Source: Candidatus Kutchimonas denitrificans (lineage in GTDB: Bacteria > Gemmatimonadota > Gemmatimonadetes > Palauibacterales > KS3-K002). Taken from it: a stretch of 64,000 bases of DNA. The notes under the pieces were generated by a model. The model ran no database searches and was not told where the DNA came from. It saw nothing but the letters and a program-made list of their open reading frames with translations. Where the stretch lies: NCBI GenBank assembly GCA_011774835.1, contig JAACAK010000130.1:1-64000 (forward strand), given 5' to 3'. A program made the translations under genes and the position numbers. Shown here in pieces: positions 1-64,000 of this stretch (position 1 is its first letter; every line of letters starts with the position of its first letter).

Positions 1-2
1 CG

Positions 3-806
3 CTCGCAAACGAAGCGGACGCACGCCGTGGCGTGCGCCCCTGGAAGGAGTTGGGCGCGCAGTTCATCAAGATCCATCCGCCGTACACATGGACGCTTCA
101 CCGCGCCGTGGCCGACGAGGCACGACGCCAGGAGCTTCCCGTAGTAGGGCACGCCATGGGTCTCGAGGAAGCGACCAAGAGCGTGACCCAGGGGTTCACG
201 ACATTGGAGCACCACGTGCGGTTCTACGACGACGTCCACCGGTTGATGGCGGCGGCGGGCACCCGTTTGGACCCCACTCTGGGCGCAGGTGGCGCGAACC
301 GGTGGCTCCTCCGTCGCGAGCCGGATCGGTTGGGCGGGGAAAAGCTGCGCGCCTTCCTTTCGGAAGGTTGGGTTCGCGAACGCGTGAATGGCGGCGGGAT
401 CCTACGTCGGCTCAGCGGCAACCGGTTCCGGGGACGCCTCATGGACCGGTTCGCGAGCATCAAGCGGGGGCACGAGCTGGGCGTAACTTTGTTGGCGGGC
501 ACAGATGCGCCCACCCAAGCCAACTTCGAGGGCGTTTCCCTGCACTGGGAGCTGGAGCACTTTGTGGAGACCGGCCTTGCGCCACTGGAAGTGTTGCGCA
601 TCGCCACACAGCACGCGGCTGAAGCTGTTGGCGCGGAGGACGATCTGGGCACGCTGGAGGCCGGCAAGCTCGCGGACATCGTCGTGCTCGATGCGAACCC
701 GCTGGATGACATCCGCAACACCCAGACGATCTGGCGCGTGATCAAGGGGGGGTGGGTGTTCGATCCCGAGGAGCTGCGGCCCCCAGCCATGAGCAACGGG
801 AACTGA
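3..806 (+). CDS. Amidohydrolase-family metal-dependent hydrolase, C-terminal part
   Basis: The frame is open to the left edge, so the N-terminus lies outside the window; a GTG at position 33 is unlikely to be the true start. The visible protein resembles imidazolonepropionase/prolidase-like members of the amidohydrolase superfamily. Likely metal-ligand motifs are present in order: GHA, LEHH and GTDAP. The C-terminus (GTLEAGKLADIVVLDANPL) is the typical composite-domain ending of this superfamily. Substrate cannot be inferred. The gene is followed by a tRNA cluster on the opposite strand. Confidence 0.8.
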   Translation, partial: LANEADARRGVRPWKELGAQFIKIHPPYTWTLHRAVADEARRQELPVVGHAMGLEEATKSVTQGFTTLEHHVRFYDDVHRLMAAAGTRLDPTLGAGGANRWLLRREPDRLGGEKLRAFLSEGWVRERVNGGGILRRLSGNRFRGRLMDRFASIKRGHELGVTLLAGTDAPTQANFEGVSLHWELEHFVETGLAPLEVLRIATQHAAEAVGAEDDLGTLEAGKLADIVVLDANPLDDIRNTQTIWRVIKGGWVFDPEELRPPAMSNGN

Positions 807-1161
807 CTCGCAGGCGAAAAGCCGGAAGCCCCGCGAGCTTAACCGGGACAGGCCTGGTGAGCGGATTTCGAGGCTCAAGACGGCGGGACTCGCGTGGAAG
901 GGGCCGCTCGCGGCGGCTTCCTACCTCACACCCCGCGTCGTGCGCGCGTGAGCTTCCACCCGCGACCTACTAACCAATGATACATCAGCTCTGGGAGGGC
1001 TGATCAGTTGACGGGATTGAAGTACACCTCCAATCGGGACGGCGGGATTCGGCGTGAAGGCGCCGACAGGCGACTTCACACTGAGCAGCGCCGCGCGCTG
1101 CGAAGCCACCCCCGACCTCTACGATACAGTCAGCTCTCGGGACGCGGGACAGCTTGAAGAG
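807..1161. other. Gene-free spacer between amidohydrolase and tRNA cluster
   Basis: About 355 bases with no convincing gene on either strand. It contains a short dyad around 988-1006 (ATCAGC paired with GCTGAT) and a few stretches that look like decayed tRNA-flanking sequence (GGGACGGCGGGATTC occurs here and again at the Pro-tRNA). I see no recognisable RNA or promoter that I would defend. Confidence 0.4.
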
Positions 1162-1235
1162 TCGGGACGGCGGGATTCGAACCCGCGACCTCCTGAACCC
1201 CATTCAGGCGCGCTACCGGACTGCGCCACGTCCCG
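1162..1235 (-). tRNA. tRNA-Pro (anticodon GGG)
   Basis: The reverse complement folds as a standard cloverleaf: acceptor CGGGACG with CGTCCCG, anticodon stem CCTGA/TCAGG, seven-base loop ATGGGGT giving anticodon GGG, T arm GCGGG/CCCGC with TTCGAAT loop, discriminator A. CCA is not encoded. First of four tRNA genes on the minus strand in 1162-1756. Confidence 0.95.
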
Positions 1236-1244
1236 GGGGAAGAC

Positions 1245-1307
1245 GGTAAGGGGTGGTGGGTAGTGGCTAATGGGTAACTCACCACCCACCACCCACTACC
1301 CCTTACC
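1245..1307. repeat. Inter-tRNA GT-rich palindrome, copy 1
   Basis: An imperfect inverted repeat with arms GGTAAGGGGTGGTGGGTAGT and the near-complement ending CCCCTTACC. It fills almost the whole space between two tRNA genes. The arms are built from a GGGTAGT-like heptamer. It belongs to a family with further copies near 1394, 3046, 5779 and 14501. It may act as a transcript terminator or be a small dispersed repeat. Confidence 0.75.
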
Positions 1308-1314
1308 GCTTCAA

Positions 1315-1388
1315 TCGGGGAGGCGGGATTTGAACCCGCGGCCTCTGCGACCCGAACGCAGCGCTCTTCCGGGCTGAGCTACTCCCCG
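1315..1388 (-). tRNA. tRNA-Pro (anticodon CGG)
   Basis: Reverse complement gives acceptor CGGGGAG/CTCCCCG, anticodon stem CTGCG/CGCAG and loop TTCGGGT, hence anticodon CGG. T-loop TTCAAAT and discriminator A. CCA is not encoded. Confidence 0.95.
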
Positions 1389-1393
1389 AACTA

Positions 1394-1451
1394 CGGTCAG
1401 GGGTGGTGGGTAGTGGGTGACTCACCACCCATTACCCACTACCCCTTACCG
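1394..1451. repeat. Inter-tRNA GT-rich palindrome, copy 2
   Basis: Arms ACGGTCAGGGGTGGTGGGTAG and the near-complement ending CCCCTTACCGT, with a short central ACTCACC. Same design and heptameric texture as the copy at 1245-1307. A single arm of the same kind recurs around 1566-1600 before the Gly-tRNA. Confidence 0.75.
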
Positions 1452-1604
1452 TCGTGTCCCGGGGAGTTTACATCTTCCCAACCGGCCCGAAGGCCCGCCG
1501 AGAGACTTCATCCTCCCCAGGAACATCCGCCGGTGACATGAGATCGGAGCAGAAGGCCCGCTCCCGACTCACTACCCACCACTCACTACCGCTTACCGGT
1601 GTGA

Positions 1605-1677
1605 AGCGGGCGACCGGGCTCGAACCGGCGACCTCAACCTTGGCAAGGTTGCGCTCTACCAACTGAGCTACGCCCGC
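1605..1677 (-). tRNA. tRNA-Gly (anticodon GCC)
   Basis: Reverse complement gives acceptor GCGGGCG/CGCCCGC, anticodon stem CAACC/GGTTG and loop TTGCCAA, hence anticodon GCC. T arm GCCGG/CCGGT. Discriminator U, as expected for bacterial tRNA-Gly. CCA is not encoded. Confidence 0.95.
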
Positions 1678-1684
1678 GCACCCA

Positions 1685-1756
1685 AGCCACCGGTGGGAAT
1701 CGAACCCACAACCCCGTCATTACGAATGACGTGCTCTACCGTTGAGCTACGGTGGC
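1685..1756 (-). tRNA. tRNA-Thr (anticodon CGT)
   Basis: Reverse complement gives acceptor GCCACCG/CGGTGGC, anticodon stem CGTCA/TGACG and loop TTCGTAA, hence anticodon CGT. T arm GTGGG/CCCAC with TTCGATT loop. It lies 7 bases from tRNA-Gly, so the two are probably co-transcribed. Confidence 0.95.
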
Positions 1757-1794
1757 GCCGGGAAACGGCAATCTATCCGAGGGGTTTTTGAGGG

Positions 1795-2886
1795 TCAAGC
1801 CGCGCTGCTGGGCCCGTAGGCGAGCTCGATGGCGGGATGTACGGTGGTGGGCAGCTGCGCCGGGAACCCTTTCTCCCGGGCTTTCAGGAAGGCGGCGACC
1901 ACCGACGGGTCGAACTGGGTGCCGGAGCAGCGCTCCAGCTCCTCCACCGCCATCTCCTCCGAGCGCCCCTCCCGGTACGGCCGATTGGTGAGCATGGCGT
2001 CGAACGCGTCGGCCACCGCCAGGATCCGACCCTCGACGCAGATCTCCTCGCCGGCCAGGCCGCCGGGGTAGCCCTTGCCGTCCCAGCGCTCCTGGTGGTG
2101 CAGGATCGCCCGGGAGGCCGGGACCAGGAACGAGATCCGCTCGACGATCTGCACGCCCAGCTCCGGGTGCCGCTTCATCTCCTCGTACTCCTCCTCGGTG
2201 AGCGGGCCCGGCTTGTTGAGGATCGCGTCGGGGATCGCCAGCTTGCCCACGTCGTGGAACAGCGAGCCCAGCCACAGGTTCCACATCTGCTGCTGGCTCA
2301 GCTCCATCTCGGCGCCCATCGAGAGGGCGTAGCGGGTGACCCGGTCGAGGTGGCCGCCGGTGTAGCGGTCCCGAGCCTCGATGGCGCCGGCCAGCGCCGC
2401 CAGGCCGTCGAGGAACAGCCGCTCGATCTGCTTCGACTGGTCCTTCACCCGCTTCTCCAGCTCGCTGCGGTAGCGCCGGTTCTCCTGCAGCAGCGCCCGG
2501 TGCTCCAGCGCCCGGCCCACCGAATGGCTCAGCTGGCTCAGCTCGAACGGCTTGACCAGGTAATCGTCGACCTGGGAGCGGATCGCCTCCACCGCCGACC
2601 CCAGGTCCGGGTTACCCGTTATGATGATGACCTGGATCTCGGGATCCTTGCGCTTGATGAGCTTGAGCAGGTCGATCCCGGACATCTTGGGCATCCGGAT
2701 GTCGGTGATCACCACATCGAAGTCCCGCTCCTCCAGCCACTCCAGCGCCTCCGCCGCCGATGTGACTTTGACGCAGTCGTGGCCGTCCACTTCGGTGAGC
2801 TGGATCGAACAGACGGTGGTGATCGCGGGCTCGTCGTCGACGATCAGTATGGAGGCGGCCGTGCTGTCGTTACCGGCAGACGTCAT
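1795..2886 (-). CDS. Response regulator with HD-GYP output domain
   Basis: The 363-residue protein has an N-terminal receiver domain (about residues 12-125). It shows the acidic pair DDE, phospho-acceptor Asp in VVITDIRMP, Thr in IIITG and Lys in YLVKPF. A short coiled coil follows, then an HD-GYP domain (about 160-350) with HDVGK and the HHQERWDGKGYP segment. Known family members hydrolyse cyclic di-GMP, so it probably lowers c-di-GMP after phosphorylation by an unlinked kinase; none is adjacent. The ATG at 2886 precedes an intact receiver domain. Confidence 0.9.
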   Translation of the reverse strand: MTSAGNDSTAASILIVDDEPAITTVCSIQLTEVDGHDCVKVTSAAEALEWLEERDFDVVITDIRMPKMSGIDLLKLIKRKDPEIQVIIITGNPDLGSAVEAIRSQVDDYLVKPFELSQLSHSVGRALEHRALLQENRRYRSELEKRVKDQSKQIERLFLDGLAALAGAIEARDRYTGGHLDRVTRYALSMGAEMELSQQQMWNLWLGSLFHDVGKLAIPDAILNKPGPLTEEEYEEMKRHPELGVQIVERISFLVPASRAILHHQERWDGKGYPGGLAGEEICVEGRILAVADAFDAMLTNRPYREGRSEEMAVEELERCSGTQFDPSVVAAFLKAREKGFPAQLPTTVHPAIELAYGPSSAA

Positions 2887-3197
2887 CCACGTTCCTCGAC
2901 ACTGTTAGGCTCTGGCTCCCGATGGTTCGCTCAGCCCCATGGGATGGCGGGCGCCTCGCGGCAAGCGTCGCCGAGTCCAGGGATTTTGGGGTACGGCCGG
3001 GGATGTGGAGAATAACACAGTCGCGGGCGCAAGGGAAGGCGTGAAGCGGTAAGGAGTTAGGGGTGAGGGGTGCGGGGTCGGGAGCAGATCGTGCACCTTC
3101 GACCCCGCCCTACACCGCGCACCCCTGACTCCTTACCGCGGACTATTCAGGGCTCACATCTTACTCCTCCCCCTTTACCGCCTTAACTTGCGTCCCG
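2887..3197. other. Divergent intergenic region containing a palindrome
   Basis: This 311-base region separates the minus-strand regulator from the plus-strand DUF423 gene, so it should hold two promoters. I cannot identify either with confidence. Its main visible structure is the palindrome at 3046-3139. Confidence 0.5.
3046..3139. repeat. GT-rich palindrome, copy 3
   Basis: The outer arms GCGGTAAGGAGT (3046-3057) and ACTCCTTACCGC (3128-3139) are perfect complements. Next to them lie TAGGGGTG and CGCACCCCTG stretches that extend the pairing with mismatches. Composition and ends match the inter-tRNA palindromes. Confidence 0.7.
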
Positions 3198-3566
3198 ATG
3201 ATCCGACTCTTCTTCATACTGGGCGCGGCTTCCGCACTGATCGGCGTCGCCGCCGGCGCGTTCGGCGCCCACGGGCTCCGGGAGCGGCTGACGGCGGAGA
3301 TGCTGGCGGTCTGGGAGACGGCGGTCCGCTACCAGCTGGTCCACGCGCTGGCCCTGCTGGCGACGGCGTGGGCGCTGACCCGCTGGCCGGGGCGCCCGGG
3401 CGAGCTGGCGGGCTGGCTGTTCGTCGCCGGCACGCTGCTCTTCTCCGGCAGCCTCTACCTGCTGGCCGCCAGCGGCCAGCGCTGGCTGGGGGCCATCACC
3501 CCGGTCGGCGGCCTGGCCTTCCTGGCGGGCTGGGCCGGCCTGATCTGGACCGCCTGGCGGGGCTAG
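3198..3566 (+). CDS. DUF423 small membrane protein
   Basis: The 122-residue protein has about four hydrophobic segments and the family's hallmark N-terminus (GAASALIGVAAGAFGAHGL), followed by the VWETAVRYQLVHALALL segment. DUF423 proteins are widespread inner-membrane proteins of unknown function. It ends 4 bases before the CLC gene and is probably co-transcribed with it. Confidence 0.88.
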   Translation: MIRLFFILGAASALIGVAAGAFGAHGLRERLTAEMLAVWETAVRYQLVHALALLATAWALTRWPGRPGELAGWLFVAGTLLFSGSLYLLAASGQRWLGAITPVGGLAFLAGWAGLIWTAWRG

Positions 3567-3570
3567 CCCC

Positions 3571-5622
3571 ATGAGCGCGCTCCGCGCCTTACTCGTCTGG
3601 CTGCGCGCCGCCCACCGGCGGTTCCGGCAGACCGAACAGCTCTACATGGTGGCCGTGGCAACCTTCGTCGGCCTGTTCGGCGGCCTGGGGGCGGTGGCCT
3701 TCCGGGCGCTGATCGTGTGGGTGAACCAGGTTGCCTGGCGGCAGGGACCGGTGACGTTGGATCACCTGGCCGGGCTGCCGCCGTGGTGGAAGGTGGCGGC
3801 GCCGGCGGTCGGCGGCCTGTTCGTCGGGCTCATCACCTACCGCTTCGCCCGGGAGGCCCGGGGCCACGGCGTGCCCGAGGTGATGGAGGCGGTGGCGCTG
3901 CGCGGCGGCCGGATTCGACCCCGGGTGGTGCTGGCCAAGCTGTTCGCGTCGGGCATCTGCATCGGGTCCGGCGGCTCGGTGGGCCGCGAGGGCCCGATCG
4001 TGCAGATCGGCTCGGCGCTGGGCTCGACGATCGGCGGCTGGCTGAAGATCGACCGGCGGCGTCTGCGGACGCTGGTCGGCTGCGGCGCCGCGGCGGGGAT
4101 CGCCGGGACGTTCAACGCGCCGGTGGCGGGCGCGCTGTTCGCGGTGGAGGTCATCCTCGGCGACTTCGGCGTGGCCCAGTTCTCGCCCATCGTGATCTCG
4201 TCGGTGGCCGCCACCGTGGTGAGCCATTATTTCCTGGGCGACGTGCCGGCGTTCGAGATCCCGGCCTACAGTCTGGTCCACGCGTCGGAGCTGTTCGCCT
4301 ACGCCGGCCTCGGCGTCCTGGCCGGCCTGGTCGGCCTCGGCTTCGTTCGGACTCTATATAAGATGGAGGATGCGTTCGAGCGGCTGCCCGCGCCGTTCGC
4401 GGCGAAGGCCGTGCTGGGCGGCGCGCTGGTGGGCGTGATCGGGATCTGGGCGCCCCAGGTGTTCGGCGTCGGCTACGACGCGATCACCGAAGCCCTCCAC
4501 GGCGGAATGGCGTGGAGCTTCCTGCTGGCCCTGGTCGTGCTCAAGGTGCTGGCCGTCTCGATCACCATCGGGTCCGGCGGCTCCGGCGGCATCTTCGCGC
4601 CGTCGCTCTTCATCGGCGCCATGCTGGGCGGCGCCGTCGGCACGGTGATCACCACCATCTGGCCAACGGCCACCGCGGGGCCTGGGGCCTACGCGCTGGT
4701 CGGGATGGGCGCCATCGTCGCCGCCGCCACCCACGCGCCGATCACCGCCATCCTGATCATCTTCGAGCTGACCGGCGACTACGAGATCATCCTGCCGCTG
4801 ATGATCAGCTGCATCATCGCCACGCTGCTGGCCACCCGGCTGCAGCGCGCCTCGATCTACACGATGAAGCTCTTGCGCCGCGGCGTCGACGTGCACCGGG
4901 GCCGGGCGATCAACGTGCTGCAGCACGTCTTCGCCCGGGAGGTGATGCGACGCGACTTCGTCACCGTCCCGGCCGACTCCCCTCTCAACGCCATCATCTC
5001 CCGCTTCGTCGACCACCCCGGCAGCACGCTGTTCGTGGTCGACGAGGAGGATCGACTGGAAGGGGTGATCACCGCCGAGGAGATCCGCCCGGTGATGCGC
5101 GACCCGGCGGCGTTCGAGTCGTTCATTATCGCCGAGGACGTGATGGTCGAGGGGCAGTTCCCCACCGTCTCGGCCGATGACCCACTGGCCGACGTGATGA
5201 AGTTCCTCGGCACTTACCGCGGCGAGGTGCCGGTGATGGAGGATGGCCGGATGGTGGGCGTGATCTGGCCCGAGGACGTGATCGCCCGCTACAACACAGA
5301 GGTGTTCAAGCGCGACATGGCGGGCAGCATGGCCGCGGCGGTCAGCCCGCCATCATCGACGGGTGCAATGCCTGCGGCGGGCGACGCGGTGGTGGCGGAG
5401 CTGAGCGTCCCATCGTCGTTCCACGGCCGCTCGATCCGCGATCTCAACATCCGCCAGGCCTACAGCGCCACCGTCCTGATGATCAAGCAGACCAAGATCG
5501 ACGGCCGGGAGACCATCATCACGTCGATCGATCCGGACTACGCGTTCAGCCCGGGAGATATCATGCTGGTCCTGGCGCCAGAGGAGAACATCCGGCGGCT
5601 GAGGGCAGCGGCGGGACAGTGA
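3571..5622 (+). CDS. CLC-family chloride channel/transporter with CBS and TrkA-C domains
   Basis: This 683-residue membrane protein has a CLC core in about residues 25-440. Anion-pore motifs are clear: GHGVPEV, GSGGSVGREGP with gating Glu140, and GSGGSGGIFAPSLFIG. Two CBS motifs follow at about 455-575, then a TrkA-C-like region at about 600-680. In the FNAPVAGALFAVEVI stretch, the position of the E. coli ClcA internal proton glutamate (E203) is Val194, as in animal CLC channels. This suggests uncoupled chloride conduction, but some prokaryotic exchangers also deviate here. The CBS and TrkA-C domains suggest nucleotide or ligand control. Confidence 0.92.
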   Translation: MSALRALLVWLRAAHRRFRQTEQLYMVAVATFVGLFGGLGAVAFRALIVWVNQVAWRQGPVTLDHLAGLPPWWKVAAPAVGGLFVGLITYRFAREARGHGVPEVMEAVALRGGRIRPRVVLAKLFASGICIGSGGSVGREGPIVQIGSALGSTIGGWLKIDRRRLRTLVGCGAAAGIAGTFNAPVAGALFAVEVILGDFGVAQFSPIVISSVAATVVSHYFLGDVPAFEIPAYSLVHASELFAYAGLGVLAGLVGLGFVRTLYKMEDAFERLPAPFAAKAVLGGALVGVIGIWAPQVFGVGYDAITEALHGGMAWSFLLALVVLKVLAVSITIGSGGSGGIFAPSLFIGAMLGGAVGTVITTIWPTATAGPGAYALVGMGAIVAAATHAPITAILIIFELTGDYEIILPLMISCIIATLLATRLQRASIYTMKLLRRGVDVHRGRAINVLQHVFAREVMRRDFVTVPADSPLNAIISRFVDHPGSTLFVVDEEDRLEGVITAEEIRPVMRDPAAFESFIIAEDVMVEGQFPTVSADDPLADVMKFLGTYRGEVPVMEDGRMVGVIWPEDVIARYNTEVFKRDMAGSMAAAVSPPSSTGAMPAAGDAVVAELSVPSSFHGRSIRDLNIRQAYSATVLMIKQTKIDGRETIITSIDPDYAFSPGDIMLVLAPEENIRRLRAAAGQ

Positions 5623-5683
5623 ACGGCTAACGGCCCGCAGCGACGAGCTCCCACCTTCACCCGCCACTCCCGACCGTTCACTG
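5619..5683. repeat. Palindrome after the CLC gene
   Basis: Arms CAGTGAACGG (5619-5628) and CCGTTCACTG (5674-5683) are perfect complements. They span the CLC stop codon and reach almost to tRNA-Ala. Likely a transcription-end structure, and related in placement to the GT-rich palindromes. Confidence 0.6.
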
Positions 5684-5697
5684 TTTACCGCGGTTGA

Positions 5698-5770
5698 TGG
5701 AGCTGAGGGGACTCGAACCCCTGACCTCCTGGGTGCGATCCAGGCGCTCTCCCAGCTGAGCTACAGCCCC
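5698..5770 (-). tRNA. tRNA-Ala (anticodon CGC)
   Basis: Reverse complement gives acceptor GGGGCTG/CAGCTCC containing the G3-U70 wobble that is the alanine identity element. Anticodon stem CCTGG/CCAGG and loop ATCGCAC give anticodon CGC. Discriminator A. Confidence 0.96.
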
Positions 5771-5778
5771 GGGAAAGA

Positions 5779-5843
5779 CGGTTAGGGGTGATGAGTGGTG
5801 GGTAGTGGGTCACTCACCACCCAAAACCCACCACCCCTTACCG
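5779..5843. repeat. Inter-tRNA GT-rich palindrome, copy 4
   Basis: Starts CGGTTAGGGGTG and ends CACCCCTTACCG with GTGGTGGGTAGTGGGT on the left arm. It fills the gap between tRNA-Ala and tRNA-Val in the same way as the copies between the Pro and Gly tRNAs. Confidence 0.75.
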
Positions 5844-5849
5844 CCTCTA

Positions 5850-5923
5850 TGGGGGCGACAGGACTTGAACCTGTGACCTCCACGATGTCAACGTGGCGCT
5901 CTAGCCAGCTGAGCTACGCCCCC
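5850..5923 (-). tRNA. tRNA-Val (anticodon GAC)
   Basis: Reverse complement gives acceptor GGGGGCG/CGCCCCC, anticodon stem CCACG/CGTGG and loop TTGACAT, hence anticodon GAC. T arm ACAGG/CCTGT. Discriminator A. Confidence 0.95.
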
Positions 5924-5973
5924 TGCCGAGGAGCGTGGAATCTATCCGGGCCCCGGATGAGGGTCAACCGAAG

Positions 5974-6891
5974 CTAGCCGTCGCTGGCGGTTGCCAGCGC
6001 GGTCTCGCGCCTGAGGATGACGTTCCCGGTGTAGGAGCTGAGCGTGTAGACCACGGACGAGCCGGCGCGGCGCACGAAGTAGCCGACGTCCTCGTTCTCC
6101 TGGAAGAGCAGCTCGACGAGCTCGGCATCGTCGGGGCCGATCACGCCGACACGGGCCGCCGGCTCGTCCCAGGCCAGGGCGGCTGCGGCGGAGTCGTCGG
6201 CGAAGCCGATCGCCCGCAGCGCGGTGAGCTGGCCCAGCAGGTTCGAAACGTCGCCCGCCCTGGCCCCTGCGCCCGAAGGCTCGAGCCGCCAGCCGGCGGA
6301 GTCACGGACCAGCGCGAACGACTCGCCCGGGTAGGTGAACTCGACCCGCTGGACGCCCGCACGCTCCACCGCGAAGATCTCACGGTCGCGCCAGTCGTCC
6401 TCCTCCCGGTTGGCCAGGTTGGACAGCGAGCCCTCGAGCACGTAGACCTCGTCGGCGCCGACGCGGCGCGCGTACGACTGGTTGAACGCGCCGGCCCGCT
6501 CTCCGACGATGATCGAGATCGGCTCGCCATTTTCGGGATAGACCGTCAGTCGCCGACCTGCTGCATCGGTCACACCCATCCGCGCGTGGTTCTCCGGGTT
6601 CCGGCTCACCAGCTGCCCGACCTGCGATTCCTCCAGTCCCCGGGTCAGCATCGAGCCGGTCTCCGGCAACGCCTCGTGCCCGTTCACCGTCCACGGGTCG
6701 CCGGCCCGGAGTCGCACCGTGTCGTCGGCCGACGTCACCACCACGCTGTCGATGGAACCACCCGCCACGGCCGCCAGCCCGAACGAGCCGCTGGCCGAAG
6801 CGCCGTCACCGGTGAAGAAGCGCGCGGCGACCCACGCGATCACGAAGAAGATCAGCACGCCGACCAGGAGCCTCAGCAGCCGATCGCTCAT
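5974..6891 (-). CDS. DUF4340 domain protein, partner of a Gld-type ABC transporter
   Basis: The 305-residue protein has one N-terminal membrane anchor (LLRLLVGVLIFFVIAWVAARFF). The rest is an extracytoplasmic region with two related halves, as in DUF4340. Its start codon overlaps the stop of the upstream permease gene (ATGA), so the two are translationally coupled. DUF4340 proteins commonly sit behind GldG-like genes. The molecular role is not established. Last gene of a three-gene minus-strand operon. Confidence 0.85.
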   Translation of the reverse strand: MSDRLLRLLVGVLIFFVIAWVAARFFTGDGASASGSFGLAAVAGGSIDSVVVTSADDTVRLRAGDPWTVNGHEALPETGSMLTRGLEESQVGQLVSRNPENHARMGVTDAAGRRLTVYPENGEPISIIVGERAGAFNQSYARRVGADEVYVLEGSLSNLANREEDDWRDREIFAVERAGVQRVEFTYPGESFALVRDSAGWRLEPSGAGARAGDVSNLLGQLTALRAIGFADDSAAAALAWDEPAARVGVIGPDDAELVELLFQENEDVGYFVRRAGSSVVYTLSSYTGNVILRRETALATASDG

Positions 6892-9251
6892 GCGCCGTAC
6901 GTCCTCCGGGTGAGTGCCCGCCGCCGGATCAGCCGGACGGCTCCCAGCAGCACGAAGAGCAGCGGCACGCCCACCAGGTTGATGTACTTGACCAGCTGCA
7001 TCTGCAGGTTCGACTCGAACACCAGGGGCCGCGGTGTCGCGGTCTTCGACCGGATGTCGAGCAGCGCCTCGGTCTGAGTCAGCCAGTCGACGGCGTTGAG
7101 GGCGAACAGGCGGTTCTCGGGCGCGCTGCGGCTGAACTGGTCGGTGAGGAACTCAGAGTCACCCACCATAACGACCCGGCCGGTGGGCTCGCCGGCAACC
7201 GCGGTCCGATCGACGGCCGTCGGGGCCGCCGAGTCCTGGCCGTCGTCGTCCGCCGTCGCCTCGGGTACCATGAGTGAATCGGATTCCGCCAGCGAGTCCG
7301 GCTCGGCCGGGGGCTCGGGGATCGGCGTATTCGCCGCGTCGGATCCGATGGCGCCGTCGATCGCCAGCGCCAACAGCTGCGGCTCGAGCGTCGCCGGGTC
7401 GTACGGGATGTCCTGCTCGGGTCGAATCTCGAACTGGCCGGTCTGCGTGCCCGCGAACTCGCTCGTCTCCAGCAGCGGCGTGAACTCACGGCCGCTCATC
7501 GTCGCCAGCGTATCCAGCGCGCTGGCCCACGGCAGGAAGACGCTGTTCAGGTTGCGGGTGATCGCGTGATCGGTGGCCGGGAGCGCGCGCAGCCAGAACG
7601 GATAGGCGACGATGTAGTTGAACACCTCGCCGGGCACCTGGATCGACTCGTTCGAGCGCAGGTCGAAGGCCATGTTCGCGCCCAGCTCGACACCGAACTG
7701 GCGGGTGAAGTCACGGGCACTGTCCGGCACCTGCATGGCGAGCAGGAACCGCATGTTGATGTTCGATCCCTCGCCCAGATAGAGCAGCCGGCCGTCGTTC
7801 CCGAGGTAGCGGCGCAGCAGCGCCCGGGGCCGGGCGCCCAGCGGCTGCGTGGGGCCGGCGACGATGACCGCGTCGATCTCCGAACCCAGCTCGGCCTCGG
7901 CGTCGGTCAGGTCCACCGTCTCCAGCCGATAGGTCTGGCCCAGCTCCCGGGTGAACCCCGTGTAGTCCGCCTGCGTCTTCTCGCCGTGACCGCTGGTGAA
8001 CGCCACCGTCGGCGTGTCCGTCCGGGTGAGCCGCCACACCCGGCTGGCCAGCTGATACTCCAGGTTCCGTGTGTCGCCCACGAACGGGATGCTCTCGGAC
8101 TCGCCGGCATAGCTCACCGCGATGCCCAGCCAACCCTGTTTCAGCTGCAGCTCCTCGCGCCGCACCACGTTGAACTGGACCGACCGGATCCCTCGCTGCT
8201 GCGCCTCCTGCAGCGCCGCCTCGCTGGCGTCGGGGTCCTTGCGCACGATCTGGATGTTGCCGCCGCCGTAGCGGTCGAAGTCGCGCAGCACGTCGTTCAC
8301 GTCGCGGGCCAGCGGCTCGACCTGGGCCGGCAGCTCGTCCGACGCGTACAGCGTCAGCGTGACCAGGTCGTCCAGGCCGCGCAGGATGTCTTTCGTGCCG
8401 TCTGACAGCGTGTACAGGTTCTCGGCCGTCAGGTCCAGTCGACCCGGTATGTAGCTGCCGAACAGCCCGGCGAAGACCGCGATGCCGACGACCGTGACGG
8501 TGCCGATCCGCAGGTTGCGGTAGAGTCGGCCCCTGGTGTTCAAACGGCCGCGCAGCAACTGCCAGTAGGCCAGCGCCAGAAAGGCGAGGGCCAGAGCGGC
8601 GAAGTAGACCAAGTCGCGAAGGTCGATCACCCCCCGCGCCACGTTGCCGAAATGCCGCAGGATCCCCAACGACGCCGCCGGACCCGCCAGCCAACCCGGC
8701 AGTCCGATTTGCACCACCTCGGTGCCCACCATCATCAAGGCGAATATGATGACCGTACCGAGGATGAACGCGGTGATCTGGTTCCGGGTCAGCGCCGACG
8801 CGAAAAGGCCCACGGCGGCCATCCCGGCCAGCAGCAGGAACGCGCCGAAGTACTGGGCGAAGACCACACCGAAATCGAGGCTGCCGCCCCACAGCAGCGT
8901 CAGCGGGATCAGGATCGTGCTGGCCAGCGCCATGAGCAGGAACAGCAGATTGCCGACGTACTTGCCCAGAAGCAGCTCCGCCTCGCTCACCGGGTGGCTC
9001 AGAACCACCTCGAGCGTCCCCCGGCGCCGTTCCTCGGCCAGCACGCCCATCGTGACCGCCGGGACGAAGAACAGGGTGATCCAGGGCAGCAGGTCGAACA
9101 TCGGCCGCAGCGACGCCTCGCTGACCAGGAATGCGCTGCGGAAGAAGAAGAACGCATTGATGGCGAGGAAGACGACCAGCAGGATGTAGGCGGTCGGGTG
9201 ATCGAAGTAGCCTCGCAGCTCGCGGCGCGCGATCGTCCAGACGTTTCGCAT
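6888..9251 (-). CDS. Fused ABC-2 permease (GldF-like) and GldG-like auxiliary protein
   Basis: The N-terminal third (about residues 1-240) is an ABC-2 permease with about six membrane segments and the EERRRGTLEVVLSHPVSE signature. A second membrane segment (about 250-275) leads into a long extracytoplasmic GldG-type region (about 275-755), which ends with a C-terminal membrane anchor near 760. In Flavobacterium, GldF and GldG are separate proteins; here they are one polypeptide. A Pro/Glu/Asp/Ser-rich linker lies at about 640-690. ATG at 9251 is used; a GTG two codons upstream is possible. It forms an ABC exporter with the upstream ATPase. Confidence 0.88.
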   Translation of the reverse strand: MRNVWTIARRELRGYFDHPTAYILLVVFLAINAFFFFRSAFLVSEASLRPMFDLLPWITLFFVPAVTMGVLAEERRRGTLEVVLSHPVSEAELLLGKYVGNLLFLLMALASTILIPLTLLWGGSLDFGVVFAQYFGAFLLLAGMAAVGLFASALTRNQITAFILGTVIIFALMMVGTEVVQIGLPGWLAGPAASLGILRHFGNVARGVIDLRDLVYFAALALAFLALAYWQLLRGRLNTRGRLYRNLRIGTVTVVGIAVFAGLFGSYIPGRLDLTAENLYTLSDGTKDILRGLDDLVTLTLYASDELPAQVEPLARDVNDVLRDFDRYGGGNIQIVRKDPDASEAALQEAQQRGIRSVQFNVVRREELQLKQGWLGIAVSYAGESESIPFVGDTRNLEYQLASRVWRLTRTDTPTVAFTSGHGEKTQADYTGFTRELGQTYRLETVDLTDAEAELGSEIDAVIVAGPTQPLGARPRALLRRYLGNDGRLLYLGEGSNINMRFLLAMQVPDSARDFTRQFGVELGANMAFDLRSNESIQVPGEVFNYIVAYPFWLRALPATDHAITRNLNSVFLPWASALDTLATMSGREFTPLLETSEFAGTQTGQFEIRPEQDIPYDPATLEPQLLALAIDGAIGSDAANTPIPEPPAEPDSLAESDSLMVPEATADDDGQDSAAPTAVDRTAVAGEPTGRVVMVGDSEFLTDQFSRSAPENRLFALNAVDWLTQTEALLDIRSKTATPRPLVFESNLQMQLVKYINLVGVPLLFVLLGAVRLIRRRALTRRTYGA

Positions 9252-9266
9252 CGTCACCCGTCCCGG

Positions 9267-10196
9267 CTACCGCGTCAGTTGGCCGAACAGGTCCTGCAGA
9301 TTGCCGGCCTCCTCGTGCAGCTCCCACAGCTCCCAACCGCGCTCCACCGCGAGTCGGAAGATCTCGGGCCGGGGGTCCGGCCCGGAGCCGACGACGAGCG
9401 TCAGGCGCGTGCGCCCCTCGTGCTCGTGTCGCTCCTCGACCGCGTCGACGTTCGGCAGCTTCAGCACCTCCGCCTCGATGGCTGCACCTTTCGCCTCGAG
9501 AACCACCGTCCGGCCGGTGCTGGTGTCACGGGCCCGGGCCATCAGGTCGTCGGGCGTTCCGTCCGCCACGATCTTCCCCTCGTGGATGACGATGATCCGC
9601 CGACATGTCTCCTCGACCTCGGGCAGGACATGCGTGCTCAGCAACACGGTACGCTCCTGACCGATCTCCCGGATCAGCCGCCGGATCTCCTGCCGCTGGT
9701 TCGGATCGAGCCCTTCGGTCGGCTCGTCGAGGATCAGGAAGTCCGGCCGGTGCAGGATCGCGGCGGCGAGCCCCAGGCGCTGGCGGTATCCCTTCGACAG
9801 CTCGCCGATCGGCCGGTAGAAGACCTCGGCGATCCCCGTCGCCTGGACCGCGTCGTCCAGCGCGCTGCCCGCGCCGTCGGTCGCCACCTCCCGCAGCGTC
9901 CCGACGAACGACAGGTACTCGCTCACGAGCATGTCGGTGTAGAGCGGGTTGTTCTCTGGCAGGTAGCCGATCCGCCGCCGGGCGGCGACCGGGTCCTCGC
10001 GGACGTCGGTGCCGTCGATCTTCACCGCGCCCGACTCGGGCTCCAGGTAGTTGGTGATCAGCCGCATCGTCGTCGACTTGCCCGCCCCGTTGGGTCCCAG
10101 GAAGCCGACGACCTCGCCCCGATCCACGGTGAACGAGACGTCGTCCACCGCCACGGTGGGGCCGAACGACTTCGTGACGTTCTCCAGCGCGATCAA
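9267..10196 (-). CDS. ABC transporter ATPase (GldA-like)
   Basis: Walker A GPNGAGKST, signature LSKGYRQRLGLA, Walker B FLILDEPTEGLD and switch His in STHVL are all intact. A C-terminal extension of about 80 residues is typical of ABC-2-type ATPases. The start is taken as TTG at 10196 because it has GGAG six bases upstream and yields a normal N-terminus (LIALENVTKSFG); starts further upstream would run into tRNA-Asp. First gene of the operon with the GldFG fusion and DUF4340 gene. The exported substrate is unknown. Confidence 0.9.
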   Translation of the reverse strand: MIALENVTKSFGPTVAVDDVSFTVDRGEVVGFLGPNGAGKSTTMRLITNYLEPESGAVKIDGTDVREDPVAARRRIGYLPENNPLYTDMLVSEYLSFVGTLREVATDGAGSALDDAVQATGIAEVFYRPIGELSKGYRQRLGLAAAILHRPDFLILDEPTEGLDPNQRQEIRRLIREIGQERTVLLSTHVLPEVEETCRRIIVIHEGKIVADGTPDDLMARARDTSTGRTVVLEAKGAAIEAEVLKLPNVDAVEERHEHEGRTRLTLVVGSGPDPRPEIFRLAVERGWELWELHEEAGNLQDLFGQLTR

Positions 10197-10212
10197 GTTG
10201 GTCTCCGTAATT

Positions 10213-10249
10213 CGAGTACGACTACGATCACGAGTACCGTTCCGAGTAC
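10213..10249. repeat. Triple CGAGTAC direct repeat upstream of the Gld operon
   Basis: CGAGTAC occurs at 10213-10219, 10231-10237 and 10243-10249, in the 120-base leader between tRNA-Asp and the ABC ATPase start. Spacings of 18 and 12 bases could fit a regulator binding site. No regulator is linked. Confidence 0.45.
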
Positions 10250-10315
10250 GAGTGCGATTCCCGTTAGGTTCTTTGCCGAACGGCAGATGACAAACAGAAG
10301 ACCTGCGTTTTGGAG

Positions 10316-10390
10316 CGGGGCTGACGGGACTCGAACCCGCGACCTCCGGTGTGACAGACCGGCACTCTAACCGAACTGAGCTACAGCCCC
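10316..10390 (-). tRNA. tRNA-Asp (anticodon GTC)
   Basis: Reverse complement gives acceptor GGGGCTG/CAGCCCC, anticodon stem CCGGT/ACCGG and loop CTGTCAC, hence anticodon GTC. Discriminator G, as expected for tRNA-Asp. The T arm is GCGGG/CCCGT, with one wobble pair. Confidence 0.95.
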
Positions 10391-10499
10391 GAAACGAGCC
10401 GGCGCCGCACCGCTCCGGCGCTGCCGGCCCTGGCACGCCGACCGCGACCCCATCGGGACCGGGTGGCGCGGCGCAAATCTATTCTCCAGCCGGACCGGG

Positions 10500-10817
10500 T
10501 CAAGACTCGCGGGCGACGCGAACCGCCCCTTCGGCCCAGAGCGCCAGCGCCTCGTCGTCCTCGAGAACGTCGGCCGGCACCTCGTAGTACGTCTTGAGGG
10601 TCTGCTTCGGCGTCGGCTGGAACGGCCCCATCCCGCGCCGGCGGTACTCCTCGCGGGTCGGCTCATCCGTCTTGAAGTACAGCCGTCCGTCGTCGACGAT
10701 GGCGAAAAACACGCCATCCCGATAGAGCCCGTGGGCGCCGAACATGCGGCGAGCCTCCAAGCCGCTCAGCCCGCTCAGCTGGTCGAGGACATAGTCCAAA
10801 AAAGAGTCGCCTGACAT
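10500..10817 (-). CDS. TfoX/Sxy N-terminal domain protein
   Basis: The 105-residue protein matches the stand-alone TfoX-N family: ARRMFGAHGLYRDGVFFAIVDDGRLYFKTD, then the YYEVPADVLED segment. It lacks the C-terminal domain of competence regulator TfoX, so a role in competence should not be assumed. A strong purine-rich ribosome site (GGGGGGAT) precedes the ATG. A TATAAT-like element on the minus strand at about 10878-10883 may be its -10 box. Confidence 0.85.
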   Translation of the reverse strand: MSGDSFLDYVLDQLSGLSGLEARRMFGAHGLYRDGVFFAIVDDGRLYFKTDEPTREEYRRRGMGPFQPTPKQTLKTYYEVPADVLEDDEALALWAEGAVRVARES

Positions 10818-10924
10818 TCAGGATCCCCCCTTGGTCGCATCCCGACCAGCTCGGGGCTTCGCCCCTCTCAATTCAATATTATAGAGCCGGACCCAACGGC
10901 CCTCCCCGGCGACGGGCTCTCGTT

Positions 10925-11824
10925 TCACCGACGCCGATGTTCCAGCAGGAAGCCGATGATCGTCAGCGTCGTACTGAACTCCGCGCTGATCCCATACTCA
11001 TGGACGCCACCCAGCACCGATAGCAGGATCGACTCGGTGCCAGCGTCGCAGGGAGTGTAGCGGTTGACCGTGACGAACGTGCCGTCGTCGTGCAGATCCG
11101 GCGGCCGCCTCACCACAGCCGTGTCGGGGCAGTTGTTCGCCGTCGCCCAGAACTCGATGGTCGCCTCGGCGCCCAGTACGTCGAAGGGCGCTTCGCCACC
11201 GCCCTCGTAGGGATAGACGTTGTCCTCGGTTCCCTGGATGCCCAACACCGCGATCGGGACCGACGGGGCACAGCTTGCCGACAGCGGCACCGACATCGGT
11301 GCGATCACCGAGGTGATGGCTGCAAACTCTTCGGTCAACTCACACGCCAGCCGCCAGGTGAACAGGCCGCCCTGAGAGACTCCGACCGCATAGACGCGGT
11401 TCGTGTCGATATCGAAATCGGCGGAGATGTCCTGGATGAGGGCACGAACGAAGCCCGTGTCGTTGACCCCCGCCTGATCCGCCGCCGAGCAGTCGCAGCC
11501 TTCGGCCCAATCCTCCTCCAGCGAGTTCGGGTACGCCACAAAAAACACCAATCGGTCTGCGAACTCGTCGAAGGCCGTCTGCGCCTGCAGCCCGATGCCC
11601 GAGCCTTGCGCATCGTGAAACGCGATAACGAGAGGCGAGGGTGTTGACACCGTATCGGCCGGACCGGGAACGAACAGCCGATAGCTGCGCGTCGTGCCGT
11701 CGACCTCCAGGGACAAATCCAACGTCTGGCCTGGCTGTCCTCCGTCCACCGGGGTGTCATCGTCGCACGCGGCCAGCGTAACTCCGGCCAAGACCAGGAG
11801 CGCCAACCGTATGAAACTCGTCAT
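10925..11824 (-). CDS. Secreted lipoprotein esterase, PHB depolymerase/LpqC-like
   Basis: The 299-residue protein has a lipoprotein signal (LVLAGVTLAAC). It is an alpha/beta hydrolase of the polyhydroxybutyrate depolymerase/feruloyl esterase type. Visible catalytic candidates are Ser in VGVSQGG, Asp in GTEDNVYPY and His in GGVHEYG. Several Cys residues (CDCS, NNCPD, TPCD) suggest disulfides. It probably cleaves an ester substrate outside the inner membrane; which substrate is unknown. Monocistronic. Confidence 0.8.
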   Translation of the reverse strand: MTSFIRLALLVLAGVTLAACDDDTPVDGGQPGQTLDLSLEVDGTTRSYRLFVPGPADTVSTPSPLVIAFHDAQGSGIGLQAQTAFDEFADRLVFFVAYPNSLEEDWAEGCDCSAADQAGVNDTGFVRALIQDISADFDIDTNRVYAVGVSQGGLFTWRLACELTEEFAAITSVIAPMSVPLSASCAPSVPIAVLGIQGTEDNVYPYEGGGEAPFDVLGAEATIEFWATANNCPDTAVVRRPPDLHDDGTFVTVNRYTPCDAGTESILLSVLGGVHEYGISAEFSTTLTIIGFLLEHRRR

Positions 11825-11925
11825 AGCCTATACTCCGTTCAGCTTTGGTCAGGAAATAGTAAACTAAGCTGGCCCCGTGTCCACGTCGATGCCGCGTCGC
11901 TGCGCCGCCGACACGGCGCGTCCAC

Positions 11926-12795
11926 TCAACCGCCGATGCCGTCCGCCAGCTCCAGCAGCTCCGGCGCGTCGAGCCGCTCGCACCAGTCGCCGAAATGCCG
12001 GGCCGGTCCCGTCCAGCGCAGCTCGTCGACCCGCTCGCCCACCGGCGCTTCCACCGCCAGAGTGGCGAGACGCCGGAACAGCCGGGCCAGTTCACGCTCC
12101 TCCGCCAGCGTCGCCGCCAGCCGGGCCGCGCCCCGCACCGCGACCTTCCAGTCCTCGGCGCTAGACGGGATGTTCTCGATGTGCCCGTAGTGCGCCAGCA
12201 CGGTCGCCGTCGACTTCGCGCCCCAGCCCGGCAGGCCGGGGAAGCCGTCGGCGCTGTCGCCCACCAGCGCCAGGTAGTCGGGGATCGACGCCGGCCTCAC
12301 GCCGAACTTCTCCACCACCCCGTCCTCGTCTGTCACGACCCGCTTGCGCCGATCGAGCTGCACGACCCGCTCGCCCTTTACGCACTGCGCCAGGTCCTTG
12401 TCGGGCGTGCAGATCAGGACCCGCTCCACCCGGTCGTCGGCCCCGGCCAGCGCCGCGCCCGCCGCCAGCGCGTCGTCCGCCTCGTATTCCGTCATCGCCC
12501 ACACCCGAAAGCCAGCCGCACGTAGCGCTTCTTCAAGCGGCTCGAACTGCGCCAGAAGCTCCGGCTCGATACCGGACGCGTCCTTGTAGTCGGGCCACAG
12601 CTCGTTGCGGAACGACTCCACCACGTGATCCGTCGCCACGGCCACGTGCGTCGCCCCATCTCGCACCATCGACAGGAGCGAGCGGACCACGCCACGGGTT
12701 GCCGCCACCTCCTCGCCGTCGTCGTTCACGTGGGACGGCAGCGCGTAGTAGTGGCGGAACAGCTCGTACGTCCCGTCGACCAGGTGGACGTTCAT
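11926..12795 (-). CDS. 5'-3' exonuclease (Pol I N-terminal / FEN family)
   Basis: The 289-residue stand-alone flap-nuclease-type protein begins VHLVDGTYELFRHYYALP. It carries acidic metal-ligand motifs in EYEADDALA, TPDKDLAQ and LVGDSADGFPGLPGWGAKS, the last being the helix-hairpin-helix region. Such proteins remove RNA primers or 5' flaps. The small gene at 12821-13012 lies just upstream in the same orientation. Confidence 0.88.
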   Translation of the reverse strand: MNVHLVDGTYELFRHYYALPSHVNDDGEEVAATRGVVRSLLSMVRDGATHVAVATDHVVESFRNELWPDYKDASGIEPELLAQFEPLEEALRAAGFRVWAMTEYEADDALAAGAALAGADDRVERVLICTPDKDLAQCVKGERVVQLDRRKRVVTDEDGVVEKFGVRPASIPDYLALVGDSADGFPGLPGWGAKSTATVLAHYGHIENIPSSAEDWKVAVRGAARLAATLAEERELARLFRRLATLAVEAPVGERVDELRWTGPARHFGDWCERLDAPELLELADGIGG

Positions 12796-12820
12796 GAACC
12801 GTATCGGCCGCTGACCCGGG

Positions 12821-13012
12821 TCACTCGGCGCCGGTCACCGGCCGGCCCAGCGCCGCCAGCGCCTTGGCGATCACCGCTTTGCGTTCCTTCAGCATGTCGC
12901 GAAAATCTTTCCGGTCGGTATCGGCGATCTCCATCCGCAGGTCCGAGTAGGCGCTCTCCAGCACCTCGACCAGGATGCTCGTCTCCTCGCCGCTCAGCTC
13001 GAGCTGGATCAT
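12821..13012 (-). CDS. Small conserved helical protein
   Basis: A 63-residue protein predicted to be mostly helical (ETSILVEVLESAYSDLRMEIADTDRKDFRDMLKERKAVIAKAL is one long amphipathic stretch in residues 10-52). AGGAGG lies eight bases before the ATG, which supports real translation. I know similar small proteins of unknown function in several phyla but cannot name a role. Confidence 0.7.
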   Translation of the reverse strand: MIQLELSGEETSILVEVLESAYSDLRMEIADTDRKDFRDMLKERKAVIAKALAALGRPVTGAE

Positions 13013-13301
13013 CGGCCACCTCCTGCCGCCGGGGCGGCTGCGCCGTGAAAGTCATGGTTACAGGTATCCTTACGAGTAGCCCCGGAGTCTCGTGTCCGTC
13101 AACGGCCACCTGGCCAGGTCGTCGTGTTGTGACTATGAATGTTTTTACGGCCTTCGACAGAAGTTGGCTTCTGGCTCGATCGATCGCGATCGACGACGGC
13201 CCTGTAACGACTCACGGGCCTTGTAATTGGCCGGACGGGTGGACGGCGGCCCGGTAGTTGCACTTCGATTCCAGGCTGTCGCCCCCCTCCGCGGAGCGCC
13301 C

Positions 13302-14330
13302 ATGCAAGAGAACAAACGACAGCACCGCCGCCCCGAAGAGTACCTGGGGCTCGCCTGCGCACTGGCCATCGCGCTGACTGGCTGCGATGACCGGGCCACC
13401 GAAATCACCGATCCCGATGGCAACGGCCAGGGGCCGCCCGCCGGCGCCGTCACCCTCGCCTTCATTGGCGACCAGGGGTGGGAGCCGGCGAGCCAGGCCG
13501 ACGGGCCCCGGGCGGTCCTCCAGCTGATCGAGGACGAGGGGGCTGACGCGCTGCTGCACCAAGGCGACTTCGACTACCTGGACGACCCGGCGGCCTGGGA
13601 GGCGCAGATCGACGACGTGCTGGGGATCGACTTTCCCTACTTCGTCAGCGTCGGCAACCACGACACCGGGGAGTGGGACGGCGCCGGCGGCTATCGGGAC
13701 CGGATGGAGGCGCGGGCGACGCGCCTCGGCTTCTCCTGGGACGGCCAGCTGGGCGAGCGGTCGGCCCTTCATTTTGGGGGCATCCACTTGCTCTTCGGCG
13801 CGCCGGGAACGCTGGGCTCTGACAACACCGTCTACGCCGACTACTTCGACGGCCGACTGGCGGCCGACACCTCGACCTGGCGGATCTGCAGCTGGCACAA
13901 GAACCAGCGGCTGATGCAGGTGGGGGGCAAGAGCGACGACACGGGTTGGGAGGTGTACGAGTCGTGCCGGGCCGGCGGCGCGATCATCGCCACGGCCCAC
14001 GAGCACAGCTACAGCCGCACGCACCTGCTCTCCCACATGGAGAGCCAGGCGATCGCGTCGACCGCCGACACGCTGCACCTCACGACGGGCGCGAGCTTCG
14101 TCTTCGTCTCGGGGCTGGGCGGCAAGAGCATCCGGGACCAGGAACGGGGCGGCGATTGGTGGGCAGCGATCTACACGTCGGACCAGGGCGCCAACTACGG
14201 GGCGCTATTCGGCGTCTTCAACGTCGACGGCCGCAGCGACCTGGCCTACTTCTACTTCAAGGATATCGACGGCAGGGTTGTCGACTCGTTCTGGGTCGTC
14301 AGCGAAGTGAACGGGAACAGTGAGAAGTGA
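13302..14330 (+). CDS. Secreted lipoprotein metallophosphoesterase
   Basis: The 342-residue protein has a lipoprotein signal (ALAIALTGC). It is a calcineurin-like phosphoesterase domain of the purple acid phosphatase/alkaline phosphatase-D type. Metal-ligand motifs are in order: GDQG (variant of GD), HQGDFDY, VGNHD, and SWHK with AHEHSYSR near the end. The start at 13302 gives a proper signal peptide. It probably dephosphorylates an extracellular phosphoester. It stands alone between minus-strand genes. Confidence 0.82.
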   Translation: MQENKRQHRRPEEYLGLACALAIALTGCDDRATEITDPDGNGQGPPAGAVTLAFIGDQGWEPASQADGPRAVLQLIEDEGADALLHQGDFDYLDDPAAWEAQIDDVLGIDFPYFVSVGNHDTGEWDGAGGYRDRMEARATRLGFSWDGQLGERSALHFGGIHLLFGAPGTLGSDNTVYADYFDGRLAADTSTWRICSWHKNQRLMQVGGKSDDTGWEVYESCRAGGAIIATAHEHSYSRTHLLSHMESQAIASTADTLHLTTGASFVFVSGLGGKSIRDQERGGDWWAAIYTSDQGANYGALFGVFNVDGRSDLAYFYFKDIDGRVVDSFWVVSEVNGNSEK

Positions 14331-14500
14331 GCATCGGTTAAGGCAGGGTTCGTTGGCTCTTCGTAGCCCTGGCGTTCGCCACACGCGTTCGTCAGGCGAT
14401 GCCAACCCGGTAGACCTGGGTGGCCCGCCACCTCCTCCGAGCGGGGATCCGGCGACGGGCATCTGGATCGATACGGACGAGCCGGCGGCCCTGCCTGAAG

Positions 14501-14544
14501 GCGGTAAGGGGTAGTGGGTAGTGGGTAGTGGGTAGTGGGTAACG
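14501..14544. repeat. GGGTAGT heptamer tract, unpaired copy
   Basis: GCGGTAAGGGGTAGT is followed by three more perfect GGGTAGT units and GGGTAACGG. It starts like the palindromic copies but has no closing arm. It lies directly after the stop of the minus-strand SH3 gene, at its 3' side. It makes the heptameric building block of the family explicit. Confidence 0.75.
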
Positions 14545-14547
14545 GTG

Positions 14548-15378
14548 TCAGTCGTTGGCGCAGAAGGCGCCGCCGGCCCCGGCCATCCCCGCGACCATGG
14601 TGTCCTGTGTGCTCGGGGTGTCCGGATCGTCATAGTAGACGCCGGCGGAGAAGGCGGGAAACAGATCGCCGGGCATCGGGGCCATGGTGCGCTGGACGAA
14701 GCTCGAGATCCCGTCCATCGCCCGGCACGCCGCCGCCGTACTCGGGCCGTCGGGTCGCGGTGTGTAGAACTCGAACGTCAGCCGGTCCCCCACCAGCTTC
14801 ACGGCGTAGCCGCTGAACACGCGGCCGCCGCCGGCCCGCAGCCGGTCGAGCTCCCGTCGATAGTAACTTGACGTCGCGGCCCGGATCTCCGCCAGCAACC
14901 GACCGTGATAGGCGTCGGGCAGAACCAGGTGCTCGACGTTCAGGTACCCCTCCAGACCGCGACCCGCGTAGCGGTACCAGCGGCCCTTCAGGTCCCATAC
15001 CCTCACATGCTGGCCACGGTTCACCTGGCCCACCACCGAGCAGCCGGTGGACCGGCAACGTCGCACGTTGAGCGTCGAGGCCATGACCATCATCGTCCCC
15101 GCGCCAGCCGGGCCCAGCGCATCGTAGGCCACCGTGCCGGCGCGCCGGCTGCCCCGGTAGTACGGCACCTGGTTGTCGTCGGAACGGCGGCTGAGATCGA
15201 CACGTACGGTATCGCCCCGCTCCAGGCGCCCGGCGTCACTCAGCACCAGCAGGGTCGTGAGCTCCGGCGCGGCGGCGCCCTCCTCAGGCGTCGGTCTGCC
15301 GCCCCCCGACCCGGCGGACGAACACCCGCCGGCGGCCAGCGCCAGCGTCGCGGCAAAGATGGACAGACAGCGTTTCAT
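14548..15378 (-). CDS. SH3-domain lipoprotein
   Basis: The 276-residue protein has a lipoprotein signal (LALAAGGC) and a bacterial SH3 domain at about residues 95-150 (STLNVRRCRSTGCSVVGQVNRGQHVRVWDLKGRWYRYA...GYL). A C-terminal region of unknown fold follows. SH3b domains usually bind cell wall or mediate envelope contacts. The gene starts 5 bases after the DUF6263 gene stops and has GGGTGAG before its ATG, so the two form an operon. Confidence 0.8.
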   Translation of the reverse strand: MKRCLSIFAATLALAAGGCSSAGSGGGRPTPEEGAAAPELTTLLVLSDAGRLERGDTVRVDLSRRSDDNQVPYYRGSRRAGTVAYDALGPAGAGTMMVMASTLNVRRCRSTGCSVVGQVNRGQHVRVWDLKGRWYRYAGRGLEGYLNVEHLVLPDAYHGRLLAEIRAATSSYYRRELDRLRAGGGRVFSGYAVKLVGDRLTFEFYTPRPDGPSTAAACRAMDGISSFVQRTMAPMPGDLFPAFSAGVYYDDPDTPSTQDTMVAGMAGAGGAFCAND

Positions 15379-15382
15379 GGTC

Positions 15383-16351
15383 TCACCCTTCGTTCACCAG
15401 CTCGAGATTCATCGTGCCCTTGATCGAGATCGGCCAAGTCATGCTCTGAGCGGCCGCCTGGCCGGCGTCGACCTGCACCTGGCCGGAGAAGTCCTGCGCC
15501 ACCGTGCCGCGGACCACCCAACCACTGATCTCGTCGATCTCGAGCGTGCCCGATTGCTCGCCCGACAGGTCGAACTCGAGGGTGGTGCCGCCCATCTGCA
15601 TACCGCCCGCCCCCGGCGTCGACTCCACGGTCGCCGCCACGTCGACGAAAGCCACGCCGCCGCGCCTCTCGCGCAACGTATACGTGGCATCGATCGTGAT
15701 CGGGAACCCCGATGTGATCGCGTTTCGCGACGTCCACGAGTCGCCCACCACGACCGGCTCCGTCGGATAGACCGCCATCATCCGGGTCAGCATCTCCCTC
15801 ATCGCCTGATCGCCGAACTGGTTCCTCAACTGTTCCTGCAGCTGCTCGGACTGCGGGCCGGGCGGCAGGGCCATCTCATCCAGCATCTTCTGTAGGATCG
15901 GCTCGACACCCCAGACGTCGAGCACCTGGCCGGTGGACGTCATGCGAGCCCAGAAGCTGGCGCCGACCAGCGCCGCGTAGCCGGCCAACATCGGGGACAC
16001 CGCAGCGTTCGGGTCCGACGAGTCGTAGAGCAGCTGGCCCATCGGGCTCGTCTGCTCGAAGCGCAGCTCGTCATACGTCCACTCGACCACGGCGGTCCCC
16101 TCGGCGTCCACCTCCTCGACCGCTACCGCGTACACCATCTCCGTCGTCTGCTCCAGGTTCTGCGGCTGGCCGAGTATCGTCTGGCTGATCTGCTGATCCA
16201 TCGTCATCCGCATCCGAACGGTGTGGCCGGCGTCGAAACGCATCCTCAACCGTACGGCGTCCTGCTGGGCGGCCGCCTTTTCGCCCCCGGACGCCAGAAC
16301 CAGGGACGTCGCCAGCGCAGCCGCCACGACGCCCGGTCGCGCATGGATCAT
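15383..16351 (-). CDS. DUF6263-like secreted protein
   Basis: Starting at the ATG preceded by GGGCAAC (16351), the protein has 322 residues. It has a cleavable signal peptide ending near KAAAQQDA. The all-beta body (VRLRMRFDAGHTVRMRMTMDQQ, repeated strands) resembles DUF6263 proteins, which are common in Planctomycetes, Bacteroidetes and Gemmatimonadota. Function unknown. Co-transcribed with the SH3 lipoprotein. Confidence 0.72.
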   Translation of the reverse strand: MIHARPGVVAAALATSLVLASGGEKAAAQQDAVRLRMRFDAGHTVRMRMTMDQQISQTILGQPQNLEQTTEMVYAVAVEEVDAEGTAVVEWTYDELRFEQTSPMGQLLYDSSDPNAAVSPMLAGYAALVGASFWARMTSTGQVLDVWGVEPILQKMLDEMALPPGPQSEQLQEQLRNQFGDQAMREMLTRMMAVYPTEPVVVGDSWTSRNAITSGFPITIDATYTLRERRGGVAFVDVAATVESTPGAGGMQMGGTTLEFDLSGEQSGTLEIDEISGWVVRGTVAQDFSGQVQVDAGQAAAQSMTWPISIKGTMNLELVNEG

Positions 16352-16561
16352 GGTGTTGCCCTTTCGCTCGTCGGTTCGCAGGATCCGCTGTTGCAACGGG
16401 AGGAACGATGCCGGGGGGAGATCACCGGCTCGAAAAGTATACGAGGTCCCCTGGCGATGCCAGTTCGAGCGATGCGGCCGGCACCCGCCGCGATTCCATG
16501 CTTACGAGCGCCCGTTCGGCCAGCTGTCACCAAACGGGCTCCAGCTTCGGTCTAACACGTG

Positions 16562-17134
16562 ATGACGCGTTCGCGCGACGAACCAGGTTCGACGACCGCT
16601 ACCGATGAGGAGCTGGTGCGAGGCGCGGCGAACGGCGATCGCCACGCCCTCGCCCGGCTCTTCCGCCGCCATCATCGGACCGTTCATTCCCTCTGTTACC
16701 GGCTGACCGGCGACGCCGCGGCCACCGACGACCTGGTCCAGGAAGCGTTCCTGCGCGTGTTTCGGTACGGCGCCGGCTTCGACGGCCGGGCCCGCTTCTC
16801 CACCTGGCTCTATCGGCTGGTGCGCAACCTCTGCATCGACCACATGAGGGCCCGGCAGCGCGACGAGCGGCGTCGGCGCCGGCTGGACACGGCGGCCGAG
16901 CCGGCGGTCGAGTTGCCGGCCGACGAGGACGAGCGGCTCGAGCTCGTGCGCCGGGCGCTGAACGATCTGACACCGGAACGGCGCGAGGTGCTGGTCCTCA
17001 GCCGTTACCACGACCTGAGGTACCGGGAGATCGCCGAGATCCTCGAGATCAGTCTGGACGCGGTGAAGGCGCGAGCTCACCGGGGGCTGCGCGACCTGCG
17101 CCGCATCATCAAAGAACTGGAGCGACAGGCATGA
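16562..17134 (+). CDS. ECF sigma factor (RpoE-like)
   Basis: The 190-residue protein has sigma region 2 (HALARLFRRHHRTVHSLCY; DDLVQEAFLRVF; FSTWLYRLVRN) and region 4 (LTPERREVLVLSRYHDLRYREIAEIL). An Arg-rich linker joins them. GTG at 16559 is an alternative start. Its stop overlaps the start of the next gene (ATGA), the classic sigma/anti-sigma arrangement, so its activity is probably held by that partner. Confidence 0.93.
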   Translation: MTRSRDEPGSTTATDEELVRGAANGDRHALARLFRRHHRTVHSLCYRLTGDAAATDDLVQEAFLRVFRYGAGFDGRARFSTWLYRLVRNLCIDHMRARQRDERRRRRLDTAAEPAVELPADEDERLELVRRALNDLTPERREVLVLSRYHDLRYREIAEILEISLDAVKARAHRGLRDLRRIIKELERQA

Positions 17135-17778
17135 AGTGCGAAGTCGCCATCGATCTGATCGCCGATTCCCTCGCCGACGAGCTGGACGCCGGGACCCGGC
17201 GGCGGCTCGACGACCACCTCCGTACGTGCCCTTCCTGCGCCGATGAGGCCGCCGAGCTCGAGCGCCTGTGGGCCGATTTGGATCGATTGCCGGTTCCTGA
17301 GACCCGCCCCGCGAACGTTTCGCGGCTCGGCCGCCCCGCCGAATCCGGGCGCCGAAGCCGACGGCTCGGGGCGCTGAGTCGGGCAGCGGCGGTTTTCCTC
17401 CTGCTGGGCGGCGGTTTTCTGGCCGGGCGGCTCAGTTCGCCCGGGATCGGACCGGTCGAAGACGCCGGCGGCCACCGTTTCCTGCTGCTGATCCGCGGCT
17501 CGGCGCCGGAACGCCGCGCCTCCGACGAGCAGCTGTTCGCCGAATACAGCGATTGGGGCGCTCGGCTCGCCGATGACGGCGCGCTCATCACGGCGGCGGA
17601 GCTGACGAACGACGCGCGCTGGGTCCGCGGCGACGAGAGCGACGAGAGCGACGATGAGCTGGGCGGCTTCTTCCTGATCCGGGCCCCCGACTTCGACGCG
17701 GCCGAGCGCATCGCCCGATCGTCACCCCACGTCGCCTACGGCGGAGCGATCGAGATACGGGCAGTCACCCGGCGTTGA
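17131..17778 (+). CDS. Zinc-finger anti-sigma factor with extracytoplasmic YCII-like domain
   Basis: The 215-residue protein starts with an anti-sigma zinc motif (His29, Cys33, Cys36, plus Cys3). It then has one membrane segment (about residues 85-102). The outer part (about 115-215) looks like a YCII/DGPF-type domain (HRFLLLIRGS, LFAEYSDWGARLADDGALITA, GGFFLIRAPDFDAAERIARSSP). YCII-type domains are usually cytoplasmic enzymes or binding modules; one used as an external sensor would be unusual. It should sequester the upstream ECF sigma factor. Confidence 0.82.
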   Translation: MKCEVAIDLIADSLADELDAGTRRRLDDHLRTCPSCADEAAELERLWADLDRLPVPETRPANVSRLGRPAESGRRSRRLGALSRAAAVFLLLGGGFLAGRLSSPGIGPVEDAGGHRFLLLIRGSAPERRASDEQLFAEYSDWGARLADDGALITAAELTNDARWVRGDESDESDDELGGFFLIRAPDFDAAERIARSSPHVAYGGAIEIRAVTRR

Positions 17779-17842
17779 ACCTGTCACCCGTCACCCTTCA
17801 CCCACGTCTAACCGGTGCGAACACCCGAACGGAGGAGAACGG

Positions 17843-18445
17843 ATGACACATTTGGTATTGACCCTCGTGCTGTTGCTCTCGATGGCTCCCGAGACAGCGA
17901 CCCCGGCCCCGCGCGTCGATGACGAGATCGCCCTCGCACGCAGCGCCGCGCCGCCCCAGGTCTCCGCCGACGCCACCGTGATGGTTCTGCAGGACGGCCA
18001 GTACGTCGTCGGCGCCCGTGGCAGCAACGATGTCGTCTGCATGGTATCGCGCAGCCGGCCGGGTAGCCGCGAGCCCATCTGCTACGACGCCGAGGCGGCC
18101 CGCACGATCCTGCCGATGGAGATCCGGCGCGTCGAGCTGCGCCTGGCCGGCGAATCGAGTGAGACGATCGAGCGGATCATCGCCGAGGGGATCGGCAGCG
18201 GTGAATTCCAGCTGCCACGGCGCCCCGCGATGTCGTACATGATGTCATCGGGCCAGGTGCTGATCTCCGGCGAGGGACGCAACGTAGGCAACTGGTATCC
18301 TCATCTGATGCTCTACTGGCCCTATCTGCGCGGCGCGGAGTTGGGACTGCAAGGCAAGCCCTCGCTGCAGGCGGGGGTCGTATTCGATGAGGGTCTACCC
18401 ACCGCTCACCTGGTGATCCCGGTCCGCGAGTTCATCGATCCGTAG
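17843..18445 (+). CDS. Secreted protein of unknown function
   Basis: This 200-residue protein has a hydrophobic N-terminus that may be a signal peptide and GGAGGAGAAC before its ATG. I do not recognise the family. Its body contains VMVLQDGQYVVGARGSNDVVCMV and a later MLYWPYLRGAELG segment. It lies 64 bases after the anti-sigma gene and could belong to the same regulon. Its last 51 bases overlap the end of the convergent MFS gene. Confidence 0.65.
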   Translation: MTHLVLTLVLLLSMAPETATPAPRVDDEIALARSAAPPQVSADATVMVLQDGQYVVGARGSNDVVCMVSRSRPGSREPICYDAEAARTILPMEIRRVELRLAGESSETIERIIAEGIGSGEFQLPRRPAMSYMMSSGQVLISGEGRNVGNWYPHLMLYWPYLRGAELGLQGKPSLQAGVVFDEGLPTAHLVIPVREFIDP

Positions 18446-19627
18446 GTCGTGCCGACCGCCCGCCTCGGGCCCGGCACGGACGAGGGCCGCCGCCAGCGCG
18501 CCGACCGCGAGACACCCGAGCCAGAGGACGGTGGCGTTGGCCGCGTAGAGCATGGTGCCCAACGTCGGGCCGATCACGAACGCGATCCCGAACGTGAGGC
18601 CCCAGGCCCCGTGGTAGCGACCTCGCATCTCCGGTGGCGCGATGTCGGCAACGTACGCGCCGGCCACCGGCATGTAGGTGATCTCACCCAGCGTAAAGAC
18701 GAACACCACGACGGCGAAGGTCGGCCAAGAGCTCGCGGCCGCGGTAAGCGCGAACCCGGTACCCAGCAGCAGGAAACCCACCGCCATAACGCGTCGCGGC
18801 GGCAGGCGCTGCGTCACCGACGCCACGGGCAACTCGAGCAAGACGACCAGCAATCCGTTCAGAGAGATCAGCGTGCCGTACGCCGCGCTCGACACCCGTT
18901 CGCTCACGTGCACCGCGAAGCTCGAGAACGCCTGCACCAAGACCAGGATCCCCACCGCGTTCGCCGCCAGGAAGACCCGGAAGGGCCGATCGGTCAGGAC
19001 CGCCCGGACCCAACCCTTTCCCGCACCCGCGCCCGCCTCCGCCGCCGCGTTGCCCGCAGGCAACGCGGCCAGCGCGATCGTGCCGAAGATGGTCGACGTC
19101 ACCGCGTCGCCCAGGAACAGCAAGAAGAACGATCGCTCGGCCAGGAAGCCGCCTACCGCCGGGCCGGCGGCGAAGCCCGCGTTCACCGCCAGCCGGTTCA
19201 TGGCGAAGGCGGGTACGCGCTGGCCGGTGGGCGTCAGGTCGGCCAGCAGCGCGCCGGCGGCGGGCCGGTAGAGCTCGGAGGTGAACCCGGCGGCCGCGGC
19301 GAGGACGACGATGGCGGGCAGGCCGTGGGCCTGCGAGAGTCCGAGCATCGCGGCGGCCGAGCCGTACATCGAGGCCGCGATCGCCTTCCTTCGTCCCAGA
19401 TGGTCCGCCAGGTAGCCGCCGACCGGCGACGAGAACAGCGCCCCGATCCCGTAGGCGCTCAGCGCTATGCCCGCCTGTGCCGTGGAGAAGCCCTGGCGCG
19501 TCACGTAGACCGCCAGGAAGACGATGACGAAGGCGCCGAACTTGCTGATGAAGGTTCCGGCGAACAGCAGCCACGCCGCCGGGGGCAGCTCGCGGATGCT
19601 CCGGCGCAACGTGGTGCGATGTGTCAA
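18395..19627 (-). CDS. MFS transporter (drug-efflux type)
   Basis: The 410-residue protein has about 12 membrane segments and the MFS motif A (GGYLADHLGRRKAI) after TM2, with a related loop after TM8. The profile resembles DHA-type multidrug or metabolite exporters. The start is TTG at 19627, with GAGGT seven bases upstream. The 3' end overlaps the convergent gene by 51 bases. Substrate cannot be inferred. Confidence 0.85.
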   Translation of the reverse strand: MTHRTTLRRSIRELPPAAWLLFAGTFISKFGAFVIVFLAVYVTRQGFSTAQAGIALSAYGIGALFSSPVGGYLADHLGRRKAIAASMYGSAAAMLGLSQAHGLPAIVVLAAAAGFTSELYRPAAGALLADLTPTGQRVPAFAMNRLAVNAGFAAGPAVGGFLAERSFFLLFLGDAVTSTIFGTIALAALPAGNAAAEAGAGAGKGWVRAVLTDRPFRVFLAANAVGILVLVQAFSSFAVHVSERVSSAAYGTLISLNGLLVVLLELPVASVTQRLPPRRVMAVGFLLLGTGFALTAAASSWPTFAVVVFVFTLGEITYMPVAGAYVADIAPPEMRGRYHGAWGLTFGIAFVIGPTLGTMLYAANATVLWLGCLAVGALAAALVRAGPEAGGRHDLRIDELADRDHQVSGG

Positions 19628-19672
19628 GCTGTGACCTCGGCTGCGGTGAGTCGACGCGGACCGGCGGAGCGG

Positions 19673-20326
19673 CTAAGGCGCCAGACGGAGAACCTCCCAG
19701 CCTTCGCCCTCTCGAGTATAGACGAGCCGGTCGTGCAATCGGTTGGCCCGACCCTGCCAGAACTCGATCCGCTGCGGCCGCAGCCGGTACCCGCCCCAGA
19801 ACGGCGGCAGCGGAACCTCGAGGCCTTTGAAGTCGCGATCGTACTCGCGGTACGCTTCCTCGAGCTGCTCCCGGCTCTCCAACACCGAGCTCTGCTTCGA
19901 TGCCCAGGCGCCGATCTGGCTGCCCCGCGGCCGCGAGTGGAAGTACTCCGCCGACTCCTCCTCCGAGATCCGTTCCACCGTCCCCTCGACCCGGACCTGC
20001 CGATGCAGCACGCCCCAGTGAAAGACCAGCGCGGCCCGATCGTTCGCCACCAGCTCGGCGCCCTTGCGGCTCTCGTAGTTCGTGAAGAAACGGAAGCCGC
20101 GCTCATCGAATCCCTTGAGCAGCATCATCCGGGCCCCCGGCGTCCCGTCGGGGCTGGTCGTCGCCAGGCACACCGCATCGTGCAGGTACACGCTGGCGCG
20201 CCGCGCGTCTTCGTACCAGCGCCCGAACAGCGCGATCGGGTCGGGGCCGGCCTTCTCCTCGGATAGCCCCATCACCGCACCACGGCCCAACGTCAGCAGC
20301 GATCTGAAGATCGTCAGAAGCCTCAT
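19673..20326 (-). CDS. pdxH: Pyridoxamine 5'-phosphate oxidase
   Basis: The protein has all main PdxH features: FMN-binding ARMMLLKGFDERGFRFFTNYESRKG, then FHW, RQVRVEGTVERIS, YFHSRPRGSQIGAWAS, and the C-terminal PPFWGGYRLRPQRIEFWQGR...DRLVY. It oxidises pyridoxamine or pyridoxine 5'-phosphate to pyridoxal phosphate in the cytoplasm. The start is uncertain: ATG at 20326 gives 218 residues, and ATG at 20272 gives a 200-residue protein starting MGLSEE; neither has a clear ribosome site. Confidence 0.92.
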   Translation of the reverse strand: MRLLTIFRSLLTLGRGAVMGLSEEKAGPDPIALFGRWYEDARRASVYLHDAVCLATTSPDGTPGARMMLLKGFDERGFRFFTNYESRKGAELVANDRAALVFHWGVLHRQVRVEGTVERISEEESAEYFHSRPRGSQIGAWASKQSSVLESREQLEEAYREYDRDFKGLEVPLPPFWGGYRLRPQRIEFWQGRANRLHDRLVYTREGEGWEVLRLAP

Positions 20327-20485
20327 CTCGAACCGGCCCGAGTCACGGAACACGACGGGCGCCCCGGCGGTGCCGGCGGCCCCACGACGAAAGCTGCCGA
20401 TAATCTGTCGAACGACCTTGGCTTTTCAAGCAGCAGGCCGGCGGCGGAGTGGCTGCCGGGCGGCGTGGATCCGGCCACCACGCGA

Positions 20486-20520
20486 CGAGGCCCCGCCGGT
20501 ACGAACCGGACGGGGCCTCG
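20486..20520 (-). terminator. GC-rich hairpin after the zinc-ribbon gene
   Basis: CGAGGCCCCG (20486-20495) pairs perfectly with CGGGGCCTCG, with an inner CCGG/CCGG extension. It lies 30 bases past the stop of the minus-strand zinc-ribbon gene. There is no U-run, so termination would be non-canonical. Confidence 0.55.
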
Positions 20521-20549
20521 CAGCGGCGGAACCGATCCGCCGTGGCCGA

Positions 20550-21149
20550 TCAGCTGGCGTGAGAGAACATGCCGCCCACGATGTCGGCGATCGTCCCGAA
20601 CACGTTCTTCCGACCCTTCACCTCGACCTGGGGCTCGCCGTCCCGCTTCTGCCGCATGACCGCGATCACCGTGTCCTCGGTGATCTCGTCCTTCGGCTTC
20701 GAGTCGCCGCCACCGTCCGCGCCCTGGCCCTGGAACTGCAGCGACCACACCGCCGACAGGTCGATGTTGTCGAACCAGACGCCGCGGCAGTCCTGGCAGA
20801 CGTCCACCGTGAACCCCTCGCCCTGCACTCGCTCGAGCTGGGCATCACAGCCGGGGCAGGCGATCGTGTTCTCGCGGCCACATGCTCCGCATTTCGCCGA
20901 GTTGCGCGTCATCGGATGTTCGCACGAGGGGCACGCCACCGCGTACAGCTGCTTCTTCATCGAGATCAGCCCGCTCAGGGCCTCCGGAGGACAATAGCGT
21001 AGCTGCCGGACTTCGCCCGACTCGAACCACATGCCGCCGCAGCGGTCGCAATAGTCCAGGAAAAGCTCGACCTCTTCCGTCGGGCAGATCTTCTGCAGCT
21101 GCTCGCCGTCGCACACCGGGCAATTGAGGCGCTTGCCGTGGTCAGACAT
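20550..21149 (-). CDS. Zinc-ribbon protein of the TFIIB zinc-finger family
   Basis: The 199-residue protein contains repeated CxxC knuckles: CPVC...CDRCGGMWFE, CPSC...CGAC, and CPGC...CQDCRGVWFD. The first and last pairs match the zf-TFIIB ribbon family found in many bacteria. The low-complexity stretch QFQGQGADGGGDSKPKDE precedes a C-terminal helix. GAGGAGG seven bases upstream selects the ATG at 21149. Function unknown; several zinc ions probably bind. Confidence 0.82.
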   Translation of the reverse strand: MSDHGKRLNCPVCDGEQLQKICPTEEVELFLDYCDRCGGMWFESGEVRQLRYCPPEALSGLISMKKQLYAVACPSCEHPMTRNSAKCGACGRENTIACPGCDAQLERVQGEGFTVDVCQDCRGVWFDNIDLSAVWSLQFQGQGADGGGDSKPKDEITEDTVIAVMRQKRDGEPQVEVKGRKNVFGTIADIVGGMFSHAS

Positions 21150-21454
21150 CAATCATCCTCCTCGCTCGTCCTCCTGAGTGTTCCGCTCCGCACCCCGCGC
21201 TATCAACGCCAGGCGGCTGCTGCGGCCGGCCCGGCCGCGCCGGTTCCGTCTGTCGGGAAAAGAGTGCCGGACCGTGCTGCGCCCGGGGCGGGGATCGGGG
21301 AGGGCAAACGTAAGGTCAAGTCCGCTATGAACTTGCCCGCGGCGGCGGCCCCGGCCGCGATCGGCCAGGCCACGCACCAACGGTGATGTACCCGCCGGCA
21401 GGTCTCGCGTTCCGGTCCGCCCGAGGGATTCCCCGGGAACCTCGAGGCCGGGGC
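21150..21454. other. Gene-free region upstream of the mer-type operon
   Basis: About 300 bases, GC-rich, without a credible gene. The only functional element I can see is the MerR operator at its right end. Confidence 0.45.
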
Positions 21455-21486
21455 TTGACCTTATACCATGGTGTAGGGTTTAGCTT
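21455..21486 (+). promoter_or_regulatory. MerR-type operator-promoter of the mercury/selenoprotein operon
   Basis: TTGACC (-35, 21455-21460) is followed by a long 19-20-base spacer and TTAGCT/TAGCTT as -10. The spacer carries the dyad ACCTTATACC / GGTGTAGGGT (8 of 10 positions complementary). An overlong spacer with a centred dyad is the signature of promoters untwisted by MerR-family activators. A GGAGGGAG ribosome site at 21508-21515 precedes the first gene. Confidence 0.85.
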
Positions 21487-21521
21487 GTTGAAGACCTGCG
21501 CTCGATAGGAGGGAGCGAAGA

Positions 21522-21842
21522 ATGACTGTAGAGCTTCTGTATTTCGACGGATGTCCGGCGGAGCCGGCCGCGTTCGCACTGCTCGAGCGGGTGCTGGAAG
21601 AGGAGAACGTGTCCGAGCAGGTTCAGCGAATCGCGGTTCCCGGCCCGGCAGCGACGACGGAGTTGCGCTTCATCGGCTCGCCATCGATCCGCATCGACGG
21701 CGTCGACCTCGAGGGCCCGGACGCCGAGGACGAGCTCGGTTTCGGCTGGCGCTGTCGGCAGTACTCGGAATCGGAGCCCGGCGAGTCGAAGGCCGTTCCC
21801 TCGGCGGAGCTGATCCGCCGCCGCCTAAAGGAACGGGAGTGA
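21522..21842 (+). CDS. DF-family thioredoxin-like small protein of mer-type operons
   Basis: The 106-residue protein begins VELLYFDGCPAEPAAFALLERVLEEE, a thioredoxin-like beta-alpha start with a single Cys11 in YFDGCP. It continues with GSPSIRIDGVDLEG. This matches the small family that NCBI labels 'DF family (seleno)protein', found beside mercury genes; some relatives use selenocysteine. Here the residue is Cys. It is the first gene of the operon, directly behind the MerR operator. A thiol-based role with organomercury or Hg(II) is inference. Confidence 0.75.
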   Translation: MTVELLYFDGCPAEPAAFALLERVLEEENVSEQVQRIAVPGPAATTELRFIGSPSIRIDGVDLEGPDAEDELGFGWRCRQYSESEPGESKAVPSAELIRRRLKERE

Positions 21843-21846
21843 CGGG

Positions 21847-22326
21847 ATGAAGGCGGAGACCGGGACGACCCGATCCGATGCGACGCGCCTGCAGATCGGC
21901 GAGCTGGCGGATCGGGCGCGGGTGAACGTCCAGACGATCCGCTACTACGAGCGTCGCGGCCTGCTGGCGGAGCCCGAACGCACGCCGTCCGGTTATCGGC
22001 TCTATGCGCCCGAAACGATTCGGGTCGTTCGCTTCATCAAGAGCGCCCAGGGGCTGGGCTTCTCGCTCGAGGAGATCGACCACCTGCTGGAGCTGCGGGA
22101 CAGTCGGGCATCGAGCTGCGACGAGGTCAAAGAACTCGCGCGGGCCAAGATTGCGGCGGTCGACGAGAAGGTCCGTCGGCTGGCCGCGCTGAAGGGCGCG
22201 CTCGAGACCCTGGTCGAAAGCTGCGAGCGAGGCGACTGCGAGCGCGAGTGTCCGATCCTCGAGGCGATGGAGGAGGAGCCTGGCCAAGACGCAATCGGCG
22301 CGGTCACGGAGCGCCGCGAGCGCTAG
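21847..22326 (+). CDS. merR: MerR-family regulator, Hg(II)-type
   Basis: The 159-residue protein has the MerR winged-helix N-terminus (IGELADRARVNVQTIRYYERRGLL). Three Cys residues, 91, 126 and 135, have exactly the spacing (35 and 9) of the mercury-binding Cys82/117/126 in Tn501 MerR. This strongly suggests Hg(II) sensing. It lies inside the operon it should control, as its second gene, 4 bases after the DF gene. GGGAG precedes its ATG. Confidence 0.9.
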   Translation: MKAETGTTRSDATRLQIGELADRARVNVQTIRYYERRGLLAEPERTPSGYRLYAPETIRVVRFIKSAQGLGFSLEEIDHLLELRDSRASSCDEVKELARAKIAAVDEKVRRLAALKGALETLVESCERGDCERECPILEAMEEEPGQDAIGAVTERRER

Positions 22327-22357
22327 AGTTCCGTATAAGGAAGGAAGGAAGCACGCG

Positions 22358-22744
22358 ATGGAAGCCCGAACGGCTCAACTCGATAAGCGGCGCAAGGATC
22401 TGTCGGGTAATCGAGTCCTCAACTTCGTGCTCTGGCGAGTGCCGGTGATTCTCATCCTGGTCGCCATGCTGTGGCCGGCGGTCAGCGCCGAACTGTGGAC
22501 CGTGGCACTGGCCTGGATCGGTGCCGGCTGCACCTGGAACGCCCTACGCTGCAAGCGCGTCCATTGCTCCATCATGGGCCCGCTCTTTCTCCTCCTCGCC
22601 GCGCTGTCGGGTGCCGCGACCCTGGCCTGGCTATCCGTCGACTGGAACTATCTGGGACTTGCCGCGCTGATCATCGTGGCCGCGGCGTTCCTGCCCGAGC
22701 TCCTGGGAAAGAAATATTTCGGAAGCGAGGGTTCCGCATGCTGA
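22358..22744 (+). CDS. Small membrane protein with CKRVHC motif
   Basis: The 128-residue protein has about four membrane segments (22-42, 45-62, 74-92, 98-113). A CKRVHC motif (Cys65, Cys70) lies at the start of TM3, with Cys58 nearby and Cys128 as the last residue. AAGGAAGGAAG precedes the ATG. Similar unnamed proteins occur next to mercury genes, and the Cys pair suggests metal or thiol relay. It stays in frame with the following gene across its TGA stop at 22742, but there is no motif or hairpin to support readthrough. Confidence 0.72.
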   Translation: MEARTAQLDKRRKDLSGNRVLNFVLWRVPVILILVAMLWPAVSAELWTVALAWIGAGCTWNALRCKRVHCSIMGPLFLLLAALSGAATLAWLSVDWNYLGLAALIIVAAAFLPELLGKKYFGSEGSAC

Positions 22745-22780
22745 AGGCCCGCTTCGCGAGGCAACCTTGAGCGCTCATCC

Positions 22781-23158
22781 ATGCCGAATAGTTCTGAAGT
22801 AGAGCGTAAGATGAAGGGACTGGTTCAGACGGGCTCGCTCATCGGAGCAGCGGTGGCATCACTGGCCAGCGCAGCGGCGAGCATCTGCTGCATCGGACCG
22901 CTGGGCATCGCCCTCCTGGGCGTGAACGGAGCGATCCTCGCCGCCGGCATCAAACCTTACCGGCCTTACCTGCTCTTTGGATCACTGGTGCTGATCGGTC
23001 TCGCCTTCTGGGGGGTGTATCGCGGCAGGCGCGGCCGTCACGGCGCCGCCTGCCCGACACGTTCCGCGAGAATCACGCGTCTCATCGTCTGGATCTCCAT
23101 CGTCGTCTGGATCGGCGCGCTGGCCATCGGCGTCGCCGCCGACAACTACTGGCTGTAA
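22781..23158 (+). CDS. merT: MerT-like mercuric ion transport protein
   Basis: The 125-residue protein has three predicted membrane segments. The first carries ASICCIGPLGIALLGV, the vicinal Cys pair that accepts Hg(II) in MerT. A further Cys lies in the loop (AACPT). MerT moves Hg(II) into the cytoplasm for reduction by MerA; no MerA or MerB is in this window. ATG at 22811 is an alternative start. The selenoprotein candidate follows 17 bases later. Confidence 0.85.
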   Translation: MPNSSEVERKMKGLVQTGSLIGAAVASLASAAASICCIGPLGIALLGVNGAILAAGIKPYRPYLLFGSLVLIGLAFWGVYRGRRGRHGAACPTRSARITRLIVWISIVVWIGALAIGVAADNYWL

Positions 23159-23175
23159 CATACAGAGGACCAACC

Positions 23176-23739
23176 ATGAATCCGATTCTCCGTTCTACCC
23201 TTCTCCCGGCGGTTGTCGCCGCCTGCGCCAGCGCGGTCAGCGCGGATTATGTCGTCCTGAATACGGATGCCGAGCCGTTCCGGTCGAAGTTCAACGCCGA
23301 TGCGGACAGGGTTCGGGTGGTCATGCTGGTCGCACCCACTTGAGGCGGATGTCTTCGGGGGGCCTCCGAAGTACAAGAACACGTACTTGAGCAGATCGAT
23401 GACCCCGACCTGCGCGCGTTCGTCGTCTGGGTCCCGCGGAACGGCGCGAGAGAGAATCATGTCGAGCGGGTTACCCGACTGGTAACGGACGCACGAGCGA
23501 CCCAGTACTGGGATGCCGGCGGGGCGGTGATCGACCCCTACACCGAGACGCTGCAGCTGACGGGGCCATGCGCCGGTGTGTTCCTCATCTTCGCGCCAGG
23601 TGTTACCTGGACGGACGACGGGCCGCCGCGCCCGGATCACGTGGAAGACGCGCACGCGCGGCAGTATGATCGACCGTGGCCACAGTTCGATGCGGAACGA
23701 TTCGCCACGAGGGTTCGAGAGCTTCTGGACGAGAACTAG
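23176..23739 (+). CDS. Secreted thioredoxin-like selenoprotein (Sec at codon 56, TGA 23341-23343)
   Basis: The reading frame from ATG 23176 (with AGAGGA upstream) to TAG 23737-23739 is open except for one TGA at codon 56. Read as selenocysteine it gives 187 residues. These comprise a signal peptide (cleavage probably near AVSA-DY), a beta strand VRVVMLVAPT, then Sec56-Gly-Gly-Cys59, followed by a helix and FVVWVPRNGARE. UxxC in place of CxxC, right after a beta strand, is the thioredoxin active-site position. Coding texture and frame continue unchanged to the stop. A SECIS-like hairpin follows the TGA. It is the last gene of the mer-type operon. The alternative is a nonsense mutation (pseudogene), which the position of the TGA argues against. 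Confidence 0.8.
23344..23374 (+). promoter_or_regulatory. Candidate bacterial SECIS element
   Basis: Directly after the in-frame TGA the RNA can form CUUCGG (23353-23358) paired with CCGAAG (23366-23371). The pairing extends by G-U and G-C to a GGC apical loop at 23361-23363. U23365 could instead be bulged. A loop starting with G about 17 bases after the UGA fits the known bacterial SelB-binding geometry. Confidence 0.7.
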
Positions 23740-23834
23740 CGGAACGCTGAGGTGCTGTTCGGAGTCGACCCGGGTAAGGTACGGGCGACGATGGATAAAG
23801 GCTGCCCGGCCCGCTAAGACGGTGACCGTTGCGG

Positions 23835-25370
23835 TCAGTCGCCCTGGCCGCGCGCCTCGGCGATGGCAGTCAGAAACTCGTTCCCGTAGCGTTCCAGTTT
23901 CGTCGGGCCGACGCCGGACACATCGAGCAGCTCCTCAGGGCTGGTCGGGCGCCTGCGGGCCATCGCCCTCAGCGTGCTGTCGCTGAACACGATGTAGGCC
24001 GGCACACCCTGGGCGTCGGCCAGACGCTTCCGCGTCTCCCTCAGCCGCTGGAACAGGCGCTCCGCCGCCGCGTCGTCCACCGGCTCCGGCGTTTTGGCCG
24101 TTGGAACGGGCCGCTCCTCGCTCCGCCGGCCCCGCGACGTGCGGGCCATACCCTGGGCCGCCAGCTCCTCGGCGCGGACCCTCGTACAGACGTCACAAGA
24201 AGTTCCGCATGGCGCGATCCGTTCCGCGAAGTGGGCCAGGATGCCCTGGTGCCGGCAGACGTCGCGCTCGACCAGCTTGAAGAGCCGGCGCGAGGCCAGG
24301 AGCTTGATCCGGCGCAGCTCCGGATCGTCGATGGAGTCGAGGAATCGGTCGTGCGCCTTCACGTCGGCCCAGGAGTAGAACAGGAAGCAGTCGCTGTACA
24401 GCCCGTCGCGTCCCGCCCGACCCATTTCCTGGTACCACGACTCGATGTCCTTCGGCATGTCGCGGTGGATGACGAAGCGGACGTTCGACTTGTCGATCCC
24501 CATGCCGAACGCGATCGTGGCGACGATGACCTCGACGTCGTCTCGGGCGAACGCTTCTTGGCCCGCGGCACGCTCGTCATCCGACAGCCCCGCATGATAC
24601 GGCGCGGCGCGAATCCCCTTCTTCCGCAGGAAGGCGGTCGTGCTGTCGACCGCGCGCCGCGACAGACAGTAGACGATCCCGCACTCGCCTTCCCGGGCCC
24701 GGATCAGACCGAGGATCTCGTTCCGCGTGACGCCCGTCCCCTTCTTGCGACAGTAGATCCGCAGGTTCGGCCGGAAGAACGAGCCTTTGTAGCCCCGGGG
24801 CTTCACCATCCCCAGCTGCCGGATGATGTCCCGGGCCACCTGCCGGGTCGCCGTGGCGGTCAACGCGAGGACCGGGATCCCCTCCAACTCGCTCTTCAGG
24901 CCGCGCAGCCGCCGGTACGACGGCCTGAAATCGTGCCCCCAGTGGGAGATGCAATGCGCCTCATCGACCACGATCAGCGACAGGGGCCAGCCCCGCGCCT
25001 CCCGTCGCAATCCCGCGTCCAGCGCCTCGGGCGCCAGGAACACCAGCTCGTAGCCGCCGGCGCGAAGCGTCTCGAGCCGCCGGCGGCGCTCGGTGAATTC
25101 CAGCGTCGAGTTGATGGCCGTCGCCCGGTAGCCCACCGAAGCCAGCGCATCGACCTGGTCCTTCATCAGCGAGATGAGCGGTGAGATGACCAGCACGGTC
25201 CCGGGCAGGATGCGGGCCGGGACCTGGAAGGTGAGCGACTTGCCCGCACCGGTGGGCATGACGGCGATGCAGTCGTGACCGTCGAGTATCGCCTCGATGA
25301 CCTCGAGCTGGCCGGGCCGGAACTCGTCGTATCCGAAGACCCGGCGGAGCACGTCGTACGGCTGCGTCAT
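23835..25370 (-). CDS. recQ: RecQ-family ATP-dependent DNA helicase
   Basis: The 511-residue protein has helicase motifs in order: Q-motif region FGYDEFRPGQ, Walker A MPTGAGKS, DEAHC, TATAT, GIVYCLSRR, and the motif VI region QEMGRAGRDG. The RecQ zinc site is reduced to CRHQ...PCGTSCDVC (about residues 375-400). A C-terminal HRDC domain follows (AYIVFSDSTLRAMARRRPTSPEELLDVSGVGPTKLERYG). It is shorter than E. coli RecQ and lacks an obvious winged helix (RQC). Role: recombination and fork repair. Confidence 0.92.
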   Translation of the reverse strand: MTQPYDVLRRVFGYDEFRPGQLEVIEAILDGHDCIAVMPTGAGKSLTFQVPARILPGTVLVISPLISLMKDQVDALASVGYRATAINSTLEFTERRRRLETLRAGGYELVFLAPEALDAGLRREARGWPLSLIVVDEAHCISHWGHDFRPSYRRLRGLKSELEGIPVLALTATATRQVARDIIRQLGMVKPRGYKGSFFRPNLRIYCRKKGTGVTRNEILGLIRAREGECGIVYCLSRRAVDSTTAFLRKKGIRAAPYHAGLSDDERAAGQEAFARDDVEVIVATIAFGMGIDKSNVRFVIHRDMPKDIESWYQEMGRAGRDGLYSDCFLFYSWADVKAHDRFLDSIDDPELRRIKLLASRRLFKLVERDVCRHQGILAHFAERIAPCGTSCDVCTRVRAEELAAQGMARTSRGRRSEERPVPTAKTPEPVDDAAAERLFQRLRETRKRLADAQGVPAYIVFSDSTLRAMARRRPTSPEELLDVSGVGPTKLERYGNEFLTAIAEARGQGD

Positions 25371-25400
25371 CAACTCCGTTAGCTAGTCCAGCGAACTTCG

Positions 25401-26567
25401 TCAGCTGGCCGCGCTCGCCGCCTCCCGCAGCAGGTTGCGAGCGATCACCAGCCGCTGGATCTGGTTCGTCCCCTCGTAGATCTGCGTGATCTTCGCGTCC
25501 CGCATGTACTTCTCGATCGGGTAGTCCTTGCAGTAGCCGTAGCCGCCGAACAGCTGCACGCAGTCGGTGGTCACCTTCATCGCCACGTCGGTCGCCATCA
25601 GCTTGCACATCGCCGACAGCTTGGTGATCGCCTTGCGGCCCGAGTCGATCGCCCGCGCCGCGTAATGCACCAGCTGACGCGCGGCCTCGATCTGCGTGGC
25701 CATGTCCGCGAACATCCACTGCACGCCCTGGAACGAGCTGACCGGCTGGCCGAACTGCTGGCGGCTGTGCGTGTACTCCATCGCCAGGTCCAGCGCGCCC
25801 TGGGCCAGCCCCACCGCCTGCGCCGCCACGCCGGGCCGGGCCCGGTCGAGCGTGATCATGGCGTGCTTGAAGCCGCGGCCCTCGGCGCCGCCCAGCAGGT
25901 TGTCGGCCGGGACCCGGCAGTCCTCCAGGTGGATCTCCACCACCGGCACGCAGCGGATGCCCATCTTGTCCTCGTGCTTGCCCACCCGGTAGCCGGGCGT
26001 CTCCTTCTCGACCACGAAGGCCGAGATCCCGCGGGCGCCGCGGCCCGGCTCGGTGACGGCGAAGATCGTGTTGTACGACGCCACCGCGCCGCCGGTGTTC
26101 CACTTCTTCTCGCCGTTCAGCACGTAGTCGTCGCCGTCCCGCTCGGCCCGCGTCTTCATCGAGCCGGCGTCCGAGCCGGCCTCCTTCTCCGACAGGCCGA
26201 ACGCGATCAGCTTCTCGCCCGCCGCGATCCCCGGCAGCCAGCGCTCCTTCTGCTCGTCGGTGCCGCCGACCAGGATCGGGAACGAGCCCAGCGCGTTGAC
26301 CGCGAAGCCGACGCCCATGCCGCCGCAGGCCCGGGAGAACTCCTCGACCACGATGCAGAGGTCGAGGACACCGCCGCCCACGCCGCCGTACTCCTCGGGG
26401 ATCCACACCCCGGAGAGGCCCGCCTCCTTGATCGCCTTCTGCACCTCCCACGGGTACTCCTGCGCCTCGTCGTACTTCGCCGCCACCGGCCGCATCGCCG
26501 TCTCCGCCACCTCCCGTGCCCGATTCCTCAACTCGATCTGTTGGGGGGAATAGAGTTCCTCGATCAT
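25401..26567 (-). CDS. Acyl-CoA dehydrogenase
   Basis: The 388-residue protein has the FAD-dependent acyl-CoA dehydrogenase profile: GVGGGVLDLCIVVEE, FGLSEKEAGSDAGSMKT, the YVLNGEKKWNTGG strand, RQQFGQPVSSFQ, and the C-terminal LFGGYGYCKDYPIEKYMRDAKITQIYEGTNQIQRLVIAR. The catalytic Glu is the one in YEGTNQ. It catalyses the first step of fatty-acid (short/medium-chain type) beta-oxidation, and fits with the FadB/FadJ-type gene at 57.5 kb. Monocistronic. Confidence 0.92.
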   Translation of the reverse strand: MIEELYSPQQIELRNRAREVAETAMRPVAAKYDEAQEYPWEVQKAIKEAGLSGVWIPEEYGGVGGGVLDLCIVVEEFSRACGGMGVGFAVNALGSFPILVGGTDEQKERWLPGIAAGEKLIAFGLSEKEAGSDAGSMKTRAERDGDDYVLNGEKKWNTGGAVASYNTIFAVTEPGRGARGISAFVVEKETPGYRVGKHEDKMGIRCVPVVEIHLEDCRVPADNLLGGAEGRGFKHAMITLDRARPGVAAQAVGLAQGALDLAMEYTHSRQQFGQPVSSFQGVQWMFADMATQIEAARQLVHYAARAIDSGRKAITKLSAMCKLMATDVAMKVTTDCVQLFGGYGYCKDYPIEKYMRDAKITQIYEGTNQIQRLVIARNLLREAASAAS

Positions 26568-27038
26568 CGCTCGCTCGTTCTCCCTTCAAGCCGCTCCCGG
26601 TCTCCGGTGCCAACCCGCCGCGCGGGTGGCTGCAAACTCTGTCGCCGATCCCCGGTCGGCAAGACGTGACATCGGGCTCCCCCGGTCGAGTCGTCGGGTC
26701 GGTGAAGCGGGACTCCGATCCCAAGGCCAGCAGGTGCACCTCATGCGCGGTCACGACCGTTCGCGGCACCGCGCCCCAACGAATCCGCCGCAAGCTCATC
26801 GCCTCGTTGCCGCCACGAGCCACACCCCGACTCGAGAAACCACCGGCTCGGTTCTGTTTCCGATGGACCGTTGACTGCCGCCCGTTCGCTCGACACCTTG
26901 GCAGCGACACCTTTCGGAAGGCAGTGCCTTCCGCCCGCCCCTGCCCGAAGTTCAATGTCAGTGTCGGCCACCTGAGCGGCATCAGCTTGACTGCCCCCCA
27001 GGTCCGATCTACTCCCGCATCCAAACGAGGAGGTCGTG
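26568..27038. other. 470-base intergenic region
   Basis: Divergent region between the acyl-CoA dehydrogenase and a small barrel-protein gene. Open frames cross it, but none has a family signature or a ribosome site. Promoters for both neighbours must lie here; I cannot pick them out by eye. Confidence 0.45.
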
Positions 27039-27512
27039 ATGAGAGGATCGCTCTTGGCTGTTTGCCTGCTCACCGTGCTGGCTTGGCCGGCCACGCTTTC
27101 TGCCCAGCTCGATGTCGGACCGCAGGCAAGCTGGGCCGACGATGCCGACTTTGGCATCGGCGGCCGTGCGATGCTGGGGATACCCGTCGATATCCCGCTG
27201 GCGGCGATCGGGTCGTTCGACTACTTCTTCCCCGACGGAGACGTCGATTATTGGGAGATTAACGCCAATGCCGTCTACAAGTTCAGGGTTCCCGGTGGTG
27301 TGGTCGCTCCTTACGCCGGGGCGGGGCTCAACGTCGCGCACACCTCCGTCGGCGATCTGAGCGAGACCGACGTCGGTCTCAATCTCCTGGGCGGTGCTAC
27401 ATTCGACGCCGGACAGCTGACGCCGTTCGCGGAGCTCCGGGTCGAGCTGGGTGGGGGCGAGCAGTTCGTGTTGACGGGCGGCCTCCTCTTCACCGTCGGG
27501 CCGGGCCTGTAG
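27039..27512 (+). CDS. Small outer-membrane beta-barrel-like protein
   Basis: The 157-residue protein has a clear signal peptide (LLAVCLLTVLAWPATLSAQ). Alternating beta strands typical of a small eight-stranded outer-membrane barrel follow (GGRAMLGIPVDIPLAAIGSFDYFF, YEINANAVYKF-like strands, VVAPYAGAGLNVAH). The last residues are hydrophobic but not a canonical aromatic terminus. ATG 27039 follows AGGAGG. Function unknown. Confidence 0.72.
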   Translation: MRGSLLAVCLLTVLAWPATLSAQLDVGPQASWADDADFGIGGRAMLGIPVDIPLAAIGSFDYFFPDGDVDYWEINANAVYKFRVPGGVVAPYAGAGLNVAHTSVGDLSETDVGLNLLGGATFDAGQLTPFAELRVELGGGEQFVLTGGLLFTVGPGL

Positions 27513-27555
27513 GCCGGCACAACCCCACGGATTCCCGGAGGGCGGATGGGCAATC

Positions 27556-27587
27556 GAGAGGGCGTCGGCGGAAGCCGGCGCCCTCTC
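27556..27587. terminator. Bidirectional hairpin between convergent genes
   Basis: GAGAGGGCG (from 27556) pairs with CGCCCTCTC (ending 27587), with CGGC/GCCG inside. It is placed between the stop of the barrel protein and the end of the minus-strand lipoprotein gene. The U-rich tail is weak (GTTGTTGG). Confidence 0.6.
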
Positions 27588-27621
27588 GGCGTTGTTGGTC
27601 AGCGGGCCCGCGAAGGAACCG

Positions 27622-28410
27622 TTATTTATCGAAGACGACCGTGATGGTCACGCCGCTGAACTCTTCCTCGCCAGAGAACCGACCGCTGCCGACCGAGAAG
27701 ATCATGTCACGCAGGAATGTATCCGCCGCGTGGTTCAGTTCGAGCCGGGGCCCATAGAAGTGCCACGAACCCGCAAGGTCCGCGTCGATGCCCGTGCCGG
27801 GACCGAATAGGTCGGGAACGAACAGCCTGCCGGTCGTCGTTCCGTCCGCATTCAGGACCAGGTCGATCGAGCCGCCCCCGGCCAGCACGTCCGTCGTCCC
27901 CCCATTCCTAACCGTGAAGGTCGTCGCGCTGTAGGCGCCGGCAACCTCGTCGATGGCCGGTGCGCTGATCCGCCGGAAGACCATGCGCAACCACGCGTCT
28001 TCCGGTTGTCCGTCCCGATCGACATCGACGAATTCCTGCTCCGGCCACCGGGCGGTCAGTACGTCGCCGACCAGCTGGAATGGAACGAATTCCTCGTCGT
28101 TCTGACCGTTCCAGTAGATCGTGCCGTCCTCGACGCGCATCTCCCCGTAATCCCGCCCGAAGCCCCAGGGAAATTCGATCAGGGAGGCGAAGTCTCCGCT
28201 CGACTGGATGTGCAGCGTCCCGTTAAGAGCCTGCGTGGCGACCCAATCGGTCTTCTGTGTCGTATCCGTCGCCAGCGAGTATTCCCAGGTCGTGACGCTC
28301 CAGGTGCCGGCGAGGTCGTCGATGGAATCCACCTGCTGTGGGCCGGTGCTGTCGCCGCCACAGGCGGCGAGGAGAGCAACGGCCAGCAAGACCGCAAGGC
28401 TCGTACGCAT
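27622..28410 (-). CDS. Lipoprotein of unknown function (lipocalin-like repeats)
   Basis: The start at 28410 is preceded by GAGGAGGAG and gives a 262-residue lipoprotein (LLAVALLAAC). The body has two similar all-beta halves, each starting with a DDLAGTWSVTTWEYS / DEVAGAYSATTFTVR pattern. This resembles lipocalin-like or META-type stress lipoproteins duplicated in tandem. I cannot name a function. Outer-membrane or periplasmic location is expected. Confidence 0.7.
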   Translation of the reverse strand: MRTSLAVLLAVALLAACGGDSTGPQQVDSIDDLAGTWSVTTWEYSLATDTTQKTDWVATQALNGTLHIQSSGDFASLIEFPWGFGRDYGEMRVEDGTIYWNGQNDEEFVPFQLVGDVLTARWPEQEFVDVDRDGQPEDAWLRMVFRRISAPAIDEVAGAYSATTFTVRNGGTTDVLAGGGSIDLVLNADGTTTGRLFVPDLFGPGTGIDADLAGSWHFYGPRLELNHAADTFLRDMIFSVGSGRFSGEEEFSGVTITVVFDK

Positions 28411-28713
28411 GGTCGGTACTCCTCCTCCAGGGTGCCAGGAGTCGGTGAACTGAACCGCCAAGTCAATGTACAGAGCCTGAGTCAAGTGGCGGTAAAGCGC
28501 GTCTTCCTGCTCACGCAGACCGCGGCTCCGATCAGTTCGGCCACGGCGACGACGCTCATCCAGTCCCGGGCACCGTGGTCCGCCGCGCCGGCCCCGGCGG
28601 AGACGCCATCGACCAACCGTGTCGGTACCCATGCGAGAAGCCCCGCCGCCGAAGCGACGGGGCTCTATTCTCTCCGAACGACGCCCTATGTCGAGCCGCC
28701 TGTACGCGCGTCG
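28411..28713. other. 303-base spacer with a hairpin
   Basis: Lies between two minus-strand secreted-protein genes. No gene is supported. It contains the hairpin at 28639-28664 and presumably the promoter of the 28410 gene. Confidence 0.4.
28639..28664 (-). terminator. Hairpin downstream of the spondin-domain gene
   Basis: AGCCCCG (28639-28645) pairs with CGGGGCT (28658-28664), with further partial pairing inside. It is 50 bases past the stop of the 28714-29487 gene. No strong U-run on the minus strand. Confidence 0.45.
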
Positions 28714-29487
28714 CTATTGCACCCGCTCGATCTCTATCTTCGCCACCGGATCCGACCAGCCGTGGATCCCCGGCACGAGGTCGGCGCCGCCCTGGATGCC
28801 TGGGTGGTGGCGTATCACCCCGCCCTCGGCGAGCGCCGGGTTGCTGGTGCCGGTACCGGGGTCAGTCGACGACACACCGGTGAGAACGGGACACGGCGGA
28901 ACCAGGTCCGCGAAATCCTCCGTGTTCACCTCGGTCCCGGCATCGTAGCCGTCGGTGTACATCGTAACACTCGCGCCGACGTCACGGGGCAGACGCACGC
29001 CGTCGATCCCCGTGAAACCGTCGTTGGTGCAGATGAGCATGGAAACGATCGAGAGGTACTTGGCGCCTCGCTCCGCCTCCACTTCGAAGCTGATGCTCGC
29101 GCCGGGCAACAGCGGCGGTGGGCCCGGGCTCACCGCCACCACCACATCGTTCACGTGTTTGTCCCCATCCAGCCGCCCGACCATCGGTCCGAGGTTTCCG
29201 TTCTCGGCGATCTCCTTGAGCTCGAAGCTCGCCGGGTCACCCACGGTGAACAGACTCACCGGCTTCCGGTGTACCGATGCCAGCGGCGGCGTGAGCGGCT
29301 GTCCCGAGGTGAGATTGTAGATCGTGACCTCGTACGTCGCCGAACCCGCAGGGCCAAAACCCTTGTCGACGTCCGCCTCGACACCGTAGGTCGCCGGGTC
29401 GGTGCCGGTAAGTTCCCCCGACTCGCCACACCCGGCCATTACCGGGACTACGGCCAGGCCGACGATAAGACGTACCATCTTCTGCAT
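28714..29487 (-). CDS. Spondin-N-domain lipoprotein
   Basis: The 257-residue protein has a lipoprotein signal (GLAVVPVMAGC) and GGAGGGA before the ATG at 29487. The region from TYEVTIYNLTSGQPLTPPLASVHR through FELKEIAENGN and ISFEVEAERGAKYLSIVSMLICTNDGFTGIDGV is characteristic of bacterial spondin-N proteins. Their role is unknown; they are calcium-binding adhesive domains in animals. Probably exported and attached to the envelope. Confidence 0.78.
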   Translation of the reverse strand: MQKMVRLIVGLAVVPVMAGCGESGELTGTDPATYGVEADVDKGFGPAGSATYEVTIYNLTSGQPLTPPLASVHRKPVSLFTVGDPASFELKEIAENGNLGPMVGRLDGDKHVNDVVVAVSPGPPPLLPGASISFEVEAERGAKYLSIVSMLICTNDGFTGIDGVRLPRDVGASVTMYTDGYDAGTEVNTEDFADLVPPCPVLTGVSSTDPGTGTSNPALAEGGVIRHHPGIQGGADLVPGIHGWSDPVAKIEIERVQ

Positions 29488-29852
29488 GTGTTCCCTCCCG
29501 CTTCGGGTCATCCATGGGCCGTCGCGTCAACGACGAAACGACGCATGCTGTAATCGAGCACCCGAAAACGCGCGCAAAGAACGGACCGAGCCGTCGCTCC
29601 CCTCCATCCCAACCGATCCGCGCGACCATCACTGGACTTCCTGCGAGTCGGCGGCGCGCATATGCTGACGTCGAAGCGTTTCATGAAACAGCCCGACGTT
29701 TCATCCGTGTTTCACTGCGCCGGTTTTCTCGCCAACGAGTCCGAATTGACCTTGCAATGGATCTTTATTACATAGGAAGCTCCTGCCCGGCGGCCTCGAT
29801 CTTCGAGGTTTATCCCCCCATCACCGGACGCTCACATTCGAATCGGTTGTCG
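29488..29852. other. Divergent promoter region
   Basis: About 365 bases between the spondin-domain gene and the MltD-like gene. A promoter for the latter is visible at 29746-29774. No gene is supported in between; an open frame across it reads arginine-rich nonsense. Confidence 0.5.
29746..29774 (+). promoter_or_regulatory. Probable sigma-70 promoter of the MltD-like gene
   Basis: TTGACC (29746-29751), a 17-base spacer, and TACATA (29769-29774). AT-rich flank (CTTTATTACATAGG) in an otherwise GC-rich region. Confidence 0.6.
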
Positions 29853-30923
29853 ATGCGAACTCATTGCGCCTGGATCGTTCTGATCGGCGCCGCGTGGGCC
29901 GGATGCGCGGCATCGGATAGCGAACGCGACGACGCGACGGAAGAGACACCGCCCGCCGTCTCGTGGGACATACCGATCGAGGTGAACGAGGCAGTGGAGA
30001 GGTGGCTGGACTACTACACCACCGACGGCCGCAGAAGTTTCCAGATCACCCTCTCCCGAGTCAGCCGCTACGAACGGCTCATGCGAGGGATCCTTCGCGA
30101 CGCTGGTCTCCCCGAAGACCTCGTCTACCTGCCGCTGATCGAAAGCGGCTTCGAGACCACGGCGTACAGCCGGGCGCGCGCCCTCGGCTTGTGGCAGTTC
30201 GTGCCCAACACCGCGCGCATCTACGACCTCGAGATCTCGCGTTGGGTGGACGAGCGGCTCGACCCGATCGCCTCGACCCACGCCGCCGCCGACTACCTGG
30301 GCGACCTGCATCGCGAGTTCGACGACTGGTACCTCACCTTTGCCGCCTACAACGCCGGACCCGGCCGCGTCCGCGGCGCGATCCGCAGGACTGGAAGCCG
30401 GGACTTCTGGACGCTGGCCGATCGACGTGCGCTGCCCCGCGAAAGCCGGAATTACGTGCCGAAGCTCATCGCCGTCGCTCTCATCGCCAAGCAGCCCGAA
30501 GAGTACAGTGTTCGCAGATTGTACAAGCCGATCGTCACTTTCGACGTCGCGTACGTGCCCGACGCGACCAGCCTCGACGTCGTCGCCGATGCGGCTGGCG
30601 TTCCATTGGAAGAGATCCTGGAGCTCAACCGGCACCTGCTTCGTGGCGTGACACCGCCCGGCCGGCGTTACGAGGTACGAATTCCGGCGGGGACTCCCCG
30701 CATCTTCGCGGAGAACTACGACCGGCTGCCGCCGTCCGAGCGGGTTCGTTCGGTCGTCCACATCGTGCGCCGCGGCGAGACGCTGGGAAGGATCGCCCGG
30801 ACGTACGGCGTCGACCTATCGGCCATCCGTGCGGCCAACGATGGCCTCGACCCGACCAGGCTTCAGGCCGGCCAGCGCCTGTTCATCCCCGGCGCCCGCA
30901 ACCTGCCGGGCCTCACCGACTAG
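29853..30923 (+). CDS. MltD-like membrane-bound lytic transglycosylase with LysM
   Basis: From ATG 29853 the protein has 356 residues. It has a lipoprotein-type signal (IGAAWAGC) and an SLT domain at about residues 60-200 with catalytic Glu in LPLIESGFETTAYSRARALGLWQFVP and AAYNAGPGRV. Two LysM modules follow; the first is degenerate (about 235-285) and the second clear (about 300-350, HIVRRGETLGRIARTYGV). It cleaves peptidoglycan strands during wall growth. Located in the periplasm, anchored to a membrane. Confidence 0.9.
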   Translation: MRTHCAWIVLIGAAWAGCAASDSERDDATEETPPAVSWDIPIEVNEAVERWLDYYTTDGRRSFQITLSRVSRYERLMRGILRDAGLPEDLVYLPLIESGFETTAYSRARALGLWQFVPNTARIYDLEISRWVDERLDPIASTHAAADYLGDLHREFDDWYLTFAAYNAGPGRVRGAIRRTGSRDFWTLADRRALPRESRNYVPKLIAVALIAKQPEEYSVRRLYKPIVTFDVAYVPDATSLDVVADAAGVPLEEILELNRHLLRGVTPPGRRYEVRIPAGTPRIFAENYDRLPPSERVRSVVHIVRRGETLGRIARTYGVDLSAIRAANDGLDPTRLQAGQRLFIPGARNLPGLTD

Positions 30924-31022
30924 CGCGAGTGGAGAGCCGGCCCGCGCGTCGGCTCTAAGGCGCCTGGAGCAGCTGCCCAATTGCCTTCGTCAGTCGCTGT
31001 TGTCCACCGATCGTGACGCGGT

Positions 31023-31830
31023 CTAACGGTTTAACAGCCGGGTCAGGTTGCGTTGAGAGGGACTGAAGCTCGGGTCGACTCGCAGCGCCGACCGGTAACT
31101 GGCGATCGCCCGCGCGGTGTCGCCCAGCGCCAGGTACCCGTCACCGAGGCTGTCGTAGACGTTGGCGGAGTTCGGATACGACTCGACGTTGAGTCGGAAG
31201 ACGGTCACCGCCGCGTCCAGTTGCCCGCTGCCGAGGAGGTTGTATCCCAGTCGGTTCAGCTCGCCCTCGGTATCGGCATGGATGTGCTGCGGATCGTCCC
31301 GAAATTCTCGGTAGACCATCTCGAGCGAGTCCAGGCCGCCCACCTGCAAGGCAGATAGCAGGCGGTCAGTCAGAGGCTCCCGAAAGGGATAACCGAGGAT
31401 CGCGTCCAACGCCGGGTCGCGACCCGCCTCGTAGTCCACAATGGTCAGATCGACCGCGATATCGGGGTCCGTGCGATCCCGGGTCTCGAACGGACGGGGC
31501 AGGCTGTTCTGCCAGTAGATGGTCGACGCGCCGACCTGCAGACCGCTGTTCGGCAGATCGATGGGCTCGGCATCGCCGTAGTGGTTCGGGCTGGCGCTGG
31601 TGGGCTCGCCGACGAAGAGAGCTTCCGTGTGCCGCTCGAGATACGTGACCAGGTGCGATGCCGCCGAAAACGTGTGGCGCCCGATGATGACATAGAGCCT
31701 TCCGTACCGGTTGATCGAATCGCGCTTCAAGATCCCGTGCACGACCGGGAGGTTGAGCATGTTGTTGCCGCCGCCGTTCAGTCGCAGATCGAGGACGAAG
31801 CGCTCCGGTTGGAGTTCATCCGCTTCGCGC
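31023..31830 (-). pseudogene. 5'-truncated S41-like peptidase with C-terminal TPR
   Basis: The remaining sequence starts inside an S41/tail-specific-protease core (RFVLDLRLNGGGNN; IGRHTFSAASHLVTYLE with the likely catalytic Ser; FVGEPTSASPNHYGD). It ends with two TPR-like repeats (NLLGSGQLDAAVTVFRLNVESYPNSANVYDSLGDGYLALGDTARAIASYRSALRVDP). The N-terminal half is missing. Upstream, at 31830/31831, the sequence switches abruptly into a merR promoter and merR start. The only in-frame ATG (31882) overlaps the -10 box of that promoter, so it would not be on the transcript. I therefore call it a pseudogene. Confidence 0.75.
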
Positions 31831-31916
31831 AGGATTCCTTGGCGCCCATGTGAACCCCGGATCGCAGATTGCTCTTTCATGGTAACCCTGTAGGCGACTC
31901 CAAGGTCAAGGCCGAC
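31831..31916 (-). pseudogene. Relic of a merR gene start with its operator
   Basis: This 86-base block is about 80% identical by eye to 39519-39605, the promoter and first codons of the island merR gene. It includes MGAKES-encoding sequence in place of MGTQES. Homology stops abruptly after the sixth codon, where truncated S41 sequence begins. It reads as the remains of a second MerR-controlled operon removed by deletion. Confidence 0.8.
31879..31909 (-). promoter_or_regulatory. MerR-type operator in the relic
   Basis: On the minus strand: TTGACC (-35), 19-base spacer TTGGAGTCGCCTACAGGGT, TACCAT (-10). The dyad is weaker than in the island copy but the spacing is identical. It may still bind the island MerR and drive transcription into the broken S41 gene. 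Confidence 0.75.
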
Positions 31917-32119
31917 CGAGGGACCGCCCATCCTCGCGGTCGGGGCAAACGCCCCGGATCGCGGAGAGCCCCTCTTCGCAGGGGGCCGGGGGCCCGGAAC
32001 AGAGTGCAGAACGATGGAGCCACGACGGCGGAGCTACACCGCAGCATCGGTTGTCAGGAAAGATATCGAATCGGGAACAACGTCAGCGGGAGGAAGAAAG
32101 GGAAGAAAGTGAGGAAGGA

Positions 32120-32149
32120 ATGACAGACACTCCACACCCCCTACCCTAG
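32120..32149 (+). other. Nine-codon mini-ORF behind a long purine run
   Basis: About 30 nearly pure purines (GGAGGAAGAAAGGGAAGAAA... onward) end in AGGAAGGAATG, an ideal ribosome site. This opens a frame of only nine codons (MTDTPHPLP, stop TAG). It could be the start of a gene lost by the same deletion events, or chance. Confidence 0.3.
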
Positions 32150-32228
32150 CAGCCAGGATAACCCCGCGTGATCATGACGACACGCACCGCGGCCCGGATC
32201 GTCACGGCCGCCGGGAGGATTCCTCCGC

Positions 32229-32618
32229 TCAAGTTGCCGCACGCACCGCACCCTCGACGGTAGCCTCGCTCATCCACTTCCACAGGCCGATTCGATTCCC
32301 ATCGGGATCCGTGACGATCCTGTAAGACGCGTATCCCGGCACTTCCACGATTCCGCCCTCGCTCCCGCCCCCCAGCCCACACGCCCGGGTCAGGTAGGGC
32401 TCGAACTCCGCGACCTGGACGTAGAGTGTAAACGAGTTTCCCGCGGAGACCTCCGTATCCTTCAGGAACCCTCCTCCGATCCCCGCCGGAGGGTCGAATC
32501 CGAGGTACGACTGCGACACACGATATATCTCCCAACCGAACAGCTCCCGGTAGAAGCGCTCGGTACGGTCGAAATCCGTGGAACGTAACGTCACGGTCAC
32601 CACGCCATGGTCCTTCAT
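32229..32618 (-). CDS. VOC/glyoxalase-family protein
   Basis: The 129-residue protein has the single-unit VOC fold: GVVTVTLRSTDFDRTERFYRELFGWEIY at the N-terminus and the closing YRIVTDPDGNRIGLWKW at the C-terminus. Members include glyoxalase I, dioxygenases and antibiotic-binding proteins; the substrate is unknown. The ATG at 32618 matches the conserved family start. A second overlapping frame (32146-32535) is a shadow. Confidence 0.82.
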   Translation of the reverse strand: MKDHGVVTVTLRSTDFDRTERFYRELFGWEIYRVSQSYLGFDPPAGIGGGFLKDTEVSAGNSFTLYVQVAEFEPYLTRACGLGGGSEGGIVEVPGYASYRIVTDPDGNRIGLWKWMSEATVEGAVRAAT

Positions 32619-32793
32619 CGGTCGCCCCCGATTCAGTCGGTCCGCGGTTCGTCTTTTGGCCGCGCTCGCTGCGGGCGTACCATCATGACGCCGGTCCGGG
32701 CCATGGCGGCGGGACCGCAACGAACAGGAGGATGAGGCACATCGAGGGAGCCTCCGTCGCCGCTTCGCGCTCGTCTCCGGGCGGACGCAGCCT

Positions 32794-33978
32794 CTATCTG
32801 CTTGGAACCGGTGTCGCTCCCTCGCAGAGACCGGTCAATTCGATGTCGACCTCCCAATCCGCCCACGCGCAAACAATGTCAGCGACGATCGCGCCCCCCG
32901 AGCGGCTGTTCGCCAATATGACAATTCCGACTCCCTTTTCCGGGACCGCCAGGAACGTGGCCCGCCACCCCGGGTTGGCGCCGTCGTGGCCGATCATCGT
33001 CAGCGTTCCCGAGACGGGAAGCATCTTGTACCCGATGCCGTAGTTGCCGTGGGCCTCCGCGGCGGGGGAGACCATCAGTCGTACGGTCGAGGGGCTGAGG
33101 ACGCTCCTTCCGGGCAATGAGCCATCGGGCCCTGACATGGTGGCGGCGACGAACCTGGCCAGGTCGCCCGCCGTCGTGTAGAGGCCGCCCGAGGCCGCGA
33201 AGCTCTCGTTCCGGTAGGTGGCGTAATACGGCAGCGGCTGGCCGGTGGAGTCATAGGGTACGGCGAGCCGCCTCGGGTCGAACGCGTACGTGCTGGATCC
33301 CATCTCCAGGGGCTCGAGAACCGTGCGCTTCATATAGGTCGCGAAAGCCGTACCGGTGACTTCCTCGATGAGCAGTTGCAGGACCACGTAATTGCCGTTG
33401 TTGTACTGGAAAGTGGTCCCCGGCTCCCGGACGAGTCGCACGCGACCGAAGCTTCCGTAGGAGCGCGAGAGCGTCTCCTCCAAAGAAGGTGGATAGTCGA
33501 AGGACTCACTCGCAGGGAGTATCGAAAGCCCTGATGTATGGGTGAGAAGCCGGCGAACGGTCAGCTGGTTGGCGTCGAAATCCCTTGAATCGGGAAGCTG
33601 CCAGCGGCTCAGATACCCCGCCACCGGTGAATCGAGGCCGGGGCCGATACTATCCTCGAGCATGGTCATCACGCCCCACGCCGCGACGGTTTTCGATACC
33701 GAGCCGACGTTGAACAGCGTGCCGTCTGTGACCGCTCTGGATGGCTGTCTCTCCGCGAGCCCGTAACTCCCAAGCCAGGTGACCGCGCCCCCATCGATCA
33801 CGGCCACCTGCACGCCGGGGACCCGATGTGCCGCCAACAACTGGGGTACAAGGGTCTCGAATCGAGCTGCCAGTTCCCCGGATTGGCCCGCCGTCCGGGC
33901 TGCAGATTCACCGTCACAGCCGATGGCGATAGACAGGGCCAACAGGCACAGCTGGTGTGGAAGAGACTGGCGTTTCAC
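32794..33978 (-). CDS. Serine hydrolase of the beta-lactamase class C / DD-peptidase family
   Basis: GTG at 33978 gives a 394-residue lipoprotein-like protein (LLALSIAIGC). Active-site motifs are in order: SVSK (nucleophile Ser and Lys), YNN (Tyr-x-Asn), and HDG near the C-terminus in the place of KTG. The family includes esterases, DD-peptidases and beta-lactamases; the HxG variant is commoner in esterase-like members. No linked ampR-type regulator. Function in resistance should not be assumed. Confidence 0.85.
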   Translation of the reverse strand: MKRQSLPHQLCLLALSIAIGCDGESAARTAGQSGELAARFETLVPQLLAAHRVPGVQVAVIDGGAVTWLGSYGLAERQPSRAVTDGTLFNVGSVSKTVAAWGVMTMLEDSIGPGLDSPVAGYLSRWQLPDSRDFDANQLTVRRLLTHTSGLSILPASESFDYPPSLEETLSRSYGSFGRVRLVREPGTTFQYNNGNYVVLQLLIEEVTGTAFATYMKRTVLEPLEMGSSTYAFDPRRLAVPYDSTGQPLPYYATYRNESFAASGGLYTTAGDLARFVAATMSGPDGSLPGRSVLSPSTVRLMVSPAAEAHGNYGIGYKMLPVSGTLTMIGHDGANPGWRATFLAVPEKGVGIVILANSRSGGAIVADIVCAWADWEVDIELTGLCEGATPVPSR

Positions 33979-34540
33979 AGCATTCGTTCCTTCGCGACCG
34001 GCGACCGTTCTTCGAAGCACGGGTGTCCCGAGACGGCTCCCGAAACAGATCGAGACGCCACGCGTGAACGAATCGCCGCGCGCGCTCGAGCCAGAAACCT
34101 CCGAATCCGCACCCCGCCCTGTCGGGGGCCAGTTCACAACGAGATAAACTATAGGTCCCACTGAGCGAGACCGCCAACGCATTTGGTATGAAGGAGCCCG
34201 CATCACGCCGTGGTCGGGACGCACGGTCTGCTTCTTGCCGTTCCTCTGCGGGCGAGCCGCAAAGTTCGGGATCCGCTCGGGGACGCCCGGGAATTCATGT
34301 GGGACACGCGCCGACCATCCCACGAAAGTGATTCCCGAGATGGCTCTCCGGAACATCAGGGAGAACAGGATGATCGGCGTGCCCAGCGGAAGGATCTGCT
34401 AATGGGTGGGTGGCAGTTAGCCGCAGAGGCTACTCGAGAGCTATCCGTGGCCGGATGAGACGGTGCGAGAGGCGCTCGAGCGTCGTACCCGAGAGCGGCG
34501 AAACCGGTTCGAATCGACAAGCATCCGCTGTCCTCGAGCG
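33979..34540. other. Gene-free region left of the genomic island
   Basis: About 560 bases between the serine hydrolase and the tRNA-Ile terminator. Short frames exist on both strands, but none has a family signature or supported start. Confidence 0.45.
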
Positions 34541-34584
34541 AAAAAGAAAAACCCCGCCTAGCGTCGTAACACCAAGCAGGGGTT
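34541..34584 (-). terminator. Rho-independent terminator, original 3' end of tRNA-Ile
   Basis: On the minus strand AACCCC(T)GC pairs with GCGGGGTT and is followed by TTTTTCTTTTT. It lies 14 bases from the tRNA-Ile 3' fragment at 34599 and reads in the same direction as that tRNA. This is where the tRNA's terminator would sit if the island were absent. Confidence 0.8.
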
Positions 34585-34598
34585 GCCCTTCCAAACAA

Positions 34599-34643
34599 TG
34601 GGCCTGGGTGGACTCGAACCACCGACCTCACGCTTATCAGGCG
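34599..34643 (-). repeat. attR-like 45-bp copy of the tRNA-Ile 3' end
   Basis: Identical to 40896-40940, i.e. the anticodon loop, 3' anticodon stem, variable region, T arm, 3' acceptor strand and discriminator of tRNA-Ile. Identity ends exactly at 34643/34644. Direct orientation with respect to the intact gene, as expected for an integrated element. Confidence 0.92.
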
Positions 34644-34651
34644 GAAAACTG

Positions 34652-34710
34652 GCGCTCGTCAGCGCTCGTGGGCGACAGTTTTCGCAGGTTTTTGATAATT
34701 CAGCGCTCGT
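34652..34710. repeat. Three GCGCTCGT direct repeats just inside the island end
   Basis: GCGCTCGT occurs at 34652-34659, 34662-34669 and 34703-34710, between the att copy and the ATPase gene. Possible integrase arm sites or simply decayed island sequence. Confidence 0.4.
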
Positions 34711-34725
34711 GAGCGGCAGCCAGCG

Positions 34726-37383
<2,658 letters not shown>

Positions 37384-37387
37384 GGCG

Positions 37388-37919
37388 CTACCGCTCTCCG
37401 CCCGGCCAGCGGATCATCGGCATGTTCACCACCACCCCGGGCCGCTCCATCGTCAGCTCGCCCGCTTCGATGGCAGCCTCCACCTCGCTGGCCGAGCGCA
37501 GGAGACGGGCCTCGCCCGGGTTCACCCAGGTGACGAGGGAGACACGCCGCAGGGGCCGGTAGCATGCCTGCTCTGGGGGACAGTCGAACACGTCGGGCTG
37601 GTAGCCCAGCGGGCCCTGCACCGCCGGCTGGAGCCCGTTGGTGAAGACGTAAACTTCGGCGAGCATAGCATCCTCTGCCCGCGCCAGCTCCGGCACCACG
37701 AACACCGGGGAACGCATCATCTCGGTGAGTATCCGGGCGATGGCCGAGTCCGAGGCTTCCGTGTGGACAAACAGAATCTCCTCACCGGAGGCGTACCCTC
37801 TCACCGGCGGAACCTCCGGCGCACCCTCCACACCCATCTCCAGGATCCGATTCCAGCCCTCACACCCCACCGCAACCAGGGAACCGGCCATCATCCCCGC
37901 GAGCACCGCGCGTTTCATG
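37388..37919 (-). CDS. Exported lipoprotein of metal operons, unknown function
   Basis: The ATG at 37919 gives 177 residues with a lipoprotein signal (MMAGSLVAVGC). The body has SGEEILFVHTEASDSAIARIL, FVVPELARAEDAMLAEVYVFTNG, QPDVFDCPPEQACYRPLRRVSLVTWVN and GVVVNMPMIRW. I have seen this pattern in unnamed proteins beside copper/mercury genes (possibly DUF7482; not certain). The two Cys in DCPPEQAC could bind metal. It ends 4 bases before the ATPase gene starts. Confidence 0.7.
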
Positions 37920-37973
37920 CGACCGCGCTTCCTGCCGTGATGATGAGTGCGGTGGCCGCCCAATCCACGTCGG

Positions 37974-38342
37974 TTACGGCAGTTCACGATCCACCACCTC
38001 GGCTTCGGCGACGGGAAAGCCCTGACCCTCCACCAGCGCGATAATCTCATCCAGGTCGAGGCGATCCGGATCGAAACGGGCGGTCACGATCTTGGTGTCC
38101 AGGTCGATCGAGATGTCCTGCAAGCCCGCTTCCTCCAGTCGTCCCCGTATGGATCTGGAACAGAGGGGACAGGACATGCTCGGGACGATCAGCTTCACCG
38201 TCCTCAGTGCCTCGGCCGACGTGCCGACCGTGTCTATCCCGGCGGCGGCCGCCTCGGCCGAGTCGCCATCTCTGCCATCGCAGGCCGCCAGCGCGACCAC
38301 GAGCAACACGCCTACGAACGTCCAGCGGTTCCAAACCTTCAT
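37974..38342 (-). CDS. MerP-like HMA-domain lipoprotein
   Basis: The 122-residue protein has a lipoprotein signal (VALAAC) and one HMA domain (about residues 47-115) with metal site MSCPLCS. MerP is a soluble periplasmic carrier; here the domain would be membrane-tethered, delivering metal to the neighbouring transporters. Fourth from the end in the island operon's order (MerR, CcdA-like, this, lipoprotein, ATPase). Confidence 0.82.
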   Translation of the reverse strand: MKVWNRWTFVGVLLVVALAACDGRDGDSAEAAAAGIDTVGTSAEALRTVKLIVPSMSCPLCSRSIRGRLEEAGLQDISIDLDTKIVTARFDPDRLDLDEIIALVEGQGFPVAEAEVVDRELP

Positions 38343-38352
38343 CGCGACCTCC

Positions 38353-39072
38353 TCACGCCCAGGACACCCACGCAGTCCAAAGCGCGCTCACCAGAAAGAA
38401 GACGGCGCCCAGCAGCAGCACCACGCCAGCCACGCGCTCCACCCTCGGCATCCAGCGTGAAAGCTTCTGCAGACGGCCCAGCACCCCGGCCCCCGTACCC
38501 ACCAACAGCAACGGGAGCCCGCGGGCGAGCCCGAACACGAACATCAACGCGGCCCCGAACCACCACGAGCCGGTGACGGCGGCCGCTCCAAGCATGGGGA
38601 GAACCATGGGCGTGCAGGCCGGACACGCCGTGAGACCGAAGGGGATGCCGAGGGCGTAGGCGCCCGGAACCGAGTGCGCCTTGCGCCAGCTCATGCGCAC
38701 AACCGGCCACCGGATCGTCACCAGCCGGAGCAGGGCCAGACCGAACACGGTGAGGATCGCCGCCGCCAGCAGGTTCCAGAGCACCAGGTAGTTCGCCACC
38801 GCCTCGATCACGATCCCCCCGACGAACCCGAAGAGGGCGCCCAGCACCGCATCGACGGTGGCGGTGCCGACGACGAACGCCGCGGACAGGCTCACGGCCC
38901 GCCGACCCGATCGCTCCTCGTCCCCGGCGACGAACCCGGCGATCACCGGATAAAGGGCATACGAGGACGGCGCGAGACCCATGGCGAAACCCGCCGCGAA
39001 GACGACGGCGAATGCCGTGATCGAAACGCTCTGCAGCACCTCCATGGCTTCGGGACCGAGCATCGCGTCCAC
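38353..39072 (-). CDS. CcdA/DsbD-like six-helix membrane protein lacking the first Cys
   Basis: The 239-residue protein has six membrane segments. The second conserved site of the CcdA/DsbD family is intact and doubled (LTACPACTPMVLPML). At the first site the expected PC is PS (GLAPSSYALYPVIAG). A CcdA protein needs one Cys in each half to pass electrons across the membrane, so this one is either not a reductant carrier or a metal transporter using CPAC. In metal operons, similar proteins are often annotated as cytochrome c biogenesis or mercury transport proteins. Confidence 0.8.
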   Translation of the reverse strand: MDAMLGPEAMEVLQSVSITAFAVVFAAGFAMGLAPSSYALYPVIAGFVAGDEERSGRRAVSLSAAFVVGTATVDAVLGALFGFVGGIVIEAVANYLVLWNLLAAAILTVFGLALLRLVTIRWPVVRMSWRKAHSVPGAYALGIPFGLTACPACTPMVLPMLGAAAVTGSWWFGAALMFVFGLARGLPLLLVGTGAGVLGRLQKLSRWMPRVERVAGVVLLLGAVFFLVSALWTAWVSWA

Positions 39073-39081
39073 GCCAGAGCC

Positions 39082-39537
39082 TCACCTGGCGGCCGAAGGG
39101 GTCTTTCGCGCCGCCGCCGATCCAGCCGCCTCCTCGATGATCCGGCAGCGGCAGCCGGCCCCGGCGGTGCCTTCTTCGTCTCCGGTCCTGGACAGCGCAT
39201 CCGCGAGCCGCCTCTCCAGCTGCCTGAGCTCGCCGATCCGTCTCCGGGTCTCGAGCAGCCGTTCCTCCAGCGCGCGCCGCACGTGCTGGCACGGCTCACG
39301 CTCCTCATCGACGATCGCCAGAACGTCAGCGATCTGGCCCAGCGTCAATCCGAGCGCTTTGGCCTGGTCCACGAACCGAAGCCGGTCCACAGCCTCCACG
39401 CCGTAGATCCGGTAGCCCGCCTCGCTCCGCCGGGGCTCGGGAAGCACGCCCGCTGCCTCGTAGTAGCGGATCGTGTCACGGCTCGCCCCGCTCTGCTCGA
39501 CGAGCTCTCCGATGAAAAAGGATTCCTGGGTGCCCAT
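39082..39537 (-). CDS. MerR-family heavy-metal regulator of the island operon
   Basis: The 151-residue protein has the MerR DNA-binding start (FIGELVEQSGASRDTIRYYEAAGVL) and a coiled-coil dimer helix. Metal candidates are Cys83 (EPCQH) and a C-terminal CRC (Cys129/Cys131). The spacing does not match Hg-type MerR (35 and 9), so the inducer is probably another metal. GGAGGTCGC before the ATG is its ribosome site. It is the first gene of the operon and lies right behind a strong MerR operator, so it is autoregulated. Confidence 0.88.
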   Translation of the reverse strand: MGTQESFFIGELVEQSGASRDTIRYYEAAGVLPEPRRSEAGYRIYGVEAVDRLRFVDQAKALGLTLGQIADVLAIVDEEREPCQHVRRALEERLLETRRRIGELRQLERRLADALSRTGDEEGTAGAGCRCRIIEEAAGSAAARKTPSAAR

Positions 39538-39567
39538 GCGACCTCCGGGTTCGGGGATTACTCCTTC

Positions 39568-39598
39568 ATGGTAACCCTGGAGTCCACTCTAGGGTCAA
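39568..39598 (-). promoter_or_regulatory. MerR-type operator-promoter of the island operon
   Basis: On the minus strand: TTGACC (39598-39593), 19-base spacer CTAGAGTGGACTCCAGGGT, TACCAT as -10 (39573-39568). The dyad ACCCTAGAGT / ACTCCAGGGT matches at 9 of 10 positions. It drives merR and the four genes behind it. Confidence 0.9.
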
Positions 39599-39605
39599 GG
39601 CCGAC

Positions 39606-40079
39606 AGGGAGATGCCCCGCTCCGGTGGATGGGCCGACGGAGGCGGCGACTTCCCTCTTCGCCGTCCGCTTTACGAGGTACCTGTCAATTACGCTTCTTG
39701 CTATCGACTAGGCTCGCGCTATATGATGGATCCAACGGGAGGAGGTTGCGGTAGGGCAGTGGATCCCTCACTCCCGAGGCCCCAACCGTGCCACACTGCA
39801 GTAATCCAGCTTCCCCAGGTCGCGCCTGCACTTTCCTGCAGCCCCCAGCCTCTACGCCGCGAGCCAACCGCCCTCAAGCGCTTCCTTGGGAATTGTCCCG
39901 GCCAGGAGGCAGATCCGCTTGCATTATCTCCAAGACGAGGCAGTTCCTGAAGCGGGAACGGGGACCACCGACTATGAAGGCGATAGTCCGGACCATGACC
40001 ATCTACGCGGAGCGCACCAATGACAATTGAGAAATTGGAGATCGAGGGGATCGATCGGTCTTGAAGTTGGAGGTGAGCC
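39606..40079. other. Divergent spacer inside the island
   Basis: About 470 bases between the MerR operator and the plus-strand cytochrome gene. Slightly lower GC than its surroundings in 39690-39730. It holds a possible promoter (39698-39727). No gene is supported. Confidence 0.45.
39698..39727 (+). promoter_or_regulatory. Possible promoter of the cytochrome c lipoprotein
   Basis: TTGCTA (39698-39703) with TATATG at 16 bases or TATGAT at 18 bases. The leader to the ATG at 40080 would be about 350 bases, which is long. Confidence 0.35.
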
Positions 40080-40685
40080 ATGCAATTCTTTCGCACGTCG
40101 CTACTTCTCGCCGCCCTGGCCTTCGGGGCTGCAGCGTGTGAGACGCCGCCTCAGCCCGCCGAGGACTCGCCCGAGTTCACACCGGGGGCGGGCGAAGTGG
40201 CCGCGGGCATCGGACACGGCGTCAGCGAGAACAGCAGGATCCAGATCGGTTACGCACTGGCACCCGTGCCCCTGGACCTGAAGGGCAAGAACCCGGCGCT
40301 CGTCGGGCTGGGGAGCTATCTGGTCCACACTCACGCCTGTTCCGACTGCCATACGAATCCGCCCTTCGCTGCAGGAGGAAACCCATTTTTGGGAGAGCCC
40401 GAGCAAACTAACACGGAGAACTACCTGGCCGGAGGGACCCCGTTCGGGCCGTTTACTTCGCGCAACATCACTCCGGAACCCAGCACTGGACTGCCTGCGG
40501 GGTTCACTCTGGAGGAATTCATACACGTCATGCGGACAGGGGAGGACCTGCATAACCAGCACCCGCAGATCTCGCCGTTGTTGCAGGTGATGCCCTGGCC
40601 GTTCTTCAAGGACCTCACCGACCGAGAACTGCACGCTATTTACGAGTATCTGCGGGCGATACCGAGCGCAGAGCCCGCGGGATGA
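40080..40685 (+). CDS. c-type cytochrome lipoprotein
   Basis: The 201-residue protein has a lipoprotein signal (FGAAAC). It carries one haem c site, CSDCH (about residues 91-95), in a sequence resembling the mono/dihaem cytochromes of alcohol-dehydrogenase or fructose-dehydrogenase subunits (GLGSYLVHTHACSDCHTNP; YLAGGTPFGPFTSRNITPEPSTGLPAGFTLEEFIHVMRTG). The sixth ligand is probably a Met in VMPWP. It is an electron carrier on the outer face of a membrane. It is the only plus-strand gene on the island. Confidence 0.85.
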   Translation: MQFFRTSLLLAALAFGAAACETPPQPAEDSPEFTPGAGEVAAGIGHGVSENSRIQIGYALAPVPLDLKGKNPALVGLGSYLVHTHACSDCHTNPPFAAGGNPFLGEPEQTNTENYLAGGTPFGPFTSRNITPEPSTGLPAGFTLEEFIHVMRTGEDLHNQHPQISPLLQVMPWPFFKDLTDRELHAIYEYLRAIPSAEPAG

Positions 40686-40722
40686 GCCGTGCGGGAAGAG
40701 AAGTCACTGTGCCACCAAAACC

Positions 40723-40752
40723 GGGGCGCGAGTTTCCGCGAGCTCGCGCCCC
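40723..40752 (+). terminator. Strong GC hairpin after the cytochrome gene
   Basis: GGGGCGCGAG (40723-40732) pairs perfectly with CTCGCGCCCC (40743-40752), 38 bases past the stop. No U-run. Confidence 0.55.
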
Positions 40753-40895
40753 GACCTGGGCAGCGGAGGACCTAAGACGTACTGCAATTGCAGGTGGGGT
40801 CCCTCCTCACGCACGTGCCGCACGGCTATAAGAAGGATCCGGCAGACGGCTGCAAACTCCCCACTCCCCAACCTCTCACTCCACACCGCCGTCAG

Positions 40896-40969
<74 letters not shown>

Positions 40970-41057
40970 CGCTCTCTTCACGCTAACCGGCCGCCTCGGG
41001 CCGGTCAATACGTGGGACCCGCAATATATAAAGAGGGTCGGTCGTTTCCAGAGCGGC

Positions 41058-42521
41058 TCACCAGCCCAGCCGCTGGATGAGCTGGGCGGTCTCTTCCGGC
41101 GACAGAGTACGCAGTGGTCGGCCCGGGTGGTCGGCCAGGGCCCAGGCCGCCGCCGCCGCGGCCGCGGCGGTCGCCCGGACCGCGTCGAGATCGATCTTGT
41201 CGAAGGTGTCGCCGGCGTTGTGGTACCAGCGGGGCGCGTCGGGGGGCAGCGAGGTCTGGACGTAGATGGTGGGGACGCCGGCCAGCAGGAACGGCTGGTG
41301 GTCGCTGCCGGGGCCGCCGCCGTGATTCACCTCGGCATGCAGCGCCAGATCGCGGAGCGGCGTGTCGCGGGCCAGCCGGGCGAACAGCGTGTCGGCCTCC
41401 GGGTGGCCGGTGGCGCCGTACCCCTCCGGGTCGCCCACCATGTCGAGGTTCATCATCGCCACCACGTCGCCCATGGCCCCGGCGTGAGTCTTCACGTATT
41501 CTCGGGAGCCCCGCAGCCCCAGCTCCTCGGCGGCGAACAGCACGACCCGGACGGTGCGTCGCGGTCGGAGCCCGGAGCCGGCCAGCGCCCCGGCCGCCGC
41601 CATCACCGACAGGACGCCGGTCCCGTTGTCGATGGCGCCGTCCCCCAGGTCCCAGGCGTCCAGGTGCGCTCCCAGCAGGAAGACCTGGTCCGCCACCGAC
41701 GGGTCGCTCCCCTCCCACTCGCCCACCACGTTGAGCACGGTGCCGGGCCGGGTCTCGGCCTCGACGCGCAACGTCATGACCACCGGGCCGGCGGCGGTCA
41801 GTCGTCTCAGCCACAGCCCGTCCTCCCGGGAGACCGAGAGCGCGGGCAGCGGCGCCGGCACGTCGGGCCAGGGCGCGACCCGCGCCTGGGGCAGGCGTCC
41901 CGGCTCGAGGGTGATGCGGAGCAGCGCCGCGGCCCCGGCGCGTACCGCCCGCGCCAGCACGTCGGGGTTGATCACGTCGGTGAGCCACGCGGCGCCTTTG
42001 ACCCGGTCGCCCAGCGCCGCCACGCGCGCCGAGTCGCCGCGGCCCACATCGACCACGAGGACCGAGTCGGCCACGATGGCCGGCGCGTAGCCGAGTGCCG
42101 CGGCGGCGATGGGCCGGTGCCGAGCCGTGGCCGGCGTCACCACCTGAAGATGCGTCGTACCCCGACGCCAGACCGGAATCCGGACGACCTCGTAGTAGAC
42201 GGTGTCCAGTCCCAAGCCGCGCATCCAGCCCGCTGCCCAGGCCTCGGCCCGGGTGCCGGCCGGAGTGCCCGACAGCCGACCGCCGATGGTGTCGAGGAGC
42301 CCGGACGCCATGGCCGGCAACTCCGGCGACTCGAGGGCCCGGGCCACCACGACGGCGGTCGCGCTATCGGCGGGTACCGGCCGCTGAGGGGCGAAGCCGG
42401 TGAGGGCGGGGAGAAAGAGCGCCGCGACGAGGATGCGGCGGCTCCAGAAAAGACAAGAGGGCCGGTGCGGCCCTCTGTACAGCCGGTTTAGGGTCGTGGC
42501 CGGTGCATCATTCCCAATCAT
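41058..42521 (-). CDS. Secreted M28-family zinc aminopeptidase
   Basis: The 487-residue protein has a signal segment (residues 27-45). A PA-like insert lies at about 130-250, and an M28 catalytic domain at about 255-487. Zinc and catalytic motifs: LGAHLDAWDLGDGAIDNG, EELGLRGS, MMNLDMVGD, and GSDHQPFLLAGVPT. It removes N-terminal residues from peptides outside the cytoplasm. The long N-terminal extension (28 residues before the hydrophobic core) overlaps the previous gene by 14 bases and contains a terminator-like hairpin, so the true start may be non-standard and further in. Confidence 0.87.
   Translation of the reverse strand: MIGNDAPATTLNRLYRGPHRPSCLFWSRRILVAALFLPALTGFAPQRPVPADSATAVVVARALESPELPAMASGLLDTIGGRLSGTPAGTRAEAWAAGWMRGLGLDTVYYEVVRIPVWRRGTTHLQVVTPATARHRPIAAAALGYAPAIVADSVLVVDVGRGDSARVAALGDRVKGAAWLTDVINPDVLARAVRAGAAALLRITLEPGRLPQARVAPWPDVPAPLPALSVSREDGLWLRRLTAAGPVVMTLRVEAETRPGTVLNVVGEWEGSDPSVADQVFLLGAHLDAWDLGDGAIDNGTGVLSVMAAAGALAGSGLRPRRTVRVVLFAAEELGLRGSREYVKTHAGAMGDVVAMMNLDMVGDPEGYGATGHPEADTLFARLARDTPLRDLALHAEVNHGGGPGSDHQPFLLAGVPTIYVQTSLPPDAPRWYHNAGDTFDKIDLDAVRATAAAAAAAAWALADHPGRPLRTLSPEETAQLIQRLGW
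42456..42476 (-). terminator. Terminator-like hairpin of the acidic-protein gene, inside the M28 5' end
   Basis: On the minus strand AGAGGGCC / GGCCCTCT with a five-base loop, followed by TGTCTTTTCT. It fits a terminator or attenuator for the upstream acidic protein and lies within the annotated start of the peptidase gene. Confidence 0.55.
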
Positions 42522-42741
42522 CGGGACGCCGGCGGCGCGAGGTGCTTACTTCGTCGTCTTCCAGATCTTCGAACTCTTCTTCCCATTCCTCTTCTTCGTC
42601 CTCGAAATCCTCGTCGAGATCGAGGTCTTCATCATCGAATTCGTCGTCCTCGTCCTCCAAGTCATCGTCGAGATCGTCCTCATCGTCCCGAGCGACGAAC
42701 AGATCTTCCAGGTCGAACGACGAGCCCTCGAACGCTTTCAT
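42508..42741 (-). CDS. Extremely acidic small protein
   Basis: The start at 42741 follows AGGAGGGGGGAA, an excellent ribosome site, and gives 77 residues. From residue 15 to 65 nearly every residue is Asp or Glu, ending in a basic RRRR patch (STSRRRRPDDWE). No fold family is recognisable. Polyacidic proteins can mimic DNA, chaperone basic partners or bind calcium. A full sigma-70 promoter precedes it, so it is probably well expressed. Confidence 0.72.
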   Translation of the reverse strand: MKAFEGSSFDLEDLFVARDDEDDLDDDLEDEDDEFDDEDLDLDEDFEDEEEEWEEEFEDLEDDEVSTSRRRRPDDWE

Positions 42742-42806
42742 TTCCCCCCTCCTGGGATTCGCTCCGACTCGCACGCGTTGGCATTCAGAACCGCCTTATT
42801 TGGCCA

Positions 42807-42834
42807 AATAATAGAGGGCGTCGGCCTTGTCAAG
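42807..42834 (-). promoter_or_regulatory. Sigma-70 promoter of the acidic-protein gene
   Basis: On the minus strand TTGACA (42834-42829) is a perfect -35, followed after about 17 bases by TATTTG/TATTAT-like -10 sequence at about 42813-42807. A leader of about 60 bases runs to the ribosome site. Confidence 0.7.
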
Positions 42835-42960
42835 CACTTTCGAGCCCCTTTTCTCCACCCGCCACCGTTGCTCGTCAGGGACCCGTCACAGATATTGATG
42901 GCCTCGTTACGCGGGCCACGGGAGCGCCCGTCCACCAGGCCAGAGTTCAGCCCGATCCCT

Positions 42961-43623
42961 ATGCACCGTCCCGAGCTGCTGGAAATCTCGACCCTGCTCA
43001 TCCGGCCACGAGGTGTCCTGGTCCTCTCCAGCCTCATGTACCTGGCCGCCGCCCTCCACCCCGTTCTCCTCGGGCCCCTCGGCTGGCCCAGCATGGAGGT
43101 CCTGTGGTCGGCCATGCTGGTCCCGACGATCGCCATCTCGTTCTACTACGGCCGCCGGGGCGCCGGCGCCTCGGTGCTCCTCGCCTTCGCCCTCTTCATC
43201 GGGGTGGAGCGGCTGGCTCACGGGCCGGCCGCGTTCGGCGGCGAACGGCTCGTATTCGGTCTCACGATCCTGCTGGCGATCGTCGTGCTGGGCATCGCCA
43301 TCGGCGGCCTGGCCGAACTGCTGCGCCGGGAGCACGTCCGGCGCGTGGCCGCCGAAAGGGCGGCGGCGACCAGCGAGATGGCGACGGCGCTCAAGCACGA
43401 GATCCATAACCCGCTGGCGGCGCTGGTGGCCGAAGCCCAGCTACTGGAGGAGGCGGTGTCCGAACTGCCCGAAATCCATAGGGATAGCGTGCTGAGCATG
43501 AGCGGCCTGGCGAAGCGCGTCCAATCGCTGGTCGACCGGGCGGCCGAGATCGAGGAGCCGACTCGAGTCGAATATCTGGAAGGGCGATGGATGACCGACC
43601 TGTCAGACGACCCCGGTGCGTGA
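42961..43623 (+). CDS. Membrane protein with HisKA domain but no ATPase domain
   Basis: From ATG 42961 the protein has 220 residues. It has about four membrane segments (18-40, 48-63, 70-85, 97-122), a short coiled linker, and a HisKA dimerisation helix with phospho-acceptor His146 in KHEIHNPLAALVAEAQ. It stops shortly after, with no N, G1 or G2 boxes of the HATPase domain. It could be phosphorylated by another kinase, or be a truncated kinase. It overlaps nothing downstream but sits 2 bases before the DUF4837 start. Confidence 0.7.
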   Translation: MHRPELLEISTLLIRPRGVLVLSSLMYLAAALHPVLLGPLGWPSMEVLWSAMLVPTIAISFYYGRRGAGASVLLAFALFIGVERLAHGPAAFGGERLVFGLTILLAIVVLGIAIGGLAELLRREHVRRVAAERAAATSEMATALKHEIHNPLAALVAEAQLLEEAVSELPEIHRDSVLSMSGLAKRVQSLVDRAAEIEEPTRVEYLEGRWMTDLSDDPGA

Positions 43624-43624
43624 T

Positions 43625-44638
43625 ATGTTAGACGCGATGACTCCACAGCGGACGATACGATTCCTTCTCTTCAACCTGGCGACTCTCATCTGCCTCGTCG
43701 CCACAGGGTGCAAGGCGCCGCAGGCGTTCGGCGACCGGAACAGCATCATCGTTCGGGCCGAGCCGGAGCTCTGGGCCGAAGTCGACTCGGCGGTGATGGA
43801 CGCTCTCGAGGTCCGGGTCTACACCACGCGCCCCGAGCGGGTGTTCGAGATCACGCATCTCGCGCCCGACGACACGGCCTGGAACGACTTCCGCCTCTGG
43901 CAGCAGCTGCTCGTCATGGGCACGGCCCGGGACGAGTTGGTCCAGGACCTGATCGACGCGGACACGACGCCACCGGCCCTGCTCCAGACCGAATCGGTCT
44001 GGGCCCGGGGCCAGACGGTGACCGTGCTGCTCCTGCCCGAGACCGGCCAGGCGGAGGCCGTGCGCGGGACGCTGCCCCAGCTGTACAGCACCCTCGAGGA
44101 GGATTACGATGAGTGGATCCTGCAACGGATGTTCACCACCGGCGTGGACGACTCGCTGGGCCAGGCGCTGACCGAATTCGGTTTCACGCTGAGAATTCCC
44201 GAAGTTTACATCCATTCCCGGGAAGACTCGATCTTCCGCTTCGGCAATCCTCATCGCATGGGCGAAACCGACCTGCTGCGCTCTCTGCTGCTGACCTGGC
44301 GTGCGGACGCTGACACGATGATGACGCCCGAGGAGCTGCGCGCCTGGCGCGAGGAGATCGGCGCGAACCGATACGGCACGCCCCAGGACATCCTCGAGCA
44401 GGGCTACCGCCATTCGGCGATCGAGGTGAACGGCCTGGAAGGGATCGAGCTGCGGGGCGTCTGGCAGGATCGCTCCGAGTTTCCCGCCGCCGGGCCGTTC
44501 GTCACCCGCGCCCTCGCCTGCCCCGCGCAGGACCGAACGTATCTGATCGACGCATGGCTCTTCGCGCCGGGGACGGACAAGTACCCGTACGTGCGGCAGC
44601 TGGAGATCCTGCTGAACTCGTTCGAATGCGTGACCTAG
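43625..44638 (+). CDS. DUF4837 lipoprotein
   Basis: About 337 residues with a lipoprotein signal (LATLICLVATGC). The body matches DUF4837 of Bacteroidetes and related phyla (NSIIVRAEPELWAEVDSAVMDALE near the start; a central tandem repeat of the same type; ELRGVWQDRSEFPAAGPFVTRALACP near the end). Function unknown. ATG at 43637 is an alternative start. Directly upstream of dnaE (3 bases) and probably co-transcribed with it. Confidence 0.82.
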   Translation: MLDAMTPQRTIRFLLFNLATLICLVATGCKAPQAFGDRNSIIVRAEPELWAEVDSAVMDALEVRVYTTRPERVFEITHLAPDDTAWNDFRLWQQLLVMGTARDELVQDLIDADTTPPALLQTESVWARGQTVTVLLLPETGQAEAVRGTLPQLYSTLEEDYDEWILQRMFTTGVDDSLGQALTEFGFTLRIPEVYIHSREDSIFRFGNPHRMGETDLLRSLLLTWRADADTMMTPEELRAWREEIGANRYGTPQDILEQGYRHSAIEVNGLEGIELRGVWQDRSEFPAAGPFVTRALACPAQDRTYLIDAWLFAPGTDKYPYVRQLEILLNSFECVT

Positions 44639-44641
44639 GGC

Positions 44642-47600
44642 ATGTCGTTCGTTCACCTGCACACGCATAGCGAATACTCACTGCTCGACGGCGCCAACAA
44701 GCTGGAGGCGCTGGTCGAGCGGGCGGCCGAGCTCGGCATGCCCGCCGTCGCGCTGACCGATCACGGCAACCTGCACGGCGCCTGGCACTTCTACCAGGCG
44801 GCGCGGCTGCGCCGGATCAAGCCGATCATCGGCTGCGAGGCGTACGTGGCGTTCGGCGACCATCGGTCGAAGGAGAAGCCCGCGGACGCGCCGTCCGACT
44901 ACGCGCACCTCGTTCTGCTGGCCCGCGACCGGGAGGGGTATCGCAACCTGGTGAAGCTGGTCTCGATTGGACAGACCGAGGGCTTCTACCGCAGGCCGCG
45001 GATCGACCATCGGGTGCTGGAGGAGCACGCGGCCGGGCTCACCTGTCTCTCCGCCTGCATGTCCGGCGAGCTGGCGCAATACCTGTTGCTGGAACAGTAC
45101 GAGAAAGCCAGGTCGGCGGCGGAATGGCACGCGCGGCTGTTCGGCGAGGGCAACTACTGGCTCGAGGTGCAGAACCACGGGATCCCCGGCCAGGAGAAGG
45201 TGAACGAGGGCGTGCTCCGGCTTGGCGACGAGCTGGGTCTGCCGGTCCTGGTCACCAACGACGCCCACTACCTGCGGCGCGAGGACGCCGACGCCCACGA
45301 CATCCTCCTCTGCATCGGGACCGGCAAGGACCGCGACGACCCGAAGCGGCTCCGCTTCTACGGCCAGGAGAGCTACTTCAAGTCACCTGACGAGATGCGG
45401 GAGACGTTCCCCGACCGTCCGGAGCTGATCGAGAACACGCTGGCCGTGGCGGAGGCCTGCGAGCTCGAGTTCGAGAAGAAGATCTACCTCCCCGAGTTCC
45501 CACGGCCCGACGGCTACGGCTCGGCTGACGAGCTGCTGCGCGAGCTGGCGACGGCGGGCGCCCACGAGCGCTACGGCGAGCCGCTACCCGGGGAGGTGCG
45601 GGAACGGCTGGAGTACGAGCTGGACGTGATCACCGGCCTCGGCTACAGCGGATACTTCCTGATCGTTTGGGATTTCATCCGAGCCGCCCGGGAACGTGGG
45701 GTCCCGGTGGGGCCCGGCCGCGGCTCCGCCGCCGGCTCGCTGGTCGCCTACGCGCTCCGCATCACCGACATCGACCCGCTGCGCTTCGGCCTGCTGTTCG
45801 AGCGGTTCCTGAACCCGGAGCGCGTGTCGATGCCCGACATCGACGTCGACTTCTGCTACGAGCGCCGCGACGAGGTGATCGAGTACGTGCGCTCGAAGTA
45901 CGGCGCCGACTCGGTGGGCCAGATCGTGACGTTCGGAACGATGCAGTCCCGGGCCGTGGTCCGGGACGTGGGGCGAACCCTGGGCTTCACACCGGCGGAG
46001 ACCGACCGCGTGGCCAAACTGATCCCCAACGCGCCCGGCTACTCGCTGGGCGTGAAGGAGGCGGTGCAGCGGGTCGAGGAGCTGAAGCAGCTCTATAAAG
46101 AGGAGCCGCGCTACGCCGAGCTGCTCGACTACGCCGCCACGCTCGAGGGCCTCTCCCGCCACACCTCGGTCCACGCCGCCGGCGTGGTCATCGCGCCGGG
46201 GCCGCTGGACGAGTACGTGCCGGTGATGAACGCGCCCACCCGGGGGGGCGGCGGGGGCGGCGGGGGCGGCGGGGGCGGGGGCGGCGGAAGCGGCGGCGCG
46301 AACGGCGGCGTCGAAAGCGGCAACGGCGACCTGGTCATCACGCAGTTCGACATGGTGAGCCTCGAAAAGGTCGGGATGCTCAAGTTCGACTTCCTCGGCC
46401 TGAAGACACTCACCGTGATCAGCGACGCGTCGGAGCAGATCCGCCGGCGCCACGGGACCGAGATCGATTGGGACGAGCTGGAGCTGGACGATCCCGCGGT
46501 CTACGAGATGCTGGCCAGCGGGGCCACCGCCGGCGTGTTCCAGTTCGAGTCGTCGCTGGCGACGGACAAGCTGCGGGCGATGCGTTGCGACCGCTTCGAC
46601 GACCTGATCGCCGTCAACGCGCTCATCCGACCCGGCCCGCTCGATTCGGGGATGACCGACGTCTACATCCGGCGCAAGCGAGGCATCGAGGAGGTCTCGT
46701 ACCCGCACCCATCCCTGGCCCGCGTGCTCGACAACACGTACGGCGTCATCACCTACCAGGAGCAGGTGATGCGGGCCGCCAACGAGATGGCCGGCTTCAC
46801 CCTGGCCGAAGCCGACGTGCTCCGCAAAGCGGTGGGCAAGAAGGACCCCGTGCTGATCCGCCAGGAGCTCGACCGGTTCATCGAGCGCTCGCAGGAGCGC
46901 GGCGTCAAGGAACGGGATGCCGAGCACATCGCGTCGCTGCTGGAGACCTTCGGCCGCTACGGGTTCAACAAGGCGCACGCCGCCGCTTACGCCGTTCTCT
47001 CGTACCGGACCGCCTGGCTCAAACGCCACTATCCGGCGGAGTTCATGGCGGCGCTGCTGTCGTCCGAGATCGGCAACACCGACAAGGTCGTCGGTTACAT
47101 CAATGTCTGCCGTTCCCTCGGGCTCGAAGTGCTGCCGCCCCACGTCAACGAGTCGGGCTACAAGTTCACCGTGGTCAGCGACGACGCGATCCGCTTCGGA
47201 CTCGGCGCCATCCGCGGCGTGGGACGCTCCGCGATCGAGTCGATCATCGCGGCCCGCGAGGCCGACGGGCCCTTCGAATCGCTGTTCGACTTCTGCAGCC
47301 GCGTCGACCTGCGACTCAACAACAAGCGGGTGATCGAGGCGCTCATCGGCGCCGGCGCGCTGGACGGGCTGGGCAAGCGCTCGGCTATGGCGGACGGCCT
47401 CGAGATCGTGCTGCGCGAAGCGCAGCTGCAGCAACGCGAACGCGAAACGGGACAGGTGAGCCTGTTCGGAGACGCGGAAAGCCCGGTCATGAAGACCGAG
47501 CCCACCCTGCCCGACCTGCCCGAGTGGACCGAAGACGAGAAGCTGGCCCGCGAGAAGGAACTGGTGGGCTTCTTCGTCTCGGGCCACCCGCTCGACGAGC

Positions 47601-48187
47601 ACCGCGACCTGGTCGAGCTGTACGCCGAGACCGTCAACACCAGCAACCTGGGCGACTGGCGCGATCGGAAGGTCGAGATCGCCTGCGTGGTCACCGAGGT
47701 CAGCCGCCGCATCTCGCGCAAGGACGGCTCGGAGTGGGCGCGGATCACCTTCGAGGACTACCACGGCACCGCCGTCGCCCTCGCCTTTCGCGACGTCTGG
47801 ACCAGGAACCGCGATGCCCTCGAGACCAGCGAGCCGGTCCTGTTGAAGGGCAGCGTATCCGGCCGCGAGCGGGACGAGGGTGACCCTCCCATCTTCCTCG
47901 ACGAGGTCAGGCCGCTGGCCTCGGTCTACGAAAGCGGCCGCGTGGCCGTCTGCCTCGACATCGCCGCCTCCGATGACATCGGCAACGAGGGGCTCGAGCA
48001 AGCCATCGAGATCGCCAGGGCCCACCCCGGCCCGGCAGCGCTCCGCGTCCACCTCCGTAACGGCGGTGACGAGCCCTCCGTCCTGCGCTCCCGAGCGCTC
48101 ACCGTGGCGCCGGCGCCCGCGGTGCTGGAAGAGCTGCGCCGGGCGCTGGGCCGCGAACGGGTGCGCCTGGTCGAAGTGAAGGCGTAG
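44642..48187 (+). CDS. dnaE: DNA polymerase III alpha subunit
   Basis: The 1181-residue replicative polymerase has a PHP domain at the N-terminus (FVHLHTHSEYSLLDGAN; ALTDHGNLHG). The polymerase active site includes GPGRGSAAGSLVAYALRITDIDPL and MPDIDVDFCYERRDEVI. A tandem HhH region (INALIRPGPLDSGM, GFNKAHAAAYAVLSYRTAWLK) and a C-terminal OB fold follow. A tract of 15 consecutive Gly (residues 535-549) interrupts the loop before DLVITQFDM; it is coded by almost pure G/C repeats. Otherwise all motifs are intact. Confidence 0.97.
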   Translation: MSFVHLHTHSEYSLLDGANKLEALVERAAELGMPAVALTDHGNLHGAWHFYQAARLRRIKPIIGCEAYVAFGDHRSKEKPADAPSDYAHLVLLARDREGYRNLVKLVSIGQTEGFYRRPRIDHRVLEEHAAGLTCLSACMSGELAQYLLLEQYEKARSAAEWHARLFGEGNYWLEVQNHGIPGQEKVNEGVLRLGDELGLPVLVTNDAHYLRREDADAHDILLCIGTGKDRDDPKRLRFYGQESYFKSPDEMRETFPDRPELIENTLAVAEACELEFEKKIYLPEFPRPDGYGSADELLRELATAGAHERYGEPLPGEVRERLEYELDVITGLGYSGYFLIVWDFIRAARERGVPVGPGRGSAAGSLVAYALRITDIDPLRFGLLFERFLNPERVSMPDIDVDFCYERRDEVIEYVRSKYGADSVGQIVTFGTMQSRAVVRDVGRTLGFTPAETDRVAKLIPNAPGYSLGVKEAVQRVEELKQLYKEEPRYAELLDYAATLEGLSRHTSVHAAGVVIAPGPLDEYVPVMNAPTRGGGGGGGGGGGGGGGSGGANGGVESGNGDLVITQFDMVSLEKVGMLKFDFLGLKTLTVISDASEQIRRRHGTEIDWDELELDDPAVYEMLASGATAGVFQFESSLATDKLRAMRCDRFDDLIAVNALIRPGPLDSGMTDVYIRRKRGIEEVSYPHPSLARVLDNTYGVITYQEQVMRAANEMAGFTLAEADVLRKAVGKKDPVLIRQELDRFIERSQERGVKERDAEHIASLLETFGRYGFNKAHAAAYAVLSYRTAWLKRHYPAEFMAALLSSEIGNTDKVVGYINVCRSLGLEVLPPHVNESGYKFTVVSDDAIRFGLGAIRGVGRSAIESIIAAREADGPFESLFDFCSRVDLRLNNKRVIEALIGAGALDGLGKRSAMADGLEIVLREAQLQQRERETGQVSLFGDAESPVMKTEPTLPDLPEWTEDEKLAREKELVGFFVSGHPLDEHRDLVELYAETVNTSNLGDWRDRKVEIACVVTEVSRRISRKDGSEWARITFEDYHGTAVALAFRDVWTRNRDALETSEPVLLKGSVSGRERDEGDPPIFLDEVRPLASVYESGRVAVCLDIAASDDIGNEGLEQAIEIARAHPGPAALRVHLRNGGDEPSVLRSRALTVAPAPAVLEELRRALGRERVRLVEVKA
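46241..46291 (+). repeat. (GGCGGGGGC)n microsatellite inside dnaE
   Basis: A run of G with interspersed C encodes 15 Gly in a row (dnaE residues 535-549) and then SGGANGG. It is imperfect in 9-base units. Such tracts are prone to slippage; changes of 9 bases would stay in frame. Confidence 0.85.
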
Positions 48188-48308
48188 CCCGCGGCCGGCC
48201 CGCCGCCATTTCCGTAAGTTATTTAACTCCCCCTATTGCCGGGCCAGCGATCTGCTATTTTGTTTCTTTACATCTGGCTAGCGCATGAGAATCCCAACTC
48301 GCTGATAC

Positions 48309-49271
48309 ATGGCTTCACATCAGGAATTCGAGCGCTCCATCGGAGATGTCGTGTCCCAGATCGGCCAGCTCAAGAAGATGGCCAGTCAGAGAGGGCTCAA
48401 CGTGGATAACGAGCTCAAGAAGCTGGAGGCCCGGCTGGACGAGCTGCGCGCCGAGACCTTCAAGTCGCTGTCGCCGATGGAGCGGGTGCAGATCGCGCGC
48501 CACGCCCAGCGCCCCCACTCGTTGGACATGATCGAGCGGATCTTCGCCGACTGGATCGAGATGCACGGCGATCGTTCGTTCCGCGACGACCCGGCGGTGA
48601 TCTGCGGGTGGGCGCGACTGGACGGCGAGTCGGTGATGGTGATCGCGCAGCAGAAGGGGCGCAACACGAAGGAGAACCTGAAGCGGAACTTCGCCATGAT
48701 GCATCCGGAGGGCTATCGGAAGGCGCTGCGGATGATGAAGATGGCCGAGAAGTACAAACGGCCGATCATAACGATCATCGACACGCCAGGGGCGTATCCG
48801 GGGATCGGCGCCGAGGAGCGCGGCCAGGCCGAGGCGATCGCCCGCAACCTGTTGGAGATGTCGCTGATCGAGGTTCCGATCCTGGCCGCGGTGATCGGCG
48901 AGGGTGGCAGCGGAGGCGCGCTGGGCCTGTCGGTGGCCGATCGGATCATCATGATGGAATACGCCATCTATTCGGTCATCTCGCCGGAGGGTTGCGCCTC
49001 GATCCTCTGGAAGGAGAACACGGAGGAGACGCGCAACCAGGCGGCGGCAGCGCTCAAGCTGACCGCGCCCGACCTGTACGAGCTGGGGGTCATCGACCAG
49101 GTCGTTGACGAACCCGAGGGCGGTGCGCATAACGACTGGGACGTGGCCGCCAGGGTTCTCCGGCAGGCACTCACCGAGAACCTGAAGGAGCTGACCAAAC
49201 GTTCGGCGAGCGACCTGCTCGACGCTCGCTACGAGAAATACCGCAAGATGGGGGCGTGGAACGGTGATTGA
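48309..49271 (+). CDS. accA: Acetyl-CoA carboxylase carboxyltransferase subunit alpha
   Basis: The 320-residue protein has the usual N-terminal helix (FERSIGDVVSQIGQLKKMA) and crotonase-like core (MHGDRSFRDDPAVICGWARLDG; MMHPEGYRKALRMMKMAEKYKRPIITIIDTPGAYPGIGAEERGQAEAIARNL; IGEGGSGGALGLSVADRIIMMEYAIYSVISPEGCASILWK). It transfers CO2 from biotin to acetyl-CoA with AccD, starting fatty-acid synthesis. accD is not in this window. Confidence 0.97.
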   Translation: MASHQEFERSIGDVVSQIGQLKKMASQRGLNVDNELKKLEARLDELRAETFKSLSPMERVQIARHAQRPHSLDMIERIFADWIEMHGDRSFRDDPAVICGWARLDGESVMVIAQQKGRNTKENLKRNFAMMHPEGYRKALRMMKMAEKYKRPIITIIDTPGAYPGIGAEERGQAEAIARNLLEMSLIEVPILAAVIGEGGSGGALGLSVADRIIMMEYAIYSVISPEGCASILWKENTEETRNQAAAALKLTAPDLYELGVIDQVVDEPEGGAHNDWDVAARVLRQALTENLKELTKRSASDLLDARYEKYRKMGAWNGD

Positions 49272-50262
49272 TCGCAGAAACGACGGCAACGGAGGCGGCC
49301 CGCTTCCCCCCGTCGACTCGCGGCCTCCGGCTGAGCGCCCCCGGCCCGGCGACCCTCCGCCACCGACTCCGATCGCGGCGACCCACGGCGTCATCGCCAA
49401 GGGGCCGGCGCCGCAGCTGCTGGAGATCCTCTTCAAGGGCAAGCGACGCGACTTTTTCGCCGCGCACCTGTCACCGTCCCTGCGCGAGCGTGAGTACGTG
49501 GTCGTGGAGGCCGACCGCGGCCAAGATCTGGGCATCGTCACGGCGACCGGCACGCTGGCGAAGCGGAAGTGCGAGGCATGCGACGGTTGCAGCAGCAACG
49601 GTCTTCCGGGCAAACGCGTCTTGCGGCGCGCGGCGCCGGTCGACGTCGAACGGCTGCTGAACCTGCGGGAGGAGGAGGATGACATCCGCAAGACGGTCCG
49701 CGGAATGGTGAAGGAGCAGGGTCTGAAGATGAAGGTCAGCGACGCCGAATGGCAGTGGGACCGCAACAAGCTGATCGTCTACTTCACGGCCGACAAGCGG
49801 GTCGACTTCCGCGCCCTGGTCCGCAGCCTGGCCAAGCGCTACCGCACCCGAATCGAGCTCAAGCAGATCGGTGTGCGCGACGAGGCGAAGCGGCTGGACG
49901 GTGTGGGACGTTGCGGCCGCGAGCTCTGCTCTTCGAACTGGCTGCCGGAGCTGAAGCCGGTCACGCTGCAGCTGGCCAAGGACCAGAACCTCTCGCTCAA
50001 CCCGTCGCAGATCTCGGGCGCCTGCGGCCGACTGATGTGCTCGCTGCGCTACGAGCATGACTTTTACGTGCAGCAGCGGAAGCGCTTCCCCAAGGAGGGC
50101 CGGCAGGTCCGGACGTCGCAGGGTCAGGAGACCGTCGTCGGCATCAACCTGTTCGCGAACCGGGTAACGTTGAGAGGGTCGTCGGGCGATCTGCGCACCC
50201 TGGAGCTGGAGGAGTTGAAGCGCGAAACGGCGGAAGCGCGTCGCGGCGCGCGTGACAACTGA
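49264..50262 (+). CDS. PSP1 C-terminal domain protein (YaaT-like)
   Basis: The 332-residue protein starts with GTG overlapping the accA stop, so it is translationally coupled. It has an unstructured Pro-rich start, then the PSP1/YaaT core with the Cys-rich segment CEACDGCSSNG, GRCGRELCSSNW and SGACGRLMCSLRYEHDFY. In Bacillus, YaaT works with YlbF and YmcA in RNA processing control and carries Fe-S clusters. Its role here is inferred only. A basic C-terminal tail is present. Confidence 0.85.
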   Translation: MIDRRNDGNGGGPLPPVDSRPPAERPRPGDPPPPTPIAATHGVIAKGPAPQLLEILFKGKRRDFFAAHLSPSLREREYVVVEADRGQDLGIVTATGTLAKRKCEACDGCSSNGLPGKRVLRRAAPVDVERLLNLREEEDDIRKTVRGMVKEQGLKMKVSDAEWQWDRNKLIVYFTADKRVDFRALVRSLAKRYRTRIELKQIGVRDEAKRLDGVGRCGRELCSSNWLPELKPVTLQLAKDQNLSLNPSQISGACGRLMCSLRYEHDFYVQQRKRFPKEGRQVRTSQGQETVVGINLFANRVTLRGSSGDLRTLELEELKRETAEARRGARDN

Positions 50263-51769
50263 GGTGCGTTCCTTGGCCCGCTTCTACATCACCACCGCGA
50301 TCGACTACTCGAACGGCGACCCCCATCTCGGTCACGCGTTCGAGAAGATCGGCGCCGACGCCATCGCCCGGTACCGGCGACTGGCCGGTGACGAAGTGCG
50401 CTTCGTCATCGGGATGGACGAGAACTCACAGACGATACTGCAGCCGGCGGCGGAGGCCGGTCTCACACCGCAGGCCTGGGTAGATCGGCTGGCCGGCGTC
50501 TTCGCGGACACCTGGGCACGATTGGGGATCAGCCACGACGATTTCATCCGCACGACCGAGCCGCGGCACACGCGCGCCGTGGTCGAGATGGTCGAGCGGA
50601 TCAAGCAGGCCGGCCACATCTATCGCGGAACCTATGAGGGCTACTACTGCGAGCGCTGCGAAGCGTTCAAGCAGGAGAAGGACCTGGTCGACGGGCGCTG
50701 TCCCGAACATCCGGACCGCGAGATCGCCTGGACGAAAGAGGACAACTACTTCTTCAAGCTCTCCGAGTTTCGCGACCCGCTGCTGAAGCTGCTCGACGAC
50801 CATCCCGAGTTCGTGCAGCCGACCATCCGACGCAACGAGATCCGCAACGTCCTGAAAGAGGGGCTGCAGGACATCTCCATGTCCCGACCTCACCGGATCT
50901 GGGGGACACCCTTCCCCGACGACGAGGAGCATGCGGTTTATGTCTGGTTCGACGCGCTGATCAATTACCTGTCGGCGATCGGCTTCCCTGACGATGCGTA
51001 CCATGAGTGGTGGCCGGCGGACCTGCATGTGATCGGCAAGGGGATCACACGGTTCCACTGCATCATGTGGCCGGCGATGCTGATGGCCGCCGATGTCGAG
51101 CTGCCGAGGACGGTTTGGGCGCATGGCTACATCAACTGGGAGGGACGCAAGCTCTCCAAGTCCGCCGGCGCGCCGGTGACGCTGGACAGCGCCGTGGAGC
51201 GGTACGGTCCCGACCCGCTCCGTTACTTCCTGCTGCGCGAGATCCCATGGGATGGTGACGGCGACTTCAGCTGGGGGCGTTACGACGGCATCTACAACGC
51301 CGAGCTCGCCAACGACCTGGGCAACCTGGCGAACCGCACGCTGGCGATGATCCACAAGTACCGCGATGCGGTCGTTCCCAAGGGCGCCGGGACGCCGCTG
51401 GACGACCGGGCGAACGCGATCCTCGACGGCTATCGGAGCGCCATGGACTCCCACCTCATCCACCGGGGGATCGCCGCGGCGATGGAGCTGGCCGGCGACG
51501 CCAACGCCTACGTCGAAGAGCGGGCCCCGTGGAAGCAGGCCAAGGACGAATCGCTGGCCGCCGAGCTGGACACGACGCTCTCCGCGCTGGCGCGGGCACT
51601 GGGGCGACTGGCCATCCTGCTGAGTCCCATCATGCCGGTGAAGATGGGCGAGCTGTGGCGGGCACTGGGCGCCTCCGACGAGCCGGCTGGCATGGCGGCC
51701 TACGCGGCCCTCGATCTGGCCGGCCGCCAGGTGGATCGGCAGGCGGTGCTGTTCCCGAAGCCCGAGTGA
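50252..51769 (+). CDS. metG: Methionyl-tRNA synthetase, short form
   Basis: The 505-residue enzyme has the class I signature HLGH (DPHLGHAFEKIGADAIAR), a reduced zinc knuckle (CERCEAFKQEKDLVDGRCPEH), KLSKSAG as the KMSKS motif, and the anticodon-binding helical domain. There is no C-terminal tRNA-binding (EMAPII-like) extension, as in the short bacterial form. The GTG at 50252 overlaps the PSP1 gene; TTG at 50273 is an alternative start. Confidence 0.96.
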   Translation: MTTEVRSLARFYITTAIDYSNGDPHLGHAFEKIGADAIARYRRLAGDEVRFVIGMDENSQTILQPAAEAGLTPQAWVDRLAGVFADTWARLGISHDDFIRTTEPRHTRAVVEMVERIKQAGHIYRGTYEGYYCERCEAFKQEKDLVDGRCPEHPDREIAWTKEDNYFFKLSEFRDPLLKLLDDHPEFVQPTIRRNEIRNVLKEGLQDISMSRPHRIWGTPFPDDEEHAVYVWFDALINYLSAIGFPDDAYHEWWPADLHVIGKGITRFHCIMWPAMLMAADVELPRTVWAHGYINWEGRKLSKSAGAPVTLDSAVERYGPDPLRYFLLREIPWDGDGDFSWGRYDGIYNAELANDLGNLANRTLAMIHKYRDAVVPKGAGTPLDDRANAILDGYRSAMDSHLIHRGIAAAMELAGDANAYVEERAPWKQAKDESLAAELDTTLSALARALGRLAILLSPIMPVKMGELWRALGASDEPAGMAAYAALDLAGRQVDRQAVLFPKPE

Positions 51770-51806
51770 GCGACGGGCAACGTCAACGCCGGTTACCATT
51801 TCCAAC

Positions 51807-52892
51807 GTGAGGAGCCTCGTCCTGCTGATCGGACTGGCCGCCACGACGGCCGCGGCCCAGGAGCCGGGCGACGGATCGGCCGTCCGCATCTGCGCCGGCG
51901 GCGACGTGCTGATCGGAAACAACCTCGATACCCTGTGGGCGGCTCGCGCCGCGGCACGCCATGACGTGCCCGTCCCGCCCTTTCCCAACGCCGACTCGCT
52001 GCTCGCGCCGCTCCGCCCGCTGATCCGCGACGCCGACCTGGTGCTGCTCAACATCGAGGGCGCCATCGGCGACGGCCCGGCGCCCCGGAAGTGTCGACAG
52101 GGCTCGACGGCCTGCTATGCCTTCCGGCAGCCGCCCTACGTGGCCGAGGCGCTCGGCCGCTTCGCCGGCGACGCGGCGCTGGTGGGGAACGTGGCGAACA
52201 ACCACGCGATGGATGCGGGCCCCGAAGGCTGGAGGGAGACGAGGACAACGCTGAGGCGGGCGGGCATCTGGGTCACCGGCGCCGACACGCTGGCCACGCC
52301 CGTGGTCGTTGGCGAAGGGGACACCGTGGCCGTGTTGGGATTCAGCACCTTCGTCGCCGGTCCCGACGCCCGTGACCTGTCGGGTGTGCGCCGACACGTG
52401 GCCCGGGCGTTCGCGCGCTACGGCCGTGTCGTCGTTTCGGTGCACATGGGGGCGGAAGGGCGAAACGCGCTGCGGACCCGGGACGCCAGCGAGCGCTTCC
52501 TCGGCGAGGACCGCGGCAACCCGGTGTCTTTCGTCCGGGTCGCCCTCGAGTCCGGCGCCTCGCTGGTCATCGGTCACGGCCCCCACGTGCTCCGCGCCGC
52601 CGGCTGGCGGGGAGACGGGTTGGCCTTCTACTCCCTGGGAAACCTGCTCACCTACGGGCCCTTCAACCTGCGGGAACCGCTGGACGTGGGAGGCATCGCC
52701 TGCGCCTCGATCGATCGCGCCGCCCGCGTGGTCGACGCCGTATTCCACTCCACCTACCAGGTGCCCCCCGGTGTCGTCTATCCGGACCCGGCCGCCCGAG
52801 GGGCGGAGCTGATCGACTCGCTGGGTCGACTGGATTTTCCGCGCAGCCACGGGCGCGTGCTGGCGGACGGCTCCGTCGAAAGGCCGCGATGA
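51807..52892 (+). CDS. CapA-family (PGA_cap) exported phosphoesterase-like protein
   Basis: The 361-residue protein has a signal peptide (LVLLIGLAATTAAAQ). The CapA metallophosphatase-like fold has GGDVLIGNNL, LLNIEGAIG, VANNHAMDAG, VVVSVHMGAEG and IGHGPHVLRAAGW. CapA in Bacillus helps poly-gamma-glutamate export; relatives elsewhere have unknown substrates. No capB/capC genes are near, so a capsule role is unlikely. GTG at 51807 begins the frame. Confidence 0.85.
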   Translation: MRSLVLLIGLAATTAAAQEPGDGSAVRICAGGDVLIGNNLDTLWAARAAARHDVPVPPFPNADSLLAPLRPLIRDADLVLLNIEGAIGDGPAPRKCRQGSTACYAFRQPPYVAEALGRFAGDAALVGNVANNHAMDAGPEGWRETRTTLRRAGIWVTGADTLATPVVVGEGDTVAVLGFSTFVAGPDARDLSGVRRHVARAFARYGRVVVSVHMGAEGRNALRTRDASERFLGEDRGNPVSFVRVALESGASLVIGHGPHVLRAAGWRGDGLAFYSLGNLLTYGPFNLREPLDVGGIACASIDRAARVVDAVFHSTYQVPPGVVYPDPAARGAELIDSLGRLDFPRSHGRVLADGSVERPR

Positions 52893-53326
52893 TCGGTCGG
52901 CAATTCTCGATGAAGATGCTCGACGGACGTTGTTCTTTGATCGTTGCAGACGACCCCGGACCGAACAAACCCCGTCAAGAATCCCCGGTGGCGCTCGATC
53001 GGGCCGACGGCCTCGCAGGTCAAAAGTACGCGGTCTTTGGGAAATAATTACCGATTTCTGGAGCCCGATCGCCCCACGCAGATGAGGCCTAACCCGCTAC
53101 ACAACATTGACTTATGTACACCCGCCAGGTGGGGAACAGACCTTGCAAACCGCAGTAAGCGGCGCGGCGGCTTGACAGTCCTGCCCACAGGCATTAACGT
53201 GGCGCCTGCCCCTCCTCCATCGGCAAGCCGTCTCTATCCGCGGGTAAAGGCTCGCAGGGTACGGAGTGACTATGTGACCGGTGGACGCGCCTTTTTTGCA
53301 CCGGGGAACCCGAAGAAAGAGCGCGA
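52893..53326. other. Intergenic region with promoter of the M23 peptidase gene
   Basis: About 430 bases. No gene is supported. A promoter-like pair is visible at 53171-53199; the rest (for example 52960-53060) shows nothing I can identify. Confidence 0.5.
53171..53199 (+). promoter_or_regulatory. Probable sigma-70 promoter of the M23 peptidase gene
   Basis: TTGACA (53171-53176), 17-base spacer, TAACGT (53194-53199). It sits about 130 bases before the start codon. Confidence 0.6.
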
Positions 53327-54262
53327 ATGGAACGAAACCGCCTGACGTTCCTGGTGATCACCGACCCGTCGCGGCCGGCTCACACGTTTCAGATCTCGCA
53401 TCGTGTGCTGCGTTTCGCGATCGGCGGTCTCGCCGCTGCACTGATGTTCATCCTCCTCGCCAGCTCGGCACTGGTGCTGAAGCTGGGCGACCTTCATCAG
53501 GCGTCTCGATTGCAGGAAGCCAACGCGCTGCTGGTCGCGGACGTGCAGCGGATGCAGGAGACGGTGGATCAGCTGACCCAGTCGCTGGCGACGATTTCCG
53601 AGCGAGATCGTCGCTATCGTTTGCTGGCCGGACTGCCCGAGATCGATCCGGAGGTCCGACAGGTGGGTATCGGTGGTCCAGGCACGCCTTCGGCGGAGAG
53701 CGAGCCGTTGCTGGTGCTGGATGGCGAACTGGGCAGAGAGGTTTACTCGACGACCAGCGATCTCAACCGTCTGCTCCGGCAGTCGAACCTGCTGCAGGCG
53801 AGCCTGCGGGAAGCTTCGACGGCGCTGGAAGAGCATCGCGACGACCTCACCCGAATCCCTTCGATCGATCCCACCAATGGCTGGCTCAGCTCTTCCTTCA
53901 GTCATAGCCGCTGGCACCCGTTGCTGAACAAGCGGCGCCCCCACGAGGGAATCGACATCTCGGCGCCGCGGGGCACGCCGGTCACGGCCACCGCGGACGG
54001 GCAGGTAACGTACGCAGGCTGGCGGCCCGGCTACGGCTGGACGGTCGAGATCGACCACGGGAACGGGATCAAGACCCGCTACGCCCACAACCAGAAGACG
54101 CTGCGTGTCGAGGTCGGCGATCGTGTGCGCCGGGGCGACACGCTGGCGCTGGTCGGAGCCAGCGGACTGGCCAAGGGCCCCCACGTGCACTACGAGGTTC
54201 TGGTGGACGGCCAGGCGGTCAATCCGGTGAATTATCGTCTGAGTGACGTGATCGTGGAGTAG
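53327..54262 (+). CDS. Membrane-anchored M23 peptidase (LytM/murein hydrolase-activator type)
   Basis: The 311-residue protein has a short cytoplasmic start, one membrane segment (about 31-50) and a coiled coil (about 55-105). The C-terminal M23 domain (about 200-305) has zinc motifs HEGIDISAPRGTPV and HVHYEV. It cleaves or activates cleavage of peptidoglycan cross-links in the periplasm. All zinc ligands are present, so it may be an active enzyme and not only an activator like EnvC. Confidence 0.9.
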   Translation: MERNRLTFLVITDPSRPAHTFQISHRVLRFAIGGLAAALMFILLASSALVLKLGDLHQASRLQEANALLVADVQRMQETVDQLTQSLATISERDRRYRLLAGLPEIDPEVRQVGIGGPGTPSAESEPLLVLDGELGREVYSTTSDLNRLLRQSNLLQASLREASTALEEHRDDLTRIPSIDPTNGWLSSSFSHSRWHPLLNKRRPHEGIDISAPRGTPVTATADGQVTYAGWRPGYGWTVEIDHGNGIKTRYAHNQKTLRVEVGDRVRRGDTLALVGASGLAKGPHVHYEVLVDGQAVNPVNYRLSDVIVE

Positions 54263-54294
54263 GCAGAGCCGAAATAGATGGGGACAGGAAAGGG

Positions 54295-54320
54295 AGCGGG
54301 CCGAGCGGCCCGCTCTTTTT
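54295..54320 (+). terminator. Rho-independent terminator after the M23 gene
   Basis: AGCGGGCC GAGC GGCCCGCT hairpin (54295-54314) followed by CTTTTT. It lies 32 bases past the stop. It also sits at the end of the convergent HemQ-Rieske gene. Confidence 0.88.
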
Positions 54321-54331
54321 CGTTGGGAGCA

Positions 54332-55375
54332 TCAGCCCACGAGAATGCGGTCGCCCTCCACCTTCACCCGATAAGTCTTCACCGGGACCCGCACCGGGCC
54401 GCCCGCGGGCTCCCCGCTCCTGAGGTCGAATTTGCCGCCGTGCCACGGGCAGTTCAGCACGCAACCGTCACCGTCGACGGTCCCCTCGCTCAGCGACGCG
54501 CGGCCGTGGGTGCAGCGGTCGCTCACCGCGTAGTAGGTGCCGTCGACGTTGAACAGCGCGATGGCGTCAGCGCCGTTGTATACCCGCTTCGAGCCGCCGG
54601 GAGGGATCTCGCCCGTCGTCGCCGCCGCTACGAAGCCCTCGGCATCGCGCTCCGCCAGCCGGGCCCGCTCCGCGACCGAGGCGCCGCCCAGCGAGTCCAG
54701 CACATCCCAGAGCGACATCTGGATGCAGGTGAAGATGGGCGTGTCCCGCTCGGTATAGGCCGACGCGTCGCTCTCACGCAGCTCCATCACCAGGTCGAGG
54801 AAGTCGCCCGGGTCGTCCCCCTCGAAACCGACCATGAACTCCTGATCGTCGAGACCGAACGAATAGGCCGTGTTGATTCTGATCTCCGGGTAGTTGCGCC
54901 CCATCCGGACGTGCTCGTTCATCATCTCCTGGCGCTGTTCCTTGCTCAGCTTGTACCAGGCCCGCGTCTTCACGAACGGATAAAGAAAGAGATACTTCGA
55001 GTCCTGGGGCGCTACCGTGATCCGCTCCTCACCGCCCAGCTCTTCGGGGAACTCGTAGATCGAGCGCTTCGTCATCGCCAGGAAGCTGTACGGCGTGCTG
55101 AGATAGGCTCCCATGCGGGTCGAGAAGATCGCCGTCTCCAACGCCTGCAGCGTCTCCAGCTCCTCCGCCGCCTGCCAGAGCATGAAGTCGCACTCCCCCC
55201 GCGTCCCCATCGTGCTGTACGACCGCAGGAGCGAGCGAGCCTGGAAGCCGCGAATCGTCTCCGCCAGCTCCAGCTTGCCGTCCACCTGCCGGTCCACCGG
55301 TTGCCGCCGCCAGGCGGGATCGAGCTTGAAGAACAGATAACGGACGAGCTGCCGTGTCTCGTTTTTCGGCGCCAT
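54332..55375 (-). CDS. Coproheme decarboxylase-like (HemQ) protein fused to a Rieske domain
   Basis: ATG 55375 (GAGG upstream) gives 347 residues. Residues 8-225 are a chlorite dismutase/HemQ-type domain: RYLFFKLDP, FSTRMGAYLSTPYSFLAMTKRS, YLFLYPFVKTRAWYKL with the conserved Tyr132, MNEHVRMGR with likely haem-ligand His155, and FGLDDQEFMVGFE. Residues 255-347 are a Rieske [2Fe-2S] domain with Cys288/His290 (CTHG) and Cys309/His312 (CPWHG). HemQ makes haem b from coproheme. A fused Rieske could supply or sense electrons. The fusion is uncommon. Confidence 0.88.
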   Translation of the reverse strand: MAPKNETRQLVRYLFFKLDPAWRRQPVDRQVDGKLELAETIRGFQARSLLRSYSTMGTRGECDFMLWQAAEELETLQALETAIFSTRMGAYLSTPYSFLAMTKRSIYEFPEELGGEERITVAPQDSKYLFLYPFVKTRAWYKLSKEQRQEMMNEHVRMGRNYPEIRINTAYSFGLDDQEFMVGFEGDDPGDFLDLVMELRESDASAYTERDTPIFTCIQMSLWDVLDSLGGASVAERARLAERDAEGFVAAATTGEIPPGGSKRVYNGADAIALFNVDGTYYAVSDRCTHGRASLSEGTVDGDGCVLNCPWHGGKFDLRSGEPAGGPVRVPVKTYRVKVEGDRILVG

Positions 55376-55686
55376 GTTTCCTCGGTGATGGTTGGGGTCC
55401 GTAACGAACTTACAAATATTAACCGCGTTGGGTTCCCAAAGGAACTCGGAAGTTGGAAGTTGAATGATGGACGTTGGGTGTTCGACTTGACGATTGAGAC
55501 GTTGGACATTGCATGCCCCGAACGCGAAACGTCCAATCGCTAGATGTGAATCACCAGGTCGAACGGTCCAACGTTCATCGCCCAACTTCCAGGTTCTCAT
55601 GAAACCCCAGGAAGGCTCCACGCGTAAGGTCCAGTGAGTTCCACAGCGGGCAGGACCTATACAAACGAGCACGGCTGAGGCGGACA
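55376..55686. other. Divergent spacer with a long imperfect palindrome
   Basis: About 310 bases between the HemQ-Rieske gene and yggT. Much of it is the palindrome at 55454-55591. No gene is supported. Confidence 0.5.
55454..55591. repeat. 138-base imperfect palindrome
   Basis: TGGAAGTTGAATGATGGACG (from 55454, continuing TTGG) is complementary with three or four mismatches to the block ending CGCCCAACTTCCA at 55591. Inside it lie GTTCGAC (55480) with GTCGAAC (55558) and CGATTG (55491) with CAATCG (55534). Same nested design as the GT-rich palindromes but a different unit. Confidence 0.7.
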
Positions 55687-55923
55687 GTGACAGGAATCAT
55701 CGTACAGCTCATCACCCTCTACGAGGGCCTGATCATTCTACGGGCCATCGTCTCCTGGTTCTCCACCCCGCACACCCAGAACCGGCTGGTCGAGATGCTG
55801 AATCAGCTCACCGACCCTGTCCTCAAGCCCGTTCGGGAGCTGCTCCCTCCGACCAGCGGCATCGACCTCTCACCCCTGGTCGTGCTGATCGGGCTCGAAC
55901 TGGTGAAGAGGATCCTCCTGTAG
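55687..55923 (+). CDS. YggT-family membrane protein
   Basis: The 78-residue protein has two hydrophobic helices and the YggT motif (LYEGLIILRAIVSWFS; LNQLTDPVLKPVRELLPP; IDLSPLVVLIGLELVKRIL). Members help assemble membrane proteins or cope with osmotic stress, and in plants assemble cytochrome b6f. Starts with GTG. Confidence 0.88.
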   Translation: MTGIIVQLITLYEGLIILRAIVSWFSTPHTQNRLVEMLNQLTDPVLKPVRELLPPTSGIDLSPLVVLIGLELVKRILL

Positions 55924-55933
55924 AGTTCCCGGC

Positions 55934-56476
55934 TTACTGATCCGCCGGGTGGGGGACCGCCACGCTGTCCCACGGCTCGAATCGCCGCAGCCGTTCCGCA
56001 CCAACCATCTTCGCCGTGACGATCTGTGGGAACCCTGAAATGAACTGGTTGTACCGGGCGACCGCGTCGTTGTAGGCTCGACTCGCCCGCGCAACCTGCT
56101 CCTGCGTCTCCTCCAGCTGCGACCGCAGCAATTGATAAGACGGATCGCCCGCCAGCTCCGAATCGAACCGCAACGTTCCCAGAAGCTCGCTCAAAGATTC
56201 CGATAGCCGGGCGTTCCACTCCTCCATTTCGGATAGATCGCTCTCCCGCACCGCATCGTCCAGGCCGGCCCGAGCGTCTGCCACCCGCTCCACCGCCCCG
56301 CCGCCGATCGATCCATAATTCCTGATCGTCTCCAGCAGATTCGGCACCAGCTCCGCCCGGCGCCTCAGATGCACCTCGATCTCCGAGCGGGCTCGCAATA
56401 CCGCTTCGTCCAGCATCTGGATGCGCCCGTAGCCGCAGCCACCCAGGCTCAGGGCGAGGAGCGACGCCGTTAGCAT
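55934..56476 (-). CDS. LemA-family lipoprotein
   Basis: ATG 56476 gives 180 residues with a lipoprotein signal (TASLLALSLGGC). The four-helix LemA fold follows: VLRARSEIEVHLRRRAELVPNLLETIRNY, SESLSELLGTLRF and VARASRAYNDAVARYNQFISGFPQIV. TTG at 56518 is an alternative start. LemA proteins are envelope proteins of unclear function. Divergent from the next gene. Confidence 0.85.
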   Translation of the reverse strand: MLTASLLALSLGGCGYGRIQMLDEAVLRARSEIEVHLRRRAELVPNLLETIRNYGSIGGGAVERVADARAGLDDAVRESDLSEMEEWNARLSESLSELLGTLRFDSELAGDPSYQLLRSQLEETQEQVARASRAYNDAVARYNQFISGFPQIVTAKMVGAERLRRFEPWDSVAVPHPADQ

Positions 56477-56669
56477 CGCGAAGGTGGCTGTGGACGGGCT
56501 TCTTCTGTAAGTTTTCAAACCGTTCTCGCGTCGAGCCTCACAGGCCGGCCCCGCCGCGGGTGTTCCGCGGCAGGAGGCTAGCTGAACCGGCCGGCGCTTG
56601 AAAACTCGGTTTCTGGATCCTAGCTTTTTACGATTCAGCGGGCCCAGAACTTTAATTCGGGAGAGCTCA

Positions 56670-57422
56670 ATGAACAAGCGCTGGGTCTTGTGTCCTGCCG
56701 TGCTGGTGGGACTTGCGGCGTGTCAGGGGTCGACCGATCTGGCGGTGCGGGCGGTGTCTGGTGACGGCGAGGAGATGGCTCTCGCCAACCAGGTGATCCG
56801 AGTGCTTCCGTACAACCGAGACTCGATCTTCGACGTCCTGGCGCGGCAGGCGCCGGAGCCGGAGCCGCAGCCGCCGGAGGACCTGCTCACGCTGCGGGAT
56901 TCGGTCCAGGCGGCCCGGGAGCGCTGGACACAAGCGGAGGCGGCATGGAACGACGTCCGCTCGCAGATGCAGGAATTGTCGGAGCGAATGGAGCGGATGA
57001 ACCGAGCGAGCTCGGAGTACGCCAGCCTGTTCCGCAGGTTCAGCGAGCTGGAGTCTCAGGAAGCGCGTTTGAACCGGATGATGGAGCAGAACTTCGAAGA
57101 CTTCACCGCCATGCAACAGCAGTATCGGACGCGGGCGGACTCGTTCAACGCGGTGGTGTTGGCGTGGGGCGACGTGGCGTTCGAGGACTACGGAGAGATC
57201 GTCGACAGCATCCTGGAGGCGAGGGACAGGGAGGAGCTGGTGGACACAGCGGACGCGTCGGGTTGGGCCTACTTGCTGGTGCCGGGCGGCCAGTGGTGGG
57301 TGCACACGCGGGCCGAGCTGGTCTTCCAGGAGCTGTATTGGAACGTGCCCTACGAGTCGCCAGGCGGAACCGATACGCTGGTGCTGAACGAGGAGAACGC
57401 CGAGCTCCGGCCGATCTTCTAG
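56670..57422 (+). CDS. Coiled-coil lipoprotein of unknown function
   Basis: The start at 56670 follows GGGAGAG and gives a 250-residue lipoprotein (VLVGLAAC). A long coiled coil covers about residues 72-165 (DSVQAARERWTQAEAAWNDVRSQMQELSERMERMNRASSEYASLFRRFSELESQEARLNRMMEQNF). The C-terminal region has WAYLLVPGGQWWVHTRAELVFQELYWNVP. I do not recognise a family name. It probably sits on the periplasmic face of the outer membrane. Confidence 0.7.
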   Translation: MNKRWVLCPAVLVGLAACQGSTDLAVRAVSGDGEEMALANQVIRVLPYNRDSIFDVLARQAPEPEPQPPEDLLTLRDSVQAARERWTQAEAAWNDVRSQMQELSERMERMNRASSEYASLFRRFSELESQEARLNRMMEQNFEDFTAMQQQYRTRADSFNAVVLAWGDVAFEDYGEIVDSILEARDREELVDTADASGWAYLLVPGGQWWVHTRAELVFQELYWNVPYESPGGTDTLVLNEENAELRPIF

Positions 57423-57503
57423 GCGATCTCTAGTCTGAGACGAGGACATCCCGCGGGCGAGGTCGGCGCCCCGGTCGCGCCCGCCTTCCACCGGAGTACA
57501 GAG

Positions 57504-59627
57504 ATGAACGCAGAAGTGCCGGACCTCCAGCTGGACGTTCGGGAGGGTCTCGCCACACTCACCTTCGACCGCCCCGATTCCAAGGTCAACCTGCTGACCC
57601 AGGCCGTGGTGCTGCGGCTCGACGAGCTTCTGGCGGAGGTGGAGGAAGCGGTGGAGCGCGGCGCGGCCCGGGGCCTGCTGCTGCGCAGCGGCAAACGGAA
57701 CCAGTTCATCGCCGGCGCCGACATCGACGAACTGGCGGCGATCGACACGGCGGCCGCCGCGGCCGAGATGGCGCGCCGAGGCGACGAGATCTTCGCGCGG
57801 CTCGAGCGTCTGCCGGTGCCCACCCTGGTGGCCATCTCCGGCCCCTGTCTGGGCGGCGGCTTCGAGCTGTCGCTGTGCTGTGATTTCCGGGTCGCCAGCG
57901 ATCACCCGAGCACGCGGATCGGGCTTCCCGAGACACGGCTGGGGATCCTGCCGGGCCTGGGCGGCACGGTGCGCCTGCCTCGTCTGGTCGGTCTGCCCAC
58001 CGCCCTCGACATGATTCTGGGTGCGAAGCTCCTGTCGGCGGAGCGCGCGAAGGGGGCGGGCGTCGTCGATCGGGTCATCGCCGCCGAGGAGTTCGAGGAC
58101 GAGGTCGACGGCCTCGCCGCGGAACTCGGCCGAGGAACTGTCCCTCTGAAGCGTCAGCGCCGCGGGCCGCTCCGCCTGTTGGTCGACGGCCCGCTGGGGC
58201 GTCCGATCATCCGGTGGATGACCCACAAGCAGGTGATGAAGCGGACTCGCGGTCACTATCCGGCGCTGCCCACGGCCCTCGACGTGACGGTGGACGGTCT
58301 GGCCCTATCGGCGGGGGAGGCGCTCGAGCGCGAGGCCGAGGCGTTCGGTCGGCTGGCGGTGACCCCCGAGTGCAAGAACCTGATCTTCGTCTACCAGACC
58401 ACCGAGGACGCACGAAAACAGGTGCCGGACGGCGAGGTCACCGAGGTGAAGCGGGCGGGCGTGGTGGGCGCCGGCGTGATGGGCGCCGGGATCGCCGAAC
58501 TGCTCGCCTACCAGACGATCCCGGTCCACATGATCGACATCGACGACGAGCAGGTACGCGAGGGGATGGATCGGGCGCGTGGGTTGCTGAAGAAGGCGGC
58601 GAAGAAATCGGACTGGTCGGAGGACGAACTGCAGGAGCGGAGCGACTGCCTGCACGGCGCCACCGATTACCAGGGGCTCGAGAAGGCGGATCTGGTGATC
58701 GAAGCGGTGGTCGAACGGATGGACGTCAAGCGCGACGTGTTCTCCAAGATCGCGGCGTACGTGAGCCCGTCGACCGTCATAGCCACCAACACCTCCGCCC
58801 TCTCGGTCTCGAAGCTGCAGGCCGAGCTCGAGAGCCCGGGCCGTACCTGCGGGCTCCATTTCTTCAATCCGCCCCACCGGATGCCGCTGGTCGAGGTGGT
58901 CCGGGGCGCCCGATCGTCGACCGACGCTCTGGCCACCGCGTTCAAGCTGGCGACCCGGCTGGGCAAGACGCCCGTCGTCGTGGACGACTCGCCCGGCTTC
59001 GTGGTCAACCGCGTCCTCTCCGCCTACATGACCGAGGCGGGCTATCTGATCCAGCAGGGCATGTCGGTCCGCAACGTCGACAAGACGATGGAGCGGTTCG
59101 GGATGCCCGTTGGTCCGCTGCGGCTGCTCGACGAGGTGGGCCTCGACGTGGTGGCGGAGGTGAGCGGCACGATGGAGCGGGCGTTTGGCGAGCGGTTCAA
59201 ACCCGCCTCGATCGTCGAGCGGGTGCTGGAGACAGGCGTCACCGGCCGCAAAGGCGGCCGCGGCTTCTACCGTTACGAAGACGGTAAGGCGAAGGGCGTC
59301 GACCCCGAGATCGAGTCGATACTCGAAGGTCACGCACAGGGCGAGCCGCCGTCAGAGACCGAGGCCCAGGAGCGGATGGTCTATTCGATGATCAACGAGG
59401 CGGCTCGCATACTCGACGATCGCGTCGTCGACGACCCCGAGATCGTCGATGTGGCGATGATCATGGGTACCGGCTTCCCACCCTTCCGCGGCGGCCTTCT
59501 CCGCTACGCCGATTCGCTGGGCGTCGATGAGATCGTCGCCGGGCTGCGTCGCTACGCCGCCGCCGCCGGAAGACGTCTCGAGCCGGCAGACGGACTGCTG
59601 GGGCGTGAATCGTTCTACGCCGGCTAG
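57504..59627 (+). CDS. fadJ: Fatty-acid oxidation complex alpha subunit (enoyl-CoA hydratase / 3-hydroxyacyl-CoA dehydrogenase)
   Basis: The 707-residue two-domain protein has a crotonase domain at about residues 1-190 (NQFIAGADIDE; CLGGGFELSLCCDFRVAS; LPETRLGILPGLGGTVRLPRLVG). The Rossmann dehydrogenase domain starts near 315 (GVVGAGVMGAGIAELLAY), with VIATNTSALSVS, GLHFFNPPHRMPLVEVV and DSPGFVVNRVL; the C-terminal helical repeats follow. It hydrates enoyl-CoA and oxidises the product. FadB and FadJ cannot be separated by eye; the partner thiolase is not adjacent. GGAG precedes the ATG. Confidence 0.93.
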   Translation: MNAEVPDLQLDVREGLATLTFDRPDSKVNLLTQAVVLRLDELLAEVEEAVERGAARGLLLRSGKRNQFIAGADIDELAAIDTAAAAAEMARRGDEIFARLERLPVPTLVAISGPCLGGGFELSLCCDFRVASDHPSTRIGLPETRLGILPGLGGTVRLPRLVGLPTALDMILGAKLLSAERAKGAGVVDRVIAAEEFEDEVDGLAAELGRGTVPLKRQRRGPLRLLVDGPLGRPIIRWMTHKQVMKRTRGHYPALPTALDVTVDGLALSAGEALEREAEAFGRLAVTPECKNLIFVYQTTEDARKQVPDGEVTEVKRAGVVGAGVMGAGIAELLAYQTIPVHMIDIDDEQVREGMDRARGLLKKAAKKSDWSEDELQERSDCLHGATDYQGLEKADLVIEAVVERMDVKRDVFSKIAAYVSPSTVIATNTSALSVSKLQAELESPGRTCGLHFFNPPHRMPLVEVVRGARSSTDALATAFKLATRLGKTPVVVDDSPGFVVNRVLSAYMTEAGYLIQQGMSVRNVDKTMERFGMPVGPLRLLDEVGLDVVAEVSGTMERAFGERFKPASIVERVLETGVTGRKGGRGFYRYEDGKAKGVDPEIESILEGHAQGEPPSETEAQERMVYSMINEAARILDDRVVDDPEIVDVAMIMGTGFPPFRGGLLRYADSLGVDEIVAGLRRYAAAAGRRLEPADGLLGRESFYAG

Positions 59628-59630
59628 CCG

Positions 59631-60155
59631 ATGCACCGCGTCGAGATCAGATACCATCGACCGCCGGATCGACTCGACGTTTTCCATCAGCAGCTGGTGG
59701 TGGATCGACCGGACTGCAAGGTGACGCTGCACGAGGACACCCCCTTGCCCGAGCCGCTGCAGGTGGGCGCGACGCGGATCTACGAGCCTGGCGCGCCGAT
59801 CGTCTGGTTCGTCTTTCCCGATGCCTGGCACGACGTGGGTCGCTTCCACCTCGAGGACGGCACCTTCACCGGCTATTACGTCAACCTGATCATCCCCGTC
59901 GACATCCAAGAGGCCGTGTGGACGATGTACGACCTTTGCCTCGATCTCTGGGTCGACCCTTCCGGCGGCTACGTGGTGCTGGATCAGGACGAGTTCGATG
60001 AGGCGGTGGATCGTGGCTGGATCGACGGGAAGACGGCCCGCCGTGCACGCCAGGAGCTCGAGGCTCTCACGGCCGGGATCGACGATGAGAGCTGGCCTCC
60101 GGAGATCGTACACTCCCATGATCTGGCTCGGGTTCGCCGGCTGGCGGCGGGTTGA
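59631..60155 (+). CDS. DUF402 protein
   Basis: The 174-residue protein has the DUF402 beta-barrel core (GRFHLEDGTFTGYYVNLIIPVDIQEAVWTMYDLCLDLWVDPSGGYVVLDQDEFDEAVDRGWID). Family members include nucleoside-tri/diphosphatases and the FomD-type cytidylyl hydrolases. The metal-binding acidic residues (DLCLDLWVDP and DQDEFDE) are present, so it may be a nucleotide hydrolase. It starts 3 bases after the fadJ-type gene and overlaps the next gene. Confidence 0.82.
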   Translation: MHRVEIRYHRPPDRLDVFHQQLVVDRPDCKVTLHEDTPLPEPLQVGATRIYEPGAPIVWFVFPDAWHDVGRFHLEDGTFTGYYVNLIIPVDIQEAVWTMYDLCLDLWVDPSGGYVVLDQDEFDEAVDRGWIDGKTARRARQELEALTAGIDDESWPPEIVHSHDLARVRRLAAG

Positions 60156-60813
60156 GCCGCGCCTGGCGGCCCCACGCCGCCGCTCGGTAGGCGGGCGCGC
60201 TTTCCGTCACCTGATCCTCCCCGCCATCCTGCTGGCGTGGGCGACGGGGGCCGCGCAGGATCGGGACTACGGGGTTCTGGGCTCGCCGGAAGCGCCGTTG
60301 GAGATGACGGTGTTCTCCGATTTCGAGTGTCCGGCATGTCGCAACTTCGCCCTCGCCGCGCAGCCCGCCATCGCCGCCGAGTTCGTAGCCACCGGACGGC
60401 TCCGGATCCGCTACGTCTACTTTCCCCTCGCCGCCATCCACCCGAACGCCGTGGCCGCCGCCAAAGCCGCCCACTGCGCCGGCCGCGCCGGACGATTCTG
60501 GGAGTACCACGACTATCTGTTCGTCCGCCAGCCGGAGTGGGCCGGGGAGTCGATCTCCAACGACCTGTGGATCCGTTACGCGGACAACCTGGGAATCGAG
60601 ACCGAGCCGTTCGCCGCCTGTCTCGCGGCGGACGCGACGCACGCCGCCGTGGAGAGCGATCTGCGCGCCGCGCTCCGCGCTGGCGCCACCGGGACCCCGA
60701 CGATCGTGATCGGCGGGGAGTCATTGAGCGGCCTGACGTCCTACGCCGCACTGCGGCGGCGGATCGTCGAAGCGCTGAACCGCATCGCGCCACCCGATCC
60801 GGAGGGGCCGTGA
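60118..60813 (+). CDS. Secreted DsbA-like thioredoxin-fold protein
   Basis: ATG 60118 gives 231 residues with an Arg-rich start and a signal segment (LILPAILLAWATGAAQ). The DsbA/BdbD-type domain has active site CPAC (FSDFECPACRNFAL), the helical insert, and cis-Pro loop GATGTPTIVIGG. It forms disulfides in exported proteins. The downstream membrane gene overlaps it by four bases (GTGA), but that is a DUF4126 protein, not DsbB. Confidence 0.87.
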   Translation: MIWLGFAGWRRVEPRLAAPRRRSVGGRAFRHLILPAILLAWATGAAQDRDYGVLGSPEAPLEMTVFSDFECPACRNFALAAQPAIAAEFVATGRLRIRYVYFPLAAIHPNAVAAAKAAHCAGRAGRFWEYHDYLFVRQPEWAGESISNDLWIRYADNLGIETEPFAACLAADATHAAVESDLRAALRAGATGTPTIVIGGESLSGLTSYAALRRRIVEALNRIAPPDPEGP

Positions 60814-61823
60814 ACCTCGAGACGGGGCTCCTCCTCACGACCTTCGCCGCCAGCGCCGCCATCGGGCTCAGCCTGTACGCCGCGCTGGCCGTGCCCGGGG
60901 CCCTGGCCTACTTCGGGCTCATCGTGCTGCCCGCCGGTCTCAGCGGCGTGGCTCGTCCTCTCGTCTGGCTGACCGCGGCCCTGCTCCTCGGCGTCGAGGT
61001 CGCCGCGTGCCGCTTCCGCGTGAGCGACCTGGCGTGGAACGTTCTCCATACCGCGGTCCGGCCGCTGGGCGGAACCCTCTTCGCCGCCGCGGCCCTCGCC
61101 GAGATGCCGCCGCGCCTGCAGTGGTGGGGCGCCGCCGCCGGCGCCCTCGTCGCCCTCCTCGTTCACGTGTCGGTCCTCGCCGTGCGCGCCGCGCGCCGCA
61201 CCGCCGGGCCCACTCCCGCGACCCGCGGCTTCACCGGCATCCAGATCGGCGTGGCCGCCGTCCTCGCCACCCTCGCCTGGACGGCCCCACCCTTCGCCGC
61301 CAGCACCGCCGCGCTCCTCGTTCTCGCACCGCTCCCCTGGAGCCCACGACTCTGGGGAGCCGCTTGGATGGCCATTTCCGCCGTCGGCCAGGCGGTGGTC
61401 CGGCCGGATCGCATGCACCGCTGGGTCAACGGAGTCGGACCCGTCTCGCGTCGGACACAGCGGCTGCTCACGGCCGAGCTCGGTGACGCGATGGACACCG
61501 CGCGCTCCACGCCGGCCACGCTGGCCCGACTGGGAAGGCGCTGGCCTTATCTGAGGGGACGCCTGGTCGTCGCTTCGCGCCGCCCTCCTCTCTTCGCGCA
61601 CGCTCGCGGATTCCGGTCCCGTGTCATCCGTCTCGAGCCCGGTCCGGGATCGGTCGACCACGGCGTTCTGCTGGAGACGGTGGAAGTGGCGGCCCGCACC
61701 CCGTACACCCTCTGCCTGGGGCCGGACGCGCCCCCTGGTCCCGCCATTCTGGCAGCGATCGAGGTGGCCCGGGACTCGGCGGTGGAACTTGATCGCGCTC
61801 CTGGGGTTAAGAAAAGCTCGTAG
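60810..61823 (+). CDS. DUF4126 membrane protein
   Basis: The 337-residue protein starts with GTG and overlaps the DsbA-like stop. The N-terminal half has about five membrane segments of the DUF4126 family (LLLTTFAASAAIGLSLYAALAVPGALAYFG; VRPLGGTLFAAAALAEMPP; TRGFTGIQIGVAAVLATLAW). The C-terminal ~130 residues are a hydrophilic extension with Arg-rich helices, not typical of the family. Function unknown. Translational coupling suggests a shared envelope role. Confidence 0.75.
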   Translation: MNLETGLLLTTFAASAAIGLSLYAALAVPGALAYFGLIVLPAGLSGVARPLVWLTAALLLGVEVAACRFRVSDLAWNVLHTAVRPLGGTLFAAAALAEMPPRLQWWGAAAGALVALLVHVSVLAVRAARRTAGPTPATRGFTGIQIGVAAVLATLAWTAPPFAASTAALLVLAPLPWSPRLWGAAWMAISAVGQAVVRPDRMHRWVNGVGPVSRRTQRLLTAELGDAMDTARSTPATLARLGRRWPYLRGRLVVASRRPPLFAHARGFRSRVIRLEPGPGSVDHGVLLETVEVAARTPYTLCLGPDAPPGPAILAAIEVARDSAVELDRAPGVKKSS

Positions 61824-61891
61824 AGCGCAATAGAGGGGATAGCCGCCTGCTGATATGTAGGCGAGCTTATGATTTCGCCGTCTGTTCGGGC

Positions 61892-61920
61892 TTTACGGCG
61901 ATTTCGATTGGGTATATAAT
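61892..61920 (+). promoter_or_regulatory. Sigma-70 promoter of the rpoD-like gene
   Basis: TTTACG (61892-61897), 17-base spacer, perfect TATAAT (61915-61920). It stands out as AT-rich in a GC-rich window. The leader is about 180 bases. Confidence 0.75.
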
Positions 61921-62104
61921 AGACGGTCTTGCATACTTTCTGGTCCGGGTCGTGCATTTCCGCCGCAGGGTGCCATGGCGGCGGACAGGTTGGCGTACCG
62001 CGTGTCGCCGGTACTGCCGGCATCGATCGAATGGGCCGGCCCCAGCTGTGCGCAACTTCCATCGCTAGCGCAGGTGAAATCCCAGAGTCGGAAGCGGAGT
62101 GAGT

Positions 62105-62965
62105 ATGTACTTCAGCTCCAAGGCCTTAGACTCCTTCGACCAGTATCTCCACGACGTCGAGAAATACCCCCTCATCGAGGATGCCGCGACGGAGCGAGAG
62201 ATTGCCCGGCGCGCCCGAGCGGGAGACCGCAAGTCGGCGGAGCGGCTGGTCACGGCGAACCTGCGGTTCGTCATCTCGTACGTGAAGAAGTACCAGGGCC
62301 GCGGTCTGAACCTCGCCGAGCTGGTCTGCATCGGCAACGAGGGGCTGCTGAAGGCGGTGAAGAAGTTCGACCCCGACAAGGGCGTCAAGTTCATCTCCTA
62401 CGCGGTCTGGTGGATCCGGCAGACGGTGCTGCAGGCGCTGGCGGAGCAGACGCGCTCGGTCCGGATCCCGCTGAACCAGAACTCGAATCTGGTGAAGCTG
62501 TCGCGCACCGAGACGGCGCTCACCCAGCAGCTGGGCCGGACGCCGACCGACCGCGAGATCGCCGACCGGATGGGCGAGCCGGTGCAGACGATCCGGGCGT
62601 TGCGACGCGTGGCCTCGGCGGAGTTGAGTCTCGACGCGCCGTTGGACCGGACCGATCGTGACAGCGCGTCCTTCGGTGAGCGGTTCTCCGGCATGGAGAC
62701 CGACGACATCCAGGACGAGGTCGAGCACCAGGCGCGACGTCAGTTCTTGCAGGACATGTTTCGGAAGTACCTGACCGAGCGGGAGCGCAAGATCCTGGTC
62801 CTCTACTACGGTCTCGACGACGGCGAGGAGATGACGCTGGAGGAGATCGGCTCGCTGCTGGGCGTGACCCGGGAGCGGATCCGGCAGATCCGCAACCGGG
62901 CGTTCGAGAAGCTGCGCCAGTCGCCGGACGGGCAGGCGCTGGAGGGATTTTGGGCCCCCAGCTGA
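62105..62965 (+). CDS. RNA polymerase sigma factor, RpoD/group 2 type
   Basis: The 286-residue protein has region 1.2 (SFDQYLHDVEKYPLI), region 2 (RLVTANLRFVISYVKKYQGRGLNLAELVCIGNEGLLKAVKKFDP; FISYAVWWIRQTVLQALAEQ), region 3 and region 4 (LTERERKILVLYYGLDDGEEMTLEEIGSLLGVTRERIRQIRNRAFEKLR). It has no region 1.1 and is short, so it is an alternative (group 2) or a compact primary sigma factor. ATG 62105 is used. It has its own promoter and terminator. Confidence 0.93.
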   Translation: MYFSSKALDSFDQYLHDVEKYPLIEDAATEREIARRARAGDRKSAERLVTANLRFVISYVKKYQGRGLNLAELVCIGNEGLLKAVKKFDPDKGVKFISYAVWWIRQTVLQALAEQTRSVRIPLNQNSNLVKLSRTETALTQQLGRTPTDREIADRMGEPVQTIRALRRVASAELSLDAPLDRTDRDSASFGERFSGMETDDIQDEVEHQARRQFLQDMFRKYLTERERKILVLYYGLDDGEEMTLEEIGSLLGVTRERIRQIRNRAFEKLRQSPDGQALEGFWAPS

Positions 62966-62992
62966 CGCGCGCGAATCACACCTGAATAAAGA

Positions 62993-63019
62993 CGAGGCCG
63001 AACGGCCTCGTTTTTATTT
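62993..63019. terminator. Terminator between sigma factor and VKOR genes
   Basis: CGAGGCCG AA CGGCCTCG followed by TTTTTATTTC on the plus strand; the minus strand also has a T-rich tail, so it can serve both convergent genes. Confidence 0.88.
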
Positions 63020-63457
63020 CTATTCGATCTCCGGCTGGCGTTTGCGGCGCAAGCCCAGCAACGAAAGAACGAAGATCGCGATGATGGCAACCTGCGAGAC
63101 CACGCACCATTGGCAGATGGCGCGCAGCCAGAAAATCTCGGCGTAGGTCAGGTACAGGGTGAAGGCGACCGCGACCCCCGACAGCACCGCCAGCAGCCGA
63201 TCGGGCCGCGGATCGTTCAGCCAGCGCGGCTGCAGGCCGACCAGCGCGATGACCATCAGGACCAGGTAGCCCGCCAGCCCGATTCCCGCCACCGGCAGGC
63301 CCAGGAAGCTGGAGTACCGCGATGTGTTGACCAGGTCGCACCCATGCGAGATCGAGCAGCTCAGGCTGCCGATGTACCCCAGCTTCGCCAGCAGCAGGTA
63401 AGTGGAATCCAGAATGCCCAGCAGCGCCAGTACCGCGATCGCCCGGCGTCGGTTCAC
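63020..63457 (-). CDS. Vitamin K epoxide reductase (VKOR) family protein
   Basis: The 145-residue protein has four membrane helices. It has the loop Cys pair in SLSCSISHGCDLVNTSRYS, conserved Ser/Thr after it, and the active site CQWC (AICQWCVVSQV). VKOR re-oxidises DsbA-like proteins with quinone, replacing DsbB. It overlaps the upstream DsbA-like gene by four bases, so the two form a disulfide-forming pair. Confidence 0.92.
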   Translation of the reverse strand: MNRRRAIAVLALLGILDSTYLLLAKLGYIGSLSCSISHGCDLVNTSRYSSFLGLPVAGIGLAGYLVLMVIALVGLQPRWLNDPRPDRLLAVLSGVAVAFTLYLTYAEIFWLRAICQWCVVSQVAIIAIFVLSLLGLRRKRQPEIE

Positions 63458-64000
63458 TGCTTGGCCAGCTCCGCCTCGATCATCTGGGCCATCTGGTCAT
63501 AGCCCACCGCTCCGGTGAAGACGCGGCCGTTGATGAAGAAGGTGGGCGTCTGACCCAGGCCCAGCTGGCGCGCCCGTTCGCGGCTGGCCAATACGACCCG
63601 GCGATACTTGTCCGACTCGACGCAATCGATCAGCGCATCGCCGTCGAGCCCCAGCCCTTCCGCGTAGTCACGGATCAGGCGCTCGGGATTACGGGCGGAA
63701 CCCCATTCCCGCATCCGGCCCATCAGCACTTTCTGCATCGCCCAGTAGGCGTCCTGGTCGCCGGCGCAACGGGCGGCCATGGCACCGAGCTCCGAAGCGC
63801 CGGGGTGCAGCGGGAAGTCGTAGAACACGAACCTGACCTTCCCGGTCTCGACGTATTCGTCGATGATCTGCGGCAGGGTGAGCGTCCCGACCATGCCGCA
63901 CGCCGGGCACTGATAGTCCGCGTACTCCTCGAGCACGACGGGCGCATCCTCGGCGCCGATCGATACCCCCACATCCGCGGACACCATCTCGCCTTCGGCC
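63454..64000 (-). CDS. DsbA-like thiol oxidase, truncated by the window edge
   Basis: The frame is open to the right edge, so the N-terminal signal or anchor is missing; ATG 63987 is unlikely to be the true start. The visible 182 residues have the active site CPAC (YADYQCPACGMVG), the helical domain, and cis-Pro loop GQTPTFFINGRVFTG. Directly upstream of VKOR with a four-base overlap. Role: disulfide formation in exported proteins. Confidence 0.9.
   Translation of the reverse strand, partial: AEGEMVSADVGVSIGAEDAPVVLEEYADYQCPACGMVGTLTLPQIIDEYVETGKVRFVFYDFPLHPGASELGAMAARCAGDQDAYWAMQKVLMGRMREWGSARNPERLIRDYAEGLGLDGDALIDCVESDKYRRVVLASRERARQLGLGQTPTFFINGRVFTGAVGYDQMAQMIEAELAKQ

Follow-up and report, generated by a model that had tools for sequence, protein, structure and literature searches.

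The window analysed here, a stretch of 64,000 nucleotides from Candidatus Kutchimonas denitrificans, contains a mercury operon whose last gene is a putative selenoprotein gene. The operon comprises the following features:

21455–21485, forward strand: MerR-type operator/promoter from a script scan, consisting of TTGACC, a 19-base spacer with the dyad ACCTTATACCATGGTGTAGGGT, and TTAGCT
21522–21842, forward strand: DF family (seleno)protein in its Cys form (FDGCP); NF049942, 87.2 bits (cut-off 70)
21847–22326, forward strand: merR of the Hg type; TIGR02051, the top MerR model, 142.6 bits (cut-off 150.85)
22358–22744, forward strand: small membrane protein with the Cys-rich loop CTWNALRCKRVHC, between merR and merT
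22781–23158, forward strand: merT, mercuric transport protein; PF02411, 48.7 bits (cut-off 32.9), E 9e-13
23164–23169, forward strand: ribosome binding site AGAGGA, 6 bases 5' of the ATG, read directly from the sequence
23176–23739, forward strand: putative thioredoxin-fold selenoprotein gene of 187 residues, ATG to TAG, with Sec at residue 56
23341–23343, forward strand: putative Sec-encoding TGA, codon 56 and first position of the UGGC motif, in a column shared with the homologues
23353–23371, forward strand: SECIS-like hairpin, CTTCGG / loop GGGGCCT / CCGAAG, at +13 to +31 relative to the TGA

The profile matches agree with the gene order of the original prediction, namely a DF family gene, merR, a Cys-bearing membrane protein, merT and a TGA-containing frame. 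An Hg-type merR, merT and a MerR operator, the marks of a mer operon, are all present, and similar long-spacer dyads were found at four related loci (L031, L035, L038 and L040). MerR domains were matched in the window MerR at E 1e-19. Its residues C91, C126 and C135 are invariant in six MerRs, and their spacings of 35 and 9 are identical to those of Cys 82, 117 and 126, the residues that bind Hg in Tn501 MerR. In MerT, the CC pair of membrane helix 1 is invariant in 11 homologues. The membrane protein with the CTWNALRCKRVHC loop matched no Pfam or NCBIfam model over its cut-off and was not found in the related loci. None of the operon's five proteins matched an HMA/MerP domain. No merA was detected in the 64-kb window, and none over the curated cut-off in the 87%-complete genome (best match 392.7 against 454 bits). 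A selenocysteine form of the DF family (NF049942, deep-Sep) is known from Desulfosediminicola (PMC12013277); the copy here, the first gene of the operon, has Cys and is distinct from the UGGC protein. Elsewhere in the window, a second MerR-family gene (39277–39598, reverse strand) has its own long-spacer dyad promoter, TTGACCCTAGAGTGGACTCCAGGGTTACCAT, and probably encodes a different metal regulator.

Only 17 bases separate the end of merT from the selenoprotein gene. Translation of the window bore out the predicted frame of 187 residues with a single in-frame TGA at codon 56, in the context ...MLVAPT-U-GGCLRGASE..., and a TAG stop; the predicted ribosome binding site is likewise present, and the N-terminus, judged by eye, resembles the signal peptide that had been proposed. 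As had been anticipated, a standard gene caller would end the frame at codon 55 and cut the gene in two. The next large frame downstream, which by eye resembles a RecQ-type helicase, lies on the opposite strand, so that the mer and selenoprotein genes stand alone as a set.

From the comparison of homologues and the genes of the host, we conclude with very high confidence that the ribosome reads the TGA at 23341 as selenocysteine. The presence of selA, selB, selC and selD had been suggested as a check, and all four were found in the host genome (3.76 Mb, 149 contigs, 87% complete): tRNA-Sec (selC) at 77.8 bits, SelB at 370 bits, SelA at 565 bits and SelD at 366 bits (G000:C100:52328-53254), the last with one internal TGA, as in known Sec-containing SelD proteins. 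In 395 genomes of the host's phylum, 16 other matches were obtained. One of these (G192/L030, E 4.7e-4) was unrelated and was dropped, and the remaining 15 are genuine. A look at residue 56 in Cys-containing relatives had been proposed as a check, and of the 13 other genomes whose homologue covers this residue, ten show TGA, three show Cys (as at L037) and none a third residue; Sec or Cys always occupies one alignment column, within PT-U/C-xx-C. The genomes of all ten TGA-form relatives encode SelA and a tRNA-Sec above the Rfam cut-off, and no tRNA-Sec above that cut-off was found in G160, a genome with a Cys form. Downstream of the TGA, pN was 0.17–0.29 against a pS of 0.52–0.78, indicating purifying selection, as upstream. 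The Sec/Cys tree of the homologues is weakly resolved and requires at least two changes, and the ancestral state is not readable from it.

Searches outside the phylum yielded little. GTDB contigs scanned for exact peptides and for Cys-only patterns gave few matches, which is not evidence of rarity since Cys was back-translated as TGY and TGA forms are thereby missed. Plasmid records contained no match to the selenoprotein, and no homologue was found in 399 genomes of a gammaproteobacterium's phylum, in a search that had no positive control.

The hairpin just 3' of the TGA would direct Sec insertion. Its apical loop starts with G, as expected of a bacterial SECIS. Among seven close Sec forms, pairs with an identical residue at codons +3 to +9 after Sec also shared its codon in 123 of 141 cases (87%), against 398 of 929 (43%) in the remainder of the core, and the hairpin stretch was the best of 77 seven-codon windows. 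All nine Sec forms of clades I and II have TGT and GGG codons at the hairpin; all three Cys forms have TGC and GGC instead, and the hairpin is lost. The hairpins at L036, L039 and L041 are built from other bases, and L042 and L044 have a different one (CGGGCAA-GGTG-TTGTCCG and CGGACAA-GGTG-TTGTCCG), with a change from G-U to A-U. Folded as a single sequence, the window hairpin has an energy that is only modestly low, since 56 of the 1000 synonymous shuffles were as low; because such energies are only mildly unusual, the case for a SECIS element rests on codon conservation. Bacterial SECIS elements vary, and the absence of an Rfam match at this position is therefore expected. On another reading, the TGA would be a genuine stop or a mistake, and the gene a pseudogene, a source of a shortened peptide of 55 residues, or an artefact of sequencing. 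This agrees with where gene callers would end the frame but is effectively refuted by the intact and selected frames on either side, the conserved hairpin, the complete Sec machinery, the Cys forms, and the recurrence of the same TGA in ten other genomes, which rules out a sequencing error.

The product is predicted to be a thioredoxin-fold protein with a Sec-Gly-Gly-Cys active site. The AlphaFold2 model, obtained from an alignment of 14 members, had a pLDDT of 91.7 and placed residue 56 after strand 46–52 and at the opening of helix 57–71, which is the place of the thioredoxin active site and matches the proposal of a thioredoxin-like UGGC motif directly after a beta strand. A Foldseek search of the PDB placed the model nearest to TlpA/ResA/DsbE-type thioredoxins, which are secreted (best E 5.6e-5); a sequence search of the PDB gave chance-level matches only. 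In the alignment, the Pro of TGPCAGVF is a candidate cis-proline in clade I and is missing from some members of clades II and III. Clade I, which includes the window protein, has a Cys adjoining this proline (TGPCAG) that may possibly serve as a third ligand. The domain was not recognised by any Pfam or NCBIfam model in any of the 14 members, the thioredoxin-type models, including TlpA/ResA and Redoxin, being without a significant match. A 2026 inventory of 119 selenoprotein families lists no such family (PMC13188914). Their recurrence in ten other genomes makes these thioredoxin-fold selenoproteins a real protein family, and one that appears to have gone undescribed so far.

The relatives provide a strong but inferential link between this family and mercury. 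In all 11 loci with room for it (L031–L041), merT lies directly upstream of the selenoprotein gene. At L034 (3402–4289, reverse strand), MerT and the UGGC Sec domain are fused in one open frame in which the TGA is kept. MerT and MerTP fusions have an established topology in which the partner at the C-terminus lies in the periplasm. This would put the Sec domain of L034 there as well, which fits the signal peptide seen on the free forms. Between merR and merT, DF-like genes occur at L031, L035 and L038, with weaker matches to NF049942, and at L040, where the gene was found by tblastn with the L031 protein as query. MerB is encoded at L035 and L041.

From the computed Sec coding, family, predicted fold, gene neighbourhood and MerT fusion, we infer a mechanism comprising induction by Hg, periplasmic location, Hg binding and Hg transfer. 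Mercury would induce the operon through MerR, and the UGGC protein would be secreted to the periplasm as the partner of MerT. Most likely, its Sec/Cys pair would capture periplasmic Hg(II) and hand this ion on to the CC pair of MerT helix 1. The UGGC protein would thereby fill the position held by MerP in classical mer operons, a reading suggested by the lack of an HMA match in the operon and by the L034 fusion, which mirrors MerTP. We consider the chances of this mechanism as a whole to be about even. Three points count against it. Many proteins with a thioredoxin fold that are encoded next to membrane transporters act as reductants rather than metal carriers, the very tight bonds between Hg and selenolate might hinder the hand-over to MerT, and the host genome lacks a MerA over the cut-off, which leaves the fate of imported Hg unexplained.

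The main rival of the relay model is that the selenoprotein is a periplasmic thiol-disulfide reductase that does not carry Hg, and would instead keep the cysteines of MerT (and of the DF protein) reduced or repair thiols damaged by Hg. We regard this as quite possible, short of favouring it: the UxxC motif occupies the thioredoxin active-site position, the nearest folds are reductases, and Cys forms stand in for Sec as they do in ordinary redox families. However, no electron donor of the DsbD/CcdA type was recognised among the operon genes, and the MerT fusion suits a carrier at least equally well. A further alternative, in which the selenoprotein really acts on an organomercurial or on some other soft metal(loid) and the mer genes are reused as a scaffold, would account for the MerB in two operons and for a MerR score slightly under the curated cut-off, but seems unlikely given that MerR keeps all three Hg ligands at exact spacings and that MerT exceeds its Pfam cut-off.

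A second clade of the selenoprotein, encoded at L042 and L044, has a UPVC motif, and merT was not detected near either gene. Directly upstream of the UPVC gene at L044 lies a gene (3280–4650, reverse strand) for a flavoprotein resembling MerA and dihydrolipoyl dehydrogenase (TIGR02053, 388.7 bits, below the cut-off of 454), in whose redox motif, GGTUVNEGCVPTK, a TGA replaces the first Cys. The same TGA occurs in a flavoprotein of another genus at 94% identity (genome G116, L101/L102, G116:C26:57841-59211), and the end of the flavoprotein gene is also found upstream of L042. Sec at the first redox Cys of such a flavoprotein is not in the inventory of selenoproteins (PMC13188914), and an open-access full-text search returned no report of it. 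On the strength of these sequences, the L044 and G116 proteins are candidates for a new Sec flavoenzyme. Because no clear SECIS hairpin was found behind the flavoprotein TGA, this case is weaker than that of the UGGC protein. It is conceivable, though rather doubtful, that the phylum has a selenium-dependent mer pathway, with a Sec-thioredoxin in the place of MerP and, in one lineage, a MerA-like Sec flavoprotein beside a second Sec-thioredoxin, so that a selenol would act at two Hg steps.

A merA-like remnant with several stops was observed at L041 (13779–14926, reverse strand), where it precedes genes for MerB, an AraC-type regulator, MerT and the Sec protein. The TGA-containing merA-like fragment at this locus (genome G239) was considered as a Sec protein and rejected, since it looks like a decayed gene.

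The detection of this family connects selenium with bacterial mercury handling. The affinity of selenols for Hg is exceptionally high, and much of the toxicity of Hg to animals is attributed to this bond. A Sec protein conserved beside, or fused to, a mercury transporter would point to a bacterial use of the Hg-selenol bond in detoxification. The family also adds to the known selenoproteins one that current curated models miss and gene callers cut in two, and it opens the question whether Sec serves as an Hg ligand to a direct test on a single small soluble protein and its naturally occurring Cys counterpart.

Several known systems resemble the UGGC protein in part. Thioredoxins of the TlpA/ResA/DsbE type (PDB 1lu4, 3ios and 2f9s) are also secreted and share the fold and a CxxC-type motif that opens a helix, but identity to them is 9–15% and the TM-score 0.45–0.49 by query length, and the window protein has Sec for Cys, lies in a mer operon and lacks their Pfam models. 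The SaoT (NF040730) and HUIPC (NF047660) selenoproteins are likewise thioredoxin-like with a UxxC motif, and SaoT is part of a gene set linked to organometals, whereas the genomic setting of the window protein differs. Neither model matched the window protein at E up to 10 or any of the 14 members at E up to 1; the suggested kinship with Sec-linked organometal (Sao) systems thus found no sequence support, no NCBIfam model, that of SaoT included, matching at E up to 10. MerP and the MerTP fusion (NF033556) also stand beside MerT or are fused behind it, and offer a presumably periplasmic site of two chalcogens for soft metals. MerP consists of an HMA domain of ferredoxin-like fold with GMTCxxC, in contrast to the thioredoxin fold with UGGC, and by analogy the UGGC protein may work like MerP while not being a member of its family. 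Sec also occurs in a MerT-linked protein in the MerT/CopZ fusion-like heavy metal transport selenoprotein (NF045683), and a Sec-containing MerT (PF02411) with a C/SxxU motif has been reported (PMC13188914). Judged by names and motifs, Sec lies in the MerT or CopZ-like part of those proteins, whereas in the window MerT has ordinary Cys and Sec lies in the thioredoxin-fold domain.
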